A stretch of DNA of 64,000 bases from Byssovorax sp. (GCA_025362495.1 JANYGI010000034.1:1-64000); one strand, 5' to 3'; counted from the first letter of the stretch, positions 1-64,000 are shown. Notes: a model not told the origin generated them from the sequence alone. A program made the numbers and translations.

Positions 1-2
1 TC

Positions 3-752
3 CCCGGGCCCAACTACGACGCCAAGGATCGCCTCGAAGGCCTGCTGGCGTCGGAGGACTGGGAGAACCTCATCGGCCTCAGCGAAGCGTACGCCGCCGA
101 GGCGCCGCTCTGGCTCGATCCGCATCGCTACGTCGCCACCGGGCTCGAGCGCATCGAGGCCATGGACGCCCGCGCGGCGAGCATGCGCGAGCTGGCGTCG
201 ATGCTGGCGCGCGCGCCCGGGATCCAGCTCCTCACGTTCAACGACAACTCCCCCTTCGCCGACGAAGCGACGCGCGCGTGGATCGACGACGAGGTGTCGA
301 AGATGGGCGGTGGTGGTGGCGGCGGCGGAGGCGGCGGCGCCCGCGCCGGCAACCCGCTCGACAAGGCCATCGCCGAGGCCAAGAACCTCCTCGCCAACGA
401 CCAGCTGATCGAAGGCCTCACGCTGATCAACAAGGCACTTGGCAACGTCACCAAACCGGCGGATCGCTTCCGTGGCCGGCTCGAGCTCGCCAAGCTCTGC
501 GTGCAGGCCAACCAGATGGGGATCGCCCGCGCGGCCCTCGAAGGGCTCGACAAGATCGCCGAGCACCACCGCCTCTTCGAGTGGGAGCCCACGCTCTCGA
601 TCGATCTCTACAGCGCGATGTTCTCGGCGCATCGCGCCATGAACCAGGCCGAAGAGCCCACGCCGGAAGCGCGCGCCAAGGAAACGGCTGCATTCGAGCG
701 TCTCTGCCAGCTCGACGCCGCGGCCGCGCTCAAGTTGATGATCGGACAATAA
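3..752 (+). CDS. tssA: Type VI secretion protein TssA, C-terminal part (5' end outside window)
   Basis: The frame is open from the first bases of the window, so 249 residues of a longer protein are visible. The stretch WENLIGLSEAYAAEAPLWLD followed by HRYVATGLERI is typical of the VasJ/ImpA-type C-terminal region of TssA, the baseplate and sheath-assembly cap protein of T6SS. A run of about 11 glycines (residues near 102-112) followed by ARAGN separates it from a helical, TPR-like C-terminal part. It lies directly upstream of tssB and tssC on the same strand, which supports the call. The family is known to help sheath polymerisation in the cytoplasm. The N-terminal ImpA domain cannot be checked here. 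The poly-Gly hinge is unusually pure and may vary between strains. Confidence 0.85.
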   Translation, partial: PGPNYDAKDRLEGLLASEDWENLIGLSEAYAAEAPLWLDPHRYVATGLERIEAMDARAASMRELASMLARAPGIQLLTFNDNSPFADEATRAWIDDEVSKMGGGGGGGGGGGARAGNPLDKAIAEAKNLLANDQLIEGLTLINKALGNVTKPADRFRGRLELAKLCVQANQMGIARAALEGLDKIAEHHRLFEWEPTLSIDLYSAMFSAHRAMNQAEEPTPEARAKETAAFERLCQLDAAAALKLMIGQ

Positions 753-798
753 TGCTAGCGCGGAGGGTCGAGATTCTGTTTATGCTCGGCTCCGATCT

Positions 799-821
799 GG
801 GTGGGAACTCCCCGCCCACCC
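799..821 (+). promoter_or_regulatory. Intercistronic hairpin between tssA and tssB
   Basis: GGGTGGG (799-805) pairs perfectly with CCCACCC (815-821) around a 9-nt loop in the 159-bp gap before tssB. No T tract follows, so it is unlikely to be a simple intrinsic terminator. It could be an mRNA processing or stabilising hairpin that lets the abundant sheath subunits be expressed above tssA. This function is inference. Confidence 0.35.
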
Positions 822-911
822 GAGTCCAGCACCACAGGGACACTCCGACGACGCATCTGCCGCAGCCGTCGAAAACACGCCCAATCACACAGGGGAAAGG
901 AGCTCTCAGCG

Positions 912-1406
912 ATGTCGAAAGAGGGATCAGTCGCGCCGAAGGAGCGCGTTAACATCACCTACAAGCCCGCGGTGGGCAACGCCAAGGAAGAGGTCGAGCT
1001 GCCGCTGAAGCTCCTCATGGTCGGCGACTACACCATGCGTCCGGATCCCCGGCCGCTGGAGGATCGCAAGCCGATCAACGTCGACAAGGACAACTTCCAG
1101 AAGGTGATGAGCGAGCAGAAGCTCGCGCTCTCCTTCGCCGTGAAGGACAAGCTGTCCGAGGACGACAACGCCGAGCTCTCGGTCAACCTCAAGTTCCGCC
1201 GCCTCTCCGACATGGAGCCCGAGGCGATCGCGAACCAGGTCCCCGAGCTCAAGAAGCTGCTCGATCTCCGCGCGGCGCTCACCGCGCTCAAGGGTCCCCT
1301 CGGCAACGAGAAGGCCTTCCGCAACAAGATCCAGCAGATCCTCGGCGATCCGGGGCAGCGCAACAAGCTCATCAACGAGCTCGGCCTCAAGAAAGAAGGG
1401 GAGTAA
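912..1406 (+). CDS. tssB: T6SS sheath small subunit TssB (VipA/ImpB)
   Basis: A 164-residue protein starting MSKEGSVAPKERVN. The segment ELPLKLLMVGDY, the block around RPLEDRKPINVDKDNF and the LKKLLDLRAALTALKGPLG region are diagnostic of the VipA/ImpB family. TssB pairs with TssC to form the contractile cytoplasmic sheath of T6SS. The ATG at 912 is chosen because an AAAGGAG ribosome site lies at 896-902, nine bases upstream; an open frame extending upstream to 801 has no such site. The length is normal for the family. The gene is followed six bases later by tssC, so the two are co-transcribed and made in matched amounts. Confidence 0.95.
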   Translation: MSKEGSVAPKERVNITYKPAVGNAKEEVELPLKLLMVGDYTMRPDPRPLEDRKPINVDKDNFQKVMSEQKLALSFAVKDKLSEDDNAELSVNLKFRRLSDMEPEAIANQVPELKKLLDLRAALTALKGPLGNEKAFRNKIQQILGDPGQRNKLINELGLKKEGE

Positions 1407-1412
1407 CCAACG

Positions 1413-2894
1413 ATGGCTACTGAAGCTCAGGGCGCCGGCGGCGCCACTCAGACGCTCGAGGGCGGCTCTCTCCTCGAGGAGATCCTCGCCGAGACCAAGA
1501 TGACCCCCGGCGACGAGGGCTACGAGGTCGCGAAGAAGGGCGTCCAGGCCTTCATCGCGGAGCTCGTCGCGCCGAAGCGCGAGGGCGAGAAGGTCGACAA
1601 GGCCTTCGTCGACGCGCTCATCGCCGAGATCGATGTCAAGCTCTCGCGTCAGATCGACGAGATCATCCACAACGCGACCTTCCAGAAGCTGGAGTCGGCG
1701 TGGCGTGGCCTCAAGTTCGTCGTCGACCGCACCGACTTCCGCGAGAACGTCAAGATCGAGCTCCTCAACTGCTCGAAGGAAGACCTCCTCGCCGACTTCG
1801 AGGACTCGCCCGAGGTCCCCAAGAGCGGCCTCTACAAGCTCGTGTACTCGGCGGAGTTCGGTACGTTCGGCGGCAAGCCCGTCGGCGCGATCGTCTCCAA
1901 CTACGAGTTCGGCCCCGGCCCGCAGGACATCGCCCTTCTCCAGAAGTGCGCCTCGGTCGCGACGATGGCGCACGCGCCCTTCCTCGCCGCCGCCGGCCCG
2001 CAGTTCTTCGGCCTGAAGGACTACCTCAACCTGCCCAACCTGAAGGATCTCAAGTCCCTCTTCGAAGGCCCGCAGTACACGAAGTTCCAGTCCTTCCGCG
2101 AGACCGAGGACGCCCGTTACGTCGGCCTCATGCTCCCGCGCTTCCTCCTCCGCCTCCCGTTCGGCTCCAACACGGTGCCGGTCAAGGCGTTCAACTACGA
2201 GGAAGACGTCATTGGCAAGCACGACACGTACTGCTGGGGCAACGCGACCTTCGCGTTCGCCACGCGGCTCGCGGACAGCTTCGCCAAGTACCGCTGGTGT
2301 CCGAACATCATCGGTCCCCAGGCCGGCGGCAGCGTGGAGAACCTCCCGCTCCACCAGTACGAAGCGATGGGCGAGGTCCAGACCAAGATCCCGACCGAGA
2401 TCATGCTCACGGAGCGCCGCGAGTTCGAGCTCTCGGAGGAAGGCTTCATCGGCCTCACCTTCCGCAAGGACTCGGACAACGCCTGCTTCTTCTCCGCCAA
2501 CTCCGTTCAGAAGCCGAAGTACTTCGGTCAGAGCGAAGAGGGCCGCGCCGCCGAGATGAACTACCGCCTCGGGACGCAGCTCCCGTACATGTTCATCATG
2601 GCCCGCATCGCGCACTACCTGAAGGTGCTGCAGCGCGAGCAGATCGGCTCCTGGAAGGAGCGCGCCGATCTCGAGAAGGAGCTCAACGACTGGATCAGCC
2701 AGTACGTGGCCGACATGGACGTGGTCTCGGCCGCCGTCCGTGGTCGTCGCCCGCTCCGCAAGGCCCAGATCATCGTCACCGAGGTCGAGGGCAACGCGGG
2801 CTGGTACAAGGTCGACATGAAGGTGCGCCCGCACTTCAAGTACATGGGCGCGTTCTTCACGCTCAGCCTCGTCGGCAAGCTCGACAAGGAGTAG
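1413..2894 (+). CDS. tssC: T6SS sheath large subunit TssC (VipB/ImpC)
   Basis: A 493-residue protein of normal family length. Hallmarks are SLLEEILAETKM near the N-terminus, QIDEIIHNATFQKLESAWRG around residues 80-98, VSNYEFGPGPQDIALLQ, and a C-terminal RRPLRKAQIIVTEVEGNAGW followed by a VDMKVRPHFKYMGAFFTLSLV tail. Together with TssB it builds the contractile sheath around the Hcp tube. A GGGGAG site sits about 10 bases before the ATG and overlaps the end of tssB. A strong intrinsic terminator follows the stop, so this is the last gene of the visible tssABC unit. The opposing gene beyond the terminator encodes a fused TssB-TssC-like protein. Confidence 0.96.
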   Translation: MATEAQGAGGATQTLEGGSLLEEILAETKMTPGDEGYEVAKKGVQAFIAELVAPKREGEKVDKAFVDALIAEIDVKLSRQIDEIIHNATFQKLESAWRGLKFVVDRTDFRENVKIELLNCSKEDLLADFEDSPEVPKSGLYKLVYSAEFGTFGGKPVGAIVSNYEFGPGPQDIALLQKCASVATMAHAPFLAAAGPQFFGLKDYLNLPNLKDLKSLFEGPQYTKFQSFRETEDARYVGLMLPRFLLRLPFGSNTVPVKAFNYEEDVIGKHDTYCWGNATFAFATRLADSFAKYRWCPNIIGPQAGGSVENLPLHQYEAMGEVQTKIPTEIMLTERREFELSEEGFIGLTFRKDSDNACFFSANSVQKPKYFGQSEEGRAAEMNYRLGTQLPYMFIMARIAHYLKVLQREQIGSWKERADLEKELNDWISQYVADMDVVSAAVRGRRPLRKAQIIVTEVEGNAGWYKVDMKVRPHFKYMGAFFTLSLVGKLDKE

Positions 2895-2915
2895 GCCTCA
2901 AGGCCGGAAGGCACG

Positions 2916-2946
2916 AAGCCCTCGCTCGAAAGAGCGGGGGCTTTTT
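2916..2946 (+). terminator. Rho-independent terminator of tssABC
   Basis: A 12-bp stem (2916-2927 pairing with 2932-2943, one G-T pair) closes a GAAA tetraloop and runs into a T tract, starting 22 bases after the tssC stop. The arms begin AAGCCC and end GGGCTT. It is one of the clearest intrinsic terminators in the window. Confidence 0.9.
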
Positions 2947-3009
2947 GCTTTGTGCTCAAGCGATTCAGTTTGAGCTCAAACTAACTGCGCGGGAGAGCCG
3001 GACTCGGAG

Positions 3010-3124
3010 TTCAACGCAAAGACCCAAAGACGCAGACGCGCAACCGGAGGAGAGCAGAGGAAGATAATTCCCTCCTCTGCTCTCGTCTTTTTGCGCCTCT
3101 GCGTCTCCGCGCCTTTGCGTTAAA
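3010..3124. repeat. About 115-bp imperfect palindrome between convergent T6SS genes
   Basis: The two arms (about 3010-3061 and 3073-3124) are inverted copies with roughly four of five bases matching. The innermost 12 bp (3050-3061 and 3073-3084) pair perfectly around an 11-nt AT-rich loop. The arms are built from short units such as CGCAAAG, GACGCAGA and GGCGCAAA. It lies between the ends of tssC and the opposing TssB-TssC fusion gene and could serve as a bidirectional terminator or be a dispersed REP/MITE-like repeat. Confidence 0.75.
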
Positions 3125-3147
3125 TTCTGCTCTCTTCCGGCCGATTC

Positions 3148-5076
3148 TCAGCCAAGCGGCATTTCGAGCGACATCTCTTCGATCTGCACGCCGAGGAAGC
3201 GGCGGGGCTTGATGTCCAGCGCGATGACGGTGCCCTCGGGCCTCGCCTCGGCGCGGACCGACAGCTCCACCGACGCGGGCGCGGCGCCCTCGAACAGGGT
3301 CCACATTGCGCCTTCCATCACCGGCTGCACCTCGGCCGGATCGCTGCTCGACGGGAGCTTCGAGCAGAGCGCGCGGAGGAACTGCACGAGGCGGGCGACG
3401 AAGAGCTGGTCGCCGAGCGAGACGCGGTCGAGGCGGACCTCGGGCTCCGTCGTCGCGCTGTCGTAGGTGCGCTTCGGCGGGGTCACGTAGGCCGTCGGCG
3501 CGCTGTGCACGTAGACCGCGTCGCTGTTGGGCGCCGAGGCCAGCATGAGCACGCCGCTGCGCGAGAGCTCGCGCTGCGTGTCGGTGGAGATGAAGACCTC
3601 GGTCGGGATGGCGATGCCCTCTTCGCCCTCGAAATCGCCTCGAACCTCGCGCACGGGGAGATCACCGATGAGGCCGCCGCTGCGGGCGCCGAGGATGCGG
3701 CACGGCCAGCCCGTCTCGCGGAAGCTCGTGATGATCAGCGTCGCCACGGCGTACGCAGCGTCGATCCACACGAAGGCTCCCTCGTCGTCCGGCAGCTCCT
3801 TCACGGCGGCCTCGCGCACGCGCGACGTGGTCTTGTCGTACGGCGCGCGGGCGAGCATCCCGTTCATGGCGATGGCCACCCAGCGCAGCGAGGGCCTGGC
3901 CGAGGCGCTGCGCCATGGGGCCTGCTGCGGCGTCTGGAAGAGCGCCGCCTTGTTGTCGAGCTTCTCGATCCCGCGGAGATCGTCGACGCCGAGGAGCTTC
4001 GCGACGCCGTTGACGATCGCCGGGACGGTGTGGTGCTCGGCGACCTCGGCGATGGCCTCGAGGCGCGCGAAGCCGAGCGCCGAGCCGTCGATCGCGACGT
4101 CGACGATGGCGCACGAGACCGGCGGCTCGCTCGCGGCGTTGTCGCGGATCGCCCGCTGCAGCGCCGCGGCGGCCTCGTCGGCGCGCGCGCTCACGACGTC
4201 GATGCGGACGCCCGAGTGGCTCTTGGTGCGGTCCGCGAGGAAGCGCAGGCCACGCCACGCCTTCTCGAGGCGCCGCACCTCGGGGTGCTGCAGGATGGCG
4301 CCGATCTGTGCGCCGATCGCCTTGTCGACGCGATTGACGGCCTCGGTCGGGCGCACGCCGCTGCCGGTGCGCCCGCTCCGCGCGACCGACGCGATCAGAT
4401 CCGAGAGCTTCTTGTTGGGCATCTCGGCGACGGGCGCGGCCTGCGGCGGCTCGTAGGCCTCGATGCTGGCCAGCGCCGACGCCGCCGTCCCGCCGAGATC
4501 GATCATGTCGAGGAGCGAGTCGACATTGGTGGCAGGCTGTGCTGCCGCGGATGCGACGGGCGCGGCGGTCGCCGTCTTCACGGGCAGCAGGCCCAGCACC
4601 TCGCGCACGAACGGCGAGCCGCTCCAGAGCCGCTCGAGCTCGATCTGCGCCTGCTCGGGCTGGAGCGCGCCGTCGCGCAGCCGCTCCAGCACCATGCGCC
4701 CGTCGAGCAGCGATCGCAGCAGCGGGACCTCGGCGAGGAGGCCATCCGGCCGGAAGCTCTTCATGCTCGTCGGCGAGAAGTCGACGCGCGTGACGCGGCC
4801 CTCGTGGAGCACGCTCGGCACCTCGACCGCGGCGCGCGGACGGAGCTTGCCGAAGAGATCATCGAAGCGCGAAACATCGAGCTTCAGCACCCCTTCCGGC
4901 GCGCTCGCGCCGGCGTTGTACGGCGCTCGCGCGACGAGCTCGGTCACGACGAGGAGCCGGAGCGGCAGCAGCGGCCCCCGCTCTTTTTCATCCGGTCCCA
5001 GCTCGTCGCTGACGCCGAATTTCATGCTTCCGCCCATCCAGCCTTTGGTCTCACCACCCGCCATGCCGAGGAGCAT
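3148..5076 (-). CDS. Fused TssB-like/TssC-like T6SS sheath protein
   Basis: A single 642-residue frame joins two sheath-type domains. Residues about 35-150 (PLRLLVVTELVARAPYN, LDVSRFDDLFGKLRP, VDFSPTSMKSFRPDGLL, VPLLRSLLDG) resemble TssB. A Pro/Ala-rich linker follows, then a TssC-like part from about residue 240 with LQHPEVRRLEKAWRGLRFL, LLGVDDLRGIEKLDNKAALF and APWRSASARPSLRWVAIAMN. The start is uncertain: 5076 gives the longest frame, but the ATG at 5037 has AAAGG four bases upstream and 5025 (MKFGVS) is also possible. The canonical tssB and tssC are encoded convergently, so this gene is extra. It may be a sheath variant or a sheath-end component. The domain order is seen in the sequence; the role is not known. 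Confidence 0.8.
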   Translation of the reverse strand: MLLGMAGGETKGWMGGSMKFGVSDELGPDEKERGPLLPLRLLVVTELVARAPYNAGASAPEGVLKLDVSRFDDLFGKLRPRAAVEVPSVLHEGRVTRVDFSPTSMKSFRPDGLLAEVPLLRSLLDGRMVLERLRDGALQPEQAQIELERLWSGSPFVREVLGLLPVKTATAAPVASAAAQPATNVDSLLDMIDLGGTAASALASIEAYEPPQAAPVAEMPNKKLSDLIASVARSGRTGSGVRPTEAVNRVDKAIGAQIGAILQHPEVRRLEKAWRGLRFLADRTKSHSGVRIDVVSARADEAAAALQRAIRDNAASEPPVSCAIVDVAIDGSALGFARLEAIAEVAEHHTVPAIVNGVAKLLGVDDLRGIEKLDNKAALFQTPQQAPWRSASARPSLRWVAIAMNGMLARAPYDKTTSRVREAAVKELPDDEGAFVWIDAAYAVATLIITSFRETGWPCRILGARSGGLIGDLPVREVRGDFEGEEGIAIPTEVFISTDTQRELSRSGVLMLASAPNSDAVYVHSAPTAYVTPPKRTYDSATTEPEVRLDRVSLGDQLFVARLVQFLRALCSKLPSSSDPAEVQPVMEGAMWTLFEGAAPASVELSVRAEARPEGTVIALDIKPRRFLGVQIEEMSLEMPLG

Positions 5077-5118
5077 AAGCGGCGCTCTGGCAGCCGAGAA
5101 GCGCTAAGCTCGCGCGCC

Positions 5119-6495
5119 ATGTCGATCCCCCCGCGCGCTCCCTCGGAGGCTCCTGCACCGTCTGCGTCTGCTGTCGAACGTCGCCGTCATCGCGGCGGAA
5201 CCCCCATTCAGATTGGCCTCCTCGGCTGCGGCACCGTCGGCGGCGGCGTCCTCCGGCTCCTCGCCGACAACGCCCGTTACCTCGGCGAGCGCGCCCAGGC
5301 GCCGCTGGTCGTGCGCCGCGTCCTCGTGCGCGATCTCGACAAGGAGCGCGTCGCCGAGTGCGATCGCGCCCTGCTCACCGTGAACCCGGCCGACATCCTC
5401 GACGATCCGGCGATCGATCTCGTTGTCGAGGTGATGGGCGGCGAGGATCCCGCGGGCGCCTACGTCACGCGCGCGATCGAGCAGGGCAAGGGCGTCGTCA
5501 CGGCCAACAAGATGCTCCTCGCGATGCGCGGCCCGGCGCTCGTCGATCTGGCGATCGAGCGCCGCGTCGATCTCGCGTTCGAGGGCGCCGTCGGCGGCGG
5601 TATCCCGATCATCCGCACGTTGCGCGAGGCCTTCGCCGGCGACTGGGTCGAGAGCCTCACCGCGATCATCAACGGCACCTGCAACTACGTGCTCACCCGC
5701 ATGCGCGAGGGCGGGGTAAGCCTCTCCGCGGCCATCACCGAGGCGCAGGCCAAGGGCTACGCCGAGGCCAACCCCGCGCTCGACGTCGATGGCCACGACG
5801 CCGCGCACAAGCTCGTCGTCCTGGCGATGCTGGCCTTCGGCGCCCGCGTCGATCACCGCGCCGTCTTCGTCGAGGGCATCCGCGGGATCGACGAGACCGA
5901 TCACGTCTTCGCCGAGCGCTTCGGGTTCGCGATCAAGCACCTGGCCATCGGCCGCGATCTCGGCGCCTCGATCGAGCTCCGCGTCCACCCGGCGCTGGTC
6001 CCGAAATCGAGCGTGCTCGCCAACGTCAACGGCGTGCTCAACGCCATCCACCTCGAGGGGCGCGCCCTCGGCCCGAGCCTGGTGTACGGCCGCGGCGCCG
6101 GCGATCTCCCCACGGCCGTCAGCGTCGTCGCCGACATCCTCGACGTCGCGCGCTCGATCGTCGCCGGCGTCGCCGGCCTGCAGACGCGCGGCATCACCAT
6201 GATCCCGCGCCCGCTGCTCCCGATGTCCGAGGTCACCTCGCGGTATTACCTGCGCTTCCCCGTCGCCGACCGCCCCGGCGTCATGGCGGGCCTCGCGGGC
6301 CCGCTCGGCGAGGCCGGCGTCAGCATCGAGCAGATGGTGCAGCAGGGCGCGTCCGGCAGCGGCGCCGCGCCCGTCGACGTCGTGATGATCACCCACCGCG
6401 CCCGCGAAGGCTCGCTCCGCGAGGCCCTCGCGCAAATCGAGAAGCAGCCCTTCATGATCGCCGCGCCGCGCCTGCTCCGCATCGAAGATCGCTGA
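5119..6495 (+). CDS. hom: Homoserine dehydrogenase with C-terminal ACT domain
   Basis: A 458-residue protein that reduces aspartate semialdehyde to homoserine with NAD(P)H, the branch step to threonine and methionine. The Rossmann motif GLLGCGTVGGGV lies at about residues 33-44, the family signature INGTCNYVLTRM at about 183-194 with AEANPALDVDGHDAAHKL after it, and an ACT regulatory domain (YYLRFPVADRPGVMAGLA) from about residue 377. The ATG at 5119 is chosen because upstream codons of the same frame run antisense through the T6SS gene. An N-terminal Pro/Ala-rich tail of about 30 residues precedes the domain. It is divergent from the TssB-TssC fusion gene with 42 bp between them. Feedback control by threonine is inferred from the ACT domain. 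Confidence 0.95.
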   Translation: MSIPPRAPSEAPAPSASAVERRRHRGGTPIQIGLLGCGTVGGGVLRLLADNARYLGERAQAPLVVRRVLVRDLDKERVAECDRALLTVNPADILDDPAIDLVVEVMGGEDPAGAYVTRAIEQGKGVVTANKMLLAMRGPALVDLAIERRVDLAFEGAVGGGIPIIRTLREAFAGDWVESLTAIINGTCNYVLTRMREGGVSLSAAITEAQAKGYAEANPALDVDGHDAAHKLVVLAMLAFGARVDHRAVFVEGIRGIDETDHVFAERFGFAIKHLAIGRDLGASIELRVHPALVPKSSVLANVNGVLNAIHLEGRALGPSLVYGRGAGDLPTAVSVVADILDVARSIVAGVAGLQTRGITMIPRPLLPMSEVTSRYYLRFPVADRPGVMAGLAGPLGEAGVSIEQMVQQGASGSGAAPVDVVMITHRAREGSLREALAQIEKQPFMIAAPRLLRIEDR

Positions 6496-6528
6496 TCACA
6501 CCGCGGACGCCGCGGTATCGTGCCGCGG

Positions 6529-7035
6529 ATGAAGCACCTCCTCTGGTCGGGCGCGCTCGGCCTCTCGCTCGTCGTCGGCTGCGGGGGCGTCGAGACCACC
6601 AGCACGAGCACCACGGGCGCCGGCGGCGCCACGACGACCACATCGTCAACGGCGTCAACGACGTCGTCCACGGGCTCGGCCGCGTCTTCCAGCGCGAGCT
6701 CGTCGACCGGCGGCATCGCCTGTCCGCCGGCCTGCGAGGCGGGCTTCACGTGCTGCGGCGGCGGTTGCGTCAACCTGCAGAACGACATCCACAACTGCGG
6801 CGTCTGCGGCAAGACGTGCCTCGGCGACAACCCGTTCTGCGGCAACGGCGTCTGCCAGGATCCGCCCTGCGGCGGCGCGATGGTGTGTAAGGGCTCCGAA
6901 TTCTGCTGCGGCTCCGCGTGCTGCGCGGCAGGGACGCTCTGCTGCGACGTGCCCGGCCCGGGGCCGACGTCGGGCGCGAAATGCACCGCGCCCGAGAACG
7001 GCACGTGCCCGCTCGGATGCCCTCTCTGCAAGTGA
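6529..7035 (+). CDS. Cysteine-rich surface lipoprotein, function unknown
   Basis: A 168-residue protein with a short signal sequence and a lipobox ending VVGC, then a Thr/Ser/Ala linker of about 40 residues, then a compact cysteine-rich domain. Its repeats follow the pattern CGGGCVNLQNDIHNCGVCGK and CGNGVCQDPPCGG, later CCGSACCAAGTLCC. This NDxxNCGxCG pattern is common in secreted proteins of Polyangiales and probably forms disulphide-linked knots outside the cytoplasm. The ATG at 6529 is preferred to a GTG nine bases upstream because it places a Lys directly before the hydrophobic core. It follows hom by 33 bp but nothing ties it to that pathway. Confidence 0.75.
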   Translation: MKHLLWSGALGLSLVVGCGGVETTSTSTTGAGGATTTTSSTASTTSSTGSAASSSASSSTGGIACPPACEAGFTCCGGGCVNLQNDIHNCGVCGKTCLGDNPFCGNGVCQDPPCGGAMVCKGSEFCCGSACCAAGTLCCDVPGPGPTSGAKCTAPENGTCPLGCPLCK

Positions 7036-7113
7036 GCCGCGAGCACATTTTCGTCTGCGCTCCGATCACCAAACCTTGCAAGGACCGGGCTGTGCCCGTC
7101 GTCTGAACTCACC

Positions 7114-8853
7114 ATGAAGCTCGCCCCGCGCCTCGGCGCGATCGCTCCGGTCATCGCGCTCGCGCTCCACGGCTGGGGCTGTGGCAGCGCGCCACCTGCG
7201 CCGGTCGCCTCGGCTGCACCGCTGACGTCGGCCGTCGCGCCGCCGCCCGCGCCGACGGGGATGACGGCGGCCGACGTCGACGCCGCGATCCGCGCCGCGT
7301 GGGCGAAAGAAGGCCTCACGCCGGCGCCGACGATCGACGATGCGCGCTTCCTTCGCCGCGCGTACCTCGACGTCACCGGGGTGATCCCGCCACTCGACGT
7401 CGTCACGGCGTTCCTCGCCGACGGCGCCGCCGACAAGCGCGCGAAGCTCGTCGCCAGCCTCGTCGCGAGCCCGCGCTACGCCGATCACTGGACCGATCTC
7501 TGGGATCGCGTCCTCCTCGGTCGCGACGTGCGGGCGCGCCTCGTCGATCGCGACGCCTTCCGCGGCTGGCTCCATGGCGAGCTCGCGAAGAACGTCGGCT
7601 GGGACCGGATGGTGACCGATCTGCTCACCGCGACCGGCGAGAACCGCGCCGACGCGACCGGCGCGGTCAACTGGTTCGTGAAGTACCGCGACACCCCGCA
7701 AGACCTCGCCGGTGCGGCCTCGAAGCTCTTCCTCGGCGTCCAGATCCAGTGCGCGCAGTGCCACGATCACAAGACCGAGAAATGGAAGACCGACGACTTT
7801 CGCCGCTTCGCCGCGTGCTTCGCGAAGACGCGCACCGAGGCCGTCGGTGATCCCGGGATGAAGGACAAGACGTTCGCCGTCACCGACGCCGACAACGTCG
7901 CGATGCGCAAGCGCAAGGAGCCGGAGATCAAGGCGATCGTCGCCGCGGCCCCGACGGCCCTCGACGGCACCGACTTCTCCAGCAGCGACAACCGTCGCCG
8001 CGCGCTCGCCACCTGGATGACGGCGCCCGACAACCCGTGGTTCGCGAAGGCCGCCGTCAACCGCCTGTGGGCGCACTTCCTCGGGCGCGGCTTCGTCGAT
8101 CCGATCACCGATTTCCGGCCGGGAAACCCCGCGGTCGTGCCCGATCTCCTCGACGCGCTCGCGAAGGATTTCGTGTCATCTGGATATGACATACAGCGGC
8201 TGATCCGGCTGATCTGCGCGACCGAGGTTTACCAGCGCGCCGCCGCCGGGACGGCGAAAGACAAGCTCTGGTCGCGCTTCCGCACCGAGCCGCTCGCGCC
8301 CGACGAGCTCCTCGACTCGCTGGTCGTCGCCACCGGGGCCGACGCTGTCGCCGAGCGCGGCAACAAGAACCTCGAGGCCGTGCGCGAGCGGCTCGACAAG
8401 CAGATCTCGTTCCTCTTCGACGTCGACGAAGAGTCCGACGCGCCCGACTACGACGGCTCGATCCCGCAGGCGCTGTTCCTCCTCAACGGCGCCTTCGTCA
8501 ACAGCAGCGCGCGCGCCATCCCGGGCTCGGCCCTCGCCGAGGTGATGGCGCTCGCGGGCGACGACGACGAGAAGATCAAATCGCTCTACCTGCGCACGCT
8601 CTCGCGCGCGCCCGACGCCGGCGAGCTCGCCGCCGCGAAAGAGGGGCTCGCGAACCCGGCGGTCGAGGACGAAGAGCCCGCCCCCGATCCGAAGGTCGAG
8701 GCGAAGACGAAGGACAGGAAAGGCAAGGGGCGAGGCAAGGGTGTCGTCGGCGCGAAGGCTGGAAAGGCCCACGCCGCGCAGGGGAAGAAGGCCGCCTACG
8801 AAGATCTGTTCTGGGCCCTGCTCAACTCGAGCGAGTTCGCTCTCAACCACTGA
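7114..8853 (+). CDS. DUF1549/DUF1553 domain lipoprotein
   Basis: A 579-residue lipoprotein (lipobox near ALHGWGC, then a Pro/Ala linker). The DUF1549 region reads FLRRAYLDVTGVIPPLDVV with SPRYADHWTDLWDRVLLG; the DUF1553 region reads NPWFAKAAVNRLWAHFLGRG and ends ATEVYQRAA before a charged Lys/Gly/Ala-rich stretch near 8690-8790. A CAQCHDH motif between them resembles a c-type heme attachment site (CxxCH). Such proteins are abundant in Planctomycetes and Polyangiales and are nearly always paired with a DUF1501 gene, as here 12 bp downstream. The pair probably acts in the periplasm or at the cell surface. The substrate is unknown. Confidence 0.88.
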   Translation: MKLAPRLGAIAPVIALALHGWGCGSAPPAPVASAAPLTSAVAPPPAPTGMTAADVDAAIRAAWAKEGLTPAPTIDDARFLRRAYLDVTGVIPPLDVVTAFLADGAADKRAKLVASLVASPRYADHWTDLWDRVLLGRDVRARLVDRDAFRGWLHGELAKNVGWDRMVTDLLTATGENRADATGAVNWFVKYRDTPQDLAGAASKLFLGVQIQCAQCHDHKTEKWKTDDFRRFAACFAKTRTEAVGDPGMKDKTFAVTDADNVAMRKRKEPEIKAIVAAAPTALDGTDFSSSDNRRRALATWMTAPDNPWFAKAAVNRLWAHFLGRGFVDPITDFRPGNPAVVPDLLDALAKDFVSSGYDIQRLIRLICATEVYQRAAAGTAKDKLWSRFRTEPLAPDELLDSLVVATGADAVAERGNKNLEAVRERLDKQISFLFDVDEESDAPDYDGSIPQALFLLNGAFVNSSARAIPGSALAEVMALAGDDDEKIKSLYLRTLSRAPDAGELAAAKEGLANPAVEDEEPAPDPKVEAKTKDRKGKGRGKGVVGAKAGKAHAAQGKKAAYEDLFWALLNSSEFALNH

Positions 8854-8865
8854 TCAGGAGCCGCG

Positions 8866-10134
8866 ATGAACCGACTCGACAGCGATCGCCGACGCTTCCT
8901 CGGCACCCTCGGCGGCGGCCTCTTCGGCGCGCTCGCGGCCTCGTGGCTCGATCCGCGCGTCGCGCTCGCCGCCGGCGCCGCGCCCGCGGTCGCCGCGAAG
9001 GCCACCGCGTGCATCGTGCTCTGGATGAACGGCGGGCCGAGCCACGTCGACACCTTCGATCCCAAGCCGGGCACGCCGTCGGCAGGGCCTTTCAAGGCGA
9101 TCCGCACGCGGGCCAAGGGCGTGAGCATCTGCGAGCACCTGCCGCGCGTGGCGGATCAAGCGCATCACCTGGCGATCCTCCGCGGCATGTCGAGCCGCGA
9201 GGGCAACCACGATCGCGCGCGCTACCTGCTCCACACCGGCTACGCGCCGAACCCGACGGTGATCCACCCCGCGCTCGGCGGATGGATGAGCGAGGAGCTC
9301 GGGCCGAGCGGCGATTTGCCCACGTTCATCAGCCTCGGCGGGCCGAGCGCGACGGCGGGCTTCCTCGGCGCGCAGCACGGCCCGTTCATCGTGCAGAGCG
9401 CCGTCGAGGCGCCGCAGAACGTCGCGCGCGCGCCCGCCGTCGGCCCCGCGCGCTTCGAGAAGCGCCGCGCGACGCTGGAGAAAATGGAGGCGCATTTCGC
9501 GGCAGAGGCAACCGACGTGAAAGTCGACGGGCGTCGCGCCGTCTACGAGAAGGCGATCCGCATGATGCGCGCGCCGGGCCTCGGCGCCTTTGATCTCTCG
9601 TCGGAGCCGAAGGCCGTGCTCGACGCGTACGGCGACAGCGACTTCGGTCGACGGTGCCTCACGGCGCGTCGCCTGGTCGAGTCCGGCGTTCGCCTGGTCG
9701 AGGTCACGCTCGACGGGTGGGACACGCACCAGGACAACTTCGGCCGCACCACGAAGCTCATGGGCGCGCTCGATCCCGGGATGAGCGCGCTGATAGCCGA
9801 TCTCGAGAAGCGACACCTGCTCGAGAAGACTCTGGTGATCTGGATGGGCGACTTCGGCCGCACGCCGAAGATCAACGCCAACGACGGGCGCGATCATCAC
9901 CCGGGCGCATGGACCGCGGTGCTCGCGGGCGGCGGCGTGCGCGGCGGCGTCGCGCACGGGCAGACCGACGCCACGGGCGACACCGTGGCCGCGGGGAAGA
10001 TCGCCGTGCCCGATCTCTTCGCGACGGTGACGAAGCAGCTCGGGCTCGATCCCGACAAATCGTTCGATACGCCGTCAGGGCGGCCGATCGCGATCTCGGA
10101 TGGAGGGCGCCCGCTCCACGAGATCACGGGCTGA
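8866..10134 (+). CDS. DUF1501 domain protein with Tat signal
   Basis: A 422-residue protein. The N-terminus DRRRFLGTLGG is a twin-arginine export signal, so the folded, probably metal-containing protein is exported. DUF1501 belongs to the alkaline phosphatase/sulfatase-like superfamily. Visible blocks are LWMNGGPSHVDTFDPKPG near the start, SSREGNHDRARYLLHTGY, VTLDGWDTHQDN and VIWMGDFGRTPKINANDGRD, which supply the expected Asp/His metal-type residues. An AGGAG site lies six bases before the ATG and 12 bp separate the gene from the DUF1549 partner, so they form one operon. The exact reaction is unknown. Confidence 0.92.
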   Translation: MNRLDSDRRRFLGTLGGGLFGALAASWLDPRVALAAGAAPAVAAKATACIVLWMNGGPSHVDTFDPKPGTPSAGPFKAIRTRAKGVSICEHLPRVADQAHHLAILRGMSSREGNHDRARYLLHTGYAPNPTVIHPALGGWMSEELGPSGDLPTFISLGGPSATAGFLGAQHGPFIVQSAVEAPQNVARAPAVGPARFEKRRATLEKMEAHFAAEATDVKVDGRRAVYEKAIRMMRAPGLGAFDLSSEPKAVLDAYGDSDFGRRCLTARRLVESGVRLVEVTLDGWDTHQDNFGRTTKLMGALDPGMSALIADLEKRHLLEKTLVIWMGDFGRTPKINANDGRDHHPGAWTAVLAGGGVRGGVAHGQTDATGDTVAAGKIAVPDLFATVTKQLGLDPDKSFDTPSGRPIAISDGGRPLHEITG

Positions 10135-10177
10135 ACGCTCCGGCGAGGATCTCCCCCGCATGAGGGTGGCGGACACG

Positions 10178-10429
10178 TCAGGGGCCGATGGTGTGCTCGA
10201 TGAAGTCGTAATACTTGCTGTCGGGCGCCTCGAGATAGAAGTACATCCGGCCCGACGAGTTGGCCGGCATGTCGTACGCGGGCGCGTCGGCGATCGAGTG
10301 GACCTCGTCGACTCCGTTGTTCTTGAAGCTCCAGAACACCTGGCTGTCGGAGTATTTGCCGTTGGTGTGGTCCAGGAACTTGAACGTCATCACGTTCTCG
10401 GCCGCGGGGATGTTGCTCACGTCCCAGCC
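10178..10429 (-). pseudogene. Fragment of a GH64/thaumatin-like beta-1,3-glucanase-type protein
   Basis: About 83 residues read clearly as a protein: VSNIPAAENVMTFKFLD, then NGKYSDSQVFWSFKNN, then YDMPANSSGRMYFYLEAPDS and KYYDFIEHTIG. This matches the N-terminal part of the GH64/thaumatin-like glucanase family as I know it. A TGA immediately after TIGP ends it, and an in-frame TGA lies just upstream of GWDVSN, so there is no signal peptide and no catalytic part. It sits in the gap between the DUF1501 gene and the end of the minus-strand operon. I read it as a truncated remnant; a free-standing short protein is less likely. Confidence 0.6.
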
Positions 10430-10441
10430 TCAGGATGTTCG

Positions 10442-10457
10442 CGCGGGGGTATTCCCC
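10442..10457 (-). terminator. Short GC hairpin after the minus-strand operon
   Basis: CGGGGG and CCCCCG form a perfect 6-bp stem around a TATT loop, eight bases beyond the last stop of the seven-gene operon. No T tract follows in the minus direction, so it is at best a weak or Rho-assisted terminator. Confidence 0.4.
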
Positions 10458-10464
10458 CGGGAAA

Positions 10465-11064
10465 TCAGGGGCTGAACGCGCGCACGTGGAGGCCTACCCA
10501 GAACGCGGCGGCCGAGCGCGCCGACGCCAGCAGCCGATCGCCGTGCGCGTCGAGGTGACGGCGCGCGTGCTCGGCGGTCGAGGCGCCGTGCTCGGCGTCG
10601 GCCTCGAGGTGGACCATGACGAAGCGCACCTGATCGCGGCCGAGGCCCAGGCGCCCGAGGTTCTTCGGGGCCGCCTCGGCGAGGTGACCACCGACGCTCT
10701 CGAGGACGTAGAGCGCGCCGAGCCACGTCGCGGGATCGTCGCTCTCCATCCAGGCGCGATGGAACGCGGTCACGTCGGCGGGCGTATCGCCCGCGGTCGT
10801 GAGGTTGAACGCCGCGAGATCGGCCTCGGCGAGCCGGTAGTGCCCGGCCTCCTCGCGCGCGAGGCGATCGAAAAATGCCTTCAAATAAGGCTCTTTTGCG
10901 CGCGTGGCGGCGTGGCGCAGGCGCTCGCCGCTGCCGCGCGTGTAGTGGACCATCGCCGAGAGGAAGCGCTGGTAGCCCTCGAGGTTCGTCGCGGCGAGGT
11001 GCGGCTTCACGGCCTCGGCCATGCTCGCGGGGAGGCGCTCGAGCTCGTTCCAGGTGTCGCTCAT
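10465..11064 (-). CDS. Heme-oxygenase-like diiron (HDO-type) protein
   Basis: A 199-residue all-helical protein. It carries the ligand pattern of heme-oxygenase-like diiron oxidases/iron-containing redox enzymes: EEAGHY at about residue 68, LYVLESVGGHL with a Glu at about 130, and HLEADAEHG (HxxxDxxH) at about 150. Known relatives (UndA, BesC types) activate oxygen to cleave or desaturate fatty acids or amino acids. The ATG at 11064 has AAAGGA seven bases upstream and overlaps the stop of the CapA-like gene as ATGA, so translation is coupled. It is the last gene of the operon. Its substrate is unknown; a TENA-like or structural role cannot be excluded. Confidence 0.72.
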   Translation of the reverse strand: MSDTWNELERLPASMAEAVKPHLAATNLEGYQRFLSAMVHYTRGSGERLRHAATRAKEPYLKAFFDRLAREEAGHYRLAEADLAAFNLTTAGDTPADVTAFHRAWMESDDPATWLGALYVLESVGGHLAEAAPKNLGRLGLGRDQVRFVMVHLEADAEHGASTAEHARRHLDAHGDRLLASARSAAAFWVGLHVRAFSP

Positions 11065-12290
11065 GGAAGTCCTTTCGGATCGATCAGCGCGCCCAGCATG
11101 GCGCGGGCGTGAGCGTGGTGGGGATCGCGGGGCAGGGCAGGGACTGTCGCGCCGTCGATCCACGACGCCCCGAGGCCGCGCGCGCTCCTGGTCGGGATCG
11201 CGCGGAGGGTGGAGAACGCCGGCACGCCGCGCGCATCGCGGCCGACGTCGATCTCGAGGAGCGCGCCGGTGCGGCAGGCCAGCGTCGGCATGATCGTCGC
11301 GAGGTTACCGAGCGACCACGCGATCAGCGCGAAGCGCGGCGGCCCGCCTCGCGTCGCCTGGAGCGGGCATGCGGGATCGGCGCCGTCGACGGAGACCATC
11401 TCGACCGGCTGGAGCACGTGCGGCGACGAGCCGACGATCACGTCGACGCCGAGCTCGATCAGCCGCCGCGCGTGCGCGCGCTGCGTCGCGGCGGGCCAGT
11501 ACTCGTACTCGAAGCCCCAGTGCGCGAGGAGGATCACGAGGTCTCCGCCGGCGAGCTTCGCCGCCGTGATCTGCGCCGCGATCCGCCGCCAGTCCGGCTC
11601 GTGCGCGGGATCGCCGAAGCGCGCCACCGGGATCCCCGCGGGCGGGGCGCCGACGAGGTGGTTCACGTCGTAGGTCACCGCCGTCAGGCCGACCGCGAGA
11701 TCGCCGACGCGGACGCCGCTGATGGCGTCGCCGGGATCGACGCCGCCGAGCACCTCCACGCCGAGGCTCTCGATCGTGTCGCGCGTGCGTCGCAGCCCGT
11801 CGTGGCCTTGATCAAGCGCGTGGTTGTTGCAGAGCGACACCACGCAGGGCCGGTCGCTGCGCCAGGCGTCGAGGTACTCGGGCGGGCTGTTGTAGTGGAG
11901 CGTCTCGTAGACGAAGCGCGGCACCGGGCGCTCGGGATCCATCGGCGTCTCGAGGTTGACGATGGCGAGATCGGCCGCGGCGATCCGCGCGCGCAGCGGC
12001 GGCGCCATCGTCTCGCGGAAGCCCGAGCGGATCCACATCAGATCACCGCCCGCGATCACCCGCACCGGCGAGCGGACCGCGCGGCTCCACGCGCCGCCCT
12101 CCAGGTAGGCCCGGGCGCGCGCGTGGTGCTCGCTGTCATCCATCGTCCACGGTGTGCGACGGTGGACGACGCTCTTGACCAGGTAGCGCAAGTTGCGGTC
12201 CCAGCGCCACAGCGGCCAGGGCCCGTCCTCGTAGCGGATGCCCTCGTAGAGCGCGGCGAGGCGCGGTGATCTCGGCGCGGGGACGCTCAA
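11061..12290 (-). CDS. CapA-family (PGA_cap) metallophosphatase-like protein
   Basis: A 409-residue protein with the CapA/PgsA metallophosphoesterase signature: VRVIAGGDLMW, LAIVNLETPM at about residue 111, SLCNNHALDQGHDGLRRT at about 155, LLAHWGFEYEYW and IVGSSPHVLQPVEM. No signal peptide or membrane anchor is seen, unlike true capsule CapA, so a cytoplasmic hydrolase is possible. The start is taken as TTG at 12290 because AAAGGAG lies seven bases upstream and the TTG overlaps the desaturase stop (TTGA). An unusual N-terminal part (about 80 residues, rich in Trp and Arg) precedes the domain. It is the sixth gene of the operon. Confidence 0.8.
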   Translation of the reverse strand: MSVPAPRSPRLAALYEGIRYEDGPWPLWRWDRNLRYLVKSVVHRRTPWTMDDSEHHARARAYLEGGAWSRAVRSPVRVIAGGDLMWIRSGFRETMAPPLRARIAAADLAIVNLETPMDPERPVPRFVYETLHYNSPPEYLDAWRSDRPCVVSLCNNHALDQGHDGLRRTRDTIESLGVEVLGGVDPGDAISGVRVGDLAVGLTAVTYDVNHLVGAPPAGIPVARFGDPAHEPDWRRIAAQITAAKLAGGDLVILLAHWGFEYEYWPAATQRAHARRLIELGVDVIVGSSPHVLQPVEMVSVDGADPACPLQATRGGPPRFALIAWSLGNLATIMPTLACRTGALLEIDVGRDARGVPAFSTLRAIPTRSARGLGASWIDGATVPALPRDPHHAHARAMLGALIDPKGLP

Positions 12291-13270
12291 CGGCGATCTC
12301 CTTTCAGGAAGCGGTGGCCATCGCTCACGTGGACGGGACCGGCGCGAAACGCCGCCCAGAACACGCGAAAGTAGCCGTCGAAGAGCGGCGCGTCGCGCTC
12401 GACCAGCGCCCCGCGGATCCGCGCGTGAACGCGGGCGAGGTTGTACCCGGGCACGCGCGGAAACAGGTGGTGATCGAGGTGGTAGTTGAGCCCGTTCCAG
12501 ATCCACGACCACAGCGCCGTCGTGCGCACCGTCGTCGCGGTGTGGAAGCGATCGCCCTTCCAGGTGTTGGCGAAATGATCCGACACCGACTTCAGGCCGT
12601 TCCACGGCGTCGCGAAGAGCAGCGGGACCAGCCAGATCTGGAGCGCGATCGAGACGAGGCCGCGCGGCGCCAGGACGAAGCGGAACACGATCACGTACGC
12701 GAGCGCGTAGAGGAAGAGCTCGGCGAGGTGGCGCGGCCAGGCGCGGCGCGCGTAGAAGACCGCGGGATACAGCACGTTGAAGTGCAGCGGCGCCAGCGCG
12801 AGGCCGAGGAAGATCACCACGTAGTACTGGGCCTTCACGAGGCCACCGGCCGCGCCGACGTTGTACGCGTCGGGATCACGCTCGGTGCGGTTGTACCAGT
12901 GGTGACGCAGGTGGGCGTGGCGCGCGGCGCTGTACGAGACCCCGAAGAGCGCGCTGAAGAGGTGCCCGTAGAGCTCGTTCTGCCAGGGCTTCGCGAAGAG
13001 GTTGTGGTGCCATGCGTCGTGCCCGAGCTGGACCAGGCCATTGATCAGGAAACCGGCGAAAATCCAGAGCGGAATGCGCGCCCACCAGGGCTCGACGCGC
13101 GTCGCGGCGAGGCCGAGCGCGAGCCACGCGGCGAAGAGCAGCGCCGTCATGCCGAGCGCGTACGCGGCGCGCGGCCGGGTGAGCTCGCGCAGCTCGTCGC
13201 GATCGATGGGCAACCCCGCGGTGCCGCGCGAGGGCTCCAGCGCGTCGTCGGGATCGTGGTCGGCGATCAT
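12287..13270 (-). CDS. Membrane fatty acid desaturase
   Basis: A 327-residue membrane protein with the three histidine boxes of membrane diiron desaturases: HDAWHHN (about residue 83), HAHLRHHW (about 118) and NYHLDHHLFPRVP (about 262). Hydrophobic segments flank them (ALLFAAWLALGLAA, IPLWIFAGFLINGLV, YYVVIFLGLALAPL, VSIALQIWLVPLLF). The family inserts double bonds or hydroxyls in acyl chains or carotenoids at the inner membrane. The ATG at 13270 overlaps the stop of the upstream methyltransferase (ATGA) and has CCGGAG upstream. Acyltransferase and methyltransferase neighbours suggest a dedicated lipid product. Confidence 0.9.
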   Translation of the reverse strand: MIADHDPDDALEPSRGTAGLPIDRDELRELTRPRAAYALGMTALLFAAWLALGLAATRVEPWWARIPLWIFAGFLINGLVQLGHDAWHHNLFAKPWQNELYGHLFSALFGVSYSAARHAHLRHHWYNRTERDPDAYNVGAAGGLVKAQYYVVIFLGLALAPLHFNVLYPAVFYARRAWPRHLAELFLYALAYVIVFRFVLAPRGLVSIALQIWLVPLLFATPWNGLKSVSDHFANTWKGDRFHTATTVRTTALWSWIWNGLNYHLDHHLFPRVPGYNLARVHARIRGALVERDAPLFDGYFRVFWAAFRAGPVHVSDGHRFLKGDRR

Positions 13271-13887
13271 CGGCGCGCTCCGGGGAGATAGCGCGGCGTG
13301 CGCGCGCAGTAGTCGGCGTACGTCGCGCCGAAGCGCTCGCGCAGGAAGGCCTCTTCCGCGAGGACGAGGCCGTGGATGCCGAGGCCGACGAGGCCGCACA
13401 GCGCCAGCAGGAGCGCCGATGGATGCCAGAGCGTCATGCCGGCGAGGAACGTCCACGAGCCGACGTAGATCGGGTTGCGGGTGAGCGCGTGGAGCCCGCC
13501 GCGTCGCAGCTCGGAGGGAGCGTCGCGCGGGTCCTGGCCGACCCGGAACGCCGCGCCCATCGAGGCCTGACTCGCGGCCATGAGCGCGAGGCCGAGCACG
13601 GCGATCGACCACGAAATCAAGGGGGAAACGACGAAGAGAGAGTGACCCGGGAGCGAGGCGCGGAACCCGCTCGAGGTGGCCGAGGCGATCAGCGTCGCCG
13701 CCCAGCCGAGCGACGCGACGGAGACGAAGCGCGTGACACGCTGGTGCGACGACGAGCCGCGTCGGTAGAGCACGAGCGGGCTGCGACGGAAGCGGATCCA
13801 GTGCACCGCCGCGGATCCGAAATGGCCCACGACGAGGTGCAGCGACGCGAACGCGAGGTGGAGCCCCGGCGCCTCTTCGAGCGTCAC
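13267..13887 (-). CDS. ICMT/PEMT-like membrane methyltransferase
   Basis: A 206-residue protein with several membrane segments (LHLAFASLHLVVGHFGSAA; SLFVVSPLISWSIAVLGLAL; LLLALCGLVGLGIHGLVL). The C-terminal block GLHALTRNPIYVGSW and later EEAFLRERFGATYADYC is the conserved SAM-binding pattern of isoprenylcysteine methyltransferase, phospholipid methyltransferase and NnrU-type proteins. The GTG start at 13887 overlaps the stop of the upstream acyltransferase gene (GTGA) with GAGGTG just before it. A small membrane-embedded or lipid-linked acceptor is likely, in keeping with the neighbouring desaturase. Confidence 0.82.
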   Translation of the reverse strand: MTLEEAPGLHLAFASLHLVVGHFGSAAVHWIRFRRSPLVLYRRGSSSHQRVTRFVSVASLGWAATLIASATSSGFRASLPGHSLFVVSPLISWSIAVLGLALMAASQASMGAAFRVGQDPRDAPSELRRGGLHALTRNPIYVGSWTFLAGMTLWHPSALLLALCGLVGLGIHGLVLAEEAFLRERFGATYADYCARTPRYLPGARR

Positions 13888-15158
13888 GCGATCACCTCGG
13901 ATCGCAGGCCGTGATGACGCGCGAGCCAGGCGCTCATCGCGTCGACGAAGGCCTCGAGATCGGCGCGCGACCATAGTCCCTCGAAGCTCGACGCGTTGAG
14001 GATCAGCGCGCCGCCGAGCGAGTACCCGTTGGCGCCCCAGGTCGGCGTGTGCGTGCAGACGTGGAGGATGGGAAAGGGCGCGTCGGCGAAGTGGCGATCG
14101 AGCGTGCCCACGTAGGTCGTCACCATGGTGTTGGCGCGGAGCGGCGCGAGAAAGTCAGGGCGAACGTGGGTGCGGAGCATCGCCGTCGACGCGACGCGCG
14201 AGGCCATGAGGCACTCGATCAGCGTGGCCCACGGGACGCCCGCGCGCAGGAGGCGGCCGAGCTCGTCGGGTACGAGGCGAGCGAGCTTTACGGGGTGGTC
14301 GAGCGCGGCGCGCACGGCGGCGCTGTCGATCTCGACGGGGACGGCGGAGCAGCCGTTCTCCAGGGTGGCGCCGACGCCGAGCTCACGGCGGAGATCGATC
14401 GGGACGCGCAGGCGGATCGGCGCGGTCCACGTGGCGTGGCGATCGTGGGCGCACATCCCGGCGAGCACGGCCGCGAAGAACAGGCCCGAGCGCGCTTCGG
14501 GGCCGAAGCGGTCGCCGAGCGGGACGCGCAGCGTGGCCAGCATCGGCGCGCCGACGGTGTCGCTGCGGCGGCCGAGCGCCTGGCCGCGGCGCGCGAGGAC
14601 GCGGCGGCGTGGATCGAGGATGGCAGGGAGCGCTCGCAGGCGCTTCGCGGCGCCTGCGAGCGCGCGAGCGTCGGAGATCTGCGCGGGGCCGAGGCGCGTC
14701 TCGGGGCGGGGAGCACCCGCGAGGATCTGCCACAGGCGCCGGTTCAAGTGCATCTGCGAGCGCGCGTCGCCGATGGCGTGGTGGAGCTGGAGCGCGACGA
14801 GGGCCGCCCCGTCCACGTCGTCAACGAGCGGAGCCACCGTGATCCGCAGCGGGACGTCGCGCGCGAGATCGATGGGCTCGCGCAGCAGCCGCGCGATGAG
14901 CTCGCGCCGCGGAGTGGCGGGCAGCTCGCGCACGGCGCGGGTGACGTCGGCGTCGGTGCGCGAGCGCGGGATCCAGTCGTTCTGCGCGGGATCCCAGGCG
15001 AAGCGCAGGCGCTCGATCTCGGCGACGAGCTGGCCCACCGCGCGGCGGAGCGCCTCGACGCGCGGCGCGGCGCGGGTGGTGATGAGCTCGCTGATCCAGA
15101 TCGGCGCGAGCTCGCCGTCGACCCGCGCGAGGAGGCGATCTACGTAGTTTGCGCGCAT
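13884..15158 (-). CDS. Condensation-domain/wax-synthase-like acyltransferase
   Basis: A 424-residue stand-alone member of the chloramphenicol-acetyltransferase/condensation superfamily. The catalytic motif HHxxxDG appears as LQLHHAIGDA at about residue 126, with Ala replacing the usual Gly; both His and the Asp are kept. Other blocks are PIWISELITTRAAPRVEAL near the N-terminus, ATWTAPIRLRVPIDLRRELG, NTMVTTYVGTLDRHF and WGANGYSLGGALILNASS, which fit wax ester synthase/DGAT or an NRPS-like C domain. It probably joins an acyl group to an alcohol or amine. Start 15158 is used (alternative 15170). It overlaps the upstream gene by 19 bp. Confidence 0.75.
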   Translation of the reverse strand: MRANYVDRLLARVDGELAPIWISELITTRAAPRVEALRRAVGQLVAEIERLRFAWDPAQNDWIPRSRTDADVTRAVRELPATPRRELIARLLREPIDLARDVPLRITVAPLVDDVDGAALVALQLHHAIGDARSQMHLNRRLWQILAGAPRPETRLGPAQISDARALAGAAKRLRALPAILDPRRRVLARRGQALGRRSDTVGAPMLATLRVPLGDRFGPEARSGLFFAAVLAGMCAHDRHATWTAPIRLRVPIDLRRELGVGATLENGCSAVPVEIDSAAVRAALDHPVKLARLVPDELGRLLRAGVPWATLIECLMASRVASTAMLRTHVRPDFLAPLRANTMVTTYVGTLDRHFADAPFPILHVCTHTPTWGANGYSLGGALILNASSFEGLWSRADLEAFVDAMSAWLARHHGLRSEVIA

Positions 15159-16114
15159 GCCGACAGCCATCCTTCCACGAGCGCGCGGCCGGGTGGAGCG
15201 AGGGCGGCCGCCGCGAGCGCGACCCTCGCGTCGTCGCGCCGCGAGCCGGGGAGCCGCTGCAAGATCACCTCGTCGGGGCGCGTCACGTGCGGCCTCACGC
15301 CCACCGGCACGAACCCGACGCGCTCCAGCGCGGGGAACGCGGCCACGAGCTGATCGCAGGGCAGGTGCAGGAGATCGACGCGCGCGGTCTCGGCGTCGAG
15401 CGCGGCCGCGAGCGGCATCCCCCGGGGCGGTCGCATCACCACGCGCCGCAGCAGATCGAGGGCCGGGTTGCGCTCGATCGTCTCGAGCCCGAGCCGGTGC
15501 AGCGTCAACGTCGCGTCGCAGGGGAGCGCGGTGATCTCGAGATCGGCGAACACGCCCCCGAGCCACGCGCCCCAGGGCCCGCGCGGTACCAGCACCACGT
15601 GCGGCCGAGCTGGCAGGCGATCCGGGCGCACCACGGTGGTCATCGTCAGCGCCTGCATCGGCGTCGTCGGGTGCGCGAGGCCGACGAGGCGCTCGCCTTC
15701 CACGTAGTCGACGATCACGCCGGTGGGGCGCGCGCGCATGTACCGCGCGGCGTAGCGCTGCGCGAGCGGGTGCCAGGTCGAGGTGTTCTGGTGGACGAAG
15801 ACGCAGCGATCGCCGAGCCAGGCGAGGAGGCGATCCCACACGACGGCGTCGGGGGTGCCGGCGCGCGCTCGCGCTCCGCGGAACGAGAGGCCGGACTCGA
15901 CATAGTCGCCGAGCGAGTCCTTGAAGAGGAACGCGGTGTGGCTGAGCAGCTGGCCCGCCGGCTCGAAATCGCCCCAGAGCGCCGCGCGGTTCGATCGGAT
16001 CAGCGCGGCCACGCCGCCGGGCTCGTAGAGCGCGCGGTACGAGTACGTGTCGCCGTACACCTCCCGCAGGAGCGCGACGAAGGCCGGCTCGTCACGCTCC
16101 TGGAGCAAGCGCAT
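15140..16114 (-). CDS. GNAT-like protein, function unknown
   Basis: A 324-residue protein. The first about 110 residues (EPAFVALLREVYGDTYSYR, GQLLSHTAFLFKDSLGDYVE, SGLSFRGARARAGTPDAV) look like an N-acetyltransferase fold with a beta-4/beta-5 strand pattern. The C-terminal half has a second alpha/beta part including PHVVLVPRGPWGAWLGGV and ERVGFVPVGVRPHV. It may be a double-GNAT protein. The ATG at 16114 lies eight bases after the phosphohexomutase stop. It is the second gene of the operon; acyl-CoA-dependent modification of the pathway product is a reasonable guess only. Confidence 0.55.
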   Translation of the reverse strand: MRLLQERDEPAFVALLREVYGDTYSYRALYEPGGVAALIRSNRAALWGDFEPAGQLLSHTAFLFKDSLGDYVESGLSFRGARARAGTPDAVVWDRLLAWLGDRCVFVHQNTSTWHPLAQRYAARYMRARPTGVIVDYVEGERLVGLAHPTTPMQALTMTTVVRPDRLPARPHVVLVPRGPWGAWLGGVFADLEITALPCDATLTLHRLGLETIERNPALDLLRRVVMRPPRGMPLAAALDAETARVDLLHLPCDQLVAAFPALERVGFVPVGVRPHVTRPDEVILQRLPGSRRDDARVALAAAALAPPGRALVEGWLSACAQTT

Positions 16115-16122
16115 CCCGGCGT

Positions 16123-17892
16123 TCAGGCGACGCCCGCGACCGCGCTGAAGGCCTTCGAGAGCTCGTCCATCCGGGCGCGGGCGCGGGCCTCGGCGCCCTC
16201 GATCGGCTCGCCCGCGTGCATCGGCTCGCGCAGATCGAAGTAGAACTTGATCTTGGGCTCGGTGCCGCTCGGGCGCGCGATGATCCGGCTGCCGCCCTCG
16301 AGCTCGTAGGCCAGCACGTTGCTCGGCGGGAGCGCGAGCTTCTCCTCGGCGCCGGCGGCCGTGCGCCGCGTCTGCGCCTGGTAGTCCGACGTCGACACCA
16401 CCGCGTGGCGGCCGATCGTGGTCGGCGGATTCGCGCGGAGCTTCGTCATGATCTCGCCGATCTGGGCGACGCCTTCGGCGCCGGGGAGCGTGCTCGACTT
16501 CTGCCCGCTGACGAAGAGGCCGTAGCGGCGCGACAGCATCTCGAGCTCGTCGAGCAGCGTCTTGCCCTCGGAGGCGCGCCGGGCCGCGAGCTCGGCGGCG
16601 ATCACCGCGGCGCTGATCCCGTCCTTGTCGCGGACGTTGTCGCCGACCGTGTAGCCGAGCGCTTCTTCGAAGCCGAAGACGAAGCGCATGCCCTCGGTGC
16701 GCTCCAGATCCATCGCGCGGTTGGCGATCCACTTGAAGCCGGTGAGCGTCTCCTCGTAGTACACGCCGAGCGCCTTGGCGATCACGCCGAGCATGGGCGA
16801 CGAGACCAGCGACGCGAGCACGACGCGGCCCGTGGTCCCCGCGTCTTTGCCCTCGGTGAGCACGTAGTGGCCGAGGATCGCGCCGACCTGGTTGCCGGTG
16901 AGCTGGATGAATTTCCCCGCGGGGCCGCGCACCGCGAGGGCGAGGCGATCGACGTCGGGATCGTTGGCGATCACCAGGTTCGCGCCGATGCGATCGGCGT
17001 TTTCGTAGGCGAGATCGAGCGCGCCCTTCTCCTCGGGGTTGGGGAATTTCACCGTCGGGAACGCGCCGTCCGGCTCGGCCTGCTCGGGCACGGTGGTGAT
17101 CGCGGTGAAGCCGGCCTCGGCGAAGGCCATGCGCGCGACGCGGTTGCCCGTCCCGTGCATCGGCGTGTAGCTGATCGGGATCGATCGATCGCCGCCCGCG
17201 TGGACCCAGAGGCCGCGCACGGCGTCGAGGTAGCGGCGCTCCATGTCGTCGCCGAAGAGCTTCACGGCGCCCGACGCGAGCGCCTCGGCGTAGGGCGTGA
17301 GCGGCACCGCGTCGGCCTCGGGCGAGGCGGCGATCTCCTTCGCGATCCCGCTGTCGTGCGGCGGGATGATCTGCGCGCCGTTGCTCCAGTAGACCTTGTA
17401 CCCGTTGTACTGCGGCGGGTTGTGGCTCGCCGTCACCATCACGCCGGCCGCGGCGCCGAGGTCTTTCACGGCGAAGGCGAGCAGCGGCGTCGAGCACGGT
17501 CGCGGCGTCACGTGCGCGGGGATGCCGAGCGAGGCCAGCACGCTCGCGGTGTCCTCGGCGAGCTCGCGCCCGAGGATGCGCCCGTCGTAGCCGATGACGA
17601 CGCCGCTCGTGCGCGTGAGCTCCGGCGCCTGCGCGAGCAGGTATTTGCCGAGGCCGTACGTCGTCTTGCGGACGACGGCGCGGTTCATCCGGGACTCGCC
17701 GCCGCCGAGGAGCCCGCGGAGGCCCGCGGTGCCGAACTCGAGCATGCCGACGAAGCGCTCGGCGAGATCGGCCGCCGCCTTGGCGTCGCCGGCGCGCGCG
17801 GCGTCGATCAGCGCGCGGACCTCGGCTTGCGTGGTGGGATCGGGATCGTGCGTGGCGAAGCGGGCGGCGCGGTCGAGCAGGGAGGCATCCAT
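16123..17892 (-). CDS. Phosphoglucomutase/phosphomannomutase (phosphohexomutase)
   Basis: A 589-residue phospho-sugar mutase of the bacterial/eukaryotic PGM2-like length. The phosphoserine loop TASHNPPQYNGYKVYW is at about residues 154-169, the metal loop NDPDVDRLALAV is present, the sugar-binding GFEEALGY follows, and the phosphate-binding RPSGTEPKIKFYFD ends the enzyme. It interconverts hexose-1- and -6-phosphates in the cytoplasm. The ATG at 17892 (MDASLLDRAARF) is chosen because the frame upstream runs antisense through the region before the kinase gene. It is the first gene of the seven-gene operon, divergent from the kinase with 89 bp between the chosen starts. It may be housekeeping or supply sugar phosphate. 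Confidence 0.93.
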   Translation of the reverse strand: MDASLLDRAARFATHDPDPTTQAEVRALIDAARAGDAKAAADLAERFVGMLEFGTAGLRGLLGGGESRMNRAVVRKTTYGLGKYLLAQAPELTRTSGVVIGYDGRILGRELAEDTASVLASLGIPAHVTPRPCSTPLLAFAVKDLGAAAGVMVTASHNPPQYNGYKVYWSNGAQIIPPHDSGIAKEIAASPEADAVPLTPYAEALASGAVKLFGDDMERRYLDAVRGLWVHAGGDRSIPISYTPMHGTGNRVARMAFAEAGFTAITTVPEQAEPDGAFPTVKFPNPEEKGALDLAYENADRIGANLVIANDPDVDRLALAVRGPAGKFIQLTGNQVGAILGHYVLTEGKDAGTTGRVVLASLVSSPMLGVIAKALGVYYEETLTGFKWIANRAMDLERTEGMRFVFGFEEALGYTVGDNVRDKDGISAAVIAAELAARRASEGKTLLDELEMLSRRYGLFVSGQKSSTLPGAEGVAQIGEIMTKLRANPPTTIGRHAVVSTSDYQAQTRRTAAGAEEKLALPPSNVLAYELEGGSRIIARPSGTEPKIKFYFDLREPMHAGEPIEGAEARARARMDELSKAFSAVAGVA

Positions 17893-17981
17893 GGGTGGGC
17901 GACATTTACCACCGGAGCCCCGCGGCGCGTATCCCTCTCCGGGAGGGCGATCCCGTATGCTGCCGTTCGAGAGGCGGCTTC

Positions 17982-19400
17982 GTGTCATCGCGGCTCACCA
18001 TCGGAACCATCTTCGCTGAACGCTACCGGGTCGAGCGCTGCCTCGCCCAGGGAGGCATGGGCGAGGTCTACGAGGTGGTCCACCTCGAGACGGAGCGCCG
18101 CCGCGCCCTCAAGGTCATGCACGCGCACGTCCTGATGGGCGACGACAGCAGCGGCCTGCGCGAGCGCTTCCGGCGCGAGGCCCGCGTGGCCGCGCACGTC
18201 GAGAGCGAGTTCATCGTCGACGTCTTCGACGCCGGGATCGACGAGGCGACGGGCCAGCCCTTCCTGGTGATGGAGCTGCTCCGCGGCGAAGAGCTCGGCC
18301 TGCGCCTCAAGCGGCTCGGCCGCATCCCGCCGGTCGAGGCCGCGATCTATCTGCACCAGACGGCGCTGGCCCTCGACAAGACCCACAAGGCGTCGATCGT
18401 TCACCGCGACATCAAGCCCGGAAACATCTTCGTCACCGAGCGCGAAGACGGCCAGCCGTGGATCAAGGTGCTCGATTTCGGCATCGCCAAGATCGTCGCC
18501 GAGAGCACCGCCGCGTCGTCGACGCAGGCCCTGGGAACGCCGCTCTACATGGCGCCAGAGCAGTTCGATCCGCACGCGCGGATCACGGCCGCGGCCGACA
18601 TCTACGCGCTCGGAATGGTCGCGTACACGCTGCTCACCGGACGGCCGTACTGGGCGCCCGAGGCCCGGGCCGGCGGGGTGTTCGCGCTGGCGTCGATCGC
18701 CATCCAGGGTCCGCAGGAGCCCGCCAGCATTCGAGCCGCCGCGCGCGGCGTCACCTTGCCGCCGGGGTTCGACGCGTGGTTCGCGCGGGTCACGGCGCGC
18801 GATCCCTCGCACCGCCACGAGAGCGCGACCGAGGCCGTTCGCGCCTTCGCGGTCGCGCTCGGGATCGCGCCCCTGGCGTCGAGCCCGGCGTCGGCGCGCA
18901 ACCTCGCCGCGCCGGTCGCGCCGCGCCTCGCGCCGGATCCGACGATGACGTCGCAGCTCGTCACGGTGCACCCGGTGCTGCCCGAGACCACGAGCACCCT
19001 CGTCGCGCCCAGCCAGCCGGCGCTCACGGGCGCCACGATCCGCCCCGCGAGCTTCCCGACGCTGTCGCGCCCCGAGGTCGCGTCGGGGCGCGATCGCACC
19101 AGAACGATCGTCGGGGCGGCCCTGGTGCTCAGCCTGGGGATCGCGATCGGGCTCGCGGGAAACGCGCTCCGGGCCGGCGCGCCGGGGCCGCCCCGCGCCT
19201 CCTCCGCGGCGACGAGCAGCGCGTCGGCCGTCGCGGTCTCCGTCGACAGCGCGGTGGCGGCGATCACGGCCTCGGCGCCGCCCGCTATCGCACCGCCCCA
19301 GACTTCTGCGCTCGCCTCGGCGGCGCCCTTCGCTTCCGCGGAGCGCACCAAGCCCGCGCCGCCGCGGATCCCGCCACCGCGGAAATATACCCGTGATTGA
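17982..19400 (+). CDS. Ser/Thr protein kinase with C-terminal membrane segment
   Basis: A 472-residue Hanks-type kinase. The glycine loop LAQGGMGEVYEV is at about residue 21, the Lys strand ALKVMH follows, the catalytic loop HRDIKPGN is at about 140, DFG at about 164 and the APE motif in LYMAPEQF. A juxtamembrane Pro/Ser/Ala region leads to one membrane helix (IVGAALVLSLGIAIGLAGNA, about residues 373-393) and an Ala/Ser/Pro-rich outer tail. GTG at 17982 (VSSRLTIGTIF) is chosen because GAGAGG lies upstream and kinases of this type begin just before the domain; an ATG at 17895 gives 29 extra residues. It is followed by a TPR/PEGA-like gene, a common myxobacterial pairing. Confidence 0.93.
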   Translation: MSSRLTIGTIFAERYRVERCLAQGGMGEVYEVVHLETERRRALKVMHAHVLMGDDSSGLRERFRREARVAAHVESEFIVDVFDAGIDEATGQPFLVMELLRGEELGLRLKRLGRIPPVEAAIYLHQTALALDKTHKASIVHRDIKPGNIFVTEREDGQPWIKVLDFGIAKIVAESTAASSTQALGTPLYMAPEQFDPHARITAAADIYALGMVAYTLLTGRPYWAPEARAGGVFALASIAIQGPQEPASIRAAARGVTLPPGFDAWFARVTARDPSHRHESATEAVRAFAVALGIAPLASSPASARNLAAPVAPRLAPDPTMTSQLVTVHPVLPETTSTLVAPSQPALTGATIRPASFPTLSRPEVASGRDRTRTIVGAALVLSLGIAIGLAGNALRAGAPGPPRASSAATSSASAVAVSVDSAVAAITASAPPAIAPPQTSALASAAPFASAERTKPAPPRIPPPRKYTRD

Positions 19401-19454
19401 GCGGCGCTGACGATGGTGATACGCAGGGTGGCGAGGGGCGATCGCTCCGCCGCC

Positions 19455-20519
19455 ATGCCTGATCCTCGCTCACTCGCCGCAGCGCTGTTCCTCGGCCTCC
19501 TGGCGAGCGCGGCGCCCGCGCGGGCAGGCTCCGATCCTGCGGAGACGCTCTTTCAGCAGGGGATCAAGGAGATGACGGCCGGCCGGTTCGAGGCGGCGTG
19601 TCCGTCCATCGAGCAGAGCTATCGAATCGATCCCAAGCTCGGGGCCCTGTTTGCGCTGGCCGAGTGCGAGTCGAAGCGCGGACGCCTCGCCACGGCCGTC
19701 ACGCGCTACGAAGAATACCTCGCGGCGCACGCGCGGCTCTCGCCCGACAAGAAGGCCAAGCAGGGAGACCGCGCCCTCGTCGCGCGCCGGCAGGCGGAGG
19801 CGCTCCGGCCCGATCTGCCGCAGCTCACGCTCGCGCTCCCGCGCGAGGCCCCGAAGGGCACCGTGGTGCGCTGCGACGGAGCCCCGCTGAGCGCGGGCGC
19901 GCTGGGCGGGCCGATTCCGATGGATCCGGGAGAGCACGTGATCACCGCCGGAGCGCCCGGAGGGCCGCTGTCGGAGGTGCGTTTGAAGCTCGCCCGCGGA
20001 CAGCGGATGCACCTCGATCTCACCGTGATGCCAGCTCCGACGCGGGCGCCGGCGTCGACGCCGCCGGGCGCGCCCGAGCCGCCGGCCGCGGCCGCGCCGG
20101 TGGAGGACGCCCACGCCTCCTCGGGACGGCGCGTGGGGGCCTATGTCGCCGGGGGCGTCGGGCTCGTGGGGCTGACTCTGGGCGGCGTCCTCGGCGGCCT
20201 GGCGCTGGGCCGGAAGAGCACTGTCGACGCGAACTGCACGGAGACGGCGGATCCCGGCACGCTCGGCTGTCACGGCCCTGGATACCAGGCCTCGCGCGAT
20301 CTCCAGCGCTTCGGTGTCTGGAGCACGGTGGGCTTCGCGGTCGGCGCCGCCGGAGGCCTCGTGGCCATCGTCCTCGTCGCGACATCGCCTGCAAAGCCGA
20401 AGAGCGACGCGCCGACTGGCATGGTGCGAAGGCGAGAGTCGACGCCGATCACCGCGGCTCTCGGCCTGCGATCGATCGGCCCGGGCGCGACGACGGTGGG
20501 AATCGAGGGCACGTGGTGA
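19455..20519 (+). CDS. Exported TPR/PEGA-like membrane protein
   Basis: A 354-residue protein with a signal peptide (SLAAALFLGLLASAAPARA). The N-terminal helical repeats (LFQQGIKEMTAGRFEAACPS, LGALFALAECESKRGRLATA) are TPR-like. A PEGA-like beta domain follows (VVRCDGAPLSAGALGG, MDPGEHVITAGAPGG), then a Pro/Ala linker and two hydrophobic segments (GVGLVGLTLGGVLGGLALG; VGFAVGAAGGLVAIVLVA). This architecture recurs next to Ser/Thr kinase genes in Polyangiales and is probably envelope-located. The ATG at 19455 places Met directly before the signal; an upstream GTG/ATG at 19413 is possible. It overlaps the next gene by four bases (GTGA). Confidence 0.8.
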   Translation: MPDPRSLAAALFLGLLASAAPARAGSDPAETLFQQGIKEMTAGRFEAACPSIEQSYRIDPKLGALFALAECESKRGRLATAVTRYEEYLAAHARLSPDKKAKQGDRALVARRQAEALRPDLPQLTLALPREAPKGTVVRCDGAPLSAGALGGPIPMDPGEHVITAGAPGGPLSEVRLKLARGQRMHLDLTVMPAPTRAPASTPPGAPEPPAAAAPVEDAHASSGRRVGAYVAGGVGLVGLTLGGVLGGLALGRKSTVDANCTETADPGTLGCHGPGYQASRDLQRFGVWSTVGFAVGAAGGLVAIVLVATSPAKPKSDAPTGMVRRRESTPITAALGLRSIGPGATTVGIEGTW

Positions 20520-21496
20520 GCGAATCGCGATTGACCACCATCGTCGGCATGGTGGCCCTCGGCCTCGGGGCGGCGCTGGCCGGGTGCTCTCTCCTCCTCG
20601 GCGAAAACAAGGACTTCAAGGATCTCGACGCCACCGGGAGCACCTCGGCGGAGAGCGCGTCGAGCGCGGGAGGCGCCGGGGGCAAAGGGGCGTCGAGCGC
20701 CGGTGGAGCGATGTCCTCCGGCGGCGGCGCGGGCACCGGGGGATCGGGCGCGGGCAGCACGTCCGGGCAGAGCGCCGGAACGGGAGGTTGCTCGTCGGGG
20801 CAAGGGGGTTGTGGCAGCACGGCCAGCAGCAGCGCCGCGTCGTCGAGCAGCGCCGCGTCGTCGAGCGCGTCGACCGGCACCGGCGGCACGGCCCCGTGCG
20901 GCGGCGCGAACGCGCTGGATACGCTCTTCGACACCTTCACGGGCAGCCCGCTCGACGGCGCGAAGTGGGGAAAGTACACCGACGGAACGGGCAGCTCGGC
21001 CGCCCAGACGAACAACCAGCTCGCCGTGTTCGAGACCGGCGCTGCCGGGACCGACGCCGGGATCTTCTCGCAGGGTGCCTATTCGCTCAAGGGATGCAGC
21101 GCGTCCGTCAAGGTGCTCGACGCCCCGAAGATCGATGGGCTGTCGGCGTTCTTCCTGCTGAGCACCAAGGGCAACTCGGCCTACGAGCTCTCGTTCGTGC
21201 AGGATGGCATCTACCTCAACATGGAGATCCACGATCCCGGCGGCCTCAAGGCCTCGAACCAGGTCAATTTCACCAAGGGGGTTCAGGTCTACTGGCGCTT
21301 CCGCGAGGCGCCGGACTCGGGCGGTACCATCCACTGGGAGACCTCGCCCACCGGCGTCGTCTGGACCGAGGTCTTCAGTTACCCGACCGCGAGCCTGGGC
21401 TTTGCCATCAACCAGCTCGAGGTGAACTTCGGGGCCTCGTCGAGCGGGGCGGCGGGGACGACCGTGCATTACGACGATTTCAACGTGGTGCCGTAG
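20516..21496 (+). CDS. Lipoprotein with Ser/Gly linker and LamG-like lectin domain
   Basis: A 326-residue protein. GTG at 20516 overlaps the upstream stop (GTGA). A lipobox LAGC lies near residue 24, followed by a linker of about 100 residues made of Ser, Ala, Gly and Thr. The C-terminal about 190 residues (LDTLFDTFTGSPLDGAKWGK, GLSAFFLLSTKGNSAYELSF, VHYDDFNVVP) have the beta-strand pattern of concanavalin-like/DUF1349-type domains that bind carbohydrate. It is presumably surface-anchored and co-expressed with the kinase and TPR/PEGA genes. The ligand is unknown. Confidence 0.78.
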   Translation: MSESRLTTIVGMVALGLGAALAGCSLLLGENKDFKDLDATGSTSAESASSAGGAGGKGASSAGGAMSSGGGAGTGGSGAGSTSGQSAGTGGCSSGQGGCGSTASSSAASSSSAASSSASTGTGGTAPCGGANALDTLFDTFTGSPLDGAKWGKYTDGTGSSAAQTNNQLAVFETGAAGTDAGIFSQGAYSLKGCSASVKVLDAPKIDGLSAFFLLSTKGNSAYELSFVQDGIYLNMEIHDPGGLKASNQVNFTKGVQVYWRFREAPDSGGTIHWETSPTGVVWTEVFSYPTASLGFAINQLEVNFGASSSGAAGTTVHYDDFNVVP

Positions 21497-21594
21497 GGCC
21501 GAGATCGGCGGCCTGACCGCGCGACCGCCGTCTCCAGGAGCGGACGACCGATCGCGCGCGGGCTCGCAACGACATCCCGGGTAAGCTGTCGCCG

Positions 21595-22593
21595 ATGGAC
21601 GCCCCCGGCCCGCCCCCGTCTCCTCCTGAAACGCCCTCGAAACCCGTATCGCCGACGCGGGGCGAGCAGCTGCGCGCCGCGCCCGTCACCTCGGTTCTCA
21701 TCGCCGTCAACGTCGCGCTCCTCGCGCTGAGCTACGCGTGGGGCGTCCCGGCGCACGACGCCGTCCTGCGCCGCATGGGCGCCAACATCGGCTCGGACGT
21801 GCGCTCGGGCGAGATCTATCGCCTCTTCGCCTCGGCGTTCCTCCACGCCAACGCCGTTCACCTCGGCTTCAACATGCTCGCCCTGTGGAGCCTCGGGCCG
21901 TTCCTGGAGACGCTCCTCGGCCGCAGACGCTATCTGGTGCTCTATGCCGTGTCGGCCCTCGGCGGCGCCGTCGCCAGCACGCTGTTCGGCGGCGATCGCT
22001 GGAGCGTGGGCGCGTCGGGCGCGATCTTCGGCCTGATGGGGGCGGGGATCGCCCTCGCCGTTCGCCCGAAAGGCCTGCTCCCCGACGCGGTCGCCGCCGC
22101 GATCAAGCGCCGCGCCGCCGGGCCGCTGATATTCAATCTGCTCTACAGCCTCACCCCGGGCGTCGACATGCTCGCTCACGTCGGCGGCCTCATCGCCGGT
22201 GGAGCGCTCATGGCCACGGTGCTCACGAACGGCCTCGTCCCGATGGGCGAGCGGCGTGCTCTCGACGCCGCCGAGCGCGCGCCGAGCCTGCTCTCCACGG
22301 TGGCCGCGTGGGTGGCGGGAGCCGTCATGGCCGCGTCGGTCCTCGTGGCCTTCGTCGCGGGGCGACCGTGGCAGGTCAACGCTCCTCCGCAGCTCCAGCG
22401 CACCACGGTGGGCGACTCCGGCGTCTCGCTGGAGCTACCGACAGCGGTGCTCGGCGACACGTCGCACGCCGAATTGAAGCCCGGGAGCAACGTCGAGATG
22501 TACACGTTCGGCAAGCTCACCCGCGCGCCGATGGCAGCGCGGTGGTTCAGATCCAGGCCTGGCGCTCGTCCTGCGCGAACTGTCGAAAGGTGA
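21595..22593 (+). CDS. Rhomboid-family intramembrane serine protease, C-terminus probably lost
   Basis: A 332-residue frame with a Pro-rich cytoplasmic N-terminus and six or more membrane helices. The active serine is in SVGASGAIFG (about residue 140) and the histidine in MLAHVGGLIAGG (about 193); HLGFNMLALWSLG carries the helix-2 His/Asn. After the last helix a soluble C-terminal domain begins (SGVSLELPTAVLGDTSHAEL) but turns after KLTRAPMA into a basic tail overlapping the convergent NmrA-like gene by 47 bp. The tail looks like out-of-gene sequence, so the natural C-terminal domain was probably removed near 22540. The protease core is complete and may still be active. Confidence 0.85.
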   Translation: MDAPGPPPSPPETPSKPVSPTRGEQLRAAPVTSVLIAVNVALLALSYAWGVPAHDAVLRRMGANIGSDVRSGEIYRLFASAFLHANAVHLGFNMLALWSLGPFLETLLGRRRYLVLYAVSALGGAVASTLFGGDRWSVGASGAIFGLMGAGIALAVRPKGLLPDAVAAAIKRRAAGPLIFNLLYSLTPGVDMLAHVGGLIAGGALMATVLTNGLVPMGERRALDAAERAPSLLSTVAAWVAGAVMAASVLVAFVAGRPWQVNAPPQLQRTTVGDSGVSLELPTAVLGDTSHAELKPGSNVEMYTFGKLTRAPMAARWFRSRPGARPARTVER

Positions 22594-23395
22594 TGGCGGG
22601 CCGTCCGAGCAGGCGGCGAGTGTCGTCGGTGATCTTCGCGGCGAGGCCGAGCTTGGCGGTGGTGTAGATGGCGAGCATGACGAGGACGAACGCCCGTGGC
22701 TGCCCGCGTTCGCGCCAGGCTCGATAGAACCGCAACGCCGACGGATCGCTGTAGGTGATTGTCCGGTTCAACGCGAGGCTCAGCTCGTGGGCCACCTCGG
22801 CGTACGAGAGGGCTTCGTCGCCGGTGAGCGGATACGCGACGTTGCGGTGCCCTTCGAGGAGCGCCTTGGCGCCCACGGCGGCGAGATCCCGGACATCGAT
22901 GAAGCTCGTGCGGCCTTTGCCGGCGGGGACGAAGACGTCGTTACGATCTTTGATGTCGTCACGGTGGGTGGTGCTGAGATTCTGCATGAAGAAGCTGGGG
23001 CGCAGGAACACCCAGTCCATGCCGCTCTCCAGCAAGAGCTGCTCCACCGCGCGATGCGGTACGACAGGGTTTCTCTCGGCGCCGAGAAGCGAGAGGAACA
23101 CCACTTGCTGGACGCCCGCGGCCTTCATTGCCGCGATGGCAGGGCCGAGATCGCGTCGGGCGTTGCCCATCGCGGGTGGGCGCATCAGAAAGACGCGCTC
23201 CACACCCTGAAATGCGGTGAACGTGCCGGGATCGAGGAAGTCGAAGCGCACGGCCTTTGCGCCGGAGGGCACCTTTGTGTCTTCCGAGCGGACGGCAGCC
23301 AGCACCGGCGCACCCGCGGCGACGAGGAGCGCGAGGATGGCAGAGCCGACGTTGCCCGTGGCGCCGGTCACGAGGATGCGTGGAGTGTTCGTCAT
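22547..23395 (-). CDS. NmrA-like NAD(P)-binding reductase
   Basis: A 282-residue atypical short-chain dehydrogenase. It begins ILVTGATGNVGSAI, the nucleotide-binding Gly-rich turn. Further blocks are RVFLMRPPAMGNARRD, VVFLSLLGAERNPVVPH and LRPSFFMQNLSTTH, as in NmrA/QorB-type quinone or redox-sensing reductases. The protein is cytosolic. The gene is complete and ends just beyond the cut end of the rhomboid gene, which suggests the two were brought together by rearrangement. No operon partner is evident; the next minus-strand gene lies 115 bp upstream. Confidence 0.88.
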   Translation of the reverse strand: MTNTPRILVTGATGNVGSAILALLVAAGAPVLAAVRSEDTKVPSGAKAVRFDFLDPGTFTAFQGVERVFLMRPPAMGNARRDLGPAIAAMKAAGVQQVVFLSLLGAERNPVVPHRAVEQLLLESGMDWVFLRPSFFMQNLSTTHRDDIKDRNDVFVPAGKGRTSFIDVRDLAAVGAKALLEGHRNVAYPLTGDEALSYAEVAHELSLALNRTITYSDPSALRFYRAWRERGQPRAFVLVMLAIYTTAKLGLAAKITDDTRRLLGRPAITFRQFAQDERQAWI

Positions 23396-23509
23396 GCGGT
23401 TCGGTGTTCTCTACCAGACGACGGGGCGATCCGGGATCCATTCGCCGCTCCCACTGCTGGGCGTCCGCTGGCTTTCATGTCTGCCGGCGCCACCCGAGCT
23501 GCTCGCGGA

Positions 23510-24433
23510 TCACGATCGCGTCGGCTCCGACTTCGGCTGATCCTGCCCGCGATCGGCGAGAGACTTCGCGCCGGTGCGCTTGCCCTCGGGGGAGAGGTGC
23601 TCGATGACGGCGTTGATCTCCGCGCCGAGGAGCACCGCCAGCGCCGAGATCCAGATCCAGAGCAGCAGCACGATGACGCTGCCGAGCGCGCCATAGATCA
23701 CCTCGTAATTGCCGAAGTGACCGACGTAGAGCGAGAAGCCCAGGGAGGCCACGAGCCAGGCCAGGACGGCGAACACCGACCCCGCCGTGATCAGCTTGAA
23801 GTCCTGCTCCACGTCGGGGAGGAAGTAATAGAGGCACGCGACCAGGAAGATCATGATCACCGCTGCCGCCGGCCATCGGAGCCACAGCACCACGGTGCCG
23901 AGCGGCTCGCCCAGCGCTCCCGCAAACGCAGGTGTGGCGACGGCGATGGCCGAGGCCGCGATGAAGAGAATCGCGGCGGCGAGGGTCACCAGCAGCGCGA
24001 GGCCGCGCGTCTTCCAGAACGGGCGATCATCGTGGACGTCGTAGGCAATGTTGAACGCGGTGATGAGCGACGCCACGAGGCCTGACGCGGCCCAGATGGC
24101 GCCGATGGCGCCCAGGGTGAGCAAGCCGGGGCGAGTCCCGGAGGTGAGCGCGCGCAATCGCTCGCCGAGCAGATCGGACACCTGCGCCGGCGCCACGCGA
24201 CGGATCTGCTCGATCATCGCGTCGAGGGTGCCTGGATCGATGACCACGCTCGCCAGCGCGACGGCGAAGAGCAGGAAAGGAAACAGCGCGAGAACCGCAG
24301 AGAACACGACCGATCCGGCGAAATCGACGAGGTTGTCATTGCGGACCTCGCGCCAGAGCGTGCGCGCGAAGTCGCGCCAGGGAATGTCCCTTCCCGGCAG
24401 GATCATGCGCTCAACGTGCGTCGGGGAAGCCAC
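23510..24433 (-). CDS. YihY/virulence factor BrkB family membrane protein
   Basis: A 307-residue inner-membrane protein with about six helices (FSAVLALFPFLLFAVALASV, LLTLGAIGAIWAASGLVASL, LALLVTLAAAILFIAASAIA, AAAVIMIFLVACLYYFLP, VFAVLAWLVASLGFSLYV, VIVLLLWIWISALAVLLGAE). The pattern FAGSVVFSAVLALFPF and the final LLGAEINAVIEH are characteristic of the YihY/BrkB family. Its role is unclear; an older assignment as RNase BN was withdrawn for the E. coli protein. The tail is charged. The start may be at residue 10 (MILPGRD). Confidence 0.9.
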   Translation of the reverse strand: MASPTHVERMILPGRDIPWRDFARTLWREVRNDNLVDFAGSVVFSAVLALFPFLLFAVALASVVIDPGTLDAMIEQIRRVAPAQVSDLLGERLRALTSGTRPGLLTLGAIGAIWAASGLVASLITAFNIAYDVHDDRPFWKTRGLALLVTLAAAILFIAASAIAVATPAFAGALGEPLGTVVLWLRWPAAAVIMIFLVACLYYFLPDVEQDFKLITAGSVFAVLAWLVASLGFSLYVGHFGNYEVIYGALGSVIVLLLWIWISALAVLLGAEINAVIEHLSPEGKRTGAKSLADRGQDQPKSEPTRS

Positions 24434-24544
24434 GGTGCCAAGCGCGCTGCGTGGCCGCGCCGGCGCCCACGTGATCCCGCAATCATGTCAGGGGGACTCC
24501 CACGGTCGACGGGCGACGTCGGGCACCACCGCGCCCGAACCCGT

Positions 24545-24783
24545 TCAGCCGCGCAGCTTCCCGAGCTGCCCCAGCATCATGCCGAGCCCGGCCATCGCGA
24601 CCGCGCCTGACCTCCCTCCGCGCGGATCTCCCCCACCAGCTGGCCGAGCGCGTCGCTGTTGCGGGCCGCGAGGACGAGCTTTGCCCCCCGCTTCGCCGCC
24701 ATGCGCGCCGTCACGAGCCCGATCCCGCTGCTGGCGCCGGTCACCACCATCACCTGCTCTCTCGAGGGTTTCAGTGAAACCAT
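24545..24783 (-). pseudogene. Short-chain dehydrogenase remnant (start and end only)
   Basis: From the ATG at 24783 (AGGGGAG upstream) about 62 residues read as an SDR N-terminus: MVSLKPSREQVMVVTGASSG followed by IGLVTARMAAKRGAKLVLAA. It breaks after EIRAEGGQA near 24598. In another frame the next bases read AMAGLGMMLGQLGKLRG and stop at 24545. That hydrophobic end resembles the membrane tail found in roughly 330-residue SDRs with this N-terminus. The catalytic YxxxK region is absent. An internal deletion of some 250 codons is the simplest reading; identity of the C-terminal piece is inference. Confidence 0.6.
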
Positions 24784-24817
24784 TTTCTCGCTCCCCTCTG
24801 GATGAACATCGATTTCA

Positions 24818-25044
24818 TCAACGAGCATAGTATTCGACCACCAGCGTCTCGCGGAGATCGGCGATGGGGATATCGTCGCGCGTCGGCGCGGCGATCCGGA
24901 GTCGCGCCGCCGCCGCCCCGCGACGGCCGGGCCGTGCTGTCCCGGCGGATAAGGACGGTCTTCCGCCGTGTGCCGGGTGAGCCCGCTCAGCGTCGTGCCC
25001 AATCGCCGCACGATCCTTCGTCGCGGTCCGGTATAACGAGCCAT
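24818..25044 (-). pseudogene. rpsD: Ribosomal protein S4 remnant with central deletion
   Basis: From the ATG at 25044 the first 40 residues are a clear S4 N-terminus: MARYTGPRRRIVRRLG, then RPYPPGQHGPA. A good GGAGG site precedes the ATG. After about 26 unassignable bases a different frame gives the S4 C-terminus RIAAPTRDDIPIADLRET, then LVVEYYAR and a stop at 24818. About 140 central residues, including the S4 RNA-binding fold, are missing and the ends are out of frame. The functional rpsD must be elsewhere. This is a decayed duplicate. It overlaps in space with a fused frame that continues into the adjacent SDR remnant. Confidence 0.8.
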
Positions 25045-25280
25045 CGTGAGCACCTCCCTCCGCCAGTGCTCGTGCAATGCGGTGGGGGCCGCTCGGCGAG
25101 CAGCATCCGATTCATCGCGCTGACCGGCCTCGCTCGCCCGAGCCGCTGCGCCCTCGCCCGCTCGCGCACGAGGGAGGGACTGTGCACCGGGCGCCCGATG
25201 CGGGTCCGGCCCGCGGCGTGCACGCCGCTCGTGTCACCATCAACGCTCCACGCGCGTCCACCTGACGAGAGGGCTCTTTC

Positions 25281-26139
25281 ATGCCTCGCGAGTACCCGAC
25301 TCCACCGTTCGCCGAGCAGTCGCAGCCCGTGCCCGGCCGCACGAAGCAGATGACCCCGCCTCCCGACCACGGGGAGCAGACGTACAGGGGACTGGCCGCC
25401 TCACCGGCAAAGCGACCATCGTCACCGGCGGTGACTCGGGTATCGGCCGGGCGGTGGCCATCGCCTTCGCGCGCGAGGGCGCCGACGTGTTGATAGCCTA
25501 CCTGGACGAGGACGAGGACGCGCGCGACACCGCTCGTCTGGTCGAGAGGCGGGCAGGAGGGCAGTCCTCGTCGGGGGCGATCTCGCTGATCCGGCCCATT
25601 GCCGCGCGATCGTGGAGCGCGCGGTCCAGGCGTTCGGTAGGATTGACGTGCTGGTGAACAACGCCGCGTTCCAGATGAGCCACGCGTCGCTCGACGAGAT
25701 CAGCGACGAGGAGTGGGACCGCACGTTCGCCATCAACATCGGCGCCATGTTCCGGATCACGAAGGCCGCCGTGCACCACATGCGGCCCGGCGGCGCGGTC
25801 ATCAACACCACGTCGGTCAACCTCGATACGCCGCGTCCGACGCTCGTGGCCTACGCCGCGACCAAGGCGGCCCTCCAGAACTTCACGGGCAGCCTGGCGC
25901 AGCTCCTGGCCGACAAGGGCATTCGCTCCAACTGCGTCGCGCCCGGCCCGATCTGGACGCCGCTCATCCCCTCGACGATGCCCCCCGAGCAGGTCAAGAC
26001 CTTCGGGAGCGACGTCCCGATGAAGCGGCCGGGGCAGCCCGCCGAGCTCGCGCCCGTGTACGTGCTCCTGGCCTCCGACGAGGCCAGCTACGTCTCGGGA
26101 GCCACTGTCGCCGTGACCGGCGGCAAGCCCGTGATCTGA
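25281..26139 (+). pseudogene. SDR oxidoreductase (YghA/GSP39-like) with two frameshifts
   Basis: The whole length of a roughly 285-residue SDR is recognisable across three frames: [13 protein letters not shown] and [12 protein letters not shown]; then [20 protein letters not shown] and [19 protein letters not shown]; then [20 protein letters not shown] to SGATVAVTGGKPVI. The first shift is one missing G in the G-run at 25387-25390; the second is one missing G near 25546 (GAGAGG where GAGGAGG is expected). Asn, Ser, Tyr and Lys of the active site remain in the last part (YAATK). Either the gene is dead or both single-base losses are sequencing errors in G-rich runs. Confidence 0.8.
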
Positions 26140-26163
26140 GCGCGTCGCGCGAGGTGGACTGGC

Positions 26164-26781
26164 ATGGACAAGCAACCTTTGAAGCCGAGCACGCCGGAGG
26201 CGCGCGCCGACGCCGCGCCCTGCCCGCTCGAGATGTGGGGTGGCGTAGAATGCACCGTCAACCGGGTCGGCGACGAATACTTCGAGCAGATGCGGCGTAA
26301 CGGTCACTTCGATCGAATGACCGACATCGAGCGATTCGCCGAGCTCGGGATCCGTGCCATTCGCTACCCGGTGCTGTGGGAGCAGATCGCGCCCACCGAG
26401 CTTGGCGAACCCGACTGGTCGTGGCCGGACGAGCGCCTCCGCCGTCTCCGCGCCGCCGGGGTGCGCCCCGTCGTCGGGCTCACCCACCATGGCAGCGGAC
26501 CGCGCTACACGAGCCTCGTCGATCCCGCCTATCCCGCCAGGCTCGCGCGCTACGCGCGCCGCGTCGCGGAGCGTTATCCCTGGTTGACGGACTTCACGCC
26601 CGTCAACGAGCCGCTCACCACGGCTCGCTTCAGCGGTCTTTACAGGCACTGGTATCCCCACGGGTCCGATGCTCCTTGCCTCGCGCGGTCGCTCGTCAAC
26701 CAGTGCCGCGCCGTCGCGCTCGCGATGGCGGCCGTGCGCGAGGTGATCCCGGGCGCGCGCCTGGTGCAAACCGAGGATCTC
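26164..26781 (+). pseudogene. Truncated GH1-like protein, paralogue of the GH1-RmlD fusion
   Basis: About 206 residues closely match the N-terminus of the intact fusion protein at 30346-32538: EMWGGVECTVNRVGDEYFEQ, RAIRYPVLWEQIAPTELG, VVGLTHHGSGPRYTSLVDPA and FTPVNEPLTTARFSGLY, the last carrying the GH1 acid/base motif. The match stops after LVQTEDLG at about 26781. From there the DNA encodes an MFS transporter in another frame, so the GH1 frame reads nonsense onward. The rest of the GH1 domain and the whole RmlD-like domain are missing. It may produce a truncated product but is most likely dead. Confidence 0.75.
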
Positions 26782-26785
26782 GGGC

Positions 26786-27802
26786 GCAAGGAAGAAGCGG
26801 CTACTGCTCGTGGTGTCCTCGGCCGTCATCGCCCTCTCCTGCCTCACCGTGGTGCTCTTTCCGACCTTCGTGCCCATCATCGCTTCGCAGGTGGCGCTCG
26901 GGGTCGTGCAAACGGCCTTCTCGCCCACGGTGGCCGCCATCAGCCTGGGAATGGTGGGGCACGGTCTGCTCGCGCGCCGCATCGAGCGGAACGAGAGCTT
27001 CAATCACGGCGGCAACATGGTCGCGGCTGTGGCGGCGGTGTTCATCGGCTGGTACATCTCGTACGAAGGGATCTTCTACTTCTCCATCCTCCAGTGTGCC
27101 GCCATCATCGTGGCCACGTTGATGATCAAGGAGAAGGACATCGACCACAACCTCGCTCGATCCCTGGAGGTGAACGCGGAGCCGCGCGGGCCGTCCCGCG
27201 AGAACGTGAAGAGGCTGTTCGCCGACAGGCGCGTCCTTCACTTCACCGTCGCCATCGGCCTCTGGAACGTGGCAAACGGGGCGATGCTGCCGACGCTAGG
27301 GCAGAAGCTCGGGATAACCAACGTCGCCCACTCGGCGCTCTATCTCTCCCTCTGCATCATCATCGCTCAGACCGTGATGGTCGTCGTCGCGCCGGCCGCC
27401 GCGGCGAGGGCCGCGCACGGCCGGAAGAAGCTCCTCTTGATCGCCTTCGTGCTCATGCCGGTGCGGGCCCTCGCCTTCGCGTTCGCCCAGAATCGGTATC
27501 TCCTGATCTCTCTCCAGGTCGTGGACGGCATCGGCGCTGGCATCTACGGCGTGGTGCTGATCCTGATGATGTCCGACCTCAGCTACGGCACCGGGTACTT
27601 CAACCTTCTTCAAGGCACCGTCTACGCGGCGGTGGGGCTGGGGGTCGCGGCGAGCAGCGTCATCGCGGGCTACATGATCGACCGCTTCGGGTACACCGCG
27701 AGCTTCCTCACGCTCGCCGCCATCGGCGCCTTCGCGACCGTCTACTGCTGGAAAGCGCTTCCAGAGAGCACTCCAGAGCGCCCGCCGCGATCCACCGAGT
27801 GA
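26786..27802 (+). pseudogene. MFS transporter lacking its N-terminus
   Basis: About 338 residues of a major facilitator transporter with roughly ten membrane segments: RLLLVVSSAVIALSCLTVV, MVAAVAAVFIGWYI, LYLSLCIIIAQTVMVVV, KLLLIAFVLMPVRALAFAFA and SLQVVDGIGAGIYGVVLILM. The reading is clean to the stop at 27802, but the first one or two helices are missing because the sequence is joined at about 26782 to a truncated GH1-like gene in a different frame. A GTG at 26810 could start a shortened protein. The central loop ends RPPRSTE. A functional transporter is unlikely. Confidence 0.7.
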
Positions 27803-28101
27803 GCGGCGAGGCCTCTCGACGTGCGTGCTCCGGCTGTCGCTCGGCGGCCACGCCGCGTCACTCTCAGCCTCACATCACCAGGCCACGAGGCTGGCCGACT
27901 CCGGGCCAGACTCGGACGGGCTCTCGACCGCAGCGGTCGCTCGCGTGGCGACGGACGGGCGTGCGGTTCGCGCGCGCGACGGAGCGAGCTCAGCCTTCGC
28001 TTTTCAGCTCATGGTCGGCTCTGTGGTCGCTGGTACGCTCCTTGTAAACACTCCCGGCGACGTATCGAGCTTGGTGGTCATGGAAACCGAGGAGGGAGCT
28101 G
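27803..28101 (+). other. Intergenic region upstream of the galactose operon
   Basis: No convincing gene is visible in these 299 bases. Only a GAGGAGGG ribosome site directly before the glycosyltransferase ATG is clear. The promoter of the galactose operon is expected here, but I see no reliable -35/-10 pair or operator repeat. Confidence 0.5.
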
Positions 28102-29247
28102 ATGAAGTCGAGGCGGCGGCCGGACGTGGTCTGTTTGTCCCACCTGCGCTGGAGCTTCGTGTTTCAGCGCCCACAGCACCTGCTCTCGCGCTGCGCCAGG
28201 GGGCGACGGGTCTTCTTCGTCGAAGAGCCGGTCTTCGACGGCGGGCGTCCCCGGCTCGAGGCGGCTCCGATCGATCGTCATGGGGTCCGCGTGCTGACTC
28301 CACATCTCCCGGTGGGGCTCGGTGACGCGGAGTGCGCCGCTTCGCAGCGCGCGCTCATCGATGGCATGTTCGAGCGCCACCGCATCACCGAGCACGTGCT
28401 CTGGTATTACACGCCCATGGCCTTGCCGTTCACGCGGCACCTCTTGCCGGCGGCGACCGTCTACGACTGCATGGACGAGCTCTCGGCCTTCGCCGGGGCG
28501 CCGTCCGCGCTCGCGGAGCGCACCGCGGAGCTGCTCCGGCGAGCGGACCTGGTCTTCACGGGCGGTCCGAGCCTCCACGAGGCCAAGCGCACGCTCCACC
28601 CGAGCGTGCACCTCTTCCCCAGCAGCGTCGATGTCGCGCACTTCGCGCGGGCGCGCGGGCACCTCGCCGAGCCCGCGGATCAAGCGGTGATCCCGCGGCC
28701 GCGAGTCGGCTTCTTCGGCGTCCTCGACGAGCGCCTCGATCTCGACCTGATCGGCGCCCTGGCCCGGCTCCGGCCCTCGCTCCAGATCGTGCTCGTCGGG
28801 CCGGTGGTGAAGATCGATCCGGCCACGCTCCCGCGCGAGCCCAACATTCATTACCTGGGCCAGAAGTCGTATGACGAGCTCCCTTCGTACCTGGCCGGCT
28901 GGGACGCGGCGATCTTGCCCTTCGCGCGCAACGCCTCGACGCGGTTCATCAGCCCGACGAAGACACCGGAGTACCTGGCGGGCGGGAAGGCCGTCGTCTC
29001 GACCTCGATCCGCGACGTGGTCCAGCCCTACGGGAGCCTCGGACTGGTGCGCATCGCCGACGATCCGCTGGAGTTCGCCGCGGCGATCGATGCCAGTCTC
29101 GCCGAGCCTCCCGGGGCCGTCGGCGCGCGAGCAGACGCCTTCCTCGCCCGGATGTCGTGGGACGAGACCTGGGCGGGAATGGAGACGCTCGTGGATCTGG
29201 CGATCGAGCGGCGGCGCCCTGGGGTGAGGGAGAGCGATGATGTTTGA
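28102..29247 (+). CDS. Glycosyltransferase (GT-B, family 4/1-like)
   Basis: A 381-residue GT-B glycosyltransferase. It begins VVCLSHLRWSFVFQRPQHLL, has the inter-domain segment VGFFGVLDERLDLDLIGAL, then NIHYLGQKSYDELPSYLAGW and the donor-binding FISPTKTPEYLAGGKAVVST, as in many GTs found beside UDP-galactopyranose mutase. It lacks an obvious signal or membrane segment, so transfer occurs on the cytoplasmic side. The ATG at 28102 has GAGGAGGG a few bases upstream. It overlaps glf by 11 bases. Use of UDP-galactofuranose as donor is inferred from that coupling. Confidence 0.88.
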   Translation: MKSRRRPDVVCLSHLRWSFVFQRPQHLLSRCARGRRVFFVEEPVFDGGRPRLEAAPIDRHGVRVLTPHLPVGLGDAECAASQRALIDGMFERHRITEHVLWYYTPMALPFTRHLLPAATVYDCMDELSAFAGAPSALAERTAELLRRADLVFTGGPSLHEAKRTLHPSVHLFPSSVDVAHFARARGHLAEPADQAVIPRPRVGFFGVLDERLDLDLIGALARLRPSLQIVLVGPVVKIDPATLPREPNIHYLGQKSYDELPSYLAGWDAAILPFARNASTRFISPTKTPEYLAGGKAVVSTSIRDVVQPYGSLGLVRIADDPLEFAAAIDASLAEPPGAVGARADAFLARMSWDETWAGMETLVDLAIERRRPGVRESDDV

Positions 29248-30349
29248 CTACCTCGTGGTGGGCGCCGGCTTCGCGGGCTGCGTGCTCGCCGAGCGGCTCG
29301 CTCGCGGCTCGGGCAAGAAGGTCTTGATCTGCGACGTGCGCCCGCACGTCGGCGGCAACGCCTACGATCACCACGACGACGCGGGGATCCTCGTGCACCG
29401 GTACGGTCCGCACATCTTCCACACCAACTCGAAGGAGGTCTTCGAGTACCTCTCTCGGTTCACGGAGTGGCGCTCTTACCAGCATCGCGTGCGCGCCTGG
29501 GTCGATGGACAGCTCCTCCCCGTCCCGATCAACCTCGACACCATCAATGGCCTCTACGGGCTCCACCTCACTTCGCTGGAGGTCGACGCCTTCTTCGCGG
29601 CGCGAGCCGAGCCGCGAGAGCACCTCAAGACGAGCGAGGACGTCATCGTCAGCAAGGTCGGGCGCGAGCTCTACGAGAAGTTCTTCAAGAACTACACGCG
29701 CAAGCAATGGGGTCTCGATCCCTCCGAGCTCGACGCCTCGGTGACGGCGCGCGTCCCCGTGCGCACCAACCGCGATGATCGCTACTTCACCGACACCTAC
29801 CAGGCGATGCCCCTCCATGGCTTCACGCGGATGTTCGATCGGATGCTCGATCACCCGGGGATCAAGATCCTGCTCAAGACCGATTTTCGCGAGATCCGCG
29901 ATCAGATCCCGCACGCCGAGGTGATCTACACCGGCCCGGTGGACACCTACTTCGAGCACCGCTTCGGCAAGCTGCCCTATCGATCGCTCGAGTTCAAGTT
30001 CGAGACCAAGGACCAGCCCGTCCATCAGGCCGCGCCGGTCATCAATTACCCGAACGAGAACGCCTACACGCGCATCACCGAGTTCAAGTACCTCACCGGC
30101 CAACTGCACGCGAAGACGACCATTGTCTACGAGTTTCCCGGCAGCGATGGTGATCCGTACTATCCCGTGCCGCGGCCGGAGAACGCGGCGCTCTACCGCC
30201 GTTACGAGGAGCTCGCGCGGTCGACGAGCGGGGTTCATTTCGTCGGGAGGCTCGGGACCTATCGTTACTACAACATGGATCAGGTCGTCGCTCAGGCGCT
30301 CGCGCTCTACGCGAAGCTCGCGGGCGCGCCGCAGTGGAAGGCCGCGTGA
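29237..30349 (+). CDS. glf: UDP-galactopyranose mutase
   Basis: A 370-residue flavoenzyme that interconverts UDP-galactopyranose and UDP-galactofuranose. The FAD motif DYLVVGAGFAGCVLAERLA is at the N-terminus with PHVGGNAYDHHDD after it. HRYGPHIFHTNSKEVFEYL, NYTRKQWGLDPSELDASV and the late YRYYNMDQVVAQALALY are all family hallmarks. The length is normal. The ATG sits inside the end of the glycosyltransferase gene, and the stop overlaps the GTG of the GH1-RmlD gene (GTGA), so all three are translationally coupled. Confidence 0.96.
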   Translation: MMFDYLVVGAGFAGCVLAERLARGSGKKVLICDVRPHVGGNAYDHHDDAGILVHRYGPHIFHTNSKEVFEYLSRFTEWRSYQHRVRAWVDGQLLPVPINLDTINGLYGLHLTSLEVDAFFAARAEPREHLKTSEDVIVSKVGRELYEKFFKNYTRKQWGLDPSELDASVTARVPVRTNRDDRYFTDTYQAMPLHGFTRMFDRMLDHPGIKILLKTDFREIRDQIPHAEVIYTGPVDTYFEHRFGKLPYRSLEFKFETKDQPVHQAAPVINYPNENAYTRITEFKYLTGQLHAKTTIVYEFPGSDGDPYYPVPRPENAALYRRYEELARSTSGVHFVGRLGTYRYYNMDQVVAQALALYAKLAGAPQWKAA

Positions 30350-32538
30350 GCGCGCCGCCCCTGGAGATCTGGGGCGGAGTCGAGTGCACCGTCAACCGCG
30401 TCGGCGACGACTATCACCATCAGCTCGAGCGGAGCGGGCACGCCGCCAGGATTGACGATCTCGATCTCTTCGCAGGGCTCGGGATCCGGGCGCTGCGCTA
30501 TCCGGTGCTCTGGGAGCGGACCGCGCCCGACGGCCTCGAGCGCGCCTGCTTCGCCTGGGCGGATGAGCGGCTGTCGCGGATCCGCGCGCTCGGGATCCGG
30601 CCCATCGTCGGGCTCGTTCATCATGGCAGCGGGCCGCGCGGCACGAGCCTCGTCGATCCAGCCTTTGCCTATGGACTGGCGCGCTTCGCCGGAGCGGTAG
30701 CGGAGCGCTACCCGTGGATCGACGACTGGACGCCGGTGAACGAGCCGCTCACCACGGCGCGCTTCTCCGGCCTCTACGGGCACTGGTATCCTCACGGGCG
30801 CGATGAGCGCACCTTCGTCCGCGCCCTCCTGACGCAGTGCCAGGCGATCTGCCTGGCGATGCGCGCGGTGCGCGCGATCAACCCGAGAGCGCGCCTGATC
30901 CAGACCGAGGATCTGGGCTACACGCGCGCGACGCCTCTGCTCGCCTACCAGGCCGCGCACGAGAACCACCGCCGCTTTCTGAGTCTGGATCTCCTCGCCG
31001 GGCGAGTCGACCGGGATCATCCGCTCCACGGGCACCTGCTGAGGTGGGGCGCCGCGCCCTCCGAGCTGGCGCGGTTCGTCGAGGAGCCTTGCCCGCCCGA
31101 TGTGCTCGGGCTCAATTATTACCTCACCAGCGAGCGCGTGCTCGATGAGCGCGTCGCTCGTTACCCGCTCTGGTCGCACGGTGGCAATGGCCAGCACGCC
31201 TATGCGGACGTGGAGGCCGTGCGCGTGGCGGGCGCGGATCTGGGCGGCTTTCACGCGCGGTTGATCGAGCTCTGGCAGCGCTACCAGCGCCCCGTGGCGA
31301 TCACCGAGGTGCACCTGGGCGGCCCGCGCGAAGAGCAGCTCCGCTGGTTGCTCGAAGCGTTCCACGCCGCGGAGGCGGCCCGCGCAGAGGGGGCTGACGT
31401 CCGCGCCGTGACCGCGTGGGCGCTGCTGGGCTCGTTTGATTGGGACAGCCTCGTCGTGCGCCAGCGCGGGTACTACGAGTCAGGGCTCTTCGACGTCCGC
31501 GGCGCCGAGCCGCGCGCGACGGCGCTGGCGGCGCTCGCCAGGTCGCTTTCGCGTGGGGAGCGCTTCGACTGCCCACCTCTGCGGCTCCCGGGGTGGTGGC
31601 GGAGGGAAGACCGGATCTTCTATCCACCCATCGAGGACGGCGCGCGGCTCACCGTGCCGCGCTCGACCGATGTCGCCCCGGCAGGCGCGCCGATCCTGGT
31701 CACCGGCGCCACAGGCGCGCTCGGCAAGGCGCTCGCGCGGACCGCCGCGACGCGAGCGCTGCCGTATCGCCTGATCGGTCGCGGTGAAATGGATATCGCG
31801 GACCCCGGTTCGGTCGGACGGGCGCTCGATCGTCATTCTCCTTGGGCCGTCATCAACACCGCGGGGTACGGGAGCGTGGATCACGCCGAGGGCGACGCGT
31901 TCCGCTGCGCCCGGGTGAACACCCTCGGTCCAGCGGTGCTCGCGCGCGCCTGCCGGGACCGTGACGTCCGGCTCGTCACGTTCTCTTCCGATCTGGTGTT
32001 CGACGGCGGCAAGACGACTCCGTATCTGGAGGGCGATCCGACCGCTCCGCTCAGCGTGTACGGGGAGAGCCAGGCTCTGGCGGAGCGAGAGGTGCTGGCG
32101 ATCTTGCAGACCGCGCTGGTGGTGCGCACCGCCGCGCTCTTCAGCCCGTGGGATGACGGTCACTTCATCGCCATGGCCCTCCGCTCGCTCGGCGAGGGGC
32201 GCATCCACGAAGCCGCGGAGGACGTGGTCATCTCTCCAACCTACTTGCCCGATCTCGCGCACGCCGTGCTCGATCTCCTCATCGACGGAGAGCGAGGGAT
32301 ATGGCATATCACCAACGAAGGTGCGGTGAGCTGGGCGGGGCTGGCAGAGCGGAGCGCCGAGCTCGCGGGCGTGCCTCTGGCGGGCCTCCTGCGCCGCCCG
32401 GCGCGCACGCTCGGTCAGGTCGCGCGTCGCCCGCGCTACAGCGCGCTGGCGAGCGAGAGAAGCAATCTGCTCCCGCCGCTCGACGACGCGCTCGGCCGGT
32501 ATCTCCGGGAGCGCGCGGCCCGGCGCGGGGGCGAATGA
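30346..32538 (+). CDS. GH1-like glycosidase fused to an RmlD-like reductase
   Basis: A 730-residue two-domain protein. Residues 1-410 resemble family 1 glycosidases, with acid/base motif TPVNEP at about 128 and a nucleophile-type VAITEV at about 318. Residues about 450-725 resemble dTDP-4-dehydrorhamnose reductase: VTGATGALGKALART, INTAGYGSVDHAEGDAFRCA, LVTFSSDLVFDGGKTTPYLE. The active-site YxxxK reads YGESQ, so the Lys is Gln and normal SDR chemistry is doubtful. The GTG start overlaps the glf stop. Proteins of this architecture are known beside glf and galE genes but have no established activity. A truncated paralogue lies at 26164. Confidence 0.88.
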   Translation: MSAPPLEIWGGVECTVNRVGDDYHHQLERSGHAARIDDLDLFAGLGIRALRYPVLWERTAPDGLERACFAWADERLSRIRALGIRPIVGLVHHGSGPRGTSLVDPAFAYGLARFAGAVAERYPWIDDWTPVNEPLTTARFSGLYGHWYPHGRDERTFVRALLTQCQAICLAMRAVRAINPRARLIQTEDLGYTRATPLLAYQAAHENHRRFLSLDLLAGRVDRDHPLHGHLLRWGAAPSELARFVEEPCPPDVLGLNYYLTSERVLDERVARYPLWSHGGNGQHAYADVEAVRVAGADLGGFHARLIELWQRYQRPVAITEVHLGGPREEQLRWLLEAFHAAEAARAEGADVRAVTAWALLGSFDWDSLVVRQRGYYESGLFDVRGAEPRATALAALARSLSRGERFDCPPLRLPGWWRREDRIFYPPIEDGARLTVPRSTDVAPAGAPILVTGATGALGKALARTAATRALPYRLIGRGEMDIADPGSVGRALDRHSPWAVINTAGYGSVDHAEGDAFRCARVNTLGPAVLARACRDRDVRLVTFSSDLVFDGGKTTPYLEGDPTAPLSVYGESQALAEREVLAILQTALVVRTAALFSPWDDGHFIAMALRSLGEGRIHEAAEDVVISPTYLPDLAHAVLDLLIDGERGIWHITNEGAVSWAGLAERSAELAGVPLAGLLRRPARTLGQVARRPRYSALASERSNLLPPLDDALGRYLRERAARRGGE

Positions 32539-32554
32539 GACGCAGGAGAACACA

Positions 32555-33541
32555 TTGCGTATTCTGGTCACCGGGGGCGCGGGATACATCGGGAGCGTGA
32601 TCACGGAAGAGCTGGTGGCGGGCGGCCACCAGGTCATCGTCTTCGACAACCTCGCAAAAGGGCACCGTGATGCGGTCGTCGAGGATGCCGAGCTCGTCCA
32701 GGGTGACGTGCTCGACGGCGAGGCGCTGCGACGGACGTTGCGCGAGCGCGGGATAGAGGCCGTCGTCCACATGGCGGCAGATTCGCTCGTCGGCGATTCG
32801 GTCACGGATCCAGGCCGCTATTACCGGACCAACGTCGTGGGTGGTCTCTCGCTGCTCGCGGCGATGCGCGCCGAGTCGGTGAATCGACTCGTGTTCTCGT
32901 CCACGGCGGCGGTGTACGGCGAGCCGCTCAAGGTGCCTATCGAGGAGGACGATCCCACCTCGCCGACCAACCCCTATGGCGAGACCAAGCTCGCCTTCGA
33001 GCGCGCGCTGATCTGGCACGAGCGCGCCCACGGGCTCCGTCACGTGAGCCTGCGCTACTTCAACGCGGCGGGGGCCTCGGCGCGCTGCGGCGAGCGCCAC
33101 GATCCCGAGACGCACCTCATCCCGCTCGTGCTGCAAGCCGCCCTCGGCGAGGCGCGCGAGGTCGTCGTCTTCGGCGACGATTACCCGACCAGGGACGGCA
33201 CCTGCGTCCGCGACTACATTCACGTGCTCGATCTGGCGCGAGCCCATGTGATCGCCCTCGAGGCGCTCGCGCGCGGCGGCGCTCCGCACCGCGTTTACAA
33301 CGTGGGTTGCGGGGGTGAGGGGTACACCGTCCGCGAGGTGATCGACGCCGCACAACGGATCACCGGCCAGGCGATCCCGGTGCGGCTCGGGCCGCGTCGG
33401 CCCGGTGATCCAGCCGTGCTGGTCGCCGGCTCGGCGCGGATCGAGCGCGAGCTGGGTCTGCGGCCAAGGCACCAGGATCTCGCCGCGATCATCGGCTCGA
33501 GCTTTCGCTGGATGCTCGCGGCGCGTCGGGCCGCGGCGTGA
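32555..33541 (+). CDS. galE: UDP-glucose 4-epimerase
   Basis: A 328-residue extended SDR. RILVTGGAGYIGSVI binds NAD, SSTAAVYGEP supplies the active Ser/Thr, and NPYGETKLAFE is the YxxxK motif. VCVRDYIHVLDLA-type sequence is present as DGTCVRDYIHVLDLARAH and the C-terminus has YNVGCGGEGYTVREVI. It interconverts UDP-glucose and UDP-galactose, feeding glf and closing the Leloir pathway with galT and galK downstream. The start is TTG at 32555 with AGGAG six bases upstream; no nearby ATG fits. It is 16 bp from the GH1-RmlD gene. Confidence 0.95.
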   Translation: MRILVTGGAGYIGSVITEELVAGGHQVIVFDNLAKGHRDAVVEDAELVQGDVLDGEALRRTLRERGIEAVVHMAADSLVGDSVTDPGRYYRTNVVGGLSLLAAMRAESVNRLVFSSTAAVYGEPLKVPIEEDDPTSPTNPYGETKLAFERALIWHERAHGLRHVSLRYFNAAGASARCGERHDPETHLIPLVLQAALGEAREVVVFGDDYPTRDGTCVRDYIHVLDLARAHVIALEALARGGAPHRVYNVGCGGEGYTVREVIDAAQRITGQAIPVRLGPRRPGDPAVLVAGSARIERELGLRPRHQDLAAIIGSSFRWMLAARRAAA

Positions 33542-33721
33542 CGCCGCGGGCTCGGCAGAGAGTTGCTGGAGGATCGCGAGGGTCGGGATCCAGCGGAGTC
33601 TGGAGCAAGGACGAAGGTGCCCGAGAGCGCGCAACAAACTCACGTGGACCCTTGGCGCAGCGGATCACAGGCTGCAAGGTCCTCCCCGCCACGCGTCGAG
33701 GAAAGGGAGTATCTCCACCCG

Positions 33722-35635
33722 ATGAACCGCAAACGAGTCGAGCCCCAGCAACCCTCGCAAGAGGACACCTCGCGCGCGGGCGGGCGCGTGCATGGCTACC
33801 CACGGCCGCTGCTCCGGCGCACGGACTGGACCTCACTCAATGGCACCTGGTCCTTCGCGTTCGATCCGAAGGCGACGTGGAGAGCGCCGCACGAGGTCGC
33901 CTGGGACCGCACGATCGAGGTCCCCTTCTCGCCCGAGACGCCGCGGAGCGGCGTGGGAGACACCGGGCTCTTCCGCGTCACGTGGTACCAGCGCCTGATC
34001 GAGGTGCCCGCGCTCCGCCCGGGAGAGCGGCTGATCCTCCACTTCGGCGCCGTGGACTACGAGGCCACGGTGTGGCTGGGGTCGAGCCGCGTCGCCCACC
34101 ACACCGGCGGATACACGCCCTTCAGCATCGACATCACGGAGATCGCCGCCGGGGCTCGCGCGCTCGAGCTCACCGTGCGCGCCGAGGACGATCCCGCCGA
34201 TCTGGCGAAGCCGCGCGGCAAGCAAGACTGGCAGCTCGAGCCTCACTCCATCTGGTATCCGCGCACGAGCGGGATCTGGCAGACGGTGTGGATGGAGCGC
34301 GTGCCGGCGACTTCGATCGCTCGGCTTAGCTGGGCGTCGAGCCTCGATCGGTGGGAGCTCGACTTCTACGCGAGGGTCGGGGGCGAGCGCCGCGACGATC
34401 TGCGCCTGCGCCTGCGGCTCCGCAACGGATCCGAGCTGCTGGCGGACGACACTTACGCCCTGGTCGCCGGCGAAGTTCACCGGCGGATCGCGCTCTCCGA
34501 TCCGGGGATCGACGACTTCCGGAATGGGCTCCTCTGGAGCCCGGACTCGCCCACGCTGATCGGCGCGGAGATCGAGCTGCTGGGGCGCGACGGCGAGGTC
34601 GTCGACCACGTCCACAGCTATACCGCGCTGCGATCGATCGCCGTGCAGGGGGATCGCATCGTGCTCAACGGGCGTCCGCTCGCGCTGCGGATGGTGCTCG
34701 ATCAGGGGTACTGGCCCGAGAGCGGGATGACGGCGCCGGACGATCACGCGCTCCGGCGCGACGTCGAGCTGGCCAAGGCCATGGGCTTCAACGGCGTACG
34801 GAAGCACCAGAAGATCGAGGATCCCCGCTACTTGTACTGGGCGGACCGGCTCGGCCTGCTGGTGTGGGAGGAGATGCCGAGCGCCTATCGCTTCACGCCG
34901 CGGGCGATCGAGCGCCTCTCGAGCGAGTGGGCGGCGGCGATCGCCCGCGACCGGAGCCACCCCTGCATCATGGCCTGGGTGCCCTTCAACGAGTCCTGGG
35001 GCGTGCCCAACCTCCCGAACAGCGAGCGAGAACGTCAGGCCGTCAAGGCGCTTTACTACCTCACGAAGACGCTCGATCCCAGCCGCCCGGTCATCGGCAA
35101 CGACGGCTGGGAGAGCGTGGCCACGGACATCATTGGCATTCACGACTACGACGCTGATCTCGCCCGGCTCACGCAGCGCTACCACGCCGAGCAGGTCCGG
35201 CCGCGGCTCTTCGAGCGGGAGCGCCCCGGTGGCCGGGTCCTCGTGCTCGACGGACAGGAGCGGAAGATCTGTCACCCCATCGTCTTCTCCGAGTTCGGCG
35301 GCATCGCGCTCCGCGACCCGGGGACCTGGGGTTACTCACGCGCGGACGCGCCGGAGGCCTTCGCGCGCGCCTACGAGGGCCTGCTCGCGGTCGTGCGCTC
35401 GACGGCGCTGTTCTCCGGCTTCTGCTACACGCAGTTCGCCGATACGTACCAGGAAGCCAACGGTCTTCTCTTCGGGGATCGAACCCCGAAGTTTCCGATC
35501 GAAACGATCGCCGCCGCGACGCGCGGCCGCGCTCCTGGACAGCCGTGCTCCGATGCGATGGACCACAGCGCGCTCGACGGCCCGCGCCAGGAAGGCGTGC
35601 TCGAGGGCGAAGAAGTGATGGTGGTGGAGGAGTGA
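33722..35635 (+). CDS. Glycoside hydrolase family 2 protein (beta-galactosidase type)
   Basis: A 637-residue GH2 enzyme. The N-terminal jelly-roll ([40 protein letters not shown]) and Ig-like middle domain lead to the TIM barrel. The catalytic acid is in [11 protein letters not shown] and the nucleophile in [33 protein letters not shown] is typical of GH2. No signal peptide is seen, so it works on imported sugars. The ATG at 33722 has AAAGGGAG about 13 bases upstream; the open frame extends back to 33563 without a better site. Its stop overlaps galT (TGATG). The substrate is probably a beta-galactoside, from context; a glucuronidase or mannosidase is possible. Confidence 0.88.
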
Positions 35636-36720
35636 TGTACAAGCGACACCTCACGAAGCCGGATGGGAGACGCCTCGTTCTCTACGGTCGCCGTCCGCTG
35701 CTGGCGGAGATCGAAGCGCCGAGCCCGCTCCGGGTCGGCGCTTCGTCGAGCCCGCACCTGCGCTGGCATCCGCTGCGGGGCGAGTGGGTGGCGTACGCGA
35801 GCCACCGCCAGGATCGGACGTTCCTGCCGCCCGCTTCCTACAATCCCCTCGCGCCGACGACCGGCGCGGGGATCCCGACCGAGGTCCCCGCCGGGGACTG
35901 GGATGTTGCCGTCTTCGAGAACCTGTTTCCGACCCTCACGTCGAACGCGCAAGAGCCTCCCGTCGCCATCGTCGCGACGAGCCCGGGCGAGGGCGCGTGC
36001 GAGGTCGTCGTCTTCACGCAGGATCCCGCGACGTCGCTGGGACAGCTGCCGCTCGTACACCTCGAGATGGTGCTCGAGGCCTGGACCGATCGCTACCTCG
36101 AGCTGGGCGCGCGCGAGGACGTTCGCTACGTCTTTCCGTTCGAGAACCGCGGCGTCGAGGTCGGCGTCACGCTGCCTCATCCGCACGGTCAAATCTACGC
36201 GTACCCGTTCGTCCCGCCCCTCGCCGCGCGCGAGCTCGCGCAGCAGCGGGAGTACCTCGATCGCCACGGACGCGGGCTCCTCGAGGACCACGTGCGCGCC
36301 GAGATCGAAGAGGGGACGCGCACGCTCTACGTCGGCCCGCACGCGGCGGCGTTCGTCCCCGTGTGCGCGCGCTACGCCTACGAGATCTGGGTAGCACCGC
36401 GCCGCGCCGTGCCGTCTCTCCCCGAGCTCACCGCCGAGGAGCGCGCCGACTTCGCACGCGCGCTCAAGACGGCGCTGCTCGAGCTGGATGGCCTGTGGGG
36501 CCGCCCGATGCCTTATGTGCTGGTCGTGCACCAGGCCCCGACCGACGGCTCGCTTCATCCCGAGGCGCACCTCCACGTCGAGATTTACCCTGCGTACCGC
36601 ATGCCGGATCGCCTCAAGTATCTCGCCGGCAGCGAGATCGGCGCGGGCGTCTTCACCGCCGACACGCTCCCCGAGCAGAAGGCGGCCGAGCTGCGCGCCG
36701 TGGAGGTGTCGCTTGAATGA
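35635..36720 (+). CDS. galT: Galactose-1-phosphate uridylyltransferase
   Basis: A 361-residue HIT-superfamily enzyme that transfers UMP from UDP-glucose to galactose-1-phosphate. The nucleophilic histidine lies in TLPHPHGQIYAYPF, and VAVFENLFPTL, RYAYEIWVAPRRAVPSL and HLHVEIYPAYR are family blocks. The start ATG overlaps the GH2 stop by one base and GGTGGAGGAG precedes it. The gene ends inside the start of galK. Together with galE and galK this gives a full Leloir route. Confidence 0.95.
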   Translation: MYKRHLTKPDGRRLVLYGRRPLLAEIEAPSPLRVGASSSPHLRWHPLRGEWVAYASHRQDRTFLPPASYNPLAPTTGAGIPTEVPAGDWDVAVFENLFPTLTSNAQEPPVAIVATSPGEGACEVVVFTQDPATSLGQLPLVHLEMVLEAWTDRYLELGAREDVRYVFPFENRGVEVGVTLPHPHGQIYAYPFVPPLAARELAQQREYLDRHGRGLLEDHVRAEIEEGTRTLYVGPHAAAFVPVCARYAYEIWVAPRRAVPSLPELTAEERADFARALKTALLELDGLWGRPMPYVLVVHQAPTDGSLHPEAHLHVEIYPAYRMPDRLKYLAGSEIGAGVFTADTLPEQKAAELRAVEVSLE

Positions 36721-37831
36721 GCGGGCCTCTGCGCCGACCTTCGAAGAGCTCTTCGGTCGCGCGCCGGAGGTCCACGCCACCGCGCCCGGCCGCGTGAACC
36801 TGATGGGCGAGCACACCGACTACAACGACGGCTACGTGCTCCCGACGGCGATCCCGCAGCGTACCCGCGTGGATCTCGCGCGGCGCGACGACGGCACAGC
36901 GCAGGTGTGGAGCGCCGATGTCGAGAGCGGCCCCACGCCGTCGCGCTACGTGCTCGGCGAAGAGGCGCGGGGTCGAGGCTTCCTCGACTACGTGCAAGGA
37001 GTCACGCGCGCCCTGCGCGAGCAGGGGATCGTGCTCCCGGGGTTCGACGCGCGCATCGCGTCGGAGGTGCCCGTCGGCGCGGGGCTGTCGTCGAGCGCCG
37101 CCCTCTCGGTGGCGCTGCTCCGCGCGCTCCGCCTCGCGTTCGGGCTGCCCCTCGACGACGTTCGTATCGCCCTGCTCGGGCAGCGCGCCGAGAACGATCT
37201 CGTCGGCGCGCCCGTTGGCGTCATGGATCCGATGGCGTCGAGCCTGGCCACCAGCGGGAGCGCGCTCTTCCTCGATACGCGCTCGCTCGCGTACGAGATC
37301 GTGCCGATCCCGGCCGCGATCGAGCTGGTGGTGATCGACTCCGGCGTCCCGCACAGCCACGCCACGGGCTCGTACCGCGCGCGGCGAGCCGAGTGCGCGC
37401 GCGCGTGCGCGCTGCTCGGCGTGGCGTCGCTCCGCGATCTCACGCTCGCCGACCTCGATCGCGGCGCGCCAGCGCTGCCCGAGCTGCTGCTCCGCCGCGC
37501 GCGCCACGTGCTCACCGAGAACGCGCGCGTGCTCGCGGTGGTCGCCGCGCTGCGATCGGGCGACATCGCAGCGCTCCCGCCCCTCTTCGCGGCGTCGCAC
37601 GCGTCGATGCGCGACGACTTCGAGGTGTCGGTGCCGGCCGTCGATCGGCTGGTGGCGCTCGCGGACGCCGAGCCGGACGTCGTCGGTGCGCGGCTGACCG
37701 GCGGCGGCTTCGGCGGCGCGGTCGTCATCCTCGTCCAGCGCGGGCGCGGAGGCGCCGTGGCCGCGCGCGTCGCCGGGGCCTACGAAGCCAGCTCGGGAGT
37801 TCCTCCCAGGGTGCTTGTTCCCGTGGCGTAG
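36713..37831 (+). CDS. galK: Galactokinase
   Basis: A 372-residue GHMP kinase phosphorylating galactose at O1. The signature GRVNLMGEHTDYNDGYVLP is near residue 23, the ATP loop VPVGAGLSSSAALSVAL follows, ENDLVGAPVGVMDPMASSL carries the catalytic Asp region, and TGGGFGGAVVIL is the C-terminal motif. The start is TTG at 36713, eight bases inside galT, with GGAGG six bases upstream; no in-frame ATG lies before the domain. It is the last gene of the seven-gene galactose operon. Confidence 0.95.
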   Translation: MNERASAPTFEELFGRAPEVHATAPGRVNLMGEHTDYNDGYVLPTAIPQRTRVDLARRDDGTAQVWSADVESGPTPSRYVLGEEARGRGFLDYVQGVTRALREQGIVLPGFDARIASEVPVGAGLSSSAALSVALLRALRLAFGLPLDDVRIALLGQRAENDLVGAPVGVMDPMASSLATSGSALFLDTRSLAYEIVPIPAAIELVVIDSGVPHSHATGSYRARRAECARACALLGVASLRDLTLADLDRGAPALPELLLRRARHVLTENARVLAVVAALRSGDIAALPPLFAASHASMRDDFEVSVPAVDRLVALADAEPDVVGARLTGGGFGGAVVILVQRGRGGAVAARVAGAYEASSGVPPRVLVPVA

Positions 37832-37968
37832 CGCTCCGGGCCGGCGCGACGAGGCTATCTTTCGATCGGCGAGACGACCCCGAGGCACGCACGCCGGGAG
37901 TCCGAGCACACACTCGCTCTCCCTCGAGCCGGGGTGTCCACGGAAGCGGGTCAGGTTCGCTCCGCGCA

Positions 37969-39198
37969 TCACTCCGGCTGCCAGACGCTCACGCACGGCG
38001 AGGCGCCGCTGGCCGCGGGCGCCGTCGACGCCCAGAGCGCGGCCTCCGCGAAATCCGGCTTCAAGAGCCCTTCGCGGAGCAAGGCCGCATACGAGATCAC
38101 TGGCCCCTGGAACATCAGGCGGGCGTCGTCGTACGCGTAGCCGGTTCCGACGAGGCCAACGCCGTCGGCGCGGAGCGAGAACGCGGGAGAGTTGAACTCG
38201 AGCGCCCGACCAGCGTCGTTGCTGCAGCTCGTCAGCGCGTAGTGGAGCAGGCGATCAACGCTCACCACGGCGTCCTGGATCCGGAGCAGGCGGCCCGTCT
38301 TCACATCCACGTTGAACAGACCTGCTCCGTGGTTCAGCGACGGGTGAGCCGATTGGGTCGCGTAGGTGCTCCCGAACGTTTGCAGCACCAGAACGTGGGT
38401 GTCGAGGAAGTCGACGTGGAAGCCGCCGGTCGTGGAGAGGATGCGCCCGAACCCGGCCTGCTGGTCCTCTTTGCACGCGCGCGTGTGCTTCACGGTCTCC
38501 TCGTCGCGGATGCTCGCCGGGGTGTTCGCGAGCACCGTGCGCTGGAATTCACGCTCGATTTCGCCCGTGGCCAGGCCGAGCACCACGGGGAAGCGGCGAT
38601 CGAGCTCGCAGAACGGGCTCCGGTCGGGCGGCACGAAATCGGTGGTCCGGACGTTCAGCCGCTGACGCCGGGTGCCAATCGTCACGTGCGAAGGTACGGA
38701 TAGAATGAAGGCGTGACGCGCCTTCCCGTCGGCAGACGTCCAGTCGCCGCGCAGCGTGCCGTCACCGTCGCACGTCCCGCGAAACGTGGCGGTGACCGCG
38801 CCGGAGTGGCTCTCTTCCAGCACGAAACGCGTCTCGTGCTCGACCCTCCCCGCGAGGGGGATATCGTCAGTGACATCGTCGTAGAAGTACGCTCCAGCGA
38901 GCGCGTCGCCGGTGCGCTTGACGCGAAGAAACGCCGTCGCGCCGCCCAGCGCTCCGGACACGCCTCGATCGAAGGTGCATCCCGCCGGAGGCAGCGCCGA
39001 GGGCAGGGGCGGCGACGCCGACGAGACGGCGGATGCGGACAGCAACGGTGGTGAGGAAGCGGTCGAGATCGGCCCAGCGCGCCCCTCGACCGCGTCGGGA
39101 GCCCGCTTGCACGCAGCGAGCAGCACCGCGGCGCCCAGGCCGACCCGTCGCCAGCGCGCGCTCCACCGCCGGAGCTGCATCGCCAAGAGTGACCTCAT
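37969..39198 (-). CDS. Uncharacterised lipoprotein (DUF3298/RsiV-like region)
   Basis: A 409-residue protein with an Arg-rich start, a hydrophobic core and a lipobox LLAAC, then a Ser/Pro/Ala linker of about 40 residues. The N-terminal folded part (GGATAFLRVKRTGDALAG, YFYDDVTDDIPLAGRVE, ATFRGTCDGDGTLRGDW) looks like a beta-rich domain. The C-terminal part (STYATQSAHPSLNHGAGLFN, VDVKTGRLLRIQDAV, FSLRADGVGLVGTGYAYD) resembles DUF3298-type domains of extracytoplasmic proteins. A start at residue 7 is possible. It is convergent with galK and not obviously linked to it. Function unknown. Confidence 0.7.
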   Translation of the reverse strand: MRSLLAMQLRRWSARWRRVGLGAAVLLAACKRAPDAVEGRAGPISTASSPPLLSASAVSSASPPLPSALPPAGCTFDRGVSGALGGATAFLRVKRTGDALAGAYFYDDVTDDIPLAGRVEHETRFVLEESHSGAVTATFRGTCDGDGTLRGDWTSADGKARHAFILSVPSHVTIGTRRQRLNVRTTDFVPPDRSPFCELDRRFPVVLGLATGEIEREFQRTVLANTPASIRDEETVKHTRACKEDQQAGFGRILSTTGGFHVDFLDTHVLVLQTFGSTYATQSAHPSLNHGAGLFNVDVKTGRLLRIQDAVVSVDRLLHYALTSCSNDAGRALEFNSPAFSLRADGVGLVGTGYAYDDARLMFQGPVISYAALLREGLLKPDFAEAALWASTAPAASGASPCVSVWQPE

Positions 39199-39371
39199 TC
39201 AATCGTGGATACTCGCCGTGGCCGGTGGTGGCAAGCGCCCTTCCAGTCGGAGGTACCGCGCGACGCCCATCCCGCCGCGTCGCGTGGGTCGCCGTCGACT
39301 GCGCGCCGTGAGACGTCATCGCGCGCTGGGCTTCTCCGCGGCGGCTTCCCCGCGAAGAGCTCGAGCGCGGG

Positions 39372-40067
39372 TCACCAGGGCAGGATCCCGGCGGCATCCT
39401 GGAACGTGCCTGTCGGCCCGTCCTTCCCGATGGTCGCGAGCCTCACGATGGCGTCGGTGCCCTGCTCGACCGTCTGCGGTCCGGAGTTGTGATTGAGATC
39501 CGTCGCCGTGTACCCGGGATCGACGACGTTGATCCGCATCCCCGGCAGGGCCTTGGCATATTGCACGGTGAGCATGGTGACCGCCGATTTCGACGAGCAA
39601 TACGCGAGCGCGACGACCTTCGACTCGATCCGGCTCTGGTCGTGAACGACCTCGAACGAGCCGAGCCCGCTCGCCACGTTGACGATCACCGGATTCGCCG
39701 AGGCCTGCAGCAGCGGCAGCATGGCATGGGTGACGCGGACGATGCCGAAGACGTTGGTCTCGTAGACGCTGCGCGCGGCGTCCGCGGTGACGTCCTGCGG
39801 AGCGCCCATCGCTCCCGCGATACCGGCGTTGTTGATCAAGACATCCAGTCCGCCCGGTTGCTGCTGGATCCAGGCGGCGGCGGCCGCGACCGAGGCGTCG
39901 TCGGTGACGTCGAGTTGCACGAAGCGCGCGCCGAGGCGCTGAGCGGCCGCTTCGCCGCGCTCCCGGTCGCGTGCGCCCAGGTAAACGGTGTGCCCGAGGG
40001 CGATGAGGCGACGTGCGGTTTCAAAGCCGAGGCCCTTGTTGGCGCCCGTGATCAGCGTGTTGGTCAT
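39372..40067 (-). CDS. Short-chain dehydrogenase/reductase
   Basis: A 231-residue classical SDR. TLITGANKGLGFETARRLI binds the nucleotide, LDVTDDASVA and LINNAGIAGAMGAP follow, IVNVASGLGSF holds the active Ser and LAYCSSKSAV is the YxxxK motif. The first glycine loop (GANKGLG) suggests carbonyl-reductase-type NADPH enzymes. It is divergent from a LysR gene with only 57 bp between start codons, the usual layout of a LysR regulator and its target. Substrate unknown. Confidence 0.92.
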   Translation of the reverse strand: MTNTLITGANKGLGFETARRLIALGHTVYLGARDRERGEAAAQRLGARFVQLDVTDDASVAAAAAWIQQQPGGLDVLINNAGIAGAMGAPQDVTADAARSVYETNVFGIVRVTHAMLPLLQASANPVIVNVASGLGSFEVVHDQSRIESKVVALAYCSSKSAVTMLTVQYAKALPGMRINVVDPGYTATDLNHNSGPQTVEQGTDAIVRLATIGKDGPTGTFQDAAGILPW

Positions 40068-40124
40068 GCGGGCCAAATTAACATGTGCCGGGGAATGAAC
40101 CAGCGAATAATATAGATACAACCC

Positions 40125-41048
40125 ATGAACGTGCTTCATACGAGATCGCTCGATCTCAACCTCCTTCCCGTCCTCGTCGCCGTGGCGGACTGCGGCTCCG
40201 TCACCGGCGCCGCCGCGCGTCTCTATCTCACTCAATCGGCCGTCAGCGCGGCGCCAGGCCGCTTGAGGTCCGCGGTCGGCGAGCCGATCGTCATCCGCCA
40301 TGGTCGCGGCGTCGTGCTCACGGAGCGAGGAGCGCGGTTGGTCGCCGAGGCGCGCCCCCACCTCGACGCTATCGTCCAGGCCGCCCTCCAGCCCGCGCGC
40401 TTCGATCCCATGGCGACCGACGTCACCCTGAGGCTCGGGCTCGCCGACATCGCCGACGAATGGCTCCTCCCGCCGCTGCTACGCTTCCTCGAAGCCGAAG
40501 CGCCGCGGATGCGCCTCGTGTGCAGCCCGATCCAGTCTCGCACCGTCAACGAAGCGCTCGCGACTCGCCGTATCGATCTCGCCGTCACCGTGGCCGATGA
40601 GCTTCCAGCGTCGGTCGCCCGGCGGACGCTGGTCAAGAGCAACTTCGTGTGCCTCTTCGACCCGCGCTTCGTTCGCCTGGGAGCGCGCCCCACCGAGCGC
40701 GCGTATCTGGCCCAGGATCATGTCATCGTCTCCTACAATGGCGACTTTCGCGGCGTCATCGAGGAGACCTTCGGCCGCGAGCGCCGCGTGCGGTGCTCGG
40801 TGCAAAGCTTCAGCGCCATCGGTGCCATCGTCGACGGCGGTCGCCTCGTCGCCACGATCCCCGTGGTCTTTGCGCCGCACATCCTTCAGCTCCGGCCGCA
40901 CCTGCGGATATCCCCCATCCCGTTCCCCCATGAGCCAGGCGACATCGATCTCCTCTGGCCAACGGCCCTCGACGTCGATCCCGCCTGCCGCTTCGTCCGC
41001 GAAGCGATCATCCGCATCGCCGACGCTGGAAAGAAGCCTTCTCGCTAG
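40125..41048 (+). CDS. LysR-family transcriptional regulator
   Basis: A 307-residue regulator. The N-terminal winged helix-turn-helix reads LDLNLLPVLVAVADCGSVTG then AAARLYLTQSAVSAAPGRLR, with Ala-Pro in place of the common His/Leu before GRLR. The effector domain begins VTLRLGLADIADEWLLPPL and includes RRIDLAVTVADELPASVARR and LVATIPVVFAPHILQLRP. It shares a 57-bp promoter region with the divergent SDR gene and probably controls it. The effector is not predictable. Confidence 0.92.
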   Translation: MNVLHTRSLDLNLLPVLVAVADCGSVTGAAARLYLTQSAVSAAPGRLRSAVGEPIVIRHGRGVVLTERGARLVAEARPHLDAIVQAALQPARFDPMATDVTLRLGLADIADEWLLPPLLRFLEAEAPRMRLVCSPIQSRTVNEALATRRIDLAVTVADELPASVARRTLVKSNFVCLFDPRFVRLGARPTERAYLAQDHVIVSYNGDFRGVIEETFGRERRVRCSVQSFSAIGAIVDGGRLVATIPVVFAPHILQLRPHLRISPIPFPHEPGDIDLLWPTALDVDPACRFVREAIIRIADAGKKPSR

Positions 41049-41244
41049 GCGCTCCGAGCCCCGCGCGCGGGCCACTCGCCGTCCATGAGTCGATATCTCG
41101 AGCCTGTGGCAGCAACCGGTGAATGGCCATCGAGGGGGCAAGCACGCTGCTTCCGCCGGTGGCCGTGCCGGTGGTCGGTTCGCCGACGCTGGCGGCGGTC
41201 CCCCGAGGAACCGCCGTTGCCGAGGCTGGAGCCTCGCTCGGGGC

Positions 41245-42489
41245 TCAGCGCCGGCGCCTTCGCGCGGCCATCAACGCGAGCGCGAGCGCAGCGAACGCCG
41301 GGCCGGACGGGGCCTTTGCCGGCGCCGCCGGGGCCGAGCAGCTGCCGTGAAGCGGGCCGTCATCCGTCACGCCGGAAGAGCTCGTCTCCCCCTGGGACGG
41401 GGCGCCGCCGCCCCCCGCGCCGCCGACGCCCGCACCGTCGCTGCCCGCGCCGCCGCCGCCCGCGCCGCCGTCGCCGCCTGCACCGCTGCCACTCGTACCG
41501 CTGCCACTCGTGCTCGAGGTCGTCATCGACGGCGGCGGGCCGGGCTCCACGTGCACGTTCACCTGGAGCACGTCGTCTTTGGGGCCGCCGCTGTCGGCGA
41601 ACCAGGTGACGCCCTCGGCGACGAGCCCGAAGTACGGAGCGAAATCACCGGCCTTCTGCGCGGTCAAATCCCACTCGAAGTGGCCTGTCCCGCCCGGCGC
41701 GACGTCCGCCGCGAGCGTCGAGACGCGCGTCGGCGAGAGCCACGTGTCCGCCGCGAAGGGGCTCGTCTTGTCACGCGGGATCGGCGCGAGCTTCACGACG
41801 CCGGCGGGCCACTTGACCGTTCCGGTGTTCTTCAGGTCGATTGACCCCGTCTGCTTCTGGTACTGCTTCAGTTGAATCGACGGCGCCGACGCGAGCGGCC
41901 ACGACTGCCCGACGTAGCTGGCCGCCCACACGTCGCCCACGGCGTCTTGGCCGAAGTCCGAGAGGGCCTGGTAGGCGTGCGCGAGTCGGTTCGACGAGGC
42001 GCAGGTGCCGCAGATCTCGTACTTGTTCTGGAACGCGTAGACCGCGCTCGGCACCGTAGTCGCGGCCTTGAGGTCCGAGAAGCCGTATCCGACGTTGGTG
42101 AACTCCCACCAGATGAACTCGAGCTGGAGCTTGAGGGCGTACTTGCTCTGACCGGTCTTCCCCGCGTACCAGACGACGTTGGCATTGGACGTCGTGTCCC
42201 ACCGGCCGCCCGCCGACCACTGCGCGATGCCGCGACCCGGTCCGCCGCCGTACTGCGACACGGTCGGGTCCATGCTCGACTCCTGGTCGAGGTTGCCGAT
42301 GATGCCAGCCGACTGCACCGGCGTGAGGCCCTTGGCGAGGAAGAAGTCGAACGCGATCTTGTCGTTCGCGTTCTCGGTGACCGCTTCGCTCACCTCCGCG
42401 ATTGGCTCGCCGGAGGTGCTGTCATTGACCGCGCAACCCGTGATGAAGAGGAGCGTGAGCGCGGTGAGGCGCGACCCGTGGTGTCCCAT
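41245..42489 (-). CDS. Phage-tail-lysozyme-like lipoprotein with MYXO-CTERM-like tail
   Basis: A 414-residue protein. The signal ends in a lipobox LLFITGC. Residues about 40-170 (IAFDFFLAKGLTPVQSAGII, GNLDQESSMDPTVSQYGGG, GRGIAQWSAGGRWD) match the phage tail lysozyme family, with the Glu of LDQESS as the likely catalytic residue. A beta domain follows (TGTVKWPAGVVKL, GTGHFEWDLTAQKAGDF), then about 60 residues of Ser/Gly repeats, a Cys-containing segment, a hydrophobic stretch and RRRRR at the end. Lipobox plus C-terminal sorting tail in one protein is unusual. The ATG at 42489 is chosen over 42513. Probable surface peptidoglycan hydrolase, perhaps for prey lysis. Confidence 0.78.
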   Translation of the reverse strand: MGHHGSRLTALTLLFITGCAVNDSTSGEPIAEVSEAVTENANDKIAFDFFLAKGLTPVQSAGIIGNLDQESSMDPTVSQYGGGPGRGIAQWSAGGRWDTTSNANVVWYAGKTGQSKYALKLQLEFIWWEFTNVGYGFSDLKAATTVPSAVYAFQNKYEICGTCASSNRLAHAYQALSDFGQDAVGDVWAASYVGQSWPLASAPSIQLKQYQKQTGSIDLKNTGTVKWPAGVVKLAPIPRDKTSPFAADTWLSPTRVSTLAADVAPGGTGHFEWDLTAQKAGDFAPYFGLVAEGVTWFADSGGPKDDVLQVNVHVEPGPPPSMTTSSTSGSGTSGSGAGGDGGAGGGGAGSDGAGVGGAGGGGAPSQGETSSSGVTDDGPLHGSCSAPAAPAKAPSGPAFAALALALMAARRRRR

Positions 42490-42717
42490 GAAGGTCGCCC
42501 CGGTGCGACGCACGTGCCATCGCCAGCTCTGCGAAAAATCCGGGCTGCGCCGCTAGAAGAGTGGATCGCGTGCGATCCTGGTGTGGGGAACGCGTGCCCC
42601 ACCCCGAGCCACACCGCGTATGTGAACCTTCGCTCAGGCCAGGGATTCAGCATCACATTACAGACCATCGGTGGAGGCGCCTACGACGATCCTCACGTGT
42701 CTTCGCCGTGCGTGCGC

Positions 42718-43350
42718 TCACGCCGCCGCGAACGGCGTCTCGTGTTGCTCCTTCTCGTAGGCGAGAGCGGCGCGCACGGCGGGGCGGCTCCGGTGAAGTG
42801 CATGGTAGCGGCTGAGCGTCGGGAAGCGGTCCAGTGCCACGCCCGCTCTGGGCAGGAGGGTCACGGCCCAGAACAGGTAGGCATCGGCCACCGTGAAGGC
42901 CCCTCCGAGCAAGGCGTCCCGCGACTCGAGTCGCGCGGAGGCGACGCCGAGGCCGCGCCCTGCCGACTCGCGGGCGTACTCCTTCACGGCATCGGGTGAG
43001 GTCGGCGCGTAGATCGCCCAGAGCACATTCTTGTGGATCTCGGTCGACACGAACGATAGCCAACGAAGGAGTTCGTACCGGTCGCTCGGCTCGGGCTCCG
43101 CCGCGGACGCGCTCGTCGGCGTCCGGTCCGCGAGGTACGAGAGAATGGCGACGTTCTCCGTCAGAGCGCGGCCATCGGGGAGCACGAGCGTCGGCACCTG
43201 GCCCATGGGGTTGTCGGCGAAGAGATCCCCGCCGGCTGCCGTTCGTTTCGTCGCCAGATCGACGCGCACCAGCTCGACGTCGAGGCCCGCTTCCCGGCAG
43301 GCGATGTGGGCGGCGAGCGAGCAGGCGAACGGTGAATAGTAGAGTTTCAT
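42718..43350 (-). CDS. Glutathione S-transferase
   Basis: A 210-residue cytosolic GST. The thioredoxin-fold half reads MKLYYSPFACSLAAHIACRE with Ser/Cys near residues 6-10, DNPMGQVPTLVLPDG with the cis-Pro, and LTENVAILSYLADR. The helical half has LLGGAFTVADAYLFWAVTLL with the conserved N-capping Asp. It ends TPFAAA. It is divergent from a TetR gene with 96 bp between start codons, where two matching palindromic operators lie, so TetR repression is likely. Detoxification of an electrophile is the probable role. Confidence 0.93.
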   Translation of the reverse strand: MKLYYSPFACSLAAHIACREAGLDVELVRVDLATKRTAAGGDLFADNPMGQVPTLVLPDGRALTENVAILSYLADRTPTSASAAEPEPSDRYELLRWLSFVSTEIHKNVLWAIYAPTSPDAVKEYARESAGRGLGVASARLESRDALLGGAFTVADAYLFWAVTLLPRAGVALDRFPTLSRYHALHRSRPAVRAALAYEKEQHETPFAAA

Positions 43351-43375
43351 TGGCGTCTTCTCCTGGTCGACAATA

Positions 43376-43394
43376 TTGTCCCGTGTGGTACACA
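43376..43394. promoter_or_regulatory. TetR-type operator, copy 1
   Basis: TTGTCCCGTGTGGTACACA, 26 bp upstream of the GST start. It contains a near palindrome of form TGTxCCxyGTGGxACA and recurs almost unchanged 51 bp away. The pair flanks the divergent GST/TetR promoters. Confidence 0.7.
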
Positions 43395-43426
43395 TATCGA
43401 TGAAGCCGGAGCGCCCGTCAACTATT

Positions 43427-43445
43427 TTGTCCCACGTGGTACACA
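43427..43445. promoter_or_regulatory. TetR-type operator, copy 2
   Basis: TTGTCCCACGTGGTACACA, ending one base before the TetR ATG. It differs from copy 1 at two central positions and is the better palindrome (core CCACGTGG). Binding here would block the TetR gene's own leader, consistent with autoregulation. Confidence 0.72.
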
Positions 43446-43446
43446 A

Positions 43447-44067
43447 ATGACCGAAGCCATCAAGAAGCGCGGACGCCCTCGCGAGTTCGACCCGGCGGTC
43501 GCTCTTGCGAGCGCCGGGAAGACCTTCCTTCGCCAGGGCTACACGGGCACGTCGCTCGAAACGCTGTCGAGCGCGATGAAGCTCAACAAGCCGAGTCTCT
43601 ATGCGGCGTTTGGCGACAAGCATACCCTTTACATGAGCGTGCTGAAGGAGCGCTACCGGATGGTCGTCGAGCGCTACCAGGCGGCCTTCGAGAAGGGGCG
43701 CACGCTCGAGGAGTCGCTCCGGAACGTGTTCGAGGAGGCCGTCGAAGTGTGCCTCGGGGAGGGCGGCCCGCCGGGCTGTCCCATCGCCGCCGCCACGATG
43801 GCGGAATCCCTCGTCGACGAGGAAATCGGCGAGTTCACGAGGCAGTTTCGCGCCCAGACCGACAGGGGCCTGGCCCGATGGATCCGCAGCAGGCTTCCCC
43901 GTGAAGGCGAGACGTCGTCAGACGCGCTCGCCCGCCTGACGAACGGCATCTTGCACGACATCGCCCTTCGCGCTCGCATCGGTGAGCCCCGGGCGAAGCT
44001 CCGTGAGATAGCCAGAGACGCGGCCCGAGTGCTCGCTTCAGCCTCCAGAACGAGCCAGGTACCGTAG
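43447..44067 (+). CDS. TetR/AcrR-family repressor
   Basis: A 206-residue regulator. The helix-turn-helix part reads KRGRPREFDPAVALASAGKT, then FLRQGYTGTSLETLSSAMKL and NKPSLYAAFGDKHTLY. The C-terminal ligand domain includes EGGPPGCPIAAATMAESL, a pattern common in TetR repressors of redox and detoxification genes. It is divergent from a GST gene and two operator copies lie between them, the second directly before this ATG. Its 3' end overlaps an antisense AraC-type remnant by about 30 bases. Confidence 0.94.
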   Translation: MTEAIKKRGRPREFDPAVALASAGKTFLRQGYTGTSLETLSSAMKLNKPSLYAAFGDKHTLYMSVLKERYRMVVERYQAAFEKGRTLEESLRNVFEEAVEVCLGEGGPPGCPIAAATMAESLVDEEIGEFTRQFRAQTDRGLARWIRSRLPREGETSSDALARLTNGILHDIALRARIGEPRAKLREIARDAARVLASASRTSQVP

Positions 44068-44196
44068 CGGCGTCGTCGACAACGAGCGCTGGAAAGCGCG
44101 ATGCATCGTTTCGACGGTTCCAGAGCCGCTCGACGCGGCAATCTCCTTCACGGACGCCTTCGTCGCTCTCCTGCGAGCGGCCAGCGGCCTTGCCAA
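44038..44196 (-). pseudogene. C-terminal HTH fragment of a GlxA/AraC regulator
   Basis: About 52 residues on the minus strand, ATKASVKEIAASSGSGTVET then MHRAFQRSLSTTPLRYLARS, are the second helix-turn-helix of a GlxA/AraC-type regulator ending in a stop at 44038. No N-terminal part is attached. A GlxA gene lacking exactly this end lies at 46591-47310 on the opposite strand. An inversion that split one gene is possible. As it stands the fragment cannot be functional. Confidence 0.65.
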
Positions 44197-44208
44197 GCGG
44201 AGCACACC

Positions 44209-44955
44209 ATGGCCCGAGTCAGCGTGACCAGCGGCAACATTCCAATCCTCGCGGACGTCGAGGGCCCTCTCGACGGGCCCACTGTGCTGCTTCTCCACGC
44301 GGGAGGAGAGAGCCGCACCGTCTGGTTGCCAATCACCGAGGCCGTCGTCGCGCACGGTTGGAGGACGATCTCGCCGGATTTGCGAGGACACGGCGAGAGC
44401 GGAAGAGCGGCGGCCTATCACCTCGATGATTTCGTCCTCGATCTGGAGCGGGTGATCGAGGAGCTCGGCGACGAGCCGCTGGTCGTCGTGGGTGGATCGA
44501 TCGGCGGAGCGCTCGGGTTGATTCTGGCCGGCGAGCGACGCTTGTCGGTGGTCGGCCTCGTGCTCCTGGACGTGGCCACGCGTCCGAGCGCGGACAGCGC
44601 GCTCCGGGAACGGCGCAAGATCGTGGAGGCGCAATCCCGAGGCGTCGAGGCGCTTCGCGCCGTGGACGGCGAGCTCATGCGCGGATCGTTCATCGACGAT
44701 GTCGTGGCGACCTTCGACCGGTGGAGCCGCGCCGCCAGGGAGCTTCGAGTCCCGACGCTGCTGATCCTCGGTGCGCGGAGCTCTGTCGTCGGCTCGAGCG
44801 AGCTGCAAGCGACGAAAGACGACATTCCGCAGATCGAGGTTGTCTCCGTTCCCGCGGGCCACCTCGTCGCCCGCGATTGTCCGGGCGAGGTCGCCGCTCA
44901 CCTGACTCGGTTCCTGGATCGAGTGGGCCCGGAGCCGCCGCTCGTGAGAGCTTGA
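44209..44955 (+). CDS. Alpha/beta-fold hydrolase
   Basis: A 248-residue hydrolase. VLLLHAGGESRTVW carries the oxyanion region, ISPDLRGHGESGRAAAYHLD is the usual DxRGxGxS block, VVVGGSIGGALGLIL holds the Ser nucleophile (GxSxG), and VPAGHLVARDCPGEV the catalytic His. The ATG at 44209 has AAGCGGAG nine bases upstream; the frame upstream of it is antisense to an AraC remnant. It is cytosolic. The substrate, an ester, epoxide or C-C bond, is unknown. Confidence 0.9.
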   Translation: MARVSVTSGNIPILADVEGPLDGPTVLLLHAGGESRTVWLPITEAVVAHGWRTISPDLRGHGESGRAAAYHLDDFVLDLERVIEELGDEPLVVVGGSIGGALGLILAGERRLSVVGLVLLDVATRPSADSALRERRKIVEAQSRGVEALRAVDGELMRGSFIDDVVATFDRWSRAARELRVPTLLILGARSSVVGSSELQATKDDIPQIEVVSVPAGHLVARDCPGEVAAHLTRFLDRVGPEPPLVRA

Positions 44956-45013
44956 AGCGCTGACGTCGAGCGCCTCGCCGGGGAGGCGGACCTGCCAGCT
45001 CCAGTGGAACACG

Positions 45014-45805
45014 TCAGCTCCACCAGTGCCGATAAGCGAGCTGCGCGAAGAGCACGAGCCCGATGGCCACCACGCCCCAGCGGACGACCGCGGGCTTGAT
45101 CCGTCGTGCGCCGACGGCGCCGAGAAAACCGCCGGAGATAGCTCCGACGGTCATGATCGCGGCCGCCTCGTAGTCCACCGCTCTGGCCACCACGAAGGCG
45201 ACCGCGGCGATGGCGTTGATCGCCGCGGCGAGCACCGTCTTGACTCCATTCATGCGGTGAATGTCCTTCCCCCCCACGCGCGCGAAGAGCGCGAGCATCA
45301 TGATTCCCATCCCCGCGCCGAAGTAGCCGCCGTACACGCCCACGAGGAGCTGGAGGATCACCGAGGCAACCGCGTTGCGCGGTAGATCCCAGCCCTCGAC
45401 GGCCGCCTGGCGCGGGGCGGGACGGCGGAGGTTCTGGATCAAGAGCAGAACTGTGGCGAAGAGGACGAGGAGCGGAACGAGCGTATCGAAGACGCGCTGC
45501 GGCGTGACGAGCAGGAGCACGGATCCGAGGCCGCCGCCGACGGCCGCGGCGGGGAGGAGCAGGCGAATCACGGCGCCGTCGCGGGAGACCTCGCGACGAT
45601 AGCCAAAAGCAGAGGCCAGCGAGCCCGGCGCGAGGGCGACGGAGTTGGTGGCGTTGGCCATGAGAGGGCTCATCCCCACGGCCATCGCCGCAGGGAAGGA
45701 GAGGAGCGATCCGCCGCCGGCGACGGAGTTGATCGCCCCCGCCGCGGCGGAGGCGACGGCGAGGAGGGCGGCTTGAGCGAGGTTCATGAACGGATGCAGA
45801 CTCAT
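45014..45805 (-). CDS. TauE/SafE-family sulfite/anion exporter-like protein
   Basis: A 263-residue membrane protein with about eight hydrophobic segments. The family repeat motif appears as AGAINSVAGGGSLLSFPAAM in the first half and VGVYGGYFGAGMGIMMLALF in the second. It probably exports sulfite, sulfonate or another small anion through the inner membrane. The ATG at 45805 overlaps the stop of the DJ-1-like gene (ATGA), so the two are coupled; 45787 is a second possible start. The pairing with an isonitrile-hydratase-like enzyme is unusual. Confidence 0.9.
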   Translation of the reverse strand: MSLHPFMNLAQAALLAVASAAAGAINSVAGGGSLLSFPAAMAVGMSPLMANATNSVALAPGSLASAFGYRREVSRDGAVIRLLLPAAAVGGGLGSVLLLVTPQRVFDTLVPLLVLFATVLLLIQNLRRPAPRQAAVEGWDLPRNAVASVILQLLVGVYGGYFGAGMGIMMLALFARVGGKDIHRMNGVKTVLAAAINAIAAVAFVVARAVDYEAAAIMTVGAISGGFLGAVGARRIKPAVVRWGVVAIGLVLFAQLAYRHWWS

Positions 45806-46497
45806 CGCGCCGAGAGAGCGAGCCTGCCAGCGGCCCGCCCGATCTGCTCGCGCACGCGTTCTTCGCTCGTTGCGGTCCAGCCGCGGCGCACAGCCGCGAC
45901 GGTCTCGGGCAAGGCCTCTTCGGGCGACCCGGAGCGGAACGGGGGCTTCGGGGCATACTCCATCATCAGCTGCGTCACCCGCGCTCGCGGCTCGCCCGCC
46001 AGCAGCCCCACCAGCATCAGCCCGAAGTCGATTCCCGCGGTCACGCCGCCGCCGGTGGCGCGATTGCGGTCGACGACCCAGCGGCCGGCAGTCGGGATGG
46101 CGCCCAGATGCGCCAGCTCTTCCAGCATGAGCCAGTGGCTCGTCGCGCGATACCCTGTCAGAAGGCCGGCAGCCGCGAGCAGGAGCGAGCCAGTGCACAC
46201 GCTGGTGACCCACCCGGCCTTCTGCCCTCTCATGGCCAGAAACTCGATGGTCTCATCATCGACCAGCAGATCGAAGGCCGGCCCCTGCCCGCCGGGAGCG
46301 AACAGGATGTCGGGGGCCTCCCAGGCGTCCGCGAAGGCCGTGGTGGCGACGACGGAGAGGCCTGTGTCGGTGACCACCGGCCCGGGGACCTTCCATACAT
46401 ACTGTATCTGCGCGTCCGGGAGCCGGGCCCAAGCCTGGGCTGGACCGATGAGATCGAGCGGGGTCATCCCCGGATAAACCAGCATTTGAATCTTCAT
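45802..46497 (-). CDS. DJ-1/PfpI-family protein (isonitrile hydratase-like)
   Basis: A 231-residue class I glutamine-amidotransferase-fold protein. MKIQMLVYPGMTPLDLIGPA begins the domain, ILFAPGGQGP follows, VTSVCTGSLLLAAAGLLTGY holds the nucleophilic Cys at the elbow, and ATSHWLMLEEL and WVVDRNRATGGGVTAGIDFG complete the family pattern seen in isonitrile hydratase. It overlaps the TauE gene downstream and is divergent from a GlxA-like regulator that carries the same fold, 93 bp apart, which may control it. Confidence 0.9.
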   Translation of the reverse strand: MKIQMLVYPGMTPLDLIGPAQAWARLPDAQIQYVWKVPGPVVTDTGLSVVATTAFADAWEAPDILFAPGGQGPAFDLLVDDETIEFLAMRGQKAGWVTSVCTGSLLLAAAGLLTGYRATSHWLMLEELAHLGAIPTAGRWVVDRNRATGGGVTAGIDFGLMLVGLLAGEPRARVTQLMMEYAPKPPFRSGSPEEALPETVAAVRRGWTATSEERVREQIGRAAGRLALSAR

Positions 46498-46590
46498 GTC
46501 GGACTTCCTTTCTGACGGGTGCGTGGGGCGGCGTTCCAGCCGGCTGTGGCCAATGTGGACGAACGAGCGGTTGGCAGCTATGACAGAAAC

Positions 46591-47310
46591 ATGGGTCAAC
46601 CTGCCAACGCACGACTCGTCGTCATTGTCCTCTATGAAAACGTCCAGCTCCTGGACGTCGCGGGGCCCGCGGACGTGTTCGTGCAGGCCAACCGGAGAGC
46701 CGGAGGTGAGGCTTACGAGGTGATGTTCGTCGCCGCCAAAGCCACGGTGCACGCCGCCGGGGGCCTGCGCATGACCGCAGCGCCGTGCACGTCGATGCGT
46801 CGCCCGGTTCACACCCTCATCGTGCCGGGGGGCCCGACAAAGCCCCTCTCCAGCGCCATGGGCGACGCTCAGCTCATGAGGTGGCTCGCGCGCGCGGCGG
46901 ACACGGCTGTTCGCCTGGTTTCGATCTGCTCCGGGGCGTTTCTGCTGGGATCGCTGGGGCTCCTCGACGGTCGTCGGGCCACGACACACTGGATGGCGCT
47001 CGACGCGTTCGCTGCGCGGTTTCCCGGGGTCATCGTCGAGCGCGAGGCGCTGTTCGTGGAAGACGGCCGTATCTGGACCTCTGCTGGGGTGATGTCGGGC
47101 ATTGATCTGGCGCTGGCCCTGGTCACGCGCGACCTTGGAGCCGGGGTCGCGCTGCAGGTGGCCCGGGATCTCGTCGTCCATCTCGTGCGGCCGGGCGGCC
47201 AATCCCAGTTCACAGGACCACTCTCTCTCCAGAGCCGGGCAGGACCTGATCTTGGAAGGCTCGTGCCCTGGCTCGACGAACACCTCGATGGGAATATCAC
47301 TGTCGCGGCC
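46591..47310 (+). pseudogene. GlxA-type regulator missing its DNA-binding domain
   Basis: About 240 residues of the DJ-1-like sensing domain of a GlxA/AraC regulator: RLVVIVLYENVQLLDVAGPA, HTLIVPGGPTKPLSSAM, LVSICSGAFLLGSLGLLDGR and FVEDGRIWTSAGVMSGIDLA. It reaches the linker LVPWLDEHLDGNITVA, where the helix-turn-helix should start, then turns at about 47307 into the end of an unrelated LysR gene. The start is ATG at 46591. The frame runs on to 47412 as basic nonsense. Without the AraC domain it cannot bind DNA; its original target was presumably the divergent DJ-1/TauE pair. Confidence 0.75.
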
Positions 47311-47450
47311 AGGTGCTACCGTCGCGGGCCGACGAGACGTACCCACTCTACGTCTATCACCACGCCCCGCAGCTCATGTCGGCGCGGGTGCGGGCGTTCC
47401 TGGCGTTCGTGACGAGGACGCTCGGGGCGCGGAGTCGGCTCCCCGGCTGA
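47307..47450 (+). pseudogene. LysR effector-domain C-terminal fragment
   Basis: About 47 residues ending at a stop at 47448-47450: GQVLPSRADETYPLYVYHHA then PQLMSARVRAFLAFVTRTL. This is the conserved end of LysR substrate-binding domains. It is fused directly to the broken GlxA gene, in another frame. No LysR N-terminus is nearby. Confidence 0.6.
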
Positions 47451-47570
47451 TCGCGCCGAGCAGCTGCTCCAGAGACTCCTGCGCGTTCAGCCCGTGAAGC
47501 GTCGCAGCGGCGATGAGGAGGGTCGCGCGCGCGCCCGCCAATTCCCGGGGCAGTGTGCGGCGCCAGCCGG

Positions 47571-48497
47571 TCAGTCGTGAGTCGTGCGCGTCGTGGAGCG
47601 GTAACGACCGGGGGTCTGGCCGACAAGATCGGTGAAGGCTTCGATGAAGCTGCTCTGGTTGGCCCACCCGAGGCGCATCGCGGTGTCGGTGACCGAGGCG
47701 CCTTCGCAGAGATCGACCACGGCACGCTGGACACGCAGCAGCGTGCGCCACTGATGAAAGCTCATCGACAGCTCGCTGTTGAACAGGCGGCTGAGGGTTC
47801 GTTCACTCGCCCCCGTCCTGCGCCCCAGCGCGGCCAGCGTCGCCGGGCAGGCCGGGTCGGCGTGCAGGAGATCGGGCTCTGGTGGCAGTTGCTCTGCCAT
47901 CCCCTCCGGTATCCGGAGCACCCGGACCTGCGTCGCGCCGTACGAGCGACCGCGGTGCACGTGGAGAGGTGGCACCCAGGTGATCCGGTTTGCCGGCGCC
48001 ACCCACGTGCCCACCTGGGTCGAGGTGACCAACGCGCCAGCGGCGGCATACCGGAGCTGGCCGTAGTCGTGGAAGTGCGCGGCGATGTCCACGCCGTGCG
48101 CGATGGTCTCGCAGCCCGACGAATCGTCGGTGCTCTCGAAGTGGCCGGTGCTCCCCTTCACGTCCGACCCCATTGCCGTCAAGCTCACGGCCAGCCTGAC
48201 CGGAGAGCTGCGCAGCGCATCGACGAAGCGCTGCGCCACCGTCGGATAGTGCCCGTGGATGTTCTTCCAGTCGGTCTTCACCATCAGGAACGCGGCATCG
48301 GCGTCCGGGAAGAACGTGTCGAGCTTCCCGGGCCCCGTATCGAAGCTTCCCAGGACCGGCGTGGCTCCGAACTCGACGAGCGCGTCGAGGGCGGGACCGC
48401 CCCTCGACAGGGCGTTCACCTGATGCCCGGCGCTCACCAGAGACCGGGTGAGCGTTGCGCCGATTCTTCCAGTTGCGCCGACGATAGAGATTCGCAT
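47571..48497 (-). CDS. Chimeric frame: NmrA-like N-terminus joined to an AraC regulator
   Basis: A 308-residue continuous frame made of parts of two families. Residues 1-120 are an NmrA-like nucleotide-binding domain (ISIVGATGRIGATLTRSLVS, FLMVKTDWKNIHGHYPTVAQ). Around residue 128 it switches to a cupin-type AraC sensor (AAHFHDYGQLRYAAAGALV, TWVAPANRITWVPPLHVH), which itself skips about 70 residues before a complete AraC helix-turn-helix (TGASERTLSRLFNSELSMSF, TDTAMRLGWANQSSFIEAFT). The ATG at 48497 belongs to the NmrA part. The frame is intact, so a hybrid protein could be made, but both donors look internally deleted. Best read as a deletion fusion. Confidence 0.7.
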   Translation of the reverse strand: MRISIVGATGRIGATLTRSLVSAGHQVNALSRGGPALDALVEFGATPVLGSFDTGPGKLDTFFPDADAAFLMVKTDWKNIHGHYPTVAQRFVDALRSSPVRLAVSLTAMGSDVKGSTGHFESTDDSSGCETIAHGVDIAAHFHDYGQLRYAAAGALVTSTQVGTWVAPANRITWVPPLHVHRGRSYGATQVRVLRIPEGMAEQLPPEPDLLHADPACPATLAALGRRTGASERTLSRLFNSELSMSFHQWRTLLRVQRAVVDLCEGASVTDTAMRLGWANQSSFIEAFTDLVGQTPGRYRSTTRTTHD

Positions 48498-48511
48498 AAG
48501 AGTCTCCAGGG

Positions 48512-48663
48512 GCTGTTGCGTGCCGATTCCCGGCGATGAAGGCCTCGGACGAGCCGTGCCGGGTGAGCGCCTGCACGATCAGGTCGCCCAGCGTCACGCC
48601 GGAGGAGGCCGCTGTGGCCGTGGCCGCTGCGTGTGCGCTCTGCGCGCTGACGCGATGAGCCAT
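48512..48663 (-). pseudogene. N-terminal fragment of an AMP-ligase-like protein
   Basis: About 50 residues from ATG 48663: a Ser/Ala-rich leader then GVTLGDLIVQALTRHGSSEA and FIAGNRHAT. This resembles the start of acyl-CoA synthetases. It stops abruptly at about 48512, just before the NmrA-AraC chimera. A start of another enzyme class with a similar helix cannot be excluded. Confidence 0.35.
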
Positions 48664-48771
48664 CCCTCCACGTTATCAATGGCATGACAGACGTTCCACC
48701 GATGCTCCGCCAATAAGTACGGGCAACCCGCCAGACTGGCGTTTTTGTGAAGACTACCGACCTGTCTCCGC

Positions 48772-48975
48772 TCACCCGCCCAGGAACGTGATCTTGCACC
48801 TGGGGAGGGCGGGCTTCAGCCGGCCCCGGAGCTCGGCGGTCGCCTTTGCGTCGATGGCGCCGACGCGGCGGCCGCCGCGGACGACAGGGGAGAGGACGAG
48901 GCTCTGCAGCCGCGTGAGCCGCGCGAGTTTGGCAATCACCGGATCCTCGCATCTTGCGTTGTGGTGTCTTGGCAC
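48772..48975 (-). pseudogene. Possible leucine-rich-repeat C-terminal fragment
   Basis: A 67-residue frame with LARLTRLQSLVLSPVV and a terminal ELRGRLKPALPRCKITFLGG, which looks like the last leucine-rich repeat of a longer protein. No upstream repeats are found. It could be a chance frame. Confidence 0.3.
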
Positions 48976-49105
48976 ACGGCTTTCTGCGCGTCGTGTGCCC
49001 GACCGAGACGACGGAGGCCTGTCGTTGCTCTACGAGCGCCATCGGTGGCGACGCTTTGGCGTGATCGGATTTGCCGGCGGAGCGTGCTGTGACCATGATG
49101 TCGCC

Positions 49106-50089
49106 ATGGCCGCGCCCGACACCTTCACCGTGTCCCCACTCGTCCTCGCGAGGCTCGGTCTGTCCTCCATCGAACGGCTGTGTGAGCGCGCGGGCGTGGC
49201 GCCCGGAAGCGCGCTCCGCACGAGCGAGTTCTTCCGGCTCTGGAGCGCAGTCGAGGAGGAGATCGGCGACCGCGACGCGGGGCTTCGATTCGGGGCCGAG
49301 GGCATCGATCGTGGCTACGGCGTCGGAGCGATCGTCGCGCTGCATGCGCCCGACTTTCGGAGCGCGCTCGCGGCGCTCGGCCGATACAAGCGTCTGACCT
49401 GTCCAGAGCTCGTCGAGGTGGAGGTCGAGGGCGACGAGGCGAAGGTACGCTATCGCTGGCTCCAGGCGACGGGTCAGGTGCCGCGACTGCTCGTCGATAC
49501 CACGATGGCTGCGCTGCTCGAGCTGGCGCGGCGAGGTGCGGCCGGGCGCGTCGCACCGGTTCGAGTCGAGCTTTCGCGTCGACCCATGGACCGCGCGCTT
49601 CTGTACCGCCACTTCGGCTGCCCCGTCGTCTTCGCCGCGCCCCACGACGCGATGGTGTTCGAGAAGAGCGCGCTCGACGCTTCGTTCGTCGCCGCGGACG
49701 GAGGGGCCTTTGCACGGCTCCTCGAAGGCCTTGAAGCGAGGCTTGGCGCCGGAGAAGGGTTCTCCGCGGTCGTGGGCGAGGTGCGCGTGACGATCGCGCG
49801 GCAGCTCAGCGAGGGGCGTCAGGCCCACCTCGCGGCCGTGGCGCGCCGACTCGCCGTCAGCGCGCGCACCCTTCAGCGCCGGCTCGATGAAGGGGGCACG
49901 AGCTTCCAGGCGGAGCTCGCGGCGGTGCGGCGTACGACGGCGAGCCGGCTGCTCGCCAACACTGACCTCGACCCCGTGGCCATCTCCCTGCTGCTCGGCT
50001 TCGTCGAGCCCAACTCATTCGCACGGGCGTTCCGTGGGTGGGAGCGGACCACCCCGCTGCGGTGGCGGGAGCGCCACGTCCGGGCCTGA
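49106..50089 (+). CDS. AraC-family regulator with PF12625-type N-terminal domain
   Basis: A 327-residue regulator. The N-terminal about 190 residues (SPLVLARLGLSSIERLCERA, FFRLWSAVEEEIGDRDAGLR, YGVGAIVALHAPDFRSALAA) match the arabinose-binding-like domain of the OruR/ArgR-type AraC group. The C-terminus has two helix-turn-helix motifs (LAAVARRLAVSARTLQRRLD and ISLLLGFVEPNSFARAFRGW). The ATG at 49106 is chosen because the frame upstream is not protein-like. It lies 99 bp before a dehydratase/epimerase gene on the same strand and may regulate it. Confidence 0.92.
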   Translation: MAAPDTFTVSPLVLARLGLSSIERLCERAGVAPGSALRTSEFFRLWSAVEEEIGDRDAGLRFGAEGIDRGYGVGAIVALHAPDFRSALAALGRYKRLTCPELVEVEVEGDEAKVRYRWLQATGQVPRLLVDTTMAALLELARRGAAGRVAPVRVELSRRPMDRALLYRHFGCPVVFAAPHDAMVFEKSALDASFVAADGGAFARLLEGLEARLGAGEGFSAVVGEVRVTIARQLSEGRQAHLAAVARRLAVSARTLQRRLDEGGTSFQAELAAVRRTTASRLLANTDLDPVAISLLLGFVEPNSFARAFRGWERTTPLRWRERHVRA

Positions 50090-50188
50090 CAGCGACCGCA
50101 CCCGCGGCCGTCGCGGACCACGGGCATATCGACGATTTCAGCGATCCTCGGCACCAGGAGCAAGCATGATCAACAAAGGAATCTCGTC

Positions 50189-51223
50189 GTGACCCCGAAG
50201 CGCGTTCTCGTGACCGGTGGCTCCGGCTTCATTGCGGGGCACTGCATTCTTCAGCTCCTCGAGCAGGGTTATCTCGTCCGCACGACGGTCCGATCGCTCG
50301 GAAAGGAAGCCGCCGCGCGGGCCGTGCTCGACGACGCGGGCGTGACCCAAGGCGACCACCTGAGCTTCGTCGCCGCCGATCTCATCCGCGATGATGGCTG
50401 GGTGGACGCCATGGCCGACGTCGCCTTCGTCCTCCACGTAGCATCCCCGGTTCAACCCGGGCACGTCGAGAACGAAGAAGACCTGATCCTCCCCGCTCGC
50501 GAAGGAGCGCTGCGCGTGCTGCGGGCGGCGCGGCGCGCGGGCGTCGAGCGCGTTGTGCTCACCTCGGCGTTCCATGCCGTGAGCTGGGGTCATCCGCACA
50601 TGGACCACACCTTCACCGAGAAGGACTGGACGATCATCGACGGTCCCGGCGTCGACGCTTACGGCAAGAGCAAGACCCTCGCCGAGCGCGCAGCGTGGGA
50701 CTTCATGGCCGCCGAAGGTGGACCGATGGAGCTCACGACAATGCTTCCCGTCGCCGTCATGGGACCGGTCATGGGCAAAGACATTTCCGGTTCCAACCAC
50801 ATCATCAAGGCGATGCTCGACGGACAGATACCCGCCTTTCCAGACGTCTTCATCCCGATCGTCGACGTTCGCGACGTGGCCGCCGCGCACATCCAGGCGA
50901 TGACGAACCGTGACGCTGCGGGCGAGCGATTCCTGCTCTCGAGCGGACCTACGATCGCGATGAAGGACATCGGCGCGACGATCAAGGCGGAGCTCGGCGA
51001 AGCGGCCTGGCGCGTCCCGACCCGCTCGCTTCCGAACTTCGTCGTGCGCCTCGGCGCGATGTTCTCACCTCGGTTCCGCGCGATCGCCGCCGACCTCGGT
51101 TACGCGAAGAAGATGTCCAGCGAGAAGGCCCGTCGGGTCCTGGGCTGGAAACCGCGCGACTCGCGGGAGGCCATCGTTGCCGCTGCAAGGAGCATGGTCA
51201 GGAAGGGCCTTGTGAAGAAGTGA
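50189..51223 (+). CDS. NAD-dependent epimerase/dehydratase-family reductase (DFR-like)
   Basis: A 344-residue extended SDR. KRVLVTGGSGFIAGHCILQL binds the nucleotide, VLHVASPVQPGHVENEEDLI and VLTSAFHAVSWGHPH follow, and YGKSKTLAERAAWDF is the YxxxK motif. The pattern is that of dihydroflavonol-reductase-like aldehyde/ketone reductases. The GTG start at 50189 has AAAGGA eight bases upstream. It follows the AraC regulator, its likely controller. The reaction is probably NADPH-dependent carbonyl reduction. Confidence 0.92.
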   Translation: MTPKRVLVTGGSGFIAGHCILQLLEQGYLVRTTVRSLGKEAAARAVLDDAGVTQGDHLSFVAADLIRDDGWVDAMADVAFVLHVASPVQPGHVENEEDLILPAREGALRVLRAARRAGVERVVLTSAFHAVSWGHPHMDHTFTEKDWTIIDGPGVDAYGKSKTLAERAAWDFMAAEGGPMELTTMLPVAVMGPVMGKDISGSNHIIKAMLDGQIPAFPDVFIPIVDVRDVAAAHIQAMTNRDAAGERFLLSSGPTIAMKDIGATIKAELGEAAWRVPTRSLPNFVVRLGAMFSPRFRAIAADLGYAKKMSSEKARRVLGWKPRDSREAIVAAARSMVRKGLVKK

Positions 51224-51572
51224 GCGCCGCCCGGTTCGTCGTGCGCCCAACGGCCACCTCGAGTATACCGATCGCGCTCACTCACGTTTCCCGTGGAGGA
51301 CGGAGACGCCTGGTGACGACCATCGGCCCAGCCGAGGGAGGTAGCAGACCGAACACGCATTCAGGTGTTTGATCTTGCTGGTGAATCATCGATTGGCGCT
51401 GCCAGCTGACCACAACCCCGACCCTTGGGGGCAGGGCGCGGAGCCCCTGGCGCGGCGGCGACAGCGAGAGCGCCGTGCGTATCCGCCCGCGGACGAGCCT
51501 CGGGGACGGCGTCGTGAAGCTGGCGATTTGAGGTAGCGGTCACGGACACAGCCGACGTGGGTCGTCGGCCGA
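51224..51572. other. Intergenic region without a recognisable gene
   Basis: About 350 bases between the epimerase gene and the convergent beta-propeller gene. I find no convincing protein fragment, RNA gene or repeat here on either strand. Confidence 0.5.
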
Positions 51573-52235
51573 CTACTTCACCGGAGGCTCGCCGCCGGTC
51601 GGCGACGCCGCGGGCGCAGCCTCGGGCGCCTTCGCCCGCCTGGCGTGCCTGGCCATGAAGTCCACCGGATCCTGCACCTCGGCCGCGAGCATGGGATCGT
51701 GCTCCGCGAACTTCACCAGAGCACCGTAGATGGCGCACTCCAACTCCATCACGGTGCCCAGCAAGCGGCTGGTCCAGGACATGCTCGTCGAGTCCACGGC
51801 AAGGTCGACAGCGTTGCCGGGGCCGGGAGCGAGCGTCGTGGGCTTGTCACCGCAGCCGTCGGCCGCGCACGTCATCACAGCGCCGGAATCGTGGTCCACC
51901 CAGTAGATGTTCGCCCCGTCGACGGCGATGCCCGCCGGATGGACCTGCCCGGAGGCGAACGTCGTGGGCTTGCCGCCGCAGCCGCCGACGCCGCACGCCG
52001 CCACGGTGCCGCCGAGGTAGTTGGTCCAGTACACGCGGGTAGCGTCCACGGCGATGCCCATGGGCCACCGTTGGCCGGACGCCAAGGTCGTGACTCCGCC
52101 CTCCGGCACCGAGTCACCACACGCGCACAACCCCGCGCCGGCGAGCGAGGTGCAGGCGAGCTGCCCGAGGAAGAGGGCGAGCTTCGCCGCCCACGCCCCG
52201 CGCGCCCGAGACCGTGGTCGTAACTGGTGGTTCAC
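51573..52235 (-). CDS. Beta-propeller-type lipoprotein, short and possibly rearranged
   Basis: A 220-residue protein from GTG 52235 (an ATG at 52295 gives 20 more). A lipobox GLCAC is followed by two and a half YWTN-type repeats: GIAVDATRVYWTNYLGGTVA, GIAVDGANIYWVDHDSGAVM and VDLAVDSTSMSWTS. Such repeats build six-bladed propellers in myxobacterial surface proteins and normally number six or more. After the third repeat the sequence changes to a helical, charged, unrelated end (FAEHDPMLAAEVQDPVDFM, then RAKAPEAAPA). The propeller is too short to close, so this may be a deletion fusion. Confidence 0.6.
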   Translation of the reverse strand: MNHQLRPRSRARGAWAAKLALFLGQLACTSLAGAGLCACGDSVPEGGVTTLASGQRWPMGIAVDATRVYWTNYLGGTVAACGVGGCGGKPTTFASGQVHPAGIAVDGANIYWVDHDSGAVMTCAADGCGDKPTTLAPGPGNAVDLAVDSTSMSWTSRLLGTVMELECAIYGALVKFAEHDPMLAAEVQDPVDFMARHARRAKAPEAAPAASPTGGEPPVK

Positions 52236-52284
52236 GAGGTCTCTCTCCGCGGTGTAGTCACGATCGTCCCGGACCGGCAAGGAG

Positions 52285-52519
52285 CTAAGGCGCATCCTTG
52301 CAGCACCGGATACCGGTCGAGCCGATTTGAATGTAGCGATTGAAGTAGGTCACGGAGACGCATCGCAAGTCCGAGGAGGCGAGGGTATCGTAGTCGCCGC
52401 CCTGCCAGGCGACGACGTCGTCCTTGCCCGACTCCCCTTCGGCATAGTCTTGCCACTCCGCGACGTTGCCGCTCATGTCGTGGAGCCCTGGGAAGCCGCC
52501 CGTGCACCCGGGGGTCATA
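52285..52519 (-). pseudogene. Formylglycine-generating-enzyme-like (SUMF1) C-terminal fragment
   Basis: About 77 residues with the SUMF1 core FPGLHDMSGNVAEWQDYAEG and the terminal GSTGIRCCKD. The N-terminal part is missing; the frame runs directly into the left inverted repeat of the IS4-type element at 52520. Such SUMF1 domains in Polyangiales are mostly in surface lipoproteins and kinases, not always true sulfatase activators. Inactivated by the insertion and loss of its 5' end. Confidence 0.75.
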
Positions 52520-52534
52520 GCTGTTAGCCACTTT
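52520..52534. repeat. IS4-type element, left terminal inverted repeat
   Basis: GCTGTTAGCCACTTT, matching the complement of the right end at 14 of 15 positions. Confidence 0.85.
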
Positions 52535-53943
52535 TTGAACTCGATATGATACCGCGCGGCGGACTCATTCGTCGCCTGAAGTGCTCGACCTGCGTTGGTC
52601 CGTTTCGATTGGTTTTACGAACGATCGCGTCGTAGCTTGCGATCTGACGCGCAATTGCAGGCAACCGTTCAATAATATCGGCGAGACCAATGGGAAGAAT
52701 TGCGGCAACGATCAACGGCCAGAGAAAGCTTGTTACCTTCCAGGGCTGTTTCGCGAGCGGGCGAACGTCAGCTTGCGACGGCAAGGGGCTCGGGACGTTC
52801 CTTCGTTCGACCTGAGCGACACCGGCGGTCGACGCGGGGTGGACGGACGAGTTGCACTGGGGGGGAAAGCTCGGGTGCGGACGCCCCGAGCCGATCTAGG
52901 AGCAACGCCAAGACGACCTTGGCGTAGATCCATGATTCAATAGTATCTCCACGGGCGTTGGGGAGTCGATCGAAGTGACACAGCGTTTTCCATCGTTTGA
53001 AGAGGAGTTCTATCTGCCAACGTAGGCGATATGCCGCCAGGCAGCGACCGGCATCCAGACGACTGCGTGGTGCGGTCGTGAACAAGACCACGTATCCAGC
53101 CATCTCCAACGATTCCGCGGTAGCGTCCTTGCCCTGCTCCCTCACCACCCAAGCACGGCCCTTTTCAGCATTCTCTGGCGAGAGGCGATGAATGATGAGT
53201 CGACCCTGCAAGGTTGTGCGCTTGCCCTCGATTCGACCACATGCACTAACATTTTTGTCCAAAACATCGTCGACGCTCAACGTTCGTGCGAGTTGAAGGA
53301 GGTCGAGCTCCTTGTCGTCATCATTCAGCAGGGGAAGGGCTCCGCGATTCACACGAACCAGGATGTCCGCACCTTGATTCACGGCCGACAGGATGCCCGT
53401 GAGATTCGAATAGCCACGGTCCGCCACAACAAGCTGGTCCCGTTCAAAACTGAACCGCTTGAACGTTTCGCCGCCCGTCATGTCGGTGACCTCGACGGAG
53501 ACGAGCGACAGATCGGCCAGCCTCATCGCCACGTGGGCGCGAGCATCGGTTCCAGCCGCATGCTTGCCTGAAAACGCGGTCGCATCCACGACGACCATTT
53601 CGTAGCCTGCCCACAGCTCGGGCAATGTCTGCGCGCTCCAATCGGTCATTCGTGCGACGATGGCGCGAAGAAATGGACCTGCTTTCCGCATTTTCTTGTG
53701 CAGACGATTCGGTGAGATGTCCGGCCCGCCCGCCGCCTTGACGAGCGCGACGGTCTGTCGCAACGGCAGATCGGCCCCGACATGAACGAAAATGAGCCGT
53801 AAGAGATCGTCCGCCGTCGAGACCTTGATGTCCTGGTACTGCGTCAAGAGCTGGTTGTGCTCTTTCGCGATCGCGGCATAGTCCGGCGGGAGGTGGGAGA
53901 GTAGCGCCTGCCAATCACGCGTCACGTCGATGGTCGTGGACAT
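52524..53943 (-). pseudogene. IS4-family transposase, frameshifted near the C-terminus
   Basis: From ATG 53943 a 391-residue frame carries the DDE domain: MVVVDATAFSGKHAAGTDAR with the first Asp, LVVADRGYSNLTGI with the second, and YRLRWQIELLFKRWKTL with the Glu in the YREK-like motif. After LALLLDRLG the frame turns basic and stops at 52768. In another frame the normal IS4 ending continues (PWKVTSFLWPLIVAAILPIG, LADIIERLPAIARQ) to 52524. The switch coincides with a run of seven C on the coding strand (G7 at 52859-52865). Either a one-base indel killed it, the run causes programmed slippage, or it is a sequencing error. Confidence 0.82.
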
Positions 53944-53980
53944 GCGTGACGTCTCCTACGGGCGGCAAAATTGGGCCAAC

Positions 53981-53995
53981 AAAGCGGCTAACAGC
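53981..53995. repeat. IS4-type element, right terminal inverted repeat
   Basis: AAAGCGGCTAACAGC, inverted partner of 52520-52534 with one mismatch. Confidence 0.85.
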
Positions 53996-54126
53996 GATGG
54001 CGGATGGGGGGTATCGGCCGAGGCGCTGCGGATGCTGCCGAAAGGCATCATCGCGTCGAGGAACGGGAGGCCGAGGGCGAGCCCCGCGGCGCCGCGGAGG
54101 AGGTGACGGCGGCTGAGGGGCTTCAT
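53996..54126 (-). pseudogene. DUF1552 protein, N-terminus only, cut by the IS element
   Basis: From ATG 54126 some 43 residues are a Tat signal and the start of a DUF1552 protein: KPLSRRHLLRGAAGLALGLP then FLDAMMPFGSIRSASADTPH. The sequence then enters the right end of the IS4-type element and stops at 53956. DUF1552 proteins are usually over 400 residues and form a pair with DUF1592 proteins. The ATG overlaps the DUF1592 stop (ATGA), so this was a coupled pair now broken. Confidence 0.85.
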
Positions 54127-55820
54127 TGGCTGCACGCCTCGAGGACGGGGGTGTTCCGGCGGGTGAAGGCGGTGGTGGCGGTCACCGCGAGGAAGAGCTG
54201 CTTGAGCGGCGACGTGGGCTCGGCGAGGGACGTTTGCAGCGCAGCCAGCGTGGCCTTGTCGTCGGCGCCGCCGGGGCGACCGAACGAGTACGTGAACCAC
54301 TTGCTGGCAAAGCACTGTCGGGTGAGCGGGCTCTCGGCGACGATCTTCGAGAGCTCGACGGCGCCGTCGAACGATACGTGGGCTCCGTTGAGCATCAGAT
54401 CGCCGGTCGCGTCGATGGCCTTGCCGTTCTCGGTGGCGCGATACCGCCCGATGGCGTCGTACGATTCGAGGCCGAACCCGAGCGGGTCCATCACCTGATG
54501 GCAGCTCGCGCAGGCGGGGTTCTTCCGGTGCTCGTCGAAGCGCTCGCGGGTCGTCTTCGAGGGATCGGGCGTCGGGGGCACGCCGGCGCCAGGCAAATTG
54601 GCGGGAGGCGACCCGACGGGCTGGCAGAGCAGCCCCTGGAAGATGAACTTGCCGCGCGCGACGGGCGAGCTCTGCACGTTGTCGGCGAGCGCCGCCATCA
54701 CCCCGACCTGGGTCAACAGGCCTGCTCGGGGCTCTTTCAAGGTGGCCTGCTCGAGCTTGGCGCCGAAGCTGCCTTTGAGGCCGTAGAGGGGCGCCGTGTC
54801 GGCGTTGACGAAGGCGTAATTGGCCGTCATCAGCTCGCGCAGGCTGCCCTCCTTGGCGTCGAAGACGACGTGATCGAGGAACGCCGTCGTCCCGTCGGCC
54901 ATGGCCGTCTTGGTGGCCTCGGTGAACTCCGGGAAGAGCTGCGGCGATTTCACCGCCTTGGAGAGGCGGTCGAACGGCAGCCACTGATGGAAAAACCGGC
55001 CAATCGAGGCGTGGCCTGCCGGGCTGTCGAGGAGGCGGGCCGTCTGCGCCACGACCTGCTCCAGCGTGTGGACTTCCCCCTTGTCGGCGGCAGCGAGCAG
55101 GGCCTCGTCGGGGCAGGAAGAGAGCAGCAGATACGAGAGGCGAGTGGCAATCTCGTGATCGGTGAGCGCCAGCGTCTTCTCGCTCGCGTCGGCTGCGGGG
55201 GAGCCGAGCTCCGGCCGATAGAGGAAGTGCGGCGACTGGAGGAGCGTCGTGATCACGAGGCGGACGCCCGTCTTCAGGCCACCTCGCCCGATACCCCACG
55301 AGAGGGCCTTGCCGAGGCGATCGCGGTCGTCCTGGGTGAGCGCGCGCCGGTAGGCGCGGTGGCCGTATTTCTCGATGAACGTGGTGCCGCACGCCGTCGC
55401 GTCGCCGCCGGACTGCGCGGCGCAGGGCAGGAGCACGTCGAGCTTCGCGGTGGCCTCGTCCGCGACTTGCTCCGCGCTCCGCATCATCTGGTCGACGAGG
55501 TCGGCCGTGGCGCCCTGGCCGCTGATGTCGTTGTCGAAGCCGGAGTTGATGCCGTCGGCCGGCCACGCGTCAGCGGGTGAGCTCGTGATCTTGAAGAGAT
55601 CCCGCACGGTGTTGTCGTATTCGACGCGGTTGATCCGCCGGAGCGGCGCCTGGCCGAGGGCCGCCGGCACGACGCCCGGGGGAGGCTCGTTGCCGCCGTC
55701 GCCTCCGAGATCGCCGACGACGCAGCCAGCCGCGGCCGCCGCGAGGAGCAGCGACGCAGCGCCGATCGCGCCTGGCCAGCCGACTCCGCCCCGACCCCGC
55801 GCGGATAGATGGTTTGCCAC
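54123..55820 (-). CDS. DUF1592-family lipoprotein with heme-binding-type motif
   Basis: A 565-residue lipoprotein (lipobox AAAAAGC). In order it shows DUF1587 (INRVEYDNTVRDLF), DUF1595 (YGHRAYRRALTQDDRDRLGK), DUF1592 (SPHFLYRPELG; LTDHEIATRLSYLLLSSCPD), DUF1588 (HRKNPACASCHQVMDPLGFG, with CxxCH) and DUF1585 (CFASKWFTYSFGRPG). The family is abundant in Planctomycetes and Polyangiales, probably a periplasmic or surface cytochrome-like enzyme of unknown substrate. GTG at 55820 is the start that places the signal directly at the N-terminus. Its partner DUF1552 gene downstream is truncated by an insertion, so the system may be inactive. Confidence 0.9.
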   Translation of the reverse strand: MANHLSARGRGGVGWPGAIGAASLLLAAAAAGCVVGDLGGDGGNEPPPGVVPAALGQAPLRRINRVEYDNTVRDLFKITSSPADAWPADGINSGFDNDISGQGATADLVDQMMRSAEQVADEATAKLDVLLPCAAQSGGDATACGTTFIEKYGHRAYRRALTQDDRDRLGKALSWGIGRGGLKTGVRLVITTLLQSPHFLYRPELGSPAADASEKTLALTDHEIATRLSYLLLSSCPDEALLAAADKGEVHTLEQVVAQTARLLDSPAGHASIGRFFHQWLPFDRLSKAVKSPQLFPEFTEATKTAMADGTTAFLDHVVFDAKEGSLRELMTANYAFVNADTAPLYGLKGSFGAKLEQATLKEPRAGLLTQVGVMAALADNVQSSPVARGKFIFQGLLCQPVGSPPANLPGAGVPPTPDPSKTTRERFDEHRKNPACASCHQVMDPLGFGLESYDAIGRYRATENGKAIDATGDLMLNGAHVSFDGAVELSKIVAESPLTRQCFASKWFTYSFGRPGGADDKATLAALQTSLAEPTSPLKQLFLAVTATTAFTRRNTPVLEACSQ

Positions 55821-55863
55821 GCTGCGAGCGTAAACTATTTCCAGCCAGAGCGGGGGACGAATA

Positions 55864-56241
55864 TCACCGTTTTCCCGCGGCGCCGGGGCCGGAATTTTCG
55901 TGTGAAGACGGGCGCTGCATCGACCCACACGCGCCCTCGGCGACGGGGCCCAGGGCCGCGGCCGTCTCGGCATCGAGCGCTGCGCGCGCACGATGCCAGT
56001 CCGCGTCGGCGGTGCCCTGTCGCAGGCCGCCGGCGATCCAGAGGTGATACGCCCTGGCGCGGATCTGCGCCTCGGTCGGGTCGAGCCGCGCGAGGTCCCA
56101 GAAGCTGTCGCACTGCCCGGTCGCCGCGTCGTAGGGCAGGTGACCGAAGTAGTCTTGCCGTCCGTGAGCGACCGCGCGGAAGCGAAGACATCGATTCTCG
56201 AGCGGGCAGCCTTGGCCCGGGCACAGGGTGATATCCGGCAT
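55864..56241 (-). CDS. Small Cys-rich protein with DUF2934-like helix pair
   Basis: A 125-residue protein. The N-terminal part has a CPGQGCPLENRC cluster, HGRQDYFGHLPYD and a further Cys (QCDSFWDL), suggesting a metal or zinc-ribbon-like site. The middle part IRARAYHLWIAGGLRQG then DADWHRARAALD matches the DUF2934 helical motif. The C-terminal tail is low complexity. It lies 43 bp upstream of the DUF1592 gene on the same strand. Function unknown. Confidence 0.6.
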   Translation of the reverse strand: MPDITLCPGQGCPLENRCLRFRAVAHGRQDYFGHLPYDAATGQCDSFWDLARLDPTEAQIRARAYHLWIAGGLRQGTADADWHRARAALDAETAAALGPVAEGACGSMQRPSSHENSGPGAAGKR

Positions 56242-56304
56242 CGTGGTGGCTCGAGCCTACACTTTTCTTGGCGCCCCGTCCGCGGTCCGCTGTAGCGTGA
56301 CCGC

Positions 56305-56754
56305 ATGAAGACCCTGAGCTCCCCGGGATTCTCGGTGGTGACCCTGATCGCATCGATCGCGTTATGCGCCTGCTCCGGCGCGAAGGTCGCGCCCGCCACC
56401 GAGGAGCCCCTCGACGAGGTGCCGAAGTCGGTGACGTCGCTCGTCAACGCCTCTTCGGTCGTGGCCGCGTGCCCCGACAACAAGCGCATGAACGCTCGCG
56501 CCGCCGCCAACGCCATTGACCACCTGATCGAGCCCTGCGCGACGGTGCCCGGCGGCAAGGCGCATTTCTCGGCCACGCTGCTGCCCGGCGGGAAGATCGA
56601 GCTGGCGGCGCCCGATGGGAACGCGGCGGACGGCGTGGTGCCGACGTGCGTGCTCAAGGGCGGGCTCCACCACAAGGTCAAGCTGATGCACGCTTGCACG
56701 TTCGACGTGCAGCTCGAAGAGCGCAAGCTGGGCGCGGCGGACGCCCCGAAGTAG
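56305..56754 (+). CDS. Small lipoprotein of unknown function
   Basis: A 149-residue protein with a signal sequence and lipobox ALCAC. The rest (SVVAACPDNKRMNARAAANA, CATVPGGKAHFSATLLPGGK, GVVPTCVLKGGLHHKVKLMH) has four further Cys spaced for disulphides. The GGK-IELAAPDGNAADGVVPTC pattern resembles the C-terminal domain of AgmX/PglI-type myxobacterial proteins, tentatively. It is convergent with the GHMP kinase gene, 28 bp apart. Confidence 0.6.
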   Translation: MKTLSSPGFSVVTLIASIALCACSGAKVAPATEEPLDEVPKSVTSLVNASSVVAACPDNKRMNARAAANAIDHLIEPCATVPGGKAHFSATLLPGGKIELAAPDGNAADGVVPTCVLKGGLHHKVKLMHACTFDVQLEERKLGAADAPK

Positions 56755-56781
56755 CGCGAAGGCCGCGCCCCGGGGCATCGC

Positions 56782-57777
56782 TCAGGACCGATGTAGATTG
56801 GCCACGATCCGCGCTCCATCGGTATCGAAGCGAAAGCGCAGGATCCGGAGCCCGCGCGCCGTCATCGCCTCGATCACCCGCCGCTTGTCGGCGGGCCGCG
56901 TGTAGAACATGAAGAACCCGCCGCCGCCGGCGCCCATGAGCTTTCCGCCGATCGCCCCGGCCGCGCGCGCGGCCTCGTAGTGCTCGTCGAGGGCGCTGTC
57001 CGTCATCTTCGACGCCAGCATTCGCTTCTGCGTCCAGTGGTGATGGAGCAGCTCGCCATACCGATCCACGTCGCCCGAGACCAGGAGCCGGAACACCTCG
57101 TGGCCGATCTCCTTGATCTTGTGCATCCGCTCGATCACCGCGGGCTCCAGCGCCCTCATCCGCTGGCCTTGCTCGCTCAATACCACGCTCGCGGGGCGCT
57201 CGATCCCGCTGTAAACGATGACCAGGTTGGTCTCCAGCTCGTCGAGCACCTCGTCGCGCACCGGGACGGGCTCGACCTCGACCGAGCCGTCCTTGCCGAA
57301 GTGAAAAGCGGTGACGTTGCCAAAGGCCGAGATGTACTGATCCTGCTTGCCAATCGGCTCGCCGAGCTTCTCGATCTCCAGCTCACAGGCCTCCTCGGCG
57401 AGCTGCCGTGACGAGACGAACTCGCGCTTGTAGGCGTGGAGCGCGTTCAGGAGAGCCACGGTGAACGAGCTCGACGAGCCGAGGCCGCTGTTGGCCGGGA
57501 GATCGGCCACGCTGGTCAGCTCGATCGAGTGCTCGATCTTCGTCATCCGCAGGGCTTCGCGGAAGATCCGGTGCTCGATCTTCTCCACGTCGGCGACGAT
57601 CTCGGTCTTCGAGTACGCGAGGCGGATGTCGCGGTGAAAGCGCTTGTTGGCGGTGACGTAGATGTACTTGTCGATGGCGGCCGAGACCAGGTATCCGCCG
57701 AATTGCTCGGAGTACGCCGGGAGATCCGTGCCTCCGCCGCCGAGGGAGAAGCGCACCGGAGCACGGGAGACGATCAT
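56782..57777 (-). CDS. GHMP sugar kinase (heptose-7-phosphate kinase HddA-like)
   Basis: A 331-residue GHMP kinase. RAPVRFSLGGGGTDLPAYSE is the N-terminal signature of the HddA branch, DLPANSGLGSSSSFTVALLN the ATP loop, LGEPIGKQDQYISAFGNVTA the central block and KLMGAGGGGFFMFY the third motif. HddA phosphorylates D-glycero-D-manno-heptose-7-phosphate at C1; related members act on fucose or other sugars. Its ATG overlaps the stop of the nucleotidyltransferase gene (ATGA). Last gene of the sugar-nucleotide operon. Confidence 0.9.
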   Translation of the reverse strand: MIVSRAPVRFSLGGGGTDLPAYSEQFGGYLVSAAIDKYIYVTANKRFHRDIRLAYSKTEIVADVEKIEHRIFREALRMTKIEHSIELTSVADLPANSGLGSSSSFTVALLNALHAYKREFVSSRQLAEEACELEIEKLGEPIGKQDQYISAFGNVTAFHFGKDGSVEVEPVPVRDEVLDELETNLVIVYSGIERPASVVLSEQGQRMRALEPAVIERMHKIKEIGHEVFRLLVSGDVDRYGELLHHHWTQKRMLASKMTDSALDEHYEAARAAGAIGGKLMGAGGGGFFMFYTRPADKRRVIEAMTARGLRILRFRFDTDGARIVANLHRS

Positions 57778-58511
57778 CGCGAGGATCCTTGTGGCAGCTG
57801 GTCGTTGAGCTCGATCTCGAGCTCGAGATCGATGAGCCCGGCGGGAGAGCCGATCTCGAAGAAGCGGCGATGGGCGAAAAAAGCGCGGAGGACGCCCCGC
57901 GCGGCGAGGTCGGTTTGCACGGCGTCGAGGCCGAGGGCGACCCCCTCCGGCAGCGCGGCGATCACCTCGCGGCGGAGCGCCGTCGCGCCGTAGTCGATGT
58001 GGTCAATCGCAGGATCCGCGGCCGCGTCGCGCGCCCGCTTCCGGTAGTGAACGACGCGATCCCCTTCGATCTGCGTGTTGGATCGATCCCAGCGATCGTC
58101 GTTCTTGAAGACGGCCATCGTGCCCTGGGCCTCCGGATGAGCGTCGAGATCGGCGAGAGGAGCAGCGTAGTCGAACGGAAGATAGGAGTCGCCGTAGGTG
58201 ACGAGGAACGTCGGCGCGAGGTCCGGCAGGGCGCGGCGGAGCGCCCCGGCGGTGCCGAGCAACACCGGCCCTTCGTCGGCGTAGCGCACGCAGATCCCGA
58301 GCGCTTCGCCGTCGCCGATCTCGTCGCGGATCATCTCTCCCAGGTGGGCGATGCACAGCAACGCTTCGTCGAAGCCGGCCGCCGCGAGGCGCTCGAGCAG
58401 CCAGGCCGCAAACGGGCGTCCCGCCACGGGCAACAGCAGCTTGGGCACGGTCTGCGTCAGCGGGAGCATCCGCGTCCCCAGGCCTCCCGCGAGGATCACC
58501 GCTTGCTTCAC
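57774..58511 (-). CDS. Sugar-1-phosphate nucleotidyltransferase (HddC/RmlA-like)
   Basis: A 245-residue nucleotidyltransferase. AVILAGGLGTRMLPLTQTVP and KLLLPVAGRPFAAWLLERL form the activating loop; FLVTYGDSYLPFDY carries the metal-binding Asp and IDYGATALRREVIAALPEG follows. It would make NDP-sugar from the product of the neighbouring kinase. The GTG at 58511 overlaps the epimerase stop (GTGA) and the gene's own stop overlaps the kinase ATG. Nucleotide specificity is not predictable from these motifs. Confidence 0.9.
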   Translation of the reverse strand: MKQAVILAGGLGTRMLPLTQTVPKLLLPVAGRPFAAWLLERLAAAGFDEALLCIAHLGEMIRDEIGDGEALGICVRYADEGPVLLGTAGALRRALPDLAPTFLVTYGDSYLPFDYAAPLADLDAHPEAQGTMAVFKNDDRWDRSNTQIEGDRVVHYRKRARDAAADPAIDHIDYGATALRREVIAALPEGVALGLDAVQTDLAARGVLRAFFAHRRFFEIGSPAGLIDLELEIELNDQLPQGSSR

Positions 58512-59467
58512 GCCGCCTCGGTCCCGGGGAACACCTCGCCCGCGAGCGCCTTGACCGCGAGATCGACGGCCTCGTCGCTGCTGTAGCGCACGACGTAGCC
58601 GTGGAGCGCGAGGCGCTCGGGGCTCATCTTCGATCGCGGCACGTCGCCGGGCCAGCCGCGATCGCCGCCGGTGAAGCGGATCTCGGCGTTTTTGTGGGGT
58701 GAAGCCTCGACGCAGAGGGCGGCGATCCTGGCCACGCTGGTCTCGTCGGGCGGCGCGAGGTTCCAGATGTCGAGCGGCCCTTTGCCGTGATCGAGGCCGA
58801 ACACCAGGCCTTCGGTGCAGTCGGTCACGAAGAGATACGGCTTGGCCTGGAGCCCGTCGCCGAGGACCTCGAGGTACGTCTGCTTGTCGCGGAGCTTCCT
58901 GAGAAAATCGAGCGCCGCGCCGTGCGTGCCGCGTGGGCCGACGACGTTGCCGAAGCGGAAGATCGTCGCGTGGAGGCCGAAGCACGACGAGAACGCGCTG
59001 ATCAAGGCCTCGCCCGCGAGCTTGCTCGCGCCGTAGAGCGAGATGGGGAGCTTGCCGAGATCGCCCTCGGCGCAGCGCTCCGCCGTGTCGCCATACACGG
59101 TGCCCGACGACGAGAAGATCAGGCGCGGCACGCCGGCGAGGCGCATCGCCTCCAGCACGTTGTACATCGCGATGGTGCCCTGCTCGAGATCGAGCCGCGT
59201 GCGCTCGAGCCCCCAGCGCGCCTCGGGGTTGGCCGCGAGGTGAAACACCACGTCGTGCCCCTTGATTTCGCGGGTCAAGCGCTCGAGATCGAGGGCGTCG
59301 GCCTCGACCAGCGTGGCGCGCCCCGCGGCCAGGTGATCGGCGATGAACGCCCGCTTGCCGACCGAGAGGTTGTCGTAGACCGTGACCGGCCCGCGCGCGA
59401 CGAGGCGGTCGACGAGGTGGCTGCCGATGAAGCCGGCGCCGCCGACGATGAAGGATCGCGTGGTCAT
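58508..59467 (-). CDS. NAD-dependent sugar-nucleotide epimerase/dehydratase
   Basis: A 319-residue extended SDR. FIVGGAGFIGSHLVDRLVA binds NAD, VFHLAANPEARWGLERT and LIFSSSGTVYGD provide the active Ser/Thr and LYGASKLAGEALISAFS is the YxxxK motif. FRFGNVVGPRGTHGAALDFL is common in GalE/WbpP-like epimerases. It overlaps the methyltransferase stop upstream and the nucleotidyltransferase start downstream by four bases each, so it modifies the same NDP-sugar. Confidence 0.93.
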   Translation of the reverse strand: MTTRSFIVGGAGFIGSHLVDRLVARGPVTVYDNLSVGKRAFIADHLAAGRATLVEADALDLERLTREIKGHDVVFHLAANPEARWGLERTRLDLEQGTIAMYNVLEAMRLAGVPRLIFSSSGTVYGDTAERCAEGDLGKLPISLYGASKLAGEALISAFSSCFGLHATIFRFGNVVGPRGTHGAALDFLRKLRDKQTYLEVLGDGLQAKPYLFVTDCTEGLVFGLDHGKGPLDIWNLAPPDETSVARIAALCVEASPHKNAEIRFTGGDRGWPGDVPRSKMSPERLALHGYVVRYSSDEAVDLAVKALAGEVFPGTEAA

Positions 59468-60099
59468 GAGGTCGCCCCGGTGTGTTCGATTTTTGCCGCG
59501 AATTGCAGGCGATCCTGCGTGATCAGCCGCCACGGGAGATCGTGGATCCGCAGCGGCCACTCGAGCCCGGTGATGCGGCCGCCCGCGTCGTGGACGAGCG
59601 CGGCCCACTCGCCCGCGGTGAAGTAGGTGCCGCGCACGAGCACGCCCGGCGCGGCGTTGCCGGCTTGATCCATGGCGAGGAGGATGGCGTTCGAGAGGCG
59701 ATCGAAGCGGAAATGATCCTTGATCGCGACCACGCGCGCGGCGACGCGGAGCGCCTCGCGGAGCACGACGACCGGGCGCTCGCAGTGGTGGAGCACGTCG
59801 GAGATCACCACCGCCTCGAAGGCGCCGTCGGCGAACGGGAGGTGCTCGCCGTCGTACGGCGTGACGGGGATCGCCGTCTCCGGCCGCACGAGGATGTCGA
59901 CGCCGGCGACGCGCGCGGCGCCGACGGCCGCGCCGATCCCCCGCGCGACGGTGCCGTCGCCGCAGCCGATGTCGAGGAGCGAGCTCGCGCGGCCGATCTG
60001 CGCCGCGAGAGCGCGCGTGACGCGCTCGACGCGCGGCACGTGAACGGCGCGGTGATGAAACGCGAACAGAGCGCGCGCGGCGGGGTTCGGCGTTGCCAT
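59464..60099 (-). CDS. Class I SAM-dependent methyltransferase
   Basis: A 211-residue methyltransferase. SSLLDIGCGDGTVARGIGAA is motif I, DGEHLPFADGAFEAVVISDV motif II-III and LHHCERPVVVLREALRVA follows. Starts at 60099 (MATPNPAARAL) or 60111 are possible; neither has a strong ribosome site. It is first in the four-gene sugar-nucleotide operon, with ATGA overlap to the epimerase gene. A sugar or glycolipid O-methylation is a reasonable guess from context. Confidence 0.88.
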   Translation of the reverse strand: MATPNPAARALFAFHHRAVHVPRVERVTRALAAQIGRASSLLDIGCGDGTVARGIGAAVGAARVAGVDILVRPETAIPVTPYDGEHLPFADGAFEAVVISDVLHHCERPVVVLREALRVAARVVAIKDHFRFDRLSNAILLAMDQAGNAAPGVLVRGTYFTAGEWAALVHDAGGRITGLEWPLRIHDLPWRLITQDRLQFAAKIEHTGATS

Positions 60100-60310
60100 G
60101 CGGCATCCCATAATCGAGGCCTCGTCAGCCGGCAAAACCCTTGTCTTTCCGGGGGAGCGAGCGGCCAAGGCCGCGCTCGCGAAGCGGGCCATCGATCGGG
60201 CTCGACCCGCTCGGCGCGCGTCGCGGAGTGATGCCGCGGTACTCGTACCGTCATGACGGCGCGCCGCGAATTGAGTGCCGTAATTTGAAGGCGATCGCTA
60301 TGCTGGCGCG

Positions 60311-61810
60311 ATGAAATACTCGCGTAAGTTCGGGACGGTGGTCGGGGCTTCGGTGGGCGTTCTCGTGGCGATCGGCGCGACGGTCGCGGCGTGTGGTGGC
60401 GGGGAAACGGCGGCGACCACGGCGACGTCGTCGGGGAGCGGGACGACGACCGGGGAGACGAGCGGGACCGGAGGCGCGGCCGCGACGAGCTCGAGCGGCA
60501 GCGGCATGGGTGGCACGATGGGCACCGGCGGCGCGACGAGCGGCACCGGGGGCGCCGCGGCGACGTCGTCGAGCACGGGGGGGATGCCACAACCCACCTA
60601 CGATTGCTCGCCGCCCGTCGGGCCGATTCCGGCGTTGAAGCTGACGCAGATCGCCAGCGGGCTCGCCCGGCCGGTGCTGGTGAAGGGCGCGCCCGACGAC
60701 GACTCGCGCATCTACGTACTCGGGCAGAAAGGCCAGATCTGGATCATCAAGGATGGTGCGGTGTTGCCGACGCCGTTCCTCGACATCTCGGCGGTCGTTC
60801 ACCAGCCGAGCGCCGGCGACGAGCGTGGTTTGCTCGGCCTGGCGTTCCACCCCAAGTACGCGCAGAACGGGCGATTCTTCCTCTATTACACGGACATCCT
60901 CGCGAGCCCCGGCGATCAGCACCTCGTCGAGTACCAGCGCTCCGCGAACGATCCCAACGTGGCCGATCCGAAGGAGGTCCAGACGCTCTTCGTCGAGCCG
61001 GACGCCGAGTCGAACCACAACGGCGGGATGATCGAGTTCGGCCCGACCGATGGATATCTCTACGTCGGAATGGGCGACGGCGGCGGCGCCGGCGACCAGC
61101 ACGGTGCCTTTGGCAACTCGCAGAACCTCGCCCAGCGCTGGGGCAAGATCCTGCGGCTCGACGTCGACTCGGCCACGAAGCCCTACGGCATCCCGGCCGG
61201 CAACATCACCATGGTGCCGCCGAAGGATCCCGGCGATCCCACCCACGACGGTAACCCGAGCGATCCCACCAAGGTCAACGGCGAGATCTGGGACTTCGGC
61301 CTGCGCAACCCCTGGCGCTACAGCTTCGATCTCTGCACCCACGATCTCTACATCGGTGACGTGGGCCAGGGCCTCTACGAGGAGATCGACATCGAGCCGG
61401 CGGGCAAGGGCGGGCGCAACTACGGCTGGCGCCTGACCGAGGGCACCCACGACTACAAGGTCGAGAACTATTCCAAGACGGGTATCACCGCTCCGGTCTT
61501 CGACTACGTGCACAAGAAGCCGGCCGAGCTCCCGGGCACCCAGGGACGTTGCTCGATCGCCGGAGGCTACGTGTACCGCGGCAGCGCGATCCCCGGGCTG
61601 CGGGGGACGTACCTGTTCGGCGATTACTGCTCGAGCGAGATCTGGACGTACACCCACTCGTCTCCGCCCGTGACCAGCTTCAAGGATGGATCGGCGAGCC
61701 CGCTGATGATCCCCGGCGGCCTCGTGCTGACGTCGTTCGGACAAGACAACCTCGGTGAGGTCTACGTCACGGCCGTCGACGGCAAGGTGTACCGCATCGA
61801 CGCGCAGTAG
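60311..61810 (+). CDS. PQQ-dependent sugar dehydrogenase-like lipoprotein (GDH-B/YliI type)
   Basis: A 499-residue protein. A lipobox VAAC is followed by about 65 residues of Thr/Ser/Gly/Ala linker, then a six-bladed propeller of the glucose/sorbosone dehydrogenase family: GDERGLLGLAFHPKYAQNGR, VEPDAESNHNGGMIEFGPTD, GEIWDFGLRNPWRYSFDL and IAGGYVYRGSAIPGLRGTYL. The family oxidises aldose sugars with PQQ in the periplasm or at the surface. The His of the ERGLLGLAFHP block and NHNGG are the expected cofactor-pocket residues. Monocistronic, with a hairpin after the stop. Confidence 0.92.
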   Translation: MKYSRKFGTVVGASVGVLVAIGATVAACGGGETAATTATSSGSGTTTGETSGTGGAAATSSSGSGMGGTMGTGGATSGTGGAAATSSSTGGMPQPTYDCSPPVGPIPALKLTQIASGLARPVLVKGAPDDDSRIYVLGQKGQIWIIKDGAVLPTPFLDISAVVHQPSAGDERGLLGLAFHPKYAQNGRFFLYYTDILASPGDQHLVEYQRSANDPNVADPKEVQTLFVEPDAESNHNGGMIEFGPTDGYLYVGMGDGGGAGDQHGAFGNSQNLAQRWGKILRLDVDSATKPYGIPAGNITMVPPKDPGDPTHDGNPSDPTKVNGEIWDFGLRNPWRYSFDLCTHDLYIGDVGQGLYEEIDIEPAGKGGRNYGWRLTEGTHDYKVENYSKTGITAPVFDYVHKKPAELPGTQGRCSIAGGYVYRGSAIPGLRGTYLFGDYCSSEIWTYTHSSPPVTSFKDGSASPLMIPGGLVLTSFGQDNLGEVYVTAVDGKVYRIDAQ

Positions 61811-61879
61811 CCGCAGACCGCGCGCCTGGCGCGGCTCATGGTCGGGATGATCCGGTGGATCGCGCCAGGCGATCTGCGG
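61811..61879 (+). terminator. Imperfect GC-rich hairpin after the sugar dehydrogenase gene
   Basis: CCGCAGA...CGCCTGGCGCG (61811-61833) and CGCGCCAGGCGATCTGCGG (61861-61879) pair except for four extra bases in the left arm, with a 27-nt loop, starting at the stop codon. No T tract follows, so Rho-assisted termination or mRNA protection is more likely than intrinsic termination. Confidence 0.5.
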
Positions 61880-61996
61880 GATCACACCCGCGCGCGGTCC
61901 CGCGCGGAGCCCGCGCCTGCACGCCGGCCAGGGCCGTGGCACGCGCCTCGCAATCCCGCCTGCTGTACGGGCGAGCCCTCGCCCCGCAGGTGATCC

Positions 61997-63751
61997 ATGC
62001 CCCGCAACCCGCTCCGTCGATACTCACTCTTGCTTCTCGCGGCGCTGCCCGCGTGCAGCTCGTCCGGCGAGCCCGCGACGGCCACCGGGACCGGCGGTGA
62101 CAGTCCCCTTCCGCCGGACACCACCGCGGCGACCTCGACGGCAATCGCTGCATCGAGCTCGGGCTCGGGCTCCGGAGGCTCCAGCAGCGTGTCGACGGGC
62201 TCCGGCGGCTCCGGCGGCTCCGGCGGCGAGGCGCCCGGCTCGTGCATCATGGCGGGTGACACCGGCCTGGCGAAGAGCACGTGGGTCCACGTCGATCCGA
62301 ACGGCAAACTCGCCTACAAGGCGCTTCCCACGGGCGAGCGCATCCTCGACTTCTCGCAGTCCGGCTATCGCGGCGGCGGCGTGGCGATTCCGAGCGTGCC
62401 AGTCGTCAAGACCGTCAATCCCTCGGGCGGCGACGACACCGCCGCCATCCAGGGCGCGATCGACGCTGTCGCGGCGCTGCCCGCGAGCAATGGCCTTCGC
62501 GGCGCCGTGCTCCTCGGCCCTGGCAAATTCGTGGTGAAGAGCACCCTCACCATCACGACGTCGGGTGTGGTGCTCCGCGGCAGCGGCTCGGGCGCGATGG
62601 GCACGGTGCTCGCGCTCTCGGGCGCGCCGCGCGCGGCGGTGAGCATCCAGGGCAAAGGCTCCTGGCAGACGGTCGGCAAGGGCGCGACGATCACCGACGC
62701 GTACGTGCCCTCGGGCGCCACGTCGTTTCACGTCGACAGCGCGACTGGCCTGCAGGTCGGCGATCACGTGCTCATCGATCGTCCGGTCACCGACGCGTGG
62801 ATCCACTTCATGGGCATGGACAAGCTCGTCCGCAACGGCATGCCCGAGACGTGGATCGGCGCCGGGACGATCATCCACACCGATCGGGTGATCGCGGCGA
62901 TCTCCGGCGATCAGATCACCCTCGACGTGCCGCTCTCGGACTCCTACGACGCGCAGTACACGAAGCCCGGCGTCAAGATCACGCCGTATACCTTCGACGG
63001 GCGCATCGAGCAGGTCGGCCTCGAGTCGATGCGCATCGTCGCGTCGGCGGCGAGCGTGCCCATCAGCGATCCCATCTTCTCGGTCCTCGACATGAACGAC
63101 GTCATCGACGGCTGGGTGAAGGACGTCGTGGCCGACGAGTGCACCAACGGCTTCTCGATCGGCGCGACGAGCAAGCGGATCACGGTGGACGGCGCCGTGT
63201 TCAACCGGGTCACGCCCATCGACGGCTCGGCGGGATACCCGTTCTCCTACGCGATCTCCGGGACGCAGACGCTGGTGATGCGCTCGTCCACGCACGCCGA
63301 CAAGGTGTACTCGTACGCGACGATGGCCCGGGTCTCGGGGCCGAACGTGCTGCTCGACTTCAAGGGCACCGGCACCTGGACGCGGATCGAGCCCCACCAG
63401 CGCTGGGCGACAGGCCTGCTCCTCGACGGCGTCGACTCGCCCGGCGGGAGCATCAACCTCATCGACCGTGGCTATCTGGGGAGCGGGCACGGCTGGACGA
63501 TCGGCTTCGCCGTGGCATGGAACGGCGTGGCGATGGATCTGACGGTGCAGCAGCCGCCCGGAGCGCAGAACTGGGCCATCGGCGCGTCGGGCGCGCTGAA
63601 GACCCAGGCCGAGGCGGGCAAGGCCGATACGACGCCGATGCCGTCCGGGATCACCGAGTCGATCGGGAAGGCCGTGGCGCCGAGGAGCCTTTATCTCGCG
63701 CAGCTCTGCGAGCGGCTGGGCCCGCAGGCGCTGGCGAACATCGGTTACTGA
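61997..63751 (+). CDS. Pectate-lyase-like beta-helix lipoprotein
   Basis: A 584-residue lipoprotein (lipobox ALPAC, then a Ser/Gly linker with three GGS-type runs). The entry to the right-handed beta-helix is typical: VVKTVNPSGGDDTAAIQGAI then DAVAALPASNGLRGAVLLGP and GKFVVKSTLTITTSGVVLRG. Strands with repeated Gly/Ser/Asp turns fill the middle, and WIHFMGMDKLVRNGMPETWI breaks the pattern in a loop. Surface polysaccharide binding or lyase/hydrolase activity is likely; substrate unknown. Confidence 0.8.
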   Translation: MPRNPLRRYSLLLLAALPACSSSGEPATATGTGGDSPLPPDTTAATSTAIAASSSGSGSGGSSSVSTGSGGSGGSGGEAPGSCIMAGDTGLAKSTWVHVDPNGKLAYKALPTGERILDFSQSGYRGGGVAIPSVPVVKTVNPSGGDDTAAIQGAIDAVAALPASNGLRGAVLLGPGKFVVKSTLTITTSGVVLRGSGSGAMGTVLALSGAPRAAVSIQGKGSWQTVGKGATITDAYVPSGATSFHVDSATGLQVGDHVLIDRPVTDAWIHFMGMDKLVRNGMPETWIGAGTIIHTDRVIAAISGDQITLDVPLSDSYDAQYTKPGVKITPYTFDGRIEQVGLESMRIVASAASVPISDPIFSVLDMNDVIDGWVKDVVADECTNGFSIGATSKRITVDGAVFNRVTPIDGSAGYPFSYAISGTQTLVMRSSTHADKVYSYATMARVSGPNVLLDFKGTGTWTRIEPHQRWATGLLLDGVDSPGGSINLIDRGYLGSGHGWTIGFAVAWNGVAMDLTVQQPPGAQNWAIGASGALKTQAEAGKADTTPMPSGITESIGKAVAPRSLYLAQLCERLGPQALANIGY

Positions 63752-63906
63752 GGTCGGGTGCGGGGGAGGGGCGCTGTGCCGCCATCCGGCGGCCTTTTCG
63801 ACGGGAGCGCGGCGGACAGGGCGTCTCGCCGCGGGCCGAGGGGCGATGTCCCCCGGGCCGGATCACCCCCGGCCAGGGCGGCCGGAGGTGACGGATCAGG
63901 CCTGGA

Positions 63907-64000
63907 TCAGGCCGCGCGACGCCGGCGGAAGGTCAGGAGCGCGGCCAGCGCGCTCCCGGCCAGCCAGCCGAGGCTGCCCGTGTCGTTGCCCGGCTGCGTC
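63907..64000 (-). CDS. C-terminal tail of a CTERM-anchored protein (5' part outside window)
   Basis: The last 30 residues of a minus-strand gene are visible: TQPGNDTGSLGWLAGSALAA then LLTFRRRRAA and a stop at 63907. A Gly/Ser-rich lead, one hydrophobic helix and an Arg cluster are the hallmarks of MYXO-CTERM-like sorting tails. The body of the protein lies beyond the window. Confidence 0.6.
   Translation of the reverse strand, partial: TQPGNDTGSLGWLAGSALAALLTFRRRRAA

Follow-up and report, generated by a model that had tools for sequence, protein, structure and literature searches.

A compact six-gene cassette in Myxococcota and Legionella, probably directing the synthesis of an undescribed small molecule

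A unit of six genes on the minus strand at 10465-16114 (Table 1) was identified as a real operon in the window, which is the whole 64,000-nucleotide stretch of Byssovorax sp. DNA that was analysed. On balance, it is considered probable that the unit is a complete, horizontally mobile operon that converts a common precursor into a small molecule, with no carrier-protein or adenylation machinery of its own. The product is probably a small, methylated and oxidised metabolite, likely to be acylated, and is probably a molecule so far undescribed. At 5.6 kb, the six-enzyme set is sharply bounded and is kept together across phyla while moving between sites. As a small bounded set, it is an easy target for heterologous expression.

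Gene content and boundaries

The original prediction described a seven-gene, almost gapless operon that included a phosphohexomutase. The open reading frames, the overlaps and the almost gapless set are all present, including the GTGA (13887-13884), ATGA (13270-13267 and 11064-11061) and TTGA (12290-12287) stop/start overlaps reported from its third gene onward. A 19-nt overlap joins gene 1 to gene 2, and it recurs in 14 of the 18 relatives measured; the other junctions vary from short overlaps to a gap of 38 nt, and most are within a few bases. The phosphohexomutase, however, is a core gene, with strong matches in 22 of 25 relatives, and it adjoined the cassette in none of the other genomes' cassette loci compared. 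The seven-gene operon was therefore rejected in favour of one of six genes.

Table 1. Genes of the cassette and the adjacent upstream gene, with the basis of each assignment.
Feature	Position	Strand	Basis
Gene 1, GNAT-fold protein, 324 aa	15140..16114	-	Predicted fold; no Pfam or NCBIfam match
Gene 2, free-standing NRPS-condensation-superfamily enzyme	13884..15158	-	Fold match, invariant HHxxGD
Gene 3, ICMT/PEMT-type membrane methyltransferase	13267..13887	-	PF04191
Gene 4, fatty-acid-desaturase-superfamily membrane diiron oxidase or hydroxylase	12287..13270	-	PF00487, nine invariant His
Gene 5, CapA/PGA_cap calcineurin-like metalloenzyme	11061..12290	-	PF09587
Gene 6, heme-oxygenase-like diiron oxidase (HDO)	10465..11064	-	PF14518, six-ligand set
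Phosphohexomutase, upstream core gene, outside the unit	16123..17892	-	Pfam match above cut-off

No flanking gene is common to different lineages, except for a cytochrome P450 in Legionella, therefore the six genes represent the whole conserved unit. Among the proteins of the window, the mutase, PEMT methyltransferase, desaturase, PGA_cap/CapA and Haem_oxygenas_2 matches to Pfam were all above cut-offs; there was no Pfam match for the GNAT-like and condensation-like proteins.

Only 8 bp (16115-16122) lie between the mutase stop codon and gene 1, so that transcription of the window copy may begin at the mutase promoter. Repeated GTGCA/TGCAC motifs (TGTGCAG...GCTGCAC) are present in the conserved 5′ region upstream of gene 1 in four loci (L067, L068, L069, and L073) and are a candidate operator. 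No Rfam elements were found in five cassette loci.

Distribution and shared inheritance

All six genes are present in the same order (GNAT, condensation, methyltransferase, desaturase, CapA, HDO) in 27 genomes, including the window, from Myxococcota, Legionella, and one planctomycete MAG; this count leaves out copies that are truncated at contig ends, interrupted in gene 2 (L111), or divided between contigs (G298). Homologues in relatives are thus adjacent and not scattered, as the original prediction expected, with the mutase as the exception. It could be argued that the genes are chance neighbours and not a pathway, which would fit the mutase only; strict synteny of the six genes in 27 genomes, between unrelated flanks, refutes this for the cassette and makes it extremely improbable.

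Scanning 84,980 species genomes with a desaturase profile identified 20 such loci, mostly in the Myxococcaceae (Corallococcus, Myxococcus, Pyxidicoccus, Archangium, and Hyalangium), the others being in further Myxococcota MAGs, one planctomycete MAG, and Legionella santicrucis. Three Legionella genomes beyond L. santicrucis also carry the cassette. A more sensitive profile search detected the desaturase in 26 of the 96 genomes belonging to the same family as a Myxococcus genome, in 4 of the 45 from the genus of the Legionella genome, and in 1 of the 343 from the phylum of the planctomycete MAG. Strong relatives of the condensation-type protein occur in only 4 of the 184 genomes of the window's order, counting the window's own. 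The distribution of the cassette is accessory and patchy.

Pairwise divergences of the six proteins are correlated (rho 0.80-0.93; ten diverged representatives, giving 45 non-independent pairs). Ratios of dN/dS in four pairs are mostly 0.13-0.42; one value, 0.78, comes from a very close pair with a small dS. The cassette genes are inherited together and are under purifying selection.

Irregular copies were also seen. In G298, one contig (L064/L083) has the first four genes and then a MarR-like gene, with CapA and HDO on another (L087), which could be a split cassette or an assembly artefact. In one MAG (L047:635-2236, the same as L065), the methyltransferase and desaturase share a single continuous open frame, which may reflect either a genuine fusion or a misassembly. 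The condensation-type gene of one Legionella copy (L111:6023-7299) is in two overlapping tblastn pieces, due to a frameshift or sequencing error.

Mobility of the cassette

In Corallococcus and Archangium, 11 genomes (L068, L070-L072, L075-L078, and L113-L115) share, with 96-99 % identity, a block of ~5.87 kb that extends from ~150 bp ahead of gene 1 to ~13 bp beyond gene 6. Its edges are ragged and its surroundings, compared for the cassette loci only, are mostly different, a few copies having one flank in common. Such identity at mostly different sites indicates that the whole block moves together. The Archangium copy L070 falls within the Corallococcus clade, implying recent transfer between genera. 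The GC content of the cassette tracks that of the host (0.37 in Legionella and ~0.73-0.75 in most Myxococcaceae), therefore the deeper transfers are old.

A transposon with defined ends was considered and rejected, based on the ragged Corallococcus boundaries and the absence of terminal repeats visible by eye. When the joined flanks of one Archangium-clade copy (L113) were used as the search sequence, no contiguous empty site was found; the only matches were to the flanks lying apart and to a dispersed repeat. Likewise, a plasmid-borne cassette was rejected, there being no plasmid record with a close relative of the Legionella desaturase.

The dispersed repeat, of ~210 bp, lies beside some copies (L113:4726-4946, L069:4569-4782, and L078:4771-4876). 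Across the Myxococcaceae there are several copies per genome, sometimes a few kb apart. It has no Rfam match and is absent from the window.

GNAT-fold and condensation-fold proteins

The AlphaFold model of gene 1 (pLDDT 87) consists of an N-terminal GNAT domain and a second alpha/beta half, with residues 1-170 aligning to GNATs at Z 10.6-12.1. The predicted GNAT fold agrees with the GNAT-like label given previously, but the CoA pyrophosphate loop (Q/RxxGxG/A) is absent at the equivalent position in 12 of 12 sequences. As this canonical loop is missing, use of acetyl-CoA is doubtful.

In gene 2, the HHxxGD motif is invariant (H126, H127, G130, and D131). Eight of the 12 members of the condensation-type alignment match Pfam Condensation at E≤1, the best at 6.4e-6. 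The predicted model (pLDDT 85) has Z-scores of 23-34 against many C domains, and the protein is assigned from this model to the condensation-domain superfamily (CAT-like fold, HHxxxD). The best structural match was the AzeD dehydratase of Pseudomonas aeruginosa (PDB 8s6l; Z 34.0, 3.0 Å, 393 residues, 16 % identity), the next being at 28.0. AzeD is also a free-standing condensation-fold enzyme. It belongs to an NRPS cluster, however, and there is none at the cassette. The modelled likeness to AzeD is one of fold only. Acyltransferases of the PapA5 and wax ester synthase type share the fold and HHxxxD motif with gene 2, with lower Z-scores than AzeD (26.0 and 24.5, respectively); against the NCBIfam PapA5 model (NF006787), gene 2 scores 21.2 bits (E 1.2e-4), far below the 396-bit cut-off. 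The condensation fold of the original prediction is therefore retained, while its acyltransferase role is unproven and, judged from the model, possible. The proteins of genes 1 and 2 are both too diverged for a reaction to be assigned.

Methyltransferase and metalloenzymes

The HDO, CapA, and desaturase proteins were judged from sequence motifs, structure models being used for genes 1 and 2. The original prediction of a membrane methyltransferase, a CapA-like protein, and two oxygen-activating iron enzymes, the latter a desaturase-family protein and an HDO, is upheld by Pfam matches above cut-offs and, for the predicted iron enzymes, by invariant histidines or ligands.

Gene 3 matches PF04191 (E 4e-9, 37.3 bits against a cut-off of 25) and its RNP and EE motifs are invariant. 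Its score against the ICMT isoprenylcysteine methyltransferase model (NF040696) is 35.1 bits, below the 160-bit cut-off, and there is a weak NCBIfam match to the lipid A methyltransferase LmtA. Gene 4 matches PF00487 (E 3.3e-34) and has the three His boxes of the family, with nine histidines invariant in 13 of 13 sequences. Its NCBIfam scores are 45.8 bits for GntB (NF041365) and 42.7 bits for CrtR, far below cut-offs (380 for GntB), and the fatty-acid DesA and DesB models score lower than either. Of three desaturase-family proteins scanned, GntB was the top match in two (window, 45.8 bits; Legionella, 41.5 bits) and CrtR in the third. GntB, the L-arginine hydroxylase of guanitoxin, is like gene 4 a member of the membrane desaturase superfamily; we know of no other guanitoxin gene in the cassette.

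Gene 5 matches PF09587 (E 2.4e-46, 158.8 bits) and scores 35.9 bits, against a cut-off of 700, with the MslH epimerase model (NF038314). The roles of residues in the CapA family are taken from MslH, a lasso-peptide epimerase (PMC10406935). Seven of eight MslH metal or catalytic residues (Asp11, Glu44, Asn87, His88, Asp91, His259, and His295; PMC10406935) have equivalents in gene 5, where the invariant residues are D83, E114, N156, H157, D160, H257, and H291. Gene 5 differs from MslH in having Gly or Ser at the His261 equivalent and a conserved N-terminal extension, and no lasso peptide genes accompany it.

Gene 6 matches PF14518 (E 9.6e-15). The ligand set of the HDO superfamily is ExxH, Glu, and HxxxDx(n)H (PMC13185094), and the equivalent E72, H75, E122, H152, D156, and H159 are invariant in 12 of 12 sequences. 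This six-ligand set identifies gene 6 as a putative HDO, for which iron binding and O2 chemistry are predicted. By profile, its nearest relative of solved structure is 3dde, a protein of unknown function.

Comparison with known systems

A literature search, with most subscription journals outside its coverage, found no described pathway with this six-gene set, in agreement with the original prediction. Among the closest known systems is the mangotoxin operon mboABCDEF, an HDO acetylenase pathway, which like the cassette is compact, with six genes, a small product, free-standing enzymes, and an HDO with a 3-His/3-carboxylate diiron site (PMC13185094). However, mbo has ATP-grasp amino-acid ligases and the flavin/Fe2S2 reductase MboB, which the cassette does not, while the desaturase-family, methyltransferase, CapA, and condensation-fold genes of the cassette are not described for mbo in that report (PMC13185094). 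Since neither an ATP-grasp ligase nor an MboB-like reductase was found among the six genes with Pfam and NCBIfam, a mangotoxin-type operon was rejected. A known anti-phage defence system was also rejected, with no matches to the PADLOC models.

Proposed pathway

In the proposed pathway, the GNAT-fold and condensation-fold enzymes would form or remodel an intermediate that is either an acyl/amide or dehydrated. Two C-H oxidations, whether hydroxylation, desaturation, or fragmentation, would fall to the desaturase-family enzyme in the membrane and to the soluble HDO. The membrane ICMT-type enzyme may O-methylate a carboxylate, phenol, or phosphate, and the CapA-type metalloenzyme may hydrolyse or epimerise. 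Since the unit does not include a ligase, carrier protein, PKS, or NRPS, the precursor is probably from general metabolism. Unusual chemistry is predicted from the combination of an HDO, a membrane diiron oxidase, a condensation-fold enzyme, and a CapA metalloenzyme in a unit that has no NRPS, PKS, or ligase.

The lipid tailoring of the original prediction is one of two live options for the substrate. Here, the enzymes would acylate, desaturate, and methylate a membrane or storage lipid, which is consistent with the desaturase-family and PEMT/ICMT-family membrane enzymes, the presence of PapA5 and wax ester synthase among the condensation-fold relatives, and the LmtA match. This is plausible, although short of probable: the desaturase scores highest against hydroxylases of arginine and carotenoids, amino acids are the substrates of many characterised HDOs (PMC13185094), and an accessory, patchy cassette is unlike core lipid metabolism.

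The same HDO substrates, together with the top GntB matches, the MslH residues retained in CapA, and the nearest fold of gene 2 being from a peptide pathway, would suit the second option, an amino-acid- or peptide-derived metabolite of antimetabolite or signal type. The HDO and GntB-like enzyme would oxidise the side chain, CapA would epimerise as MslH does, and the methyltransferase would cap a carboxylate. Every score is far below its family cut-off, however, the unit is without an ATP-grasp ligase or NRPS, and the MslH His261 is replaced in gene 5, thus this option is likewise credible but not to be counted as probable. The similarities to GntB, MslH, AzeD, and HDOs favour an amino-acid-derived intermediate, while the two membrane enzymes suggest that it is lipophilic. 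An acylated amino-acid-like compound would fit both hints.

Given the lack of a ligase, carrier, or transporter, the role of the unit might be confined to tailoring, with unlinked genes supplying the scaffold that it decorates. The lack of a scaffold-forming enzyme and the unrelated flanks are compatible with this, but the scaffold would need a source in both Corallococcus and Legionella, which are very different hosts, and nothing adjoining the cassette was recognised as a partner locus. Such a role is therefore rather unlikely.

Where instead the six genes make their own product, it is tentatively suggested, as a possibility somewhat below even, that they represent a new class of natural-product pathway. 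This would be a self-contained, carrier-free route to a doubly diiron-oxidised metabolite, encoded by a mobile six-gene unit common to predatory myxobacteria and amoeba-dwelling Legionella. The new chemotype could be, for example, a methylated, desaturated acyl-amino-acid or lipid, serving as a signal or weapon. The Legionella copies raise the question of a molecule common to bacterial predators and protozoan parasites.

In all four of the Legionella copies (L082:3644-5014, L110, L111, and L112), the P450 is directly upstream of the cassette on the same strand. These P450s are 42-95 % identical to that of L. santicrucis and represent a lineage-specific extra step.
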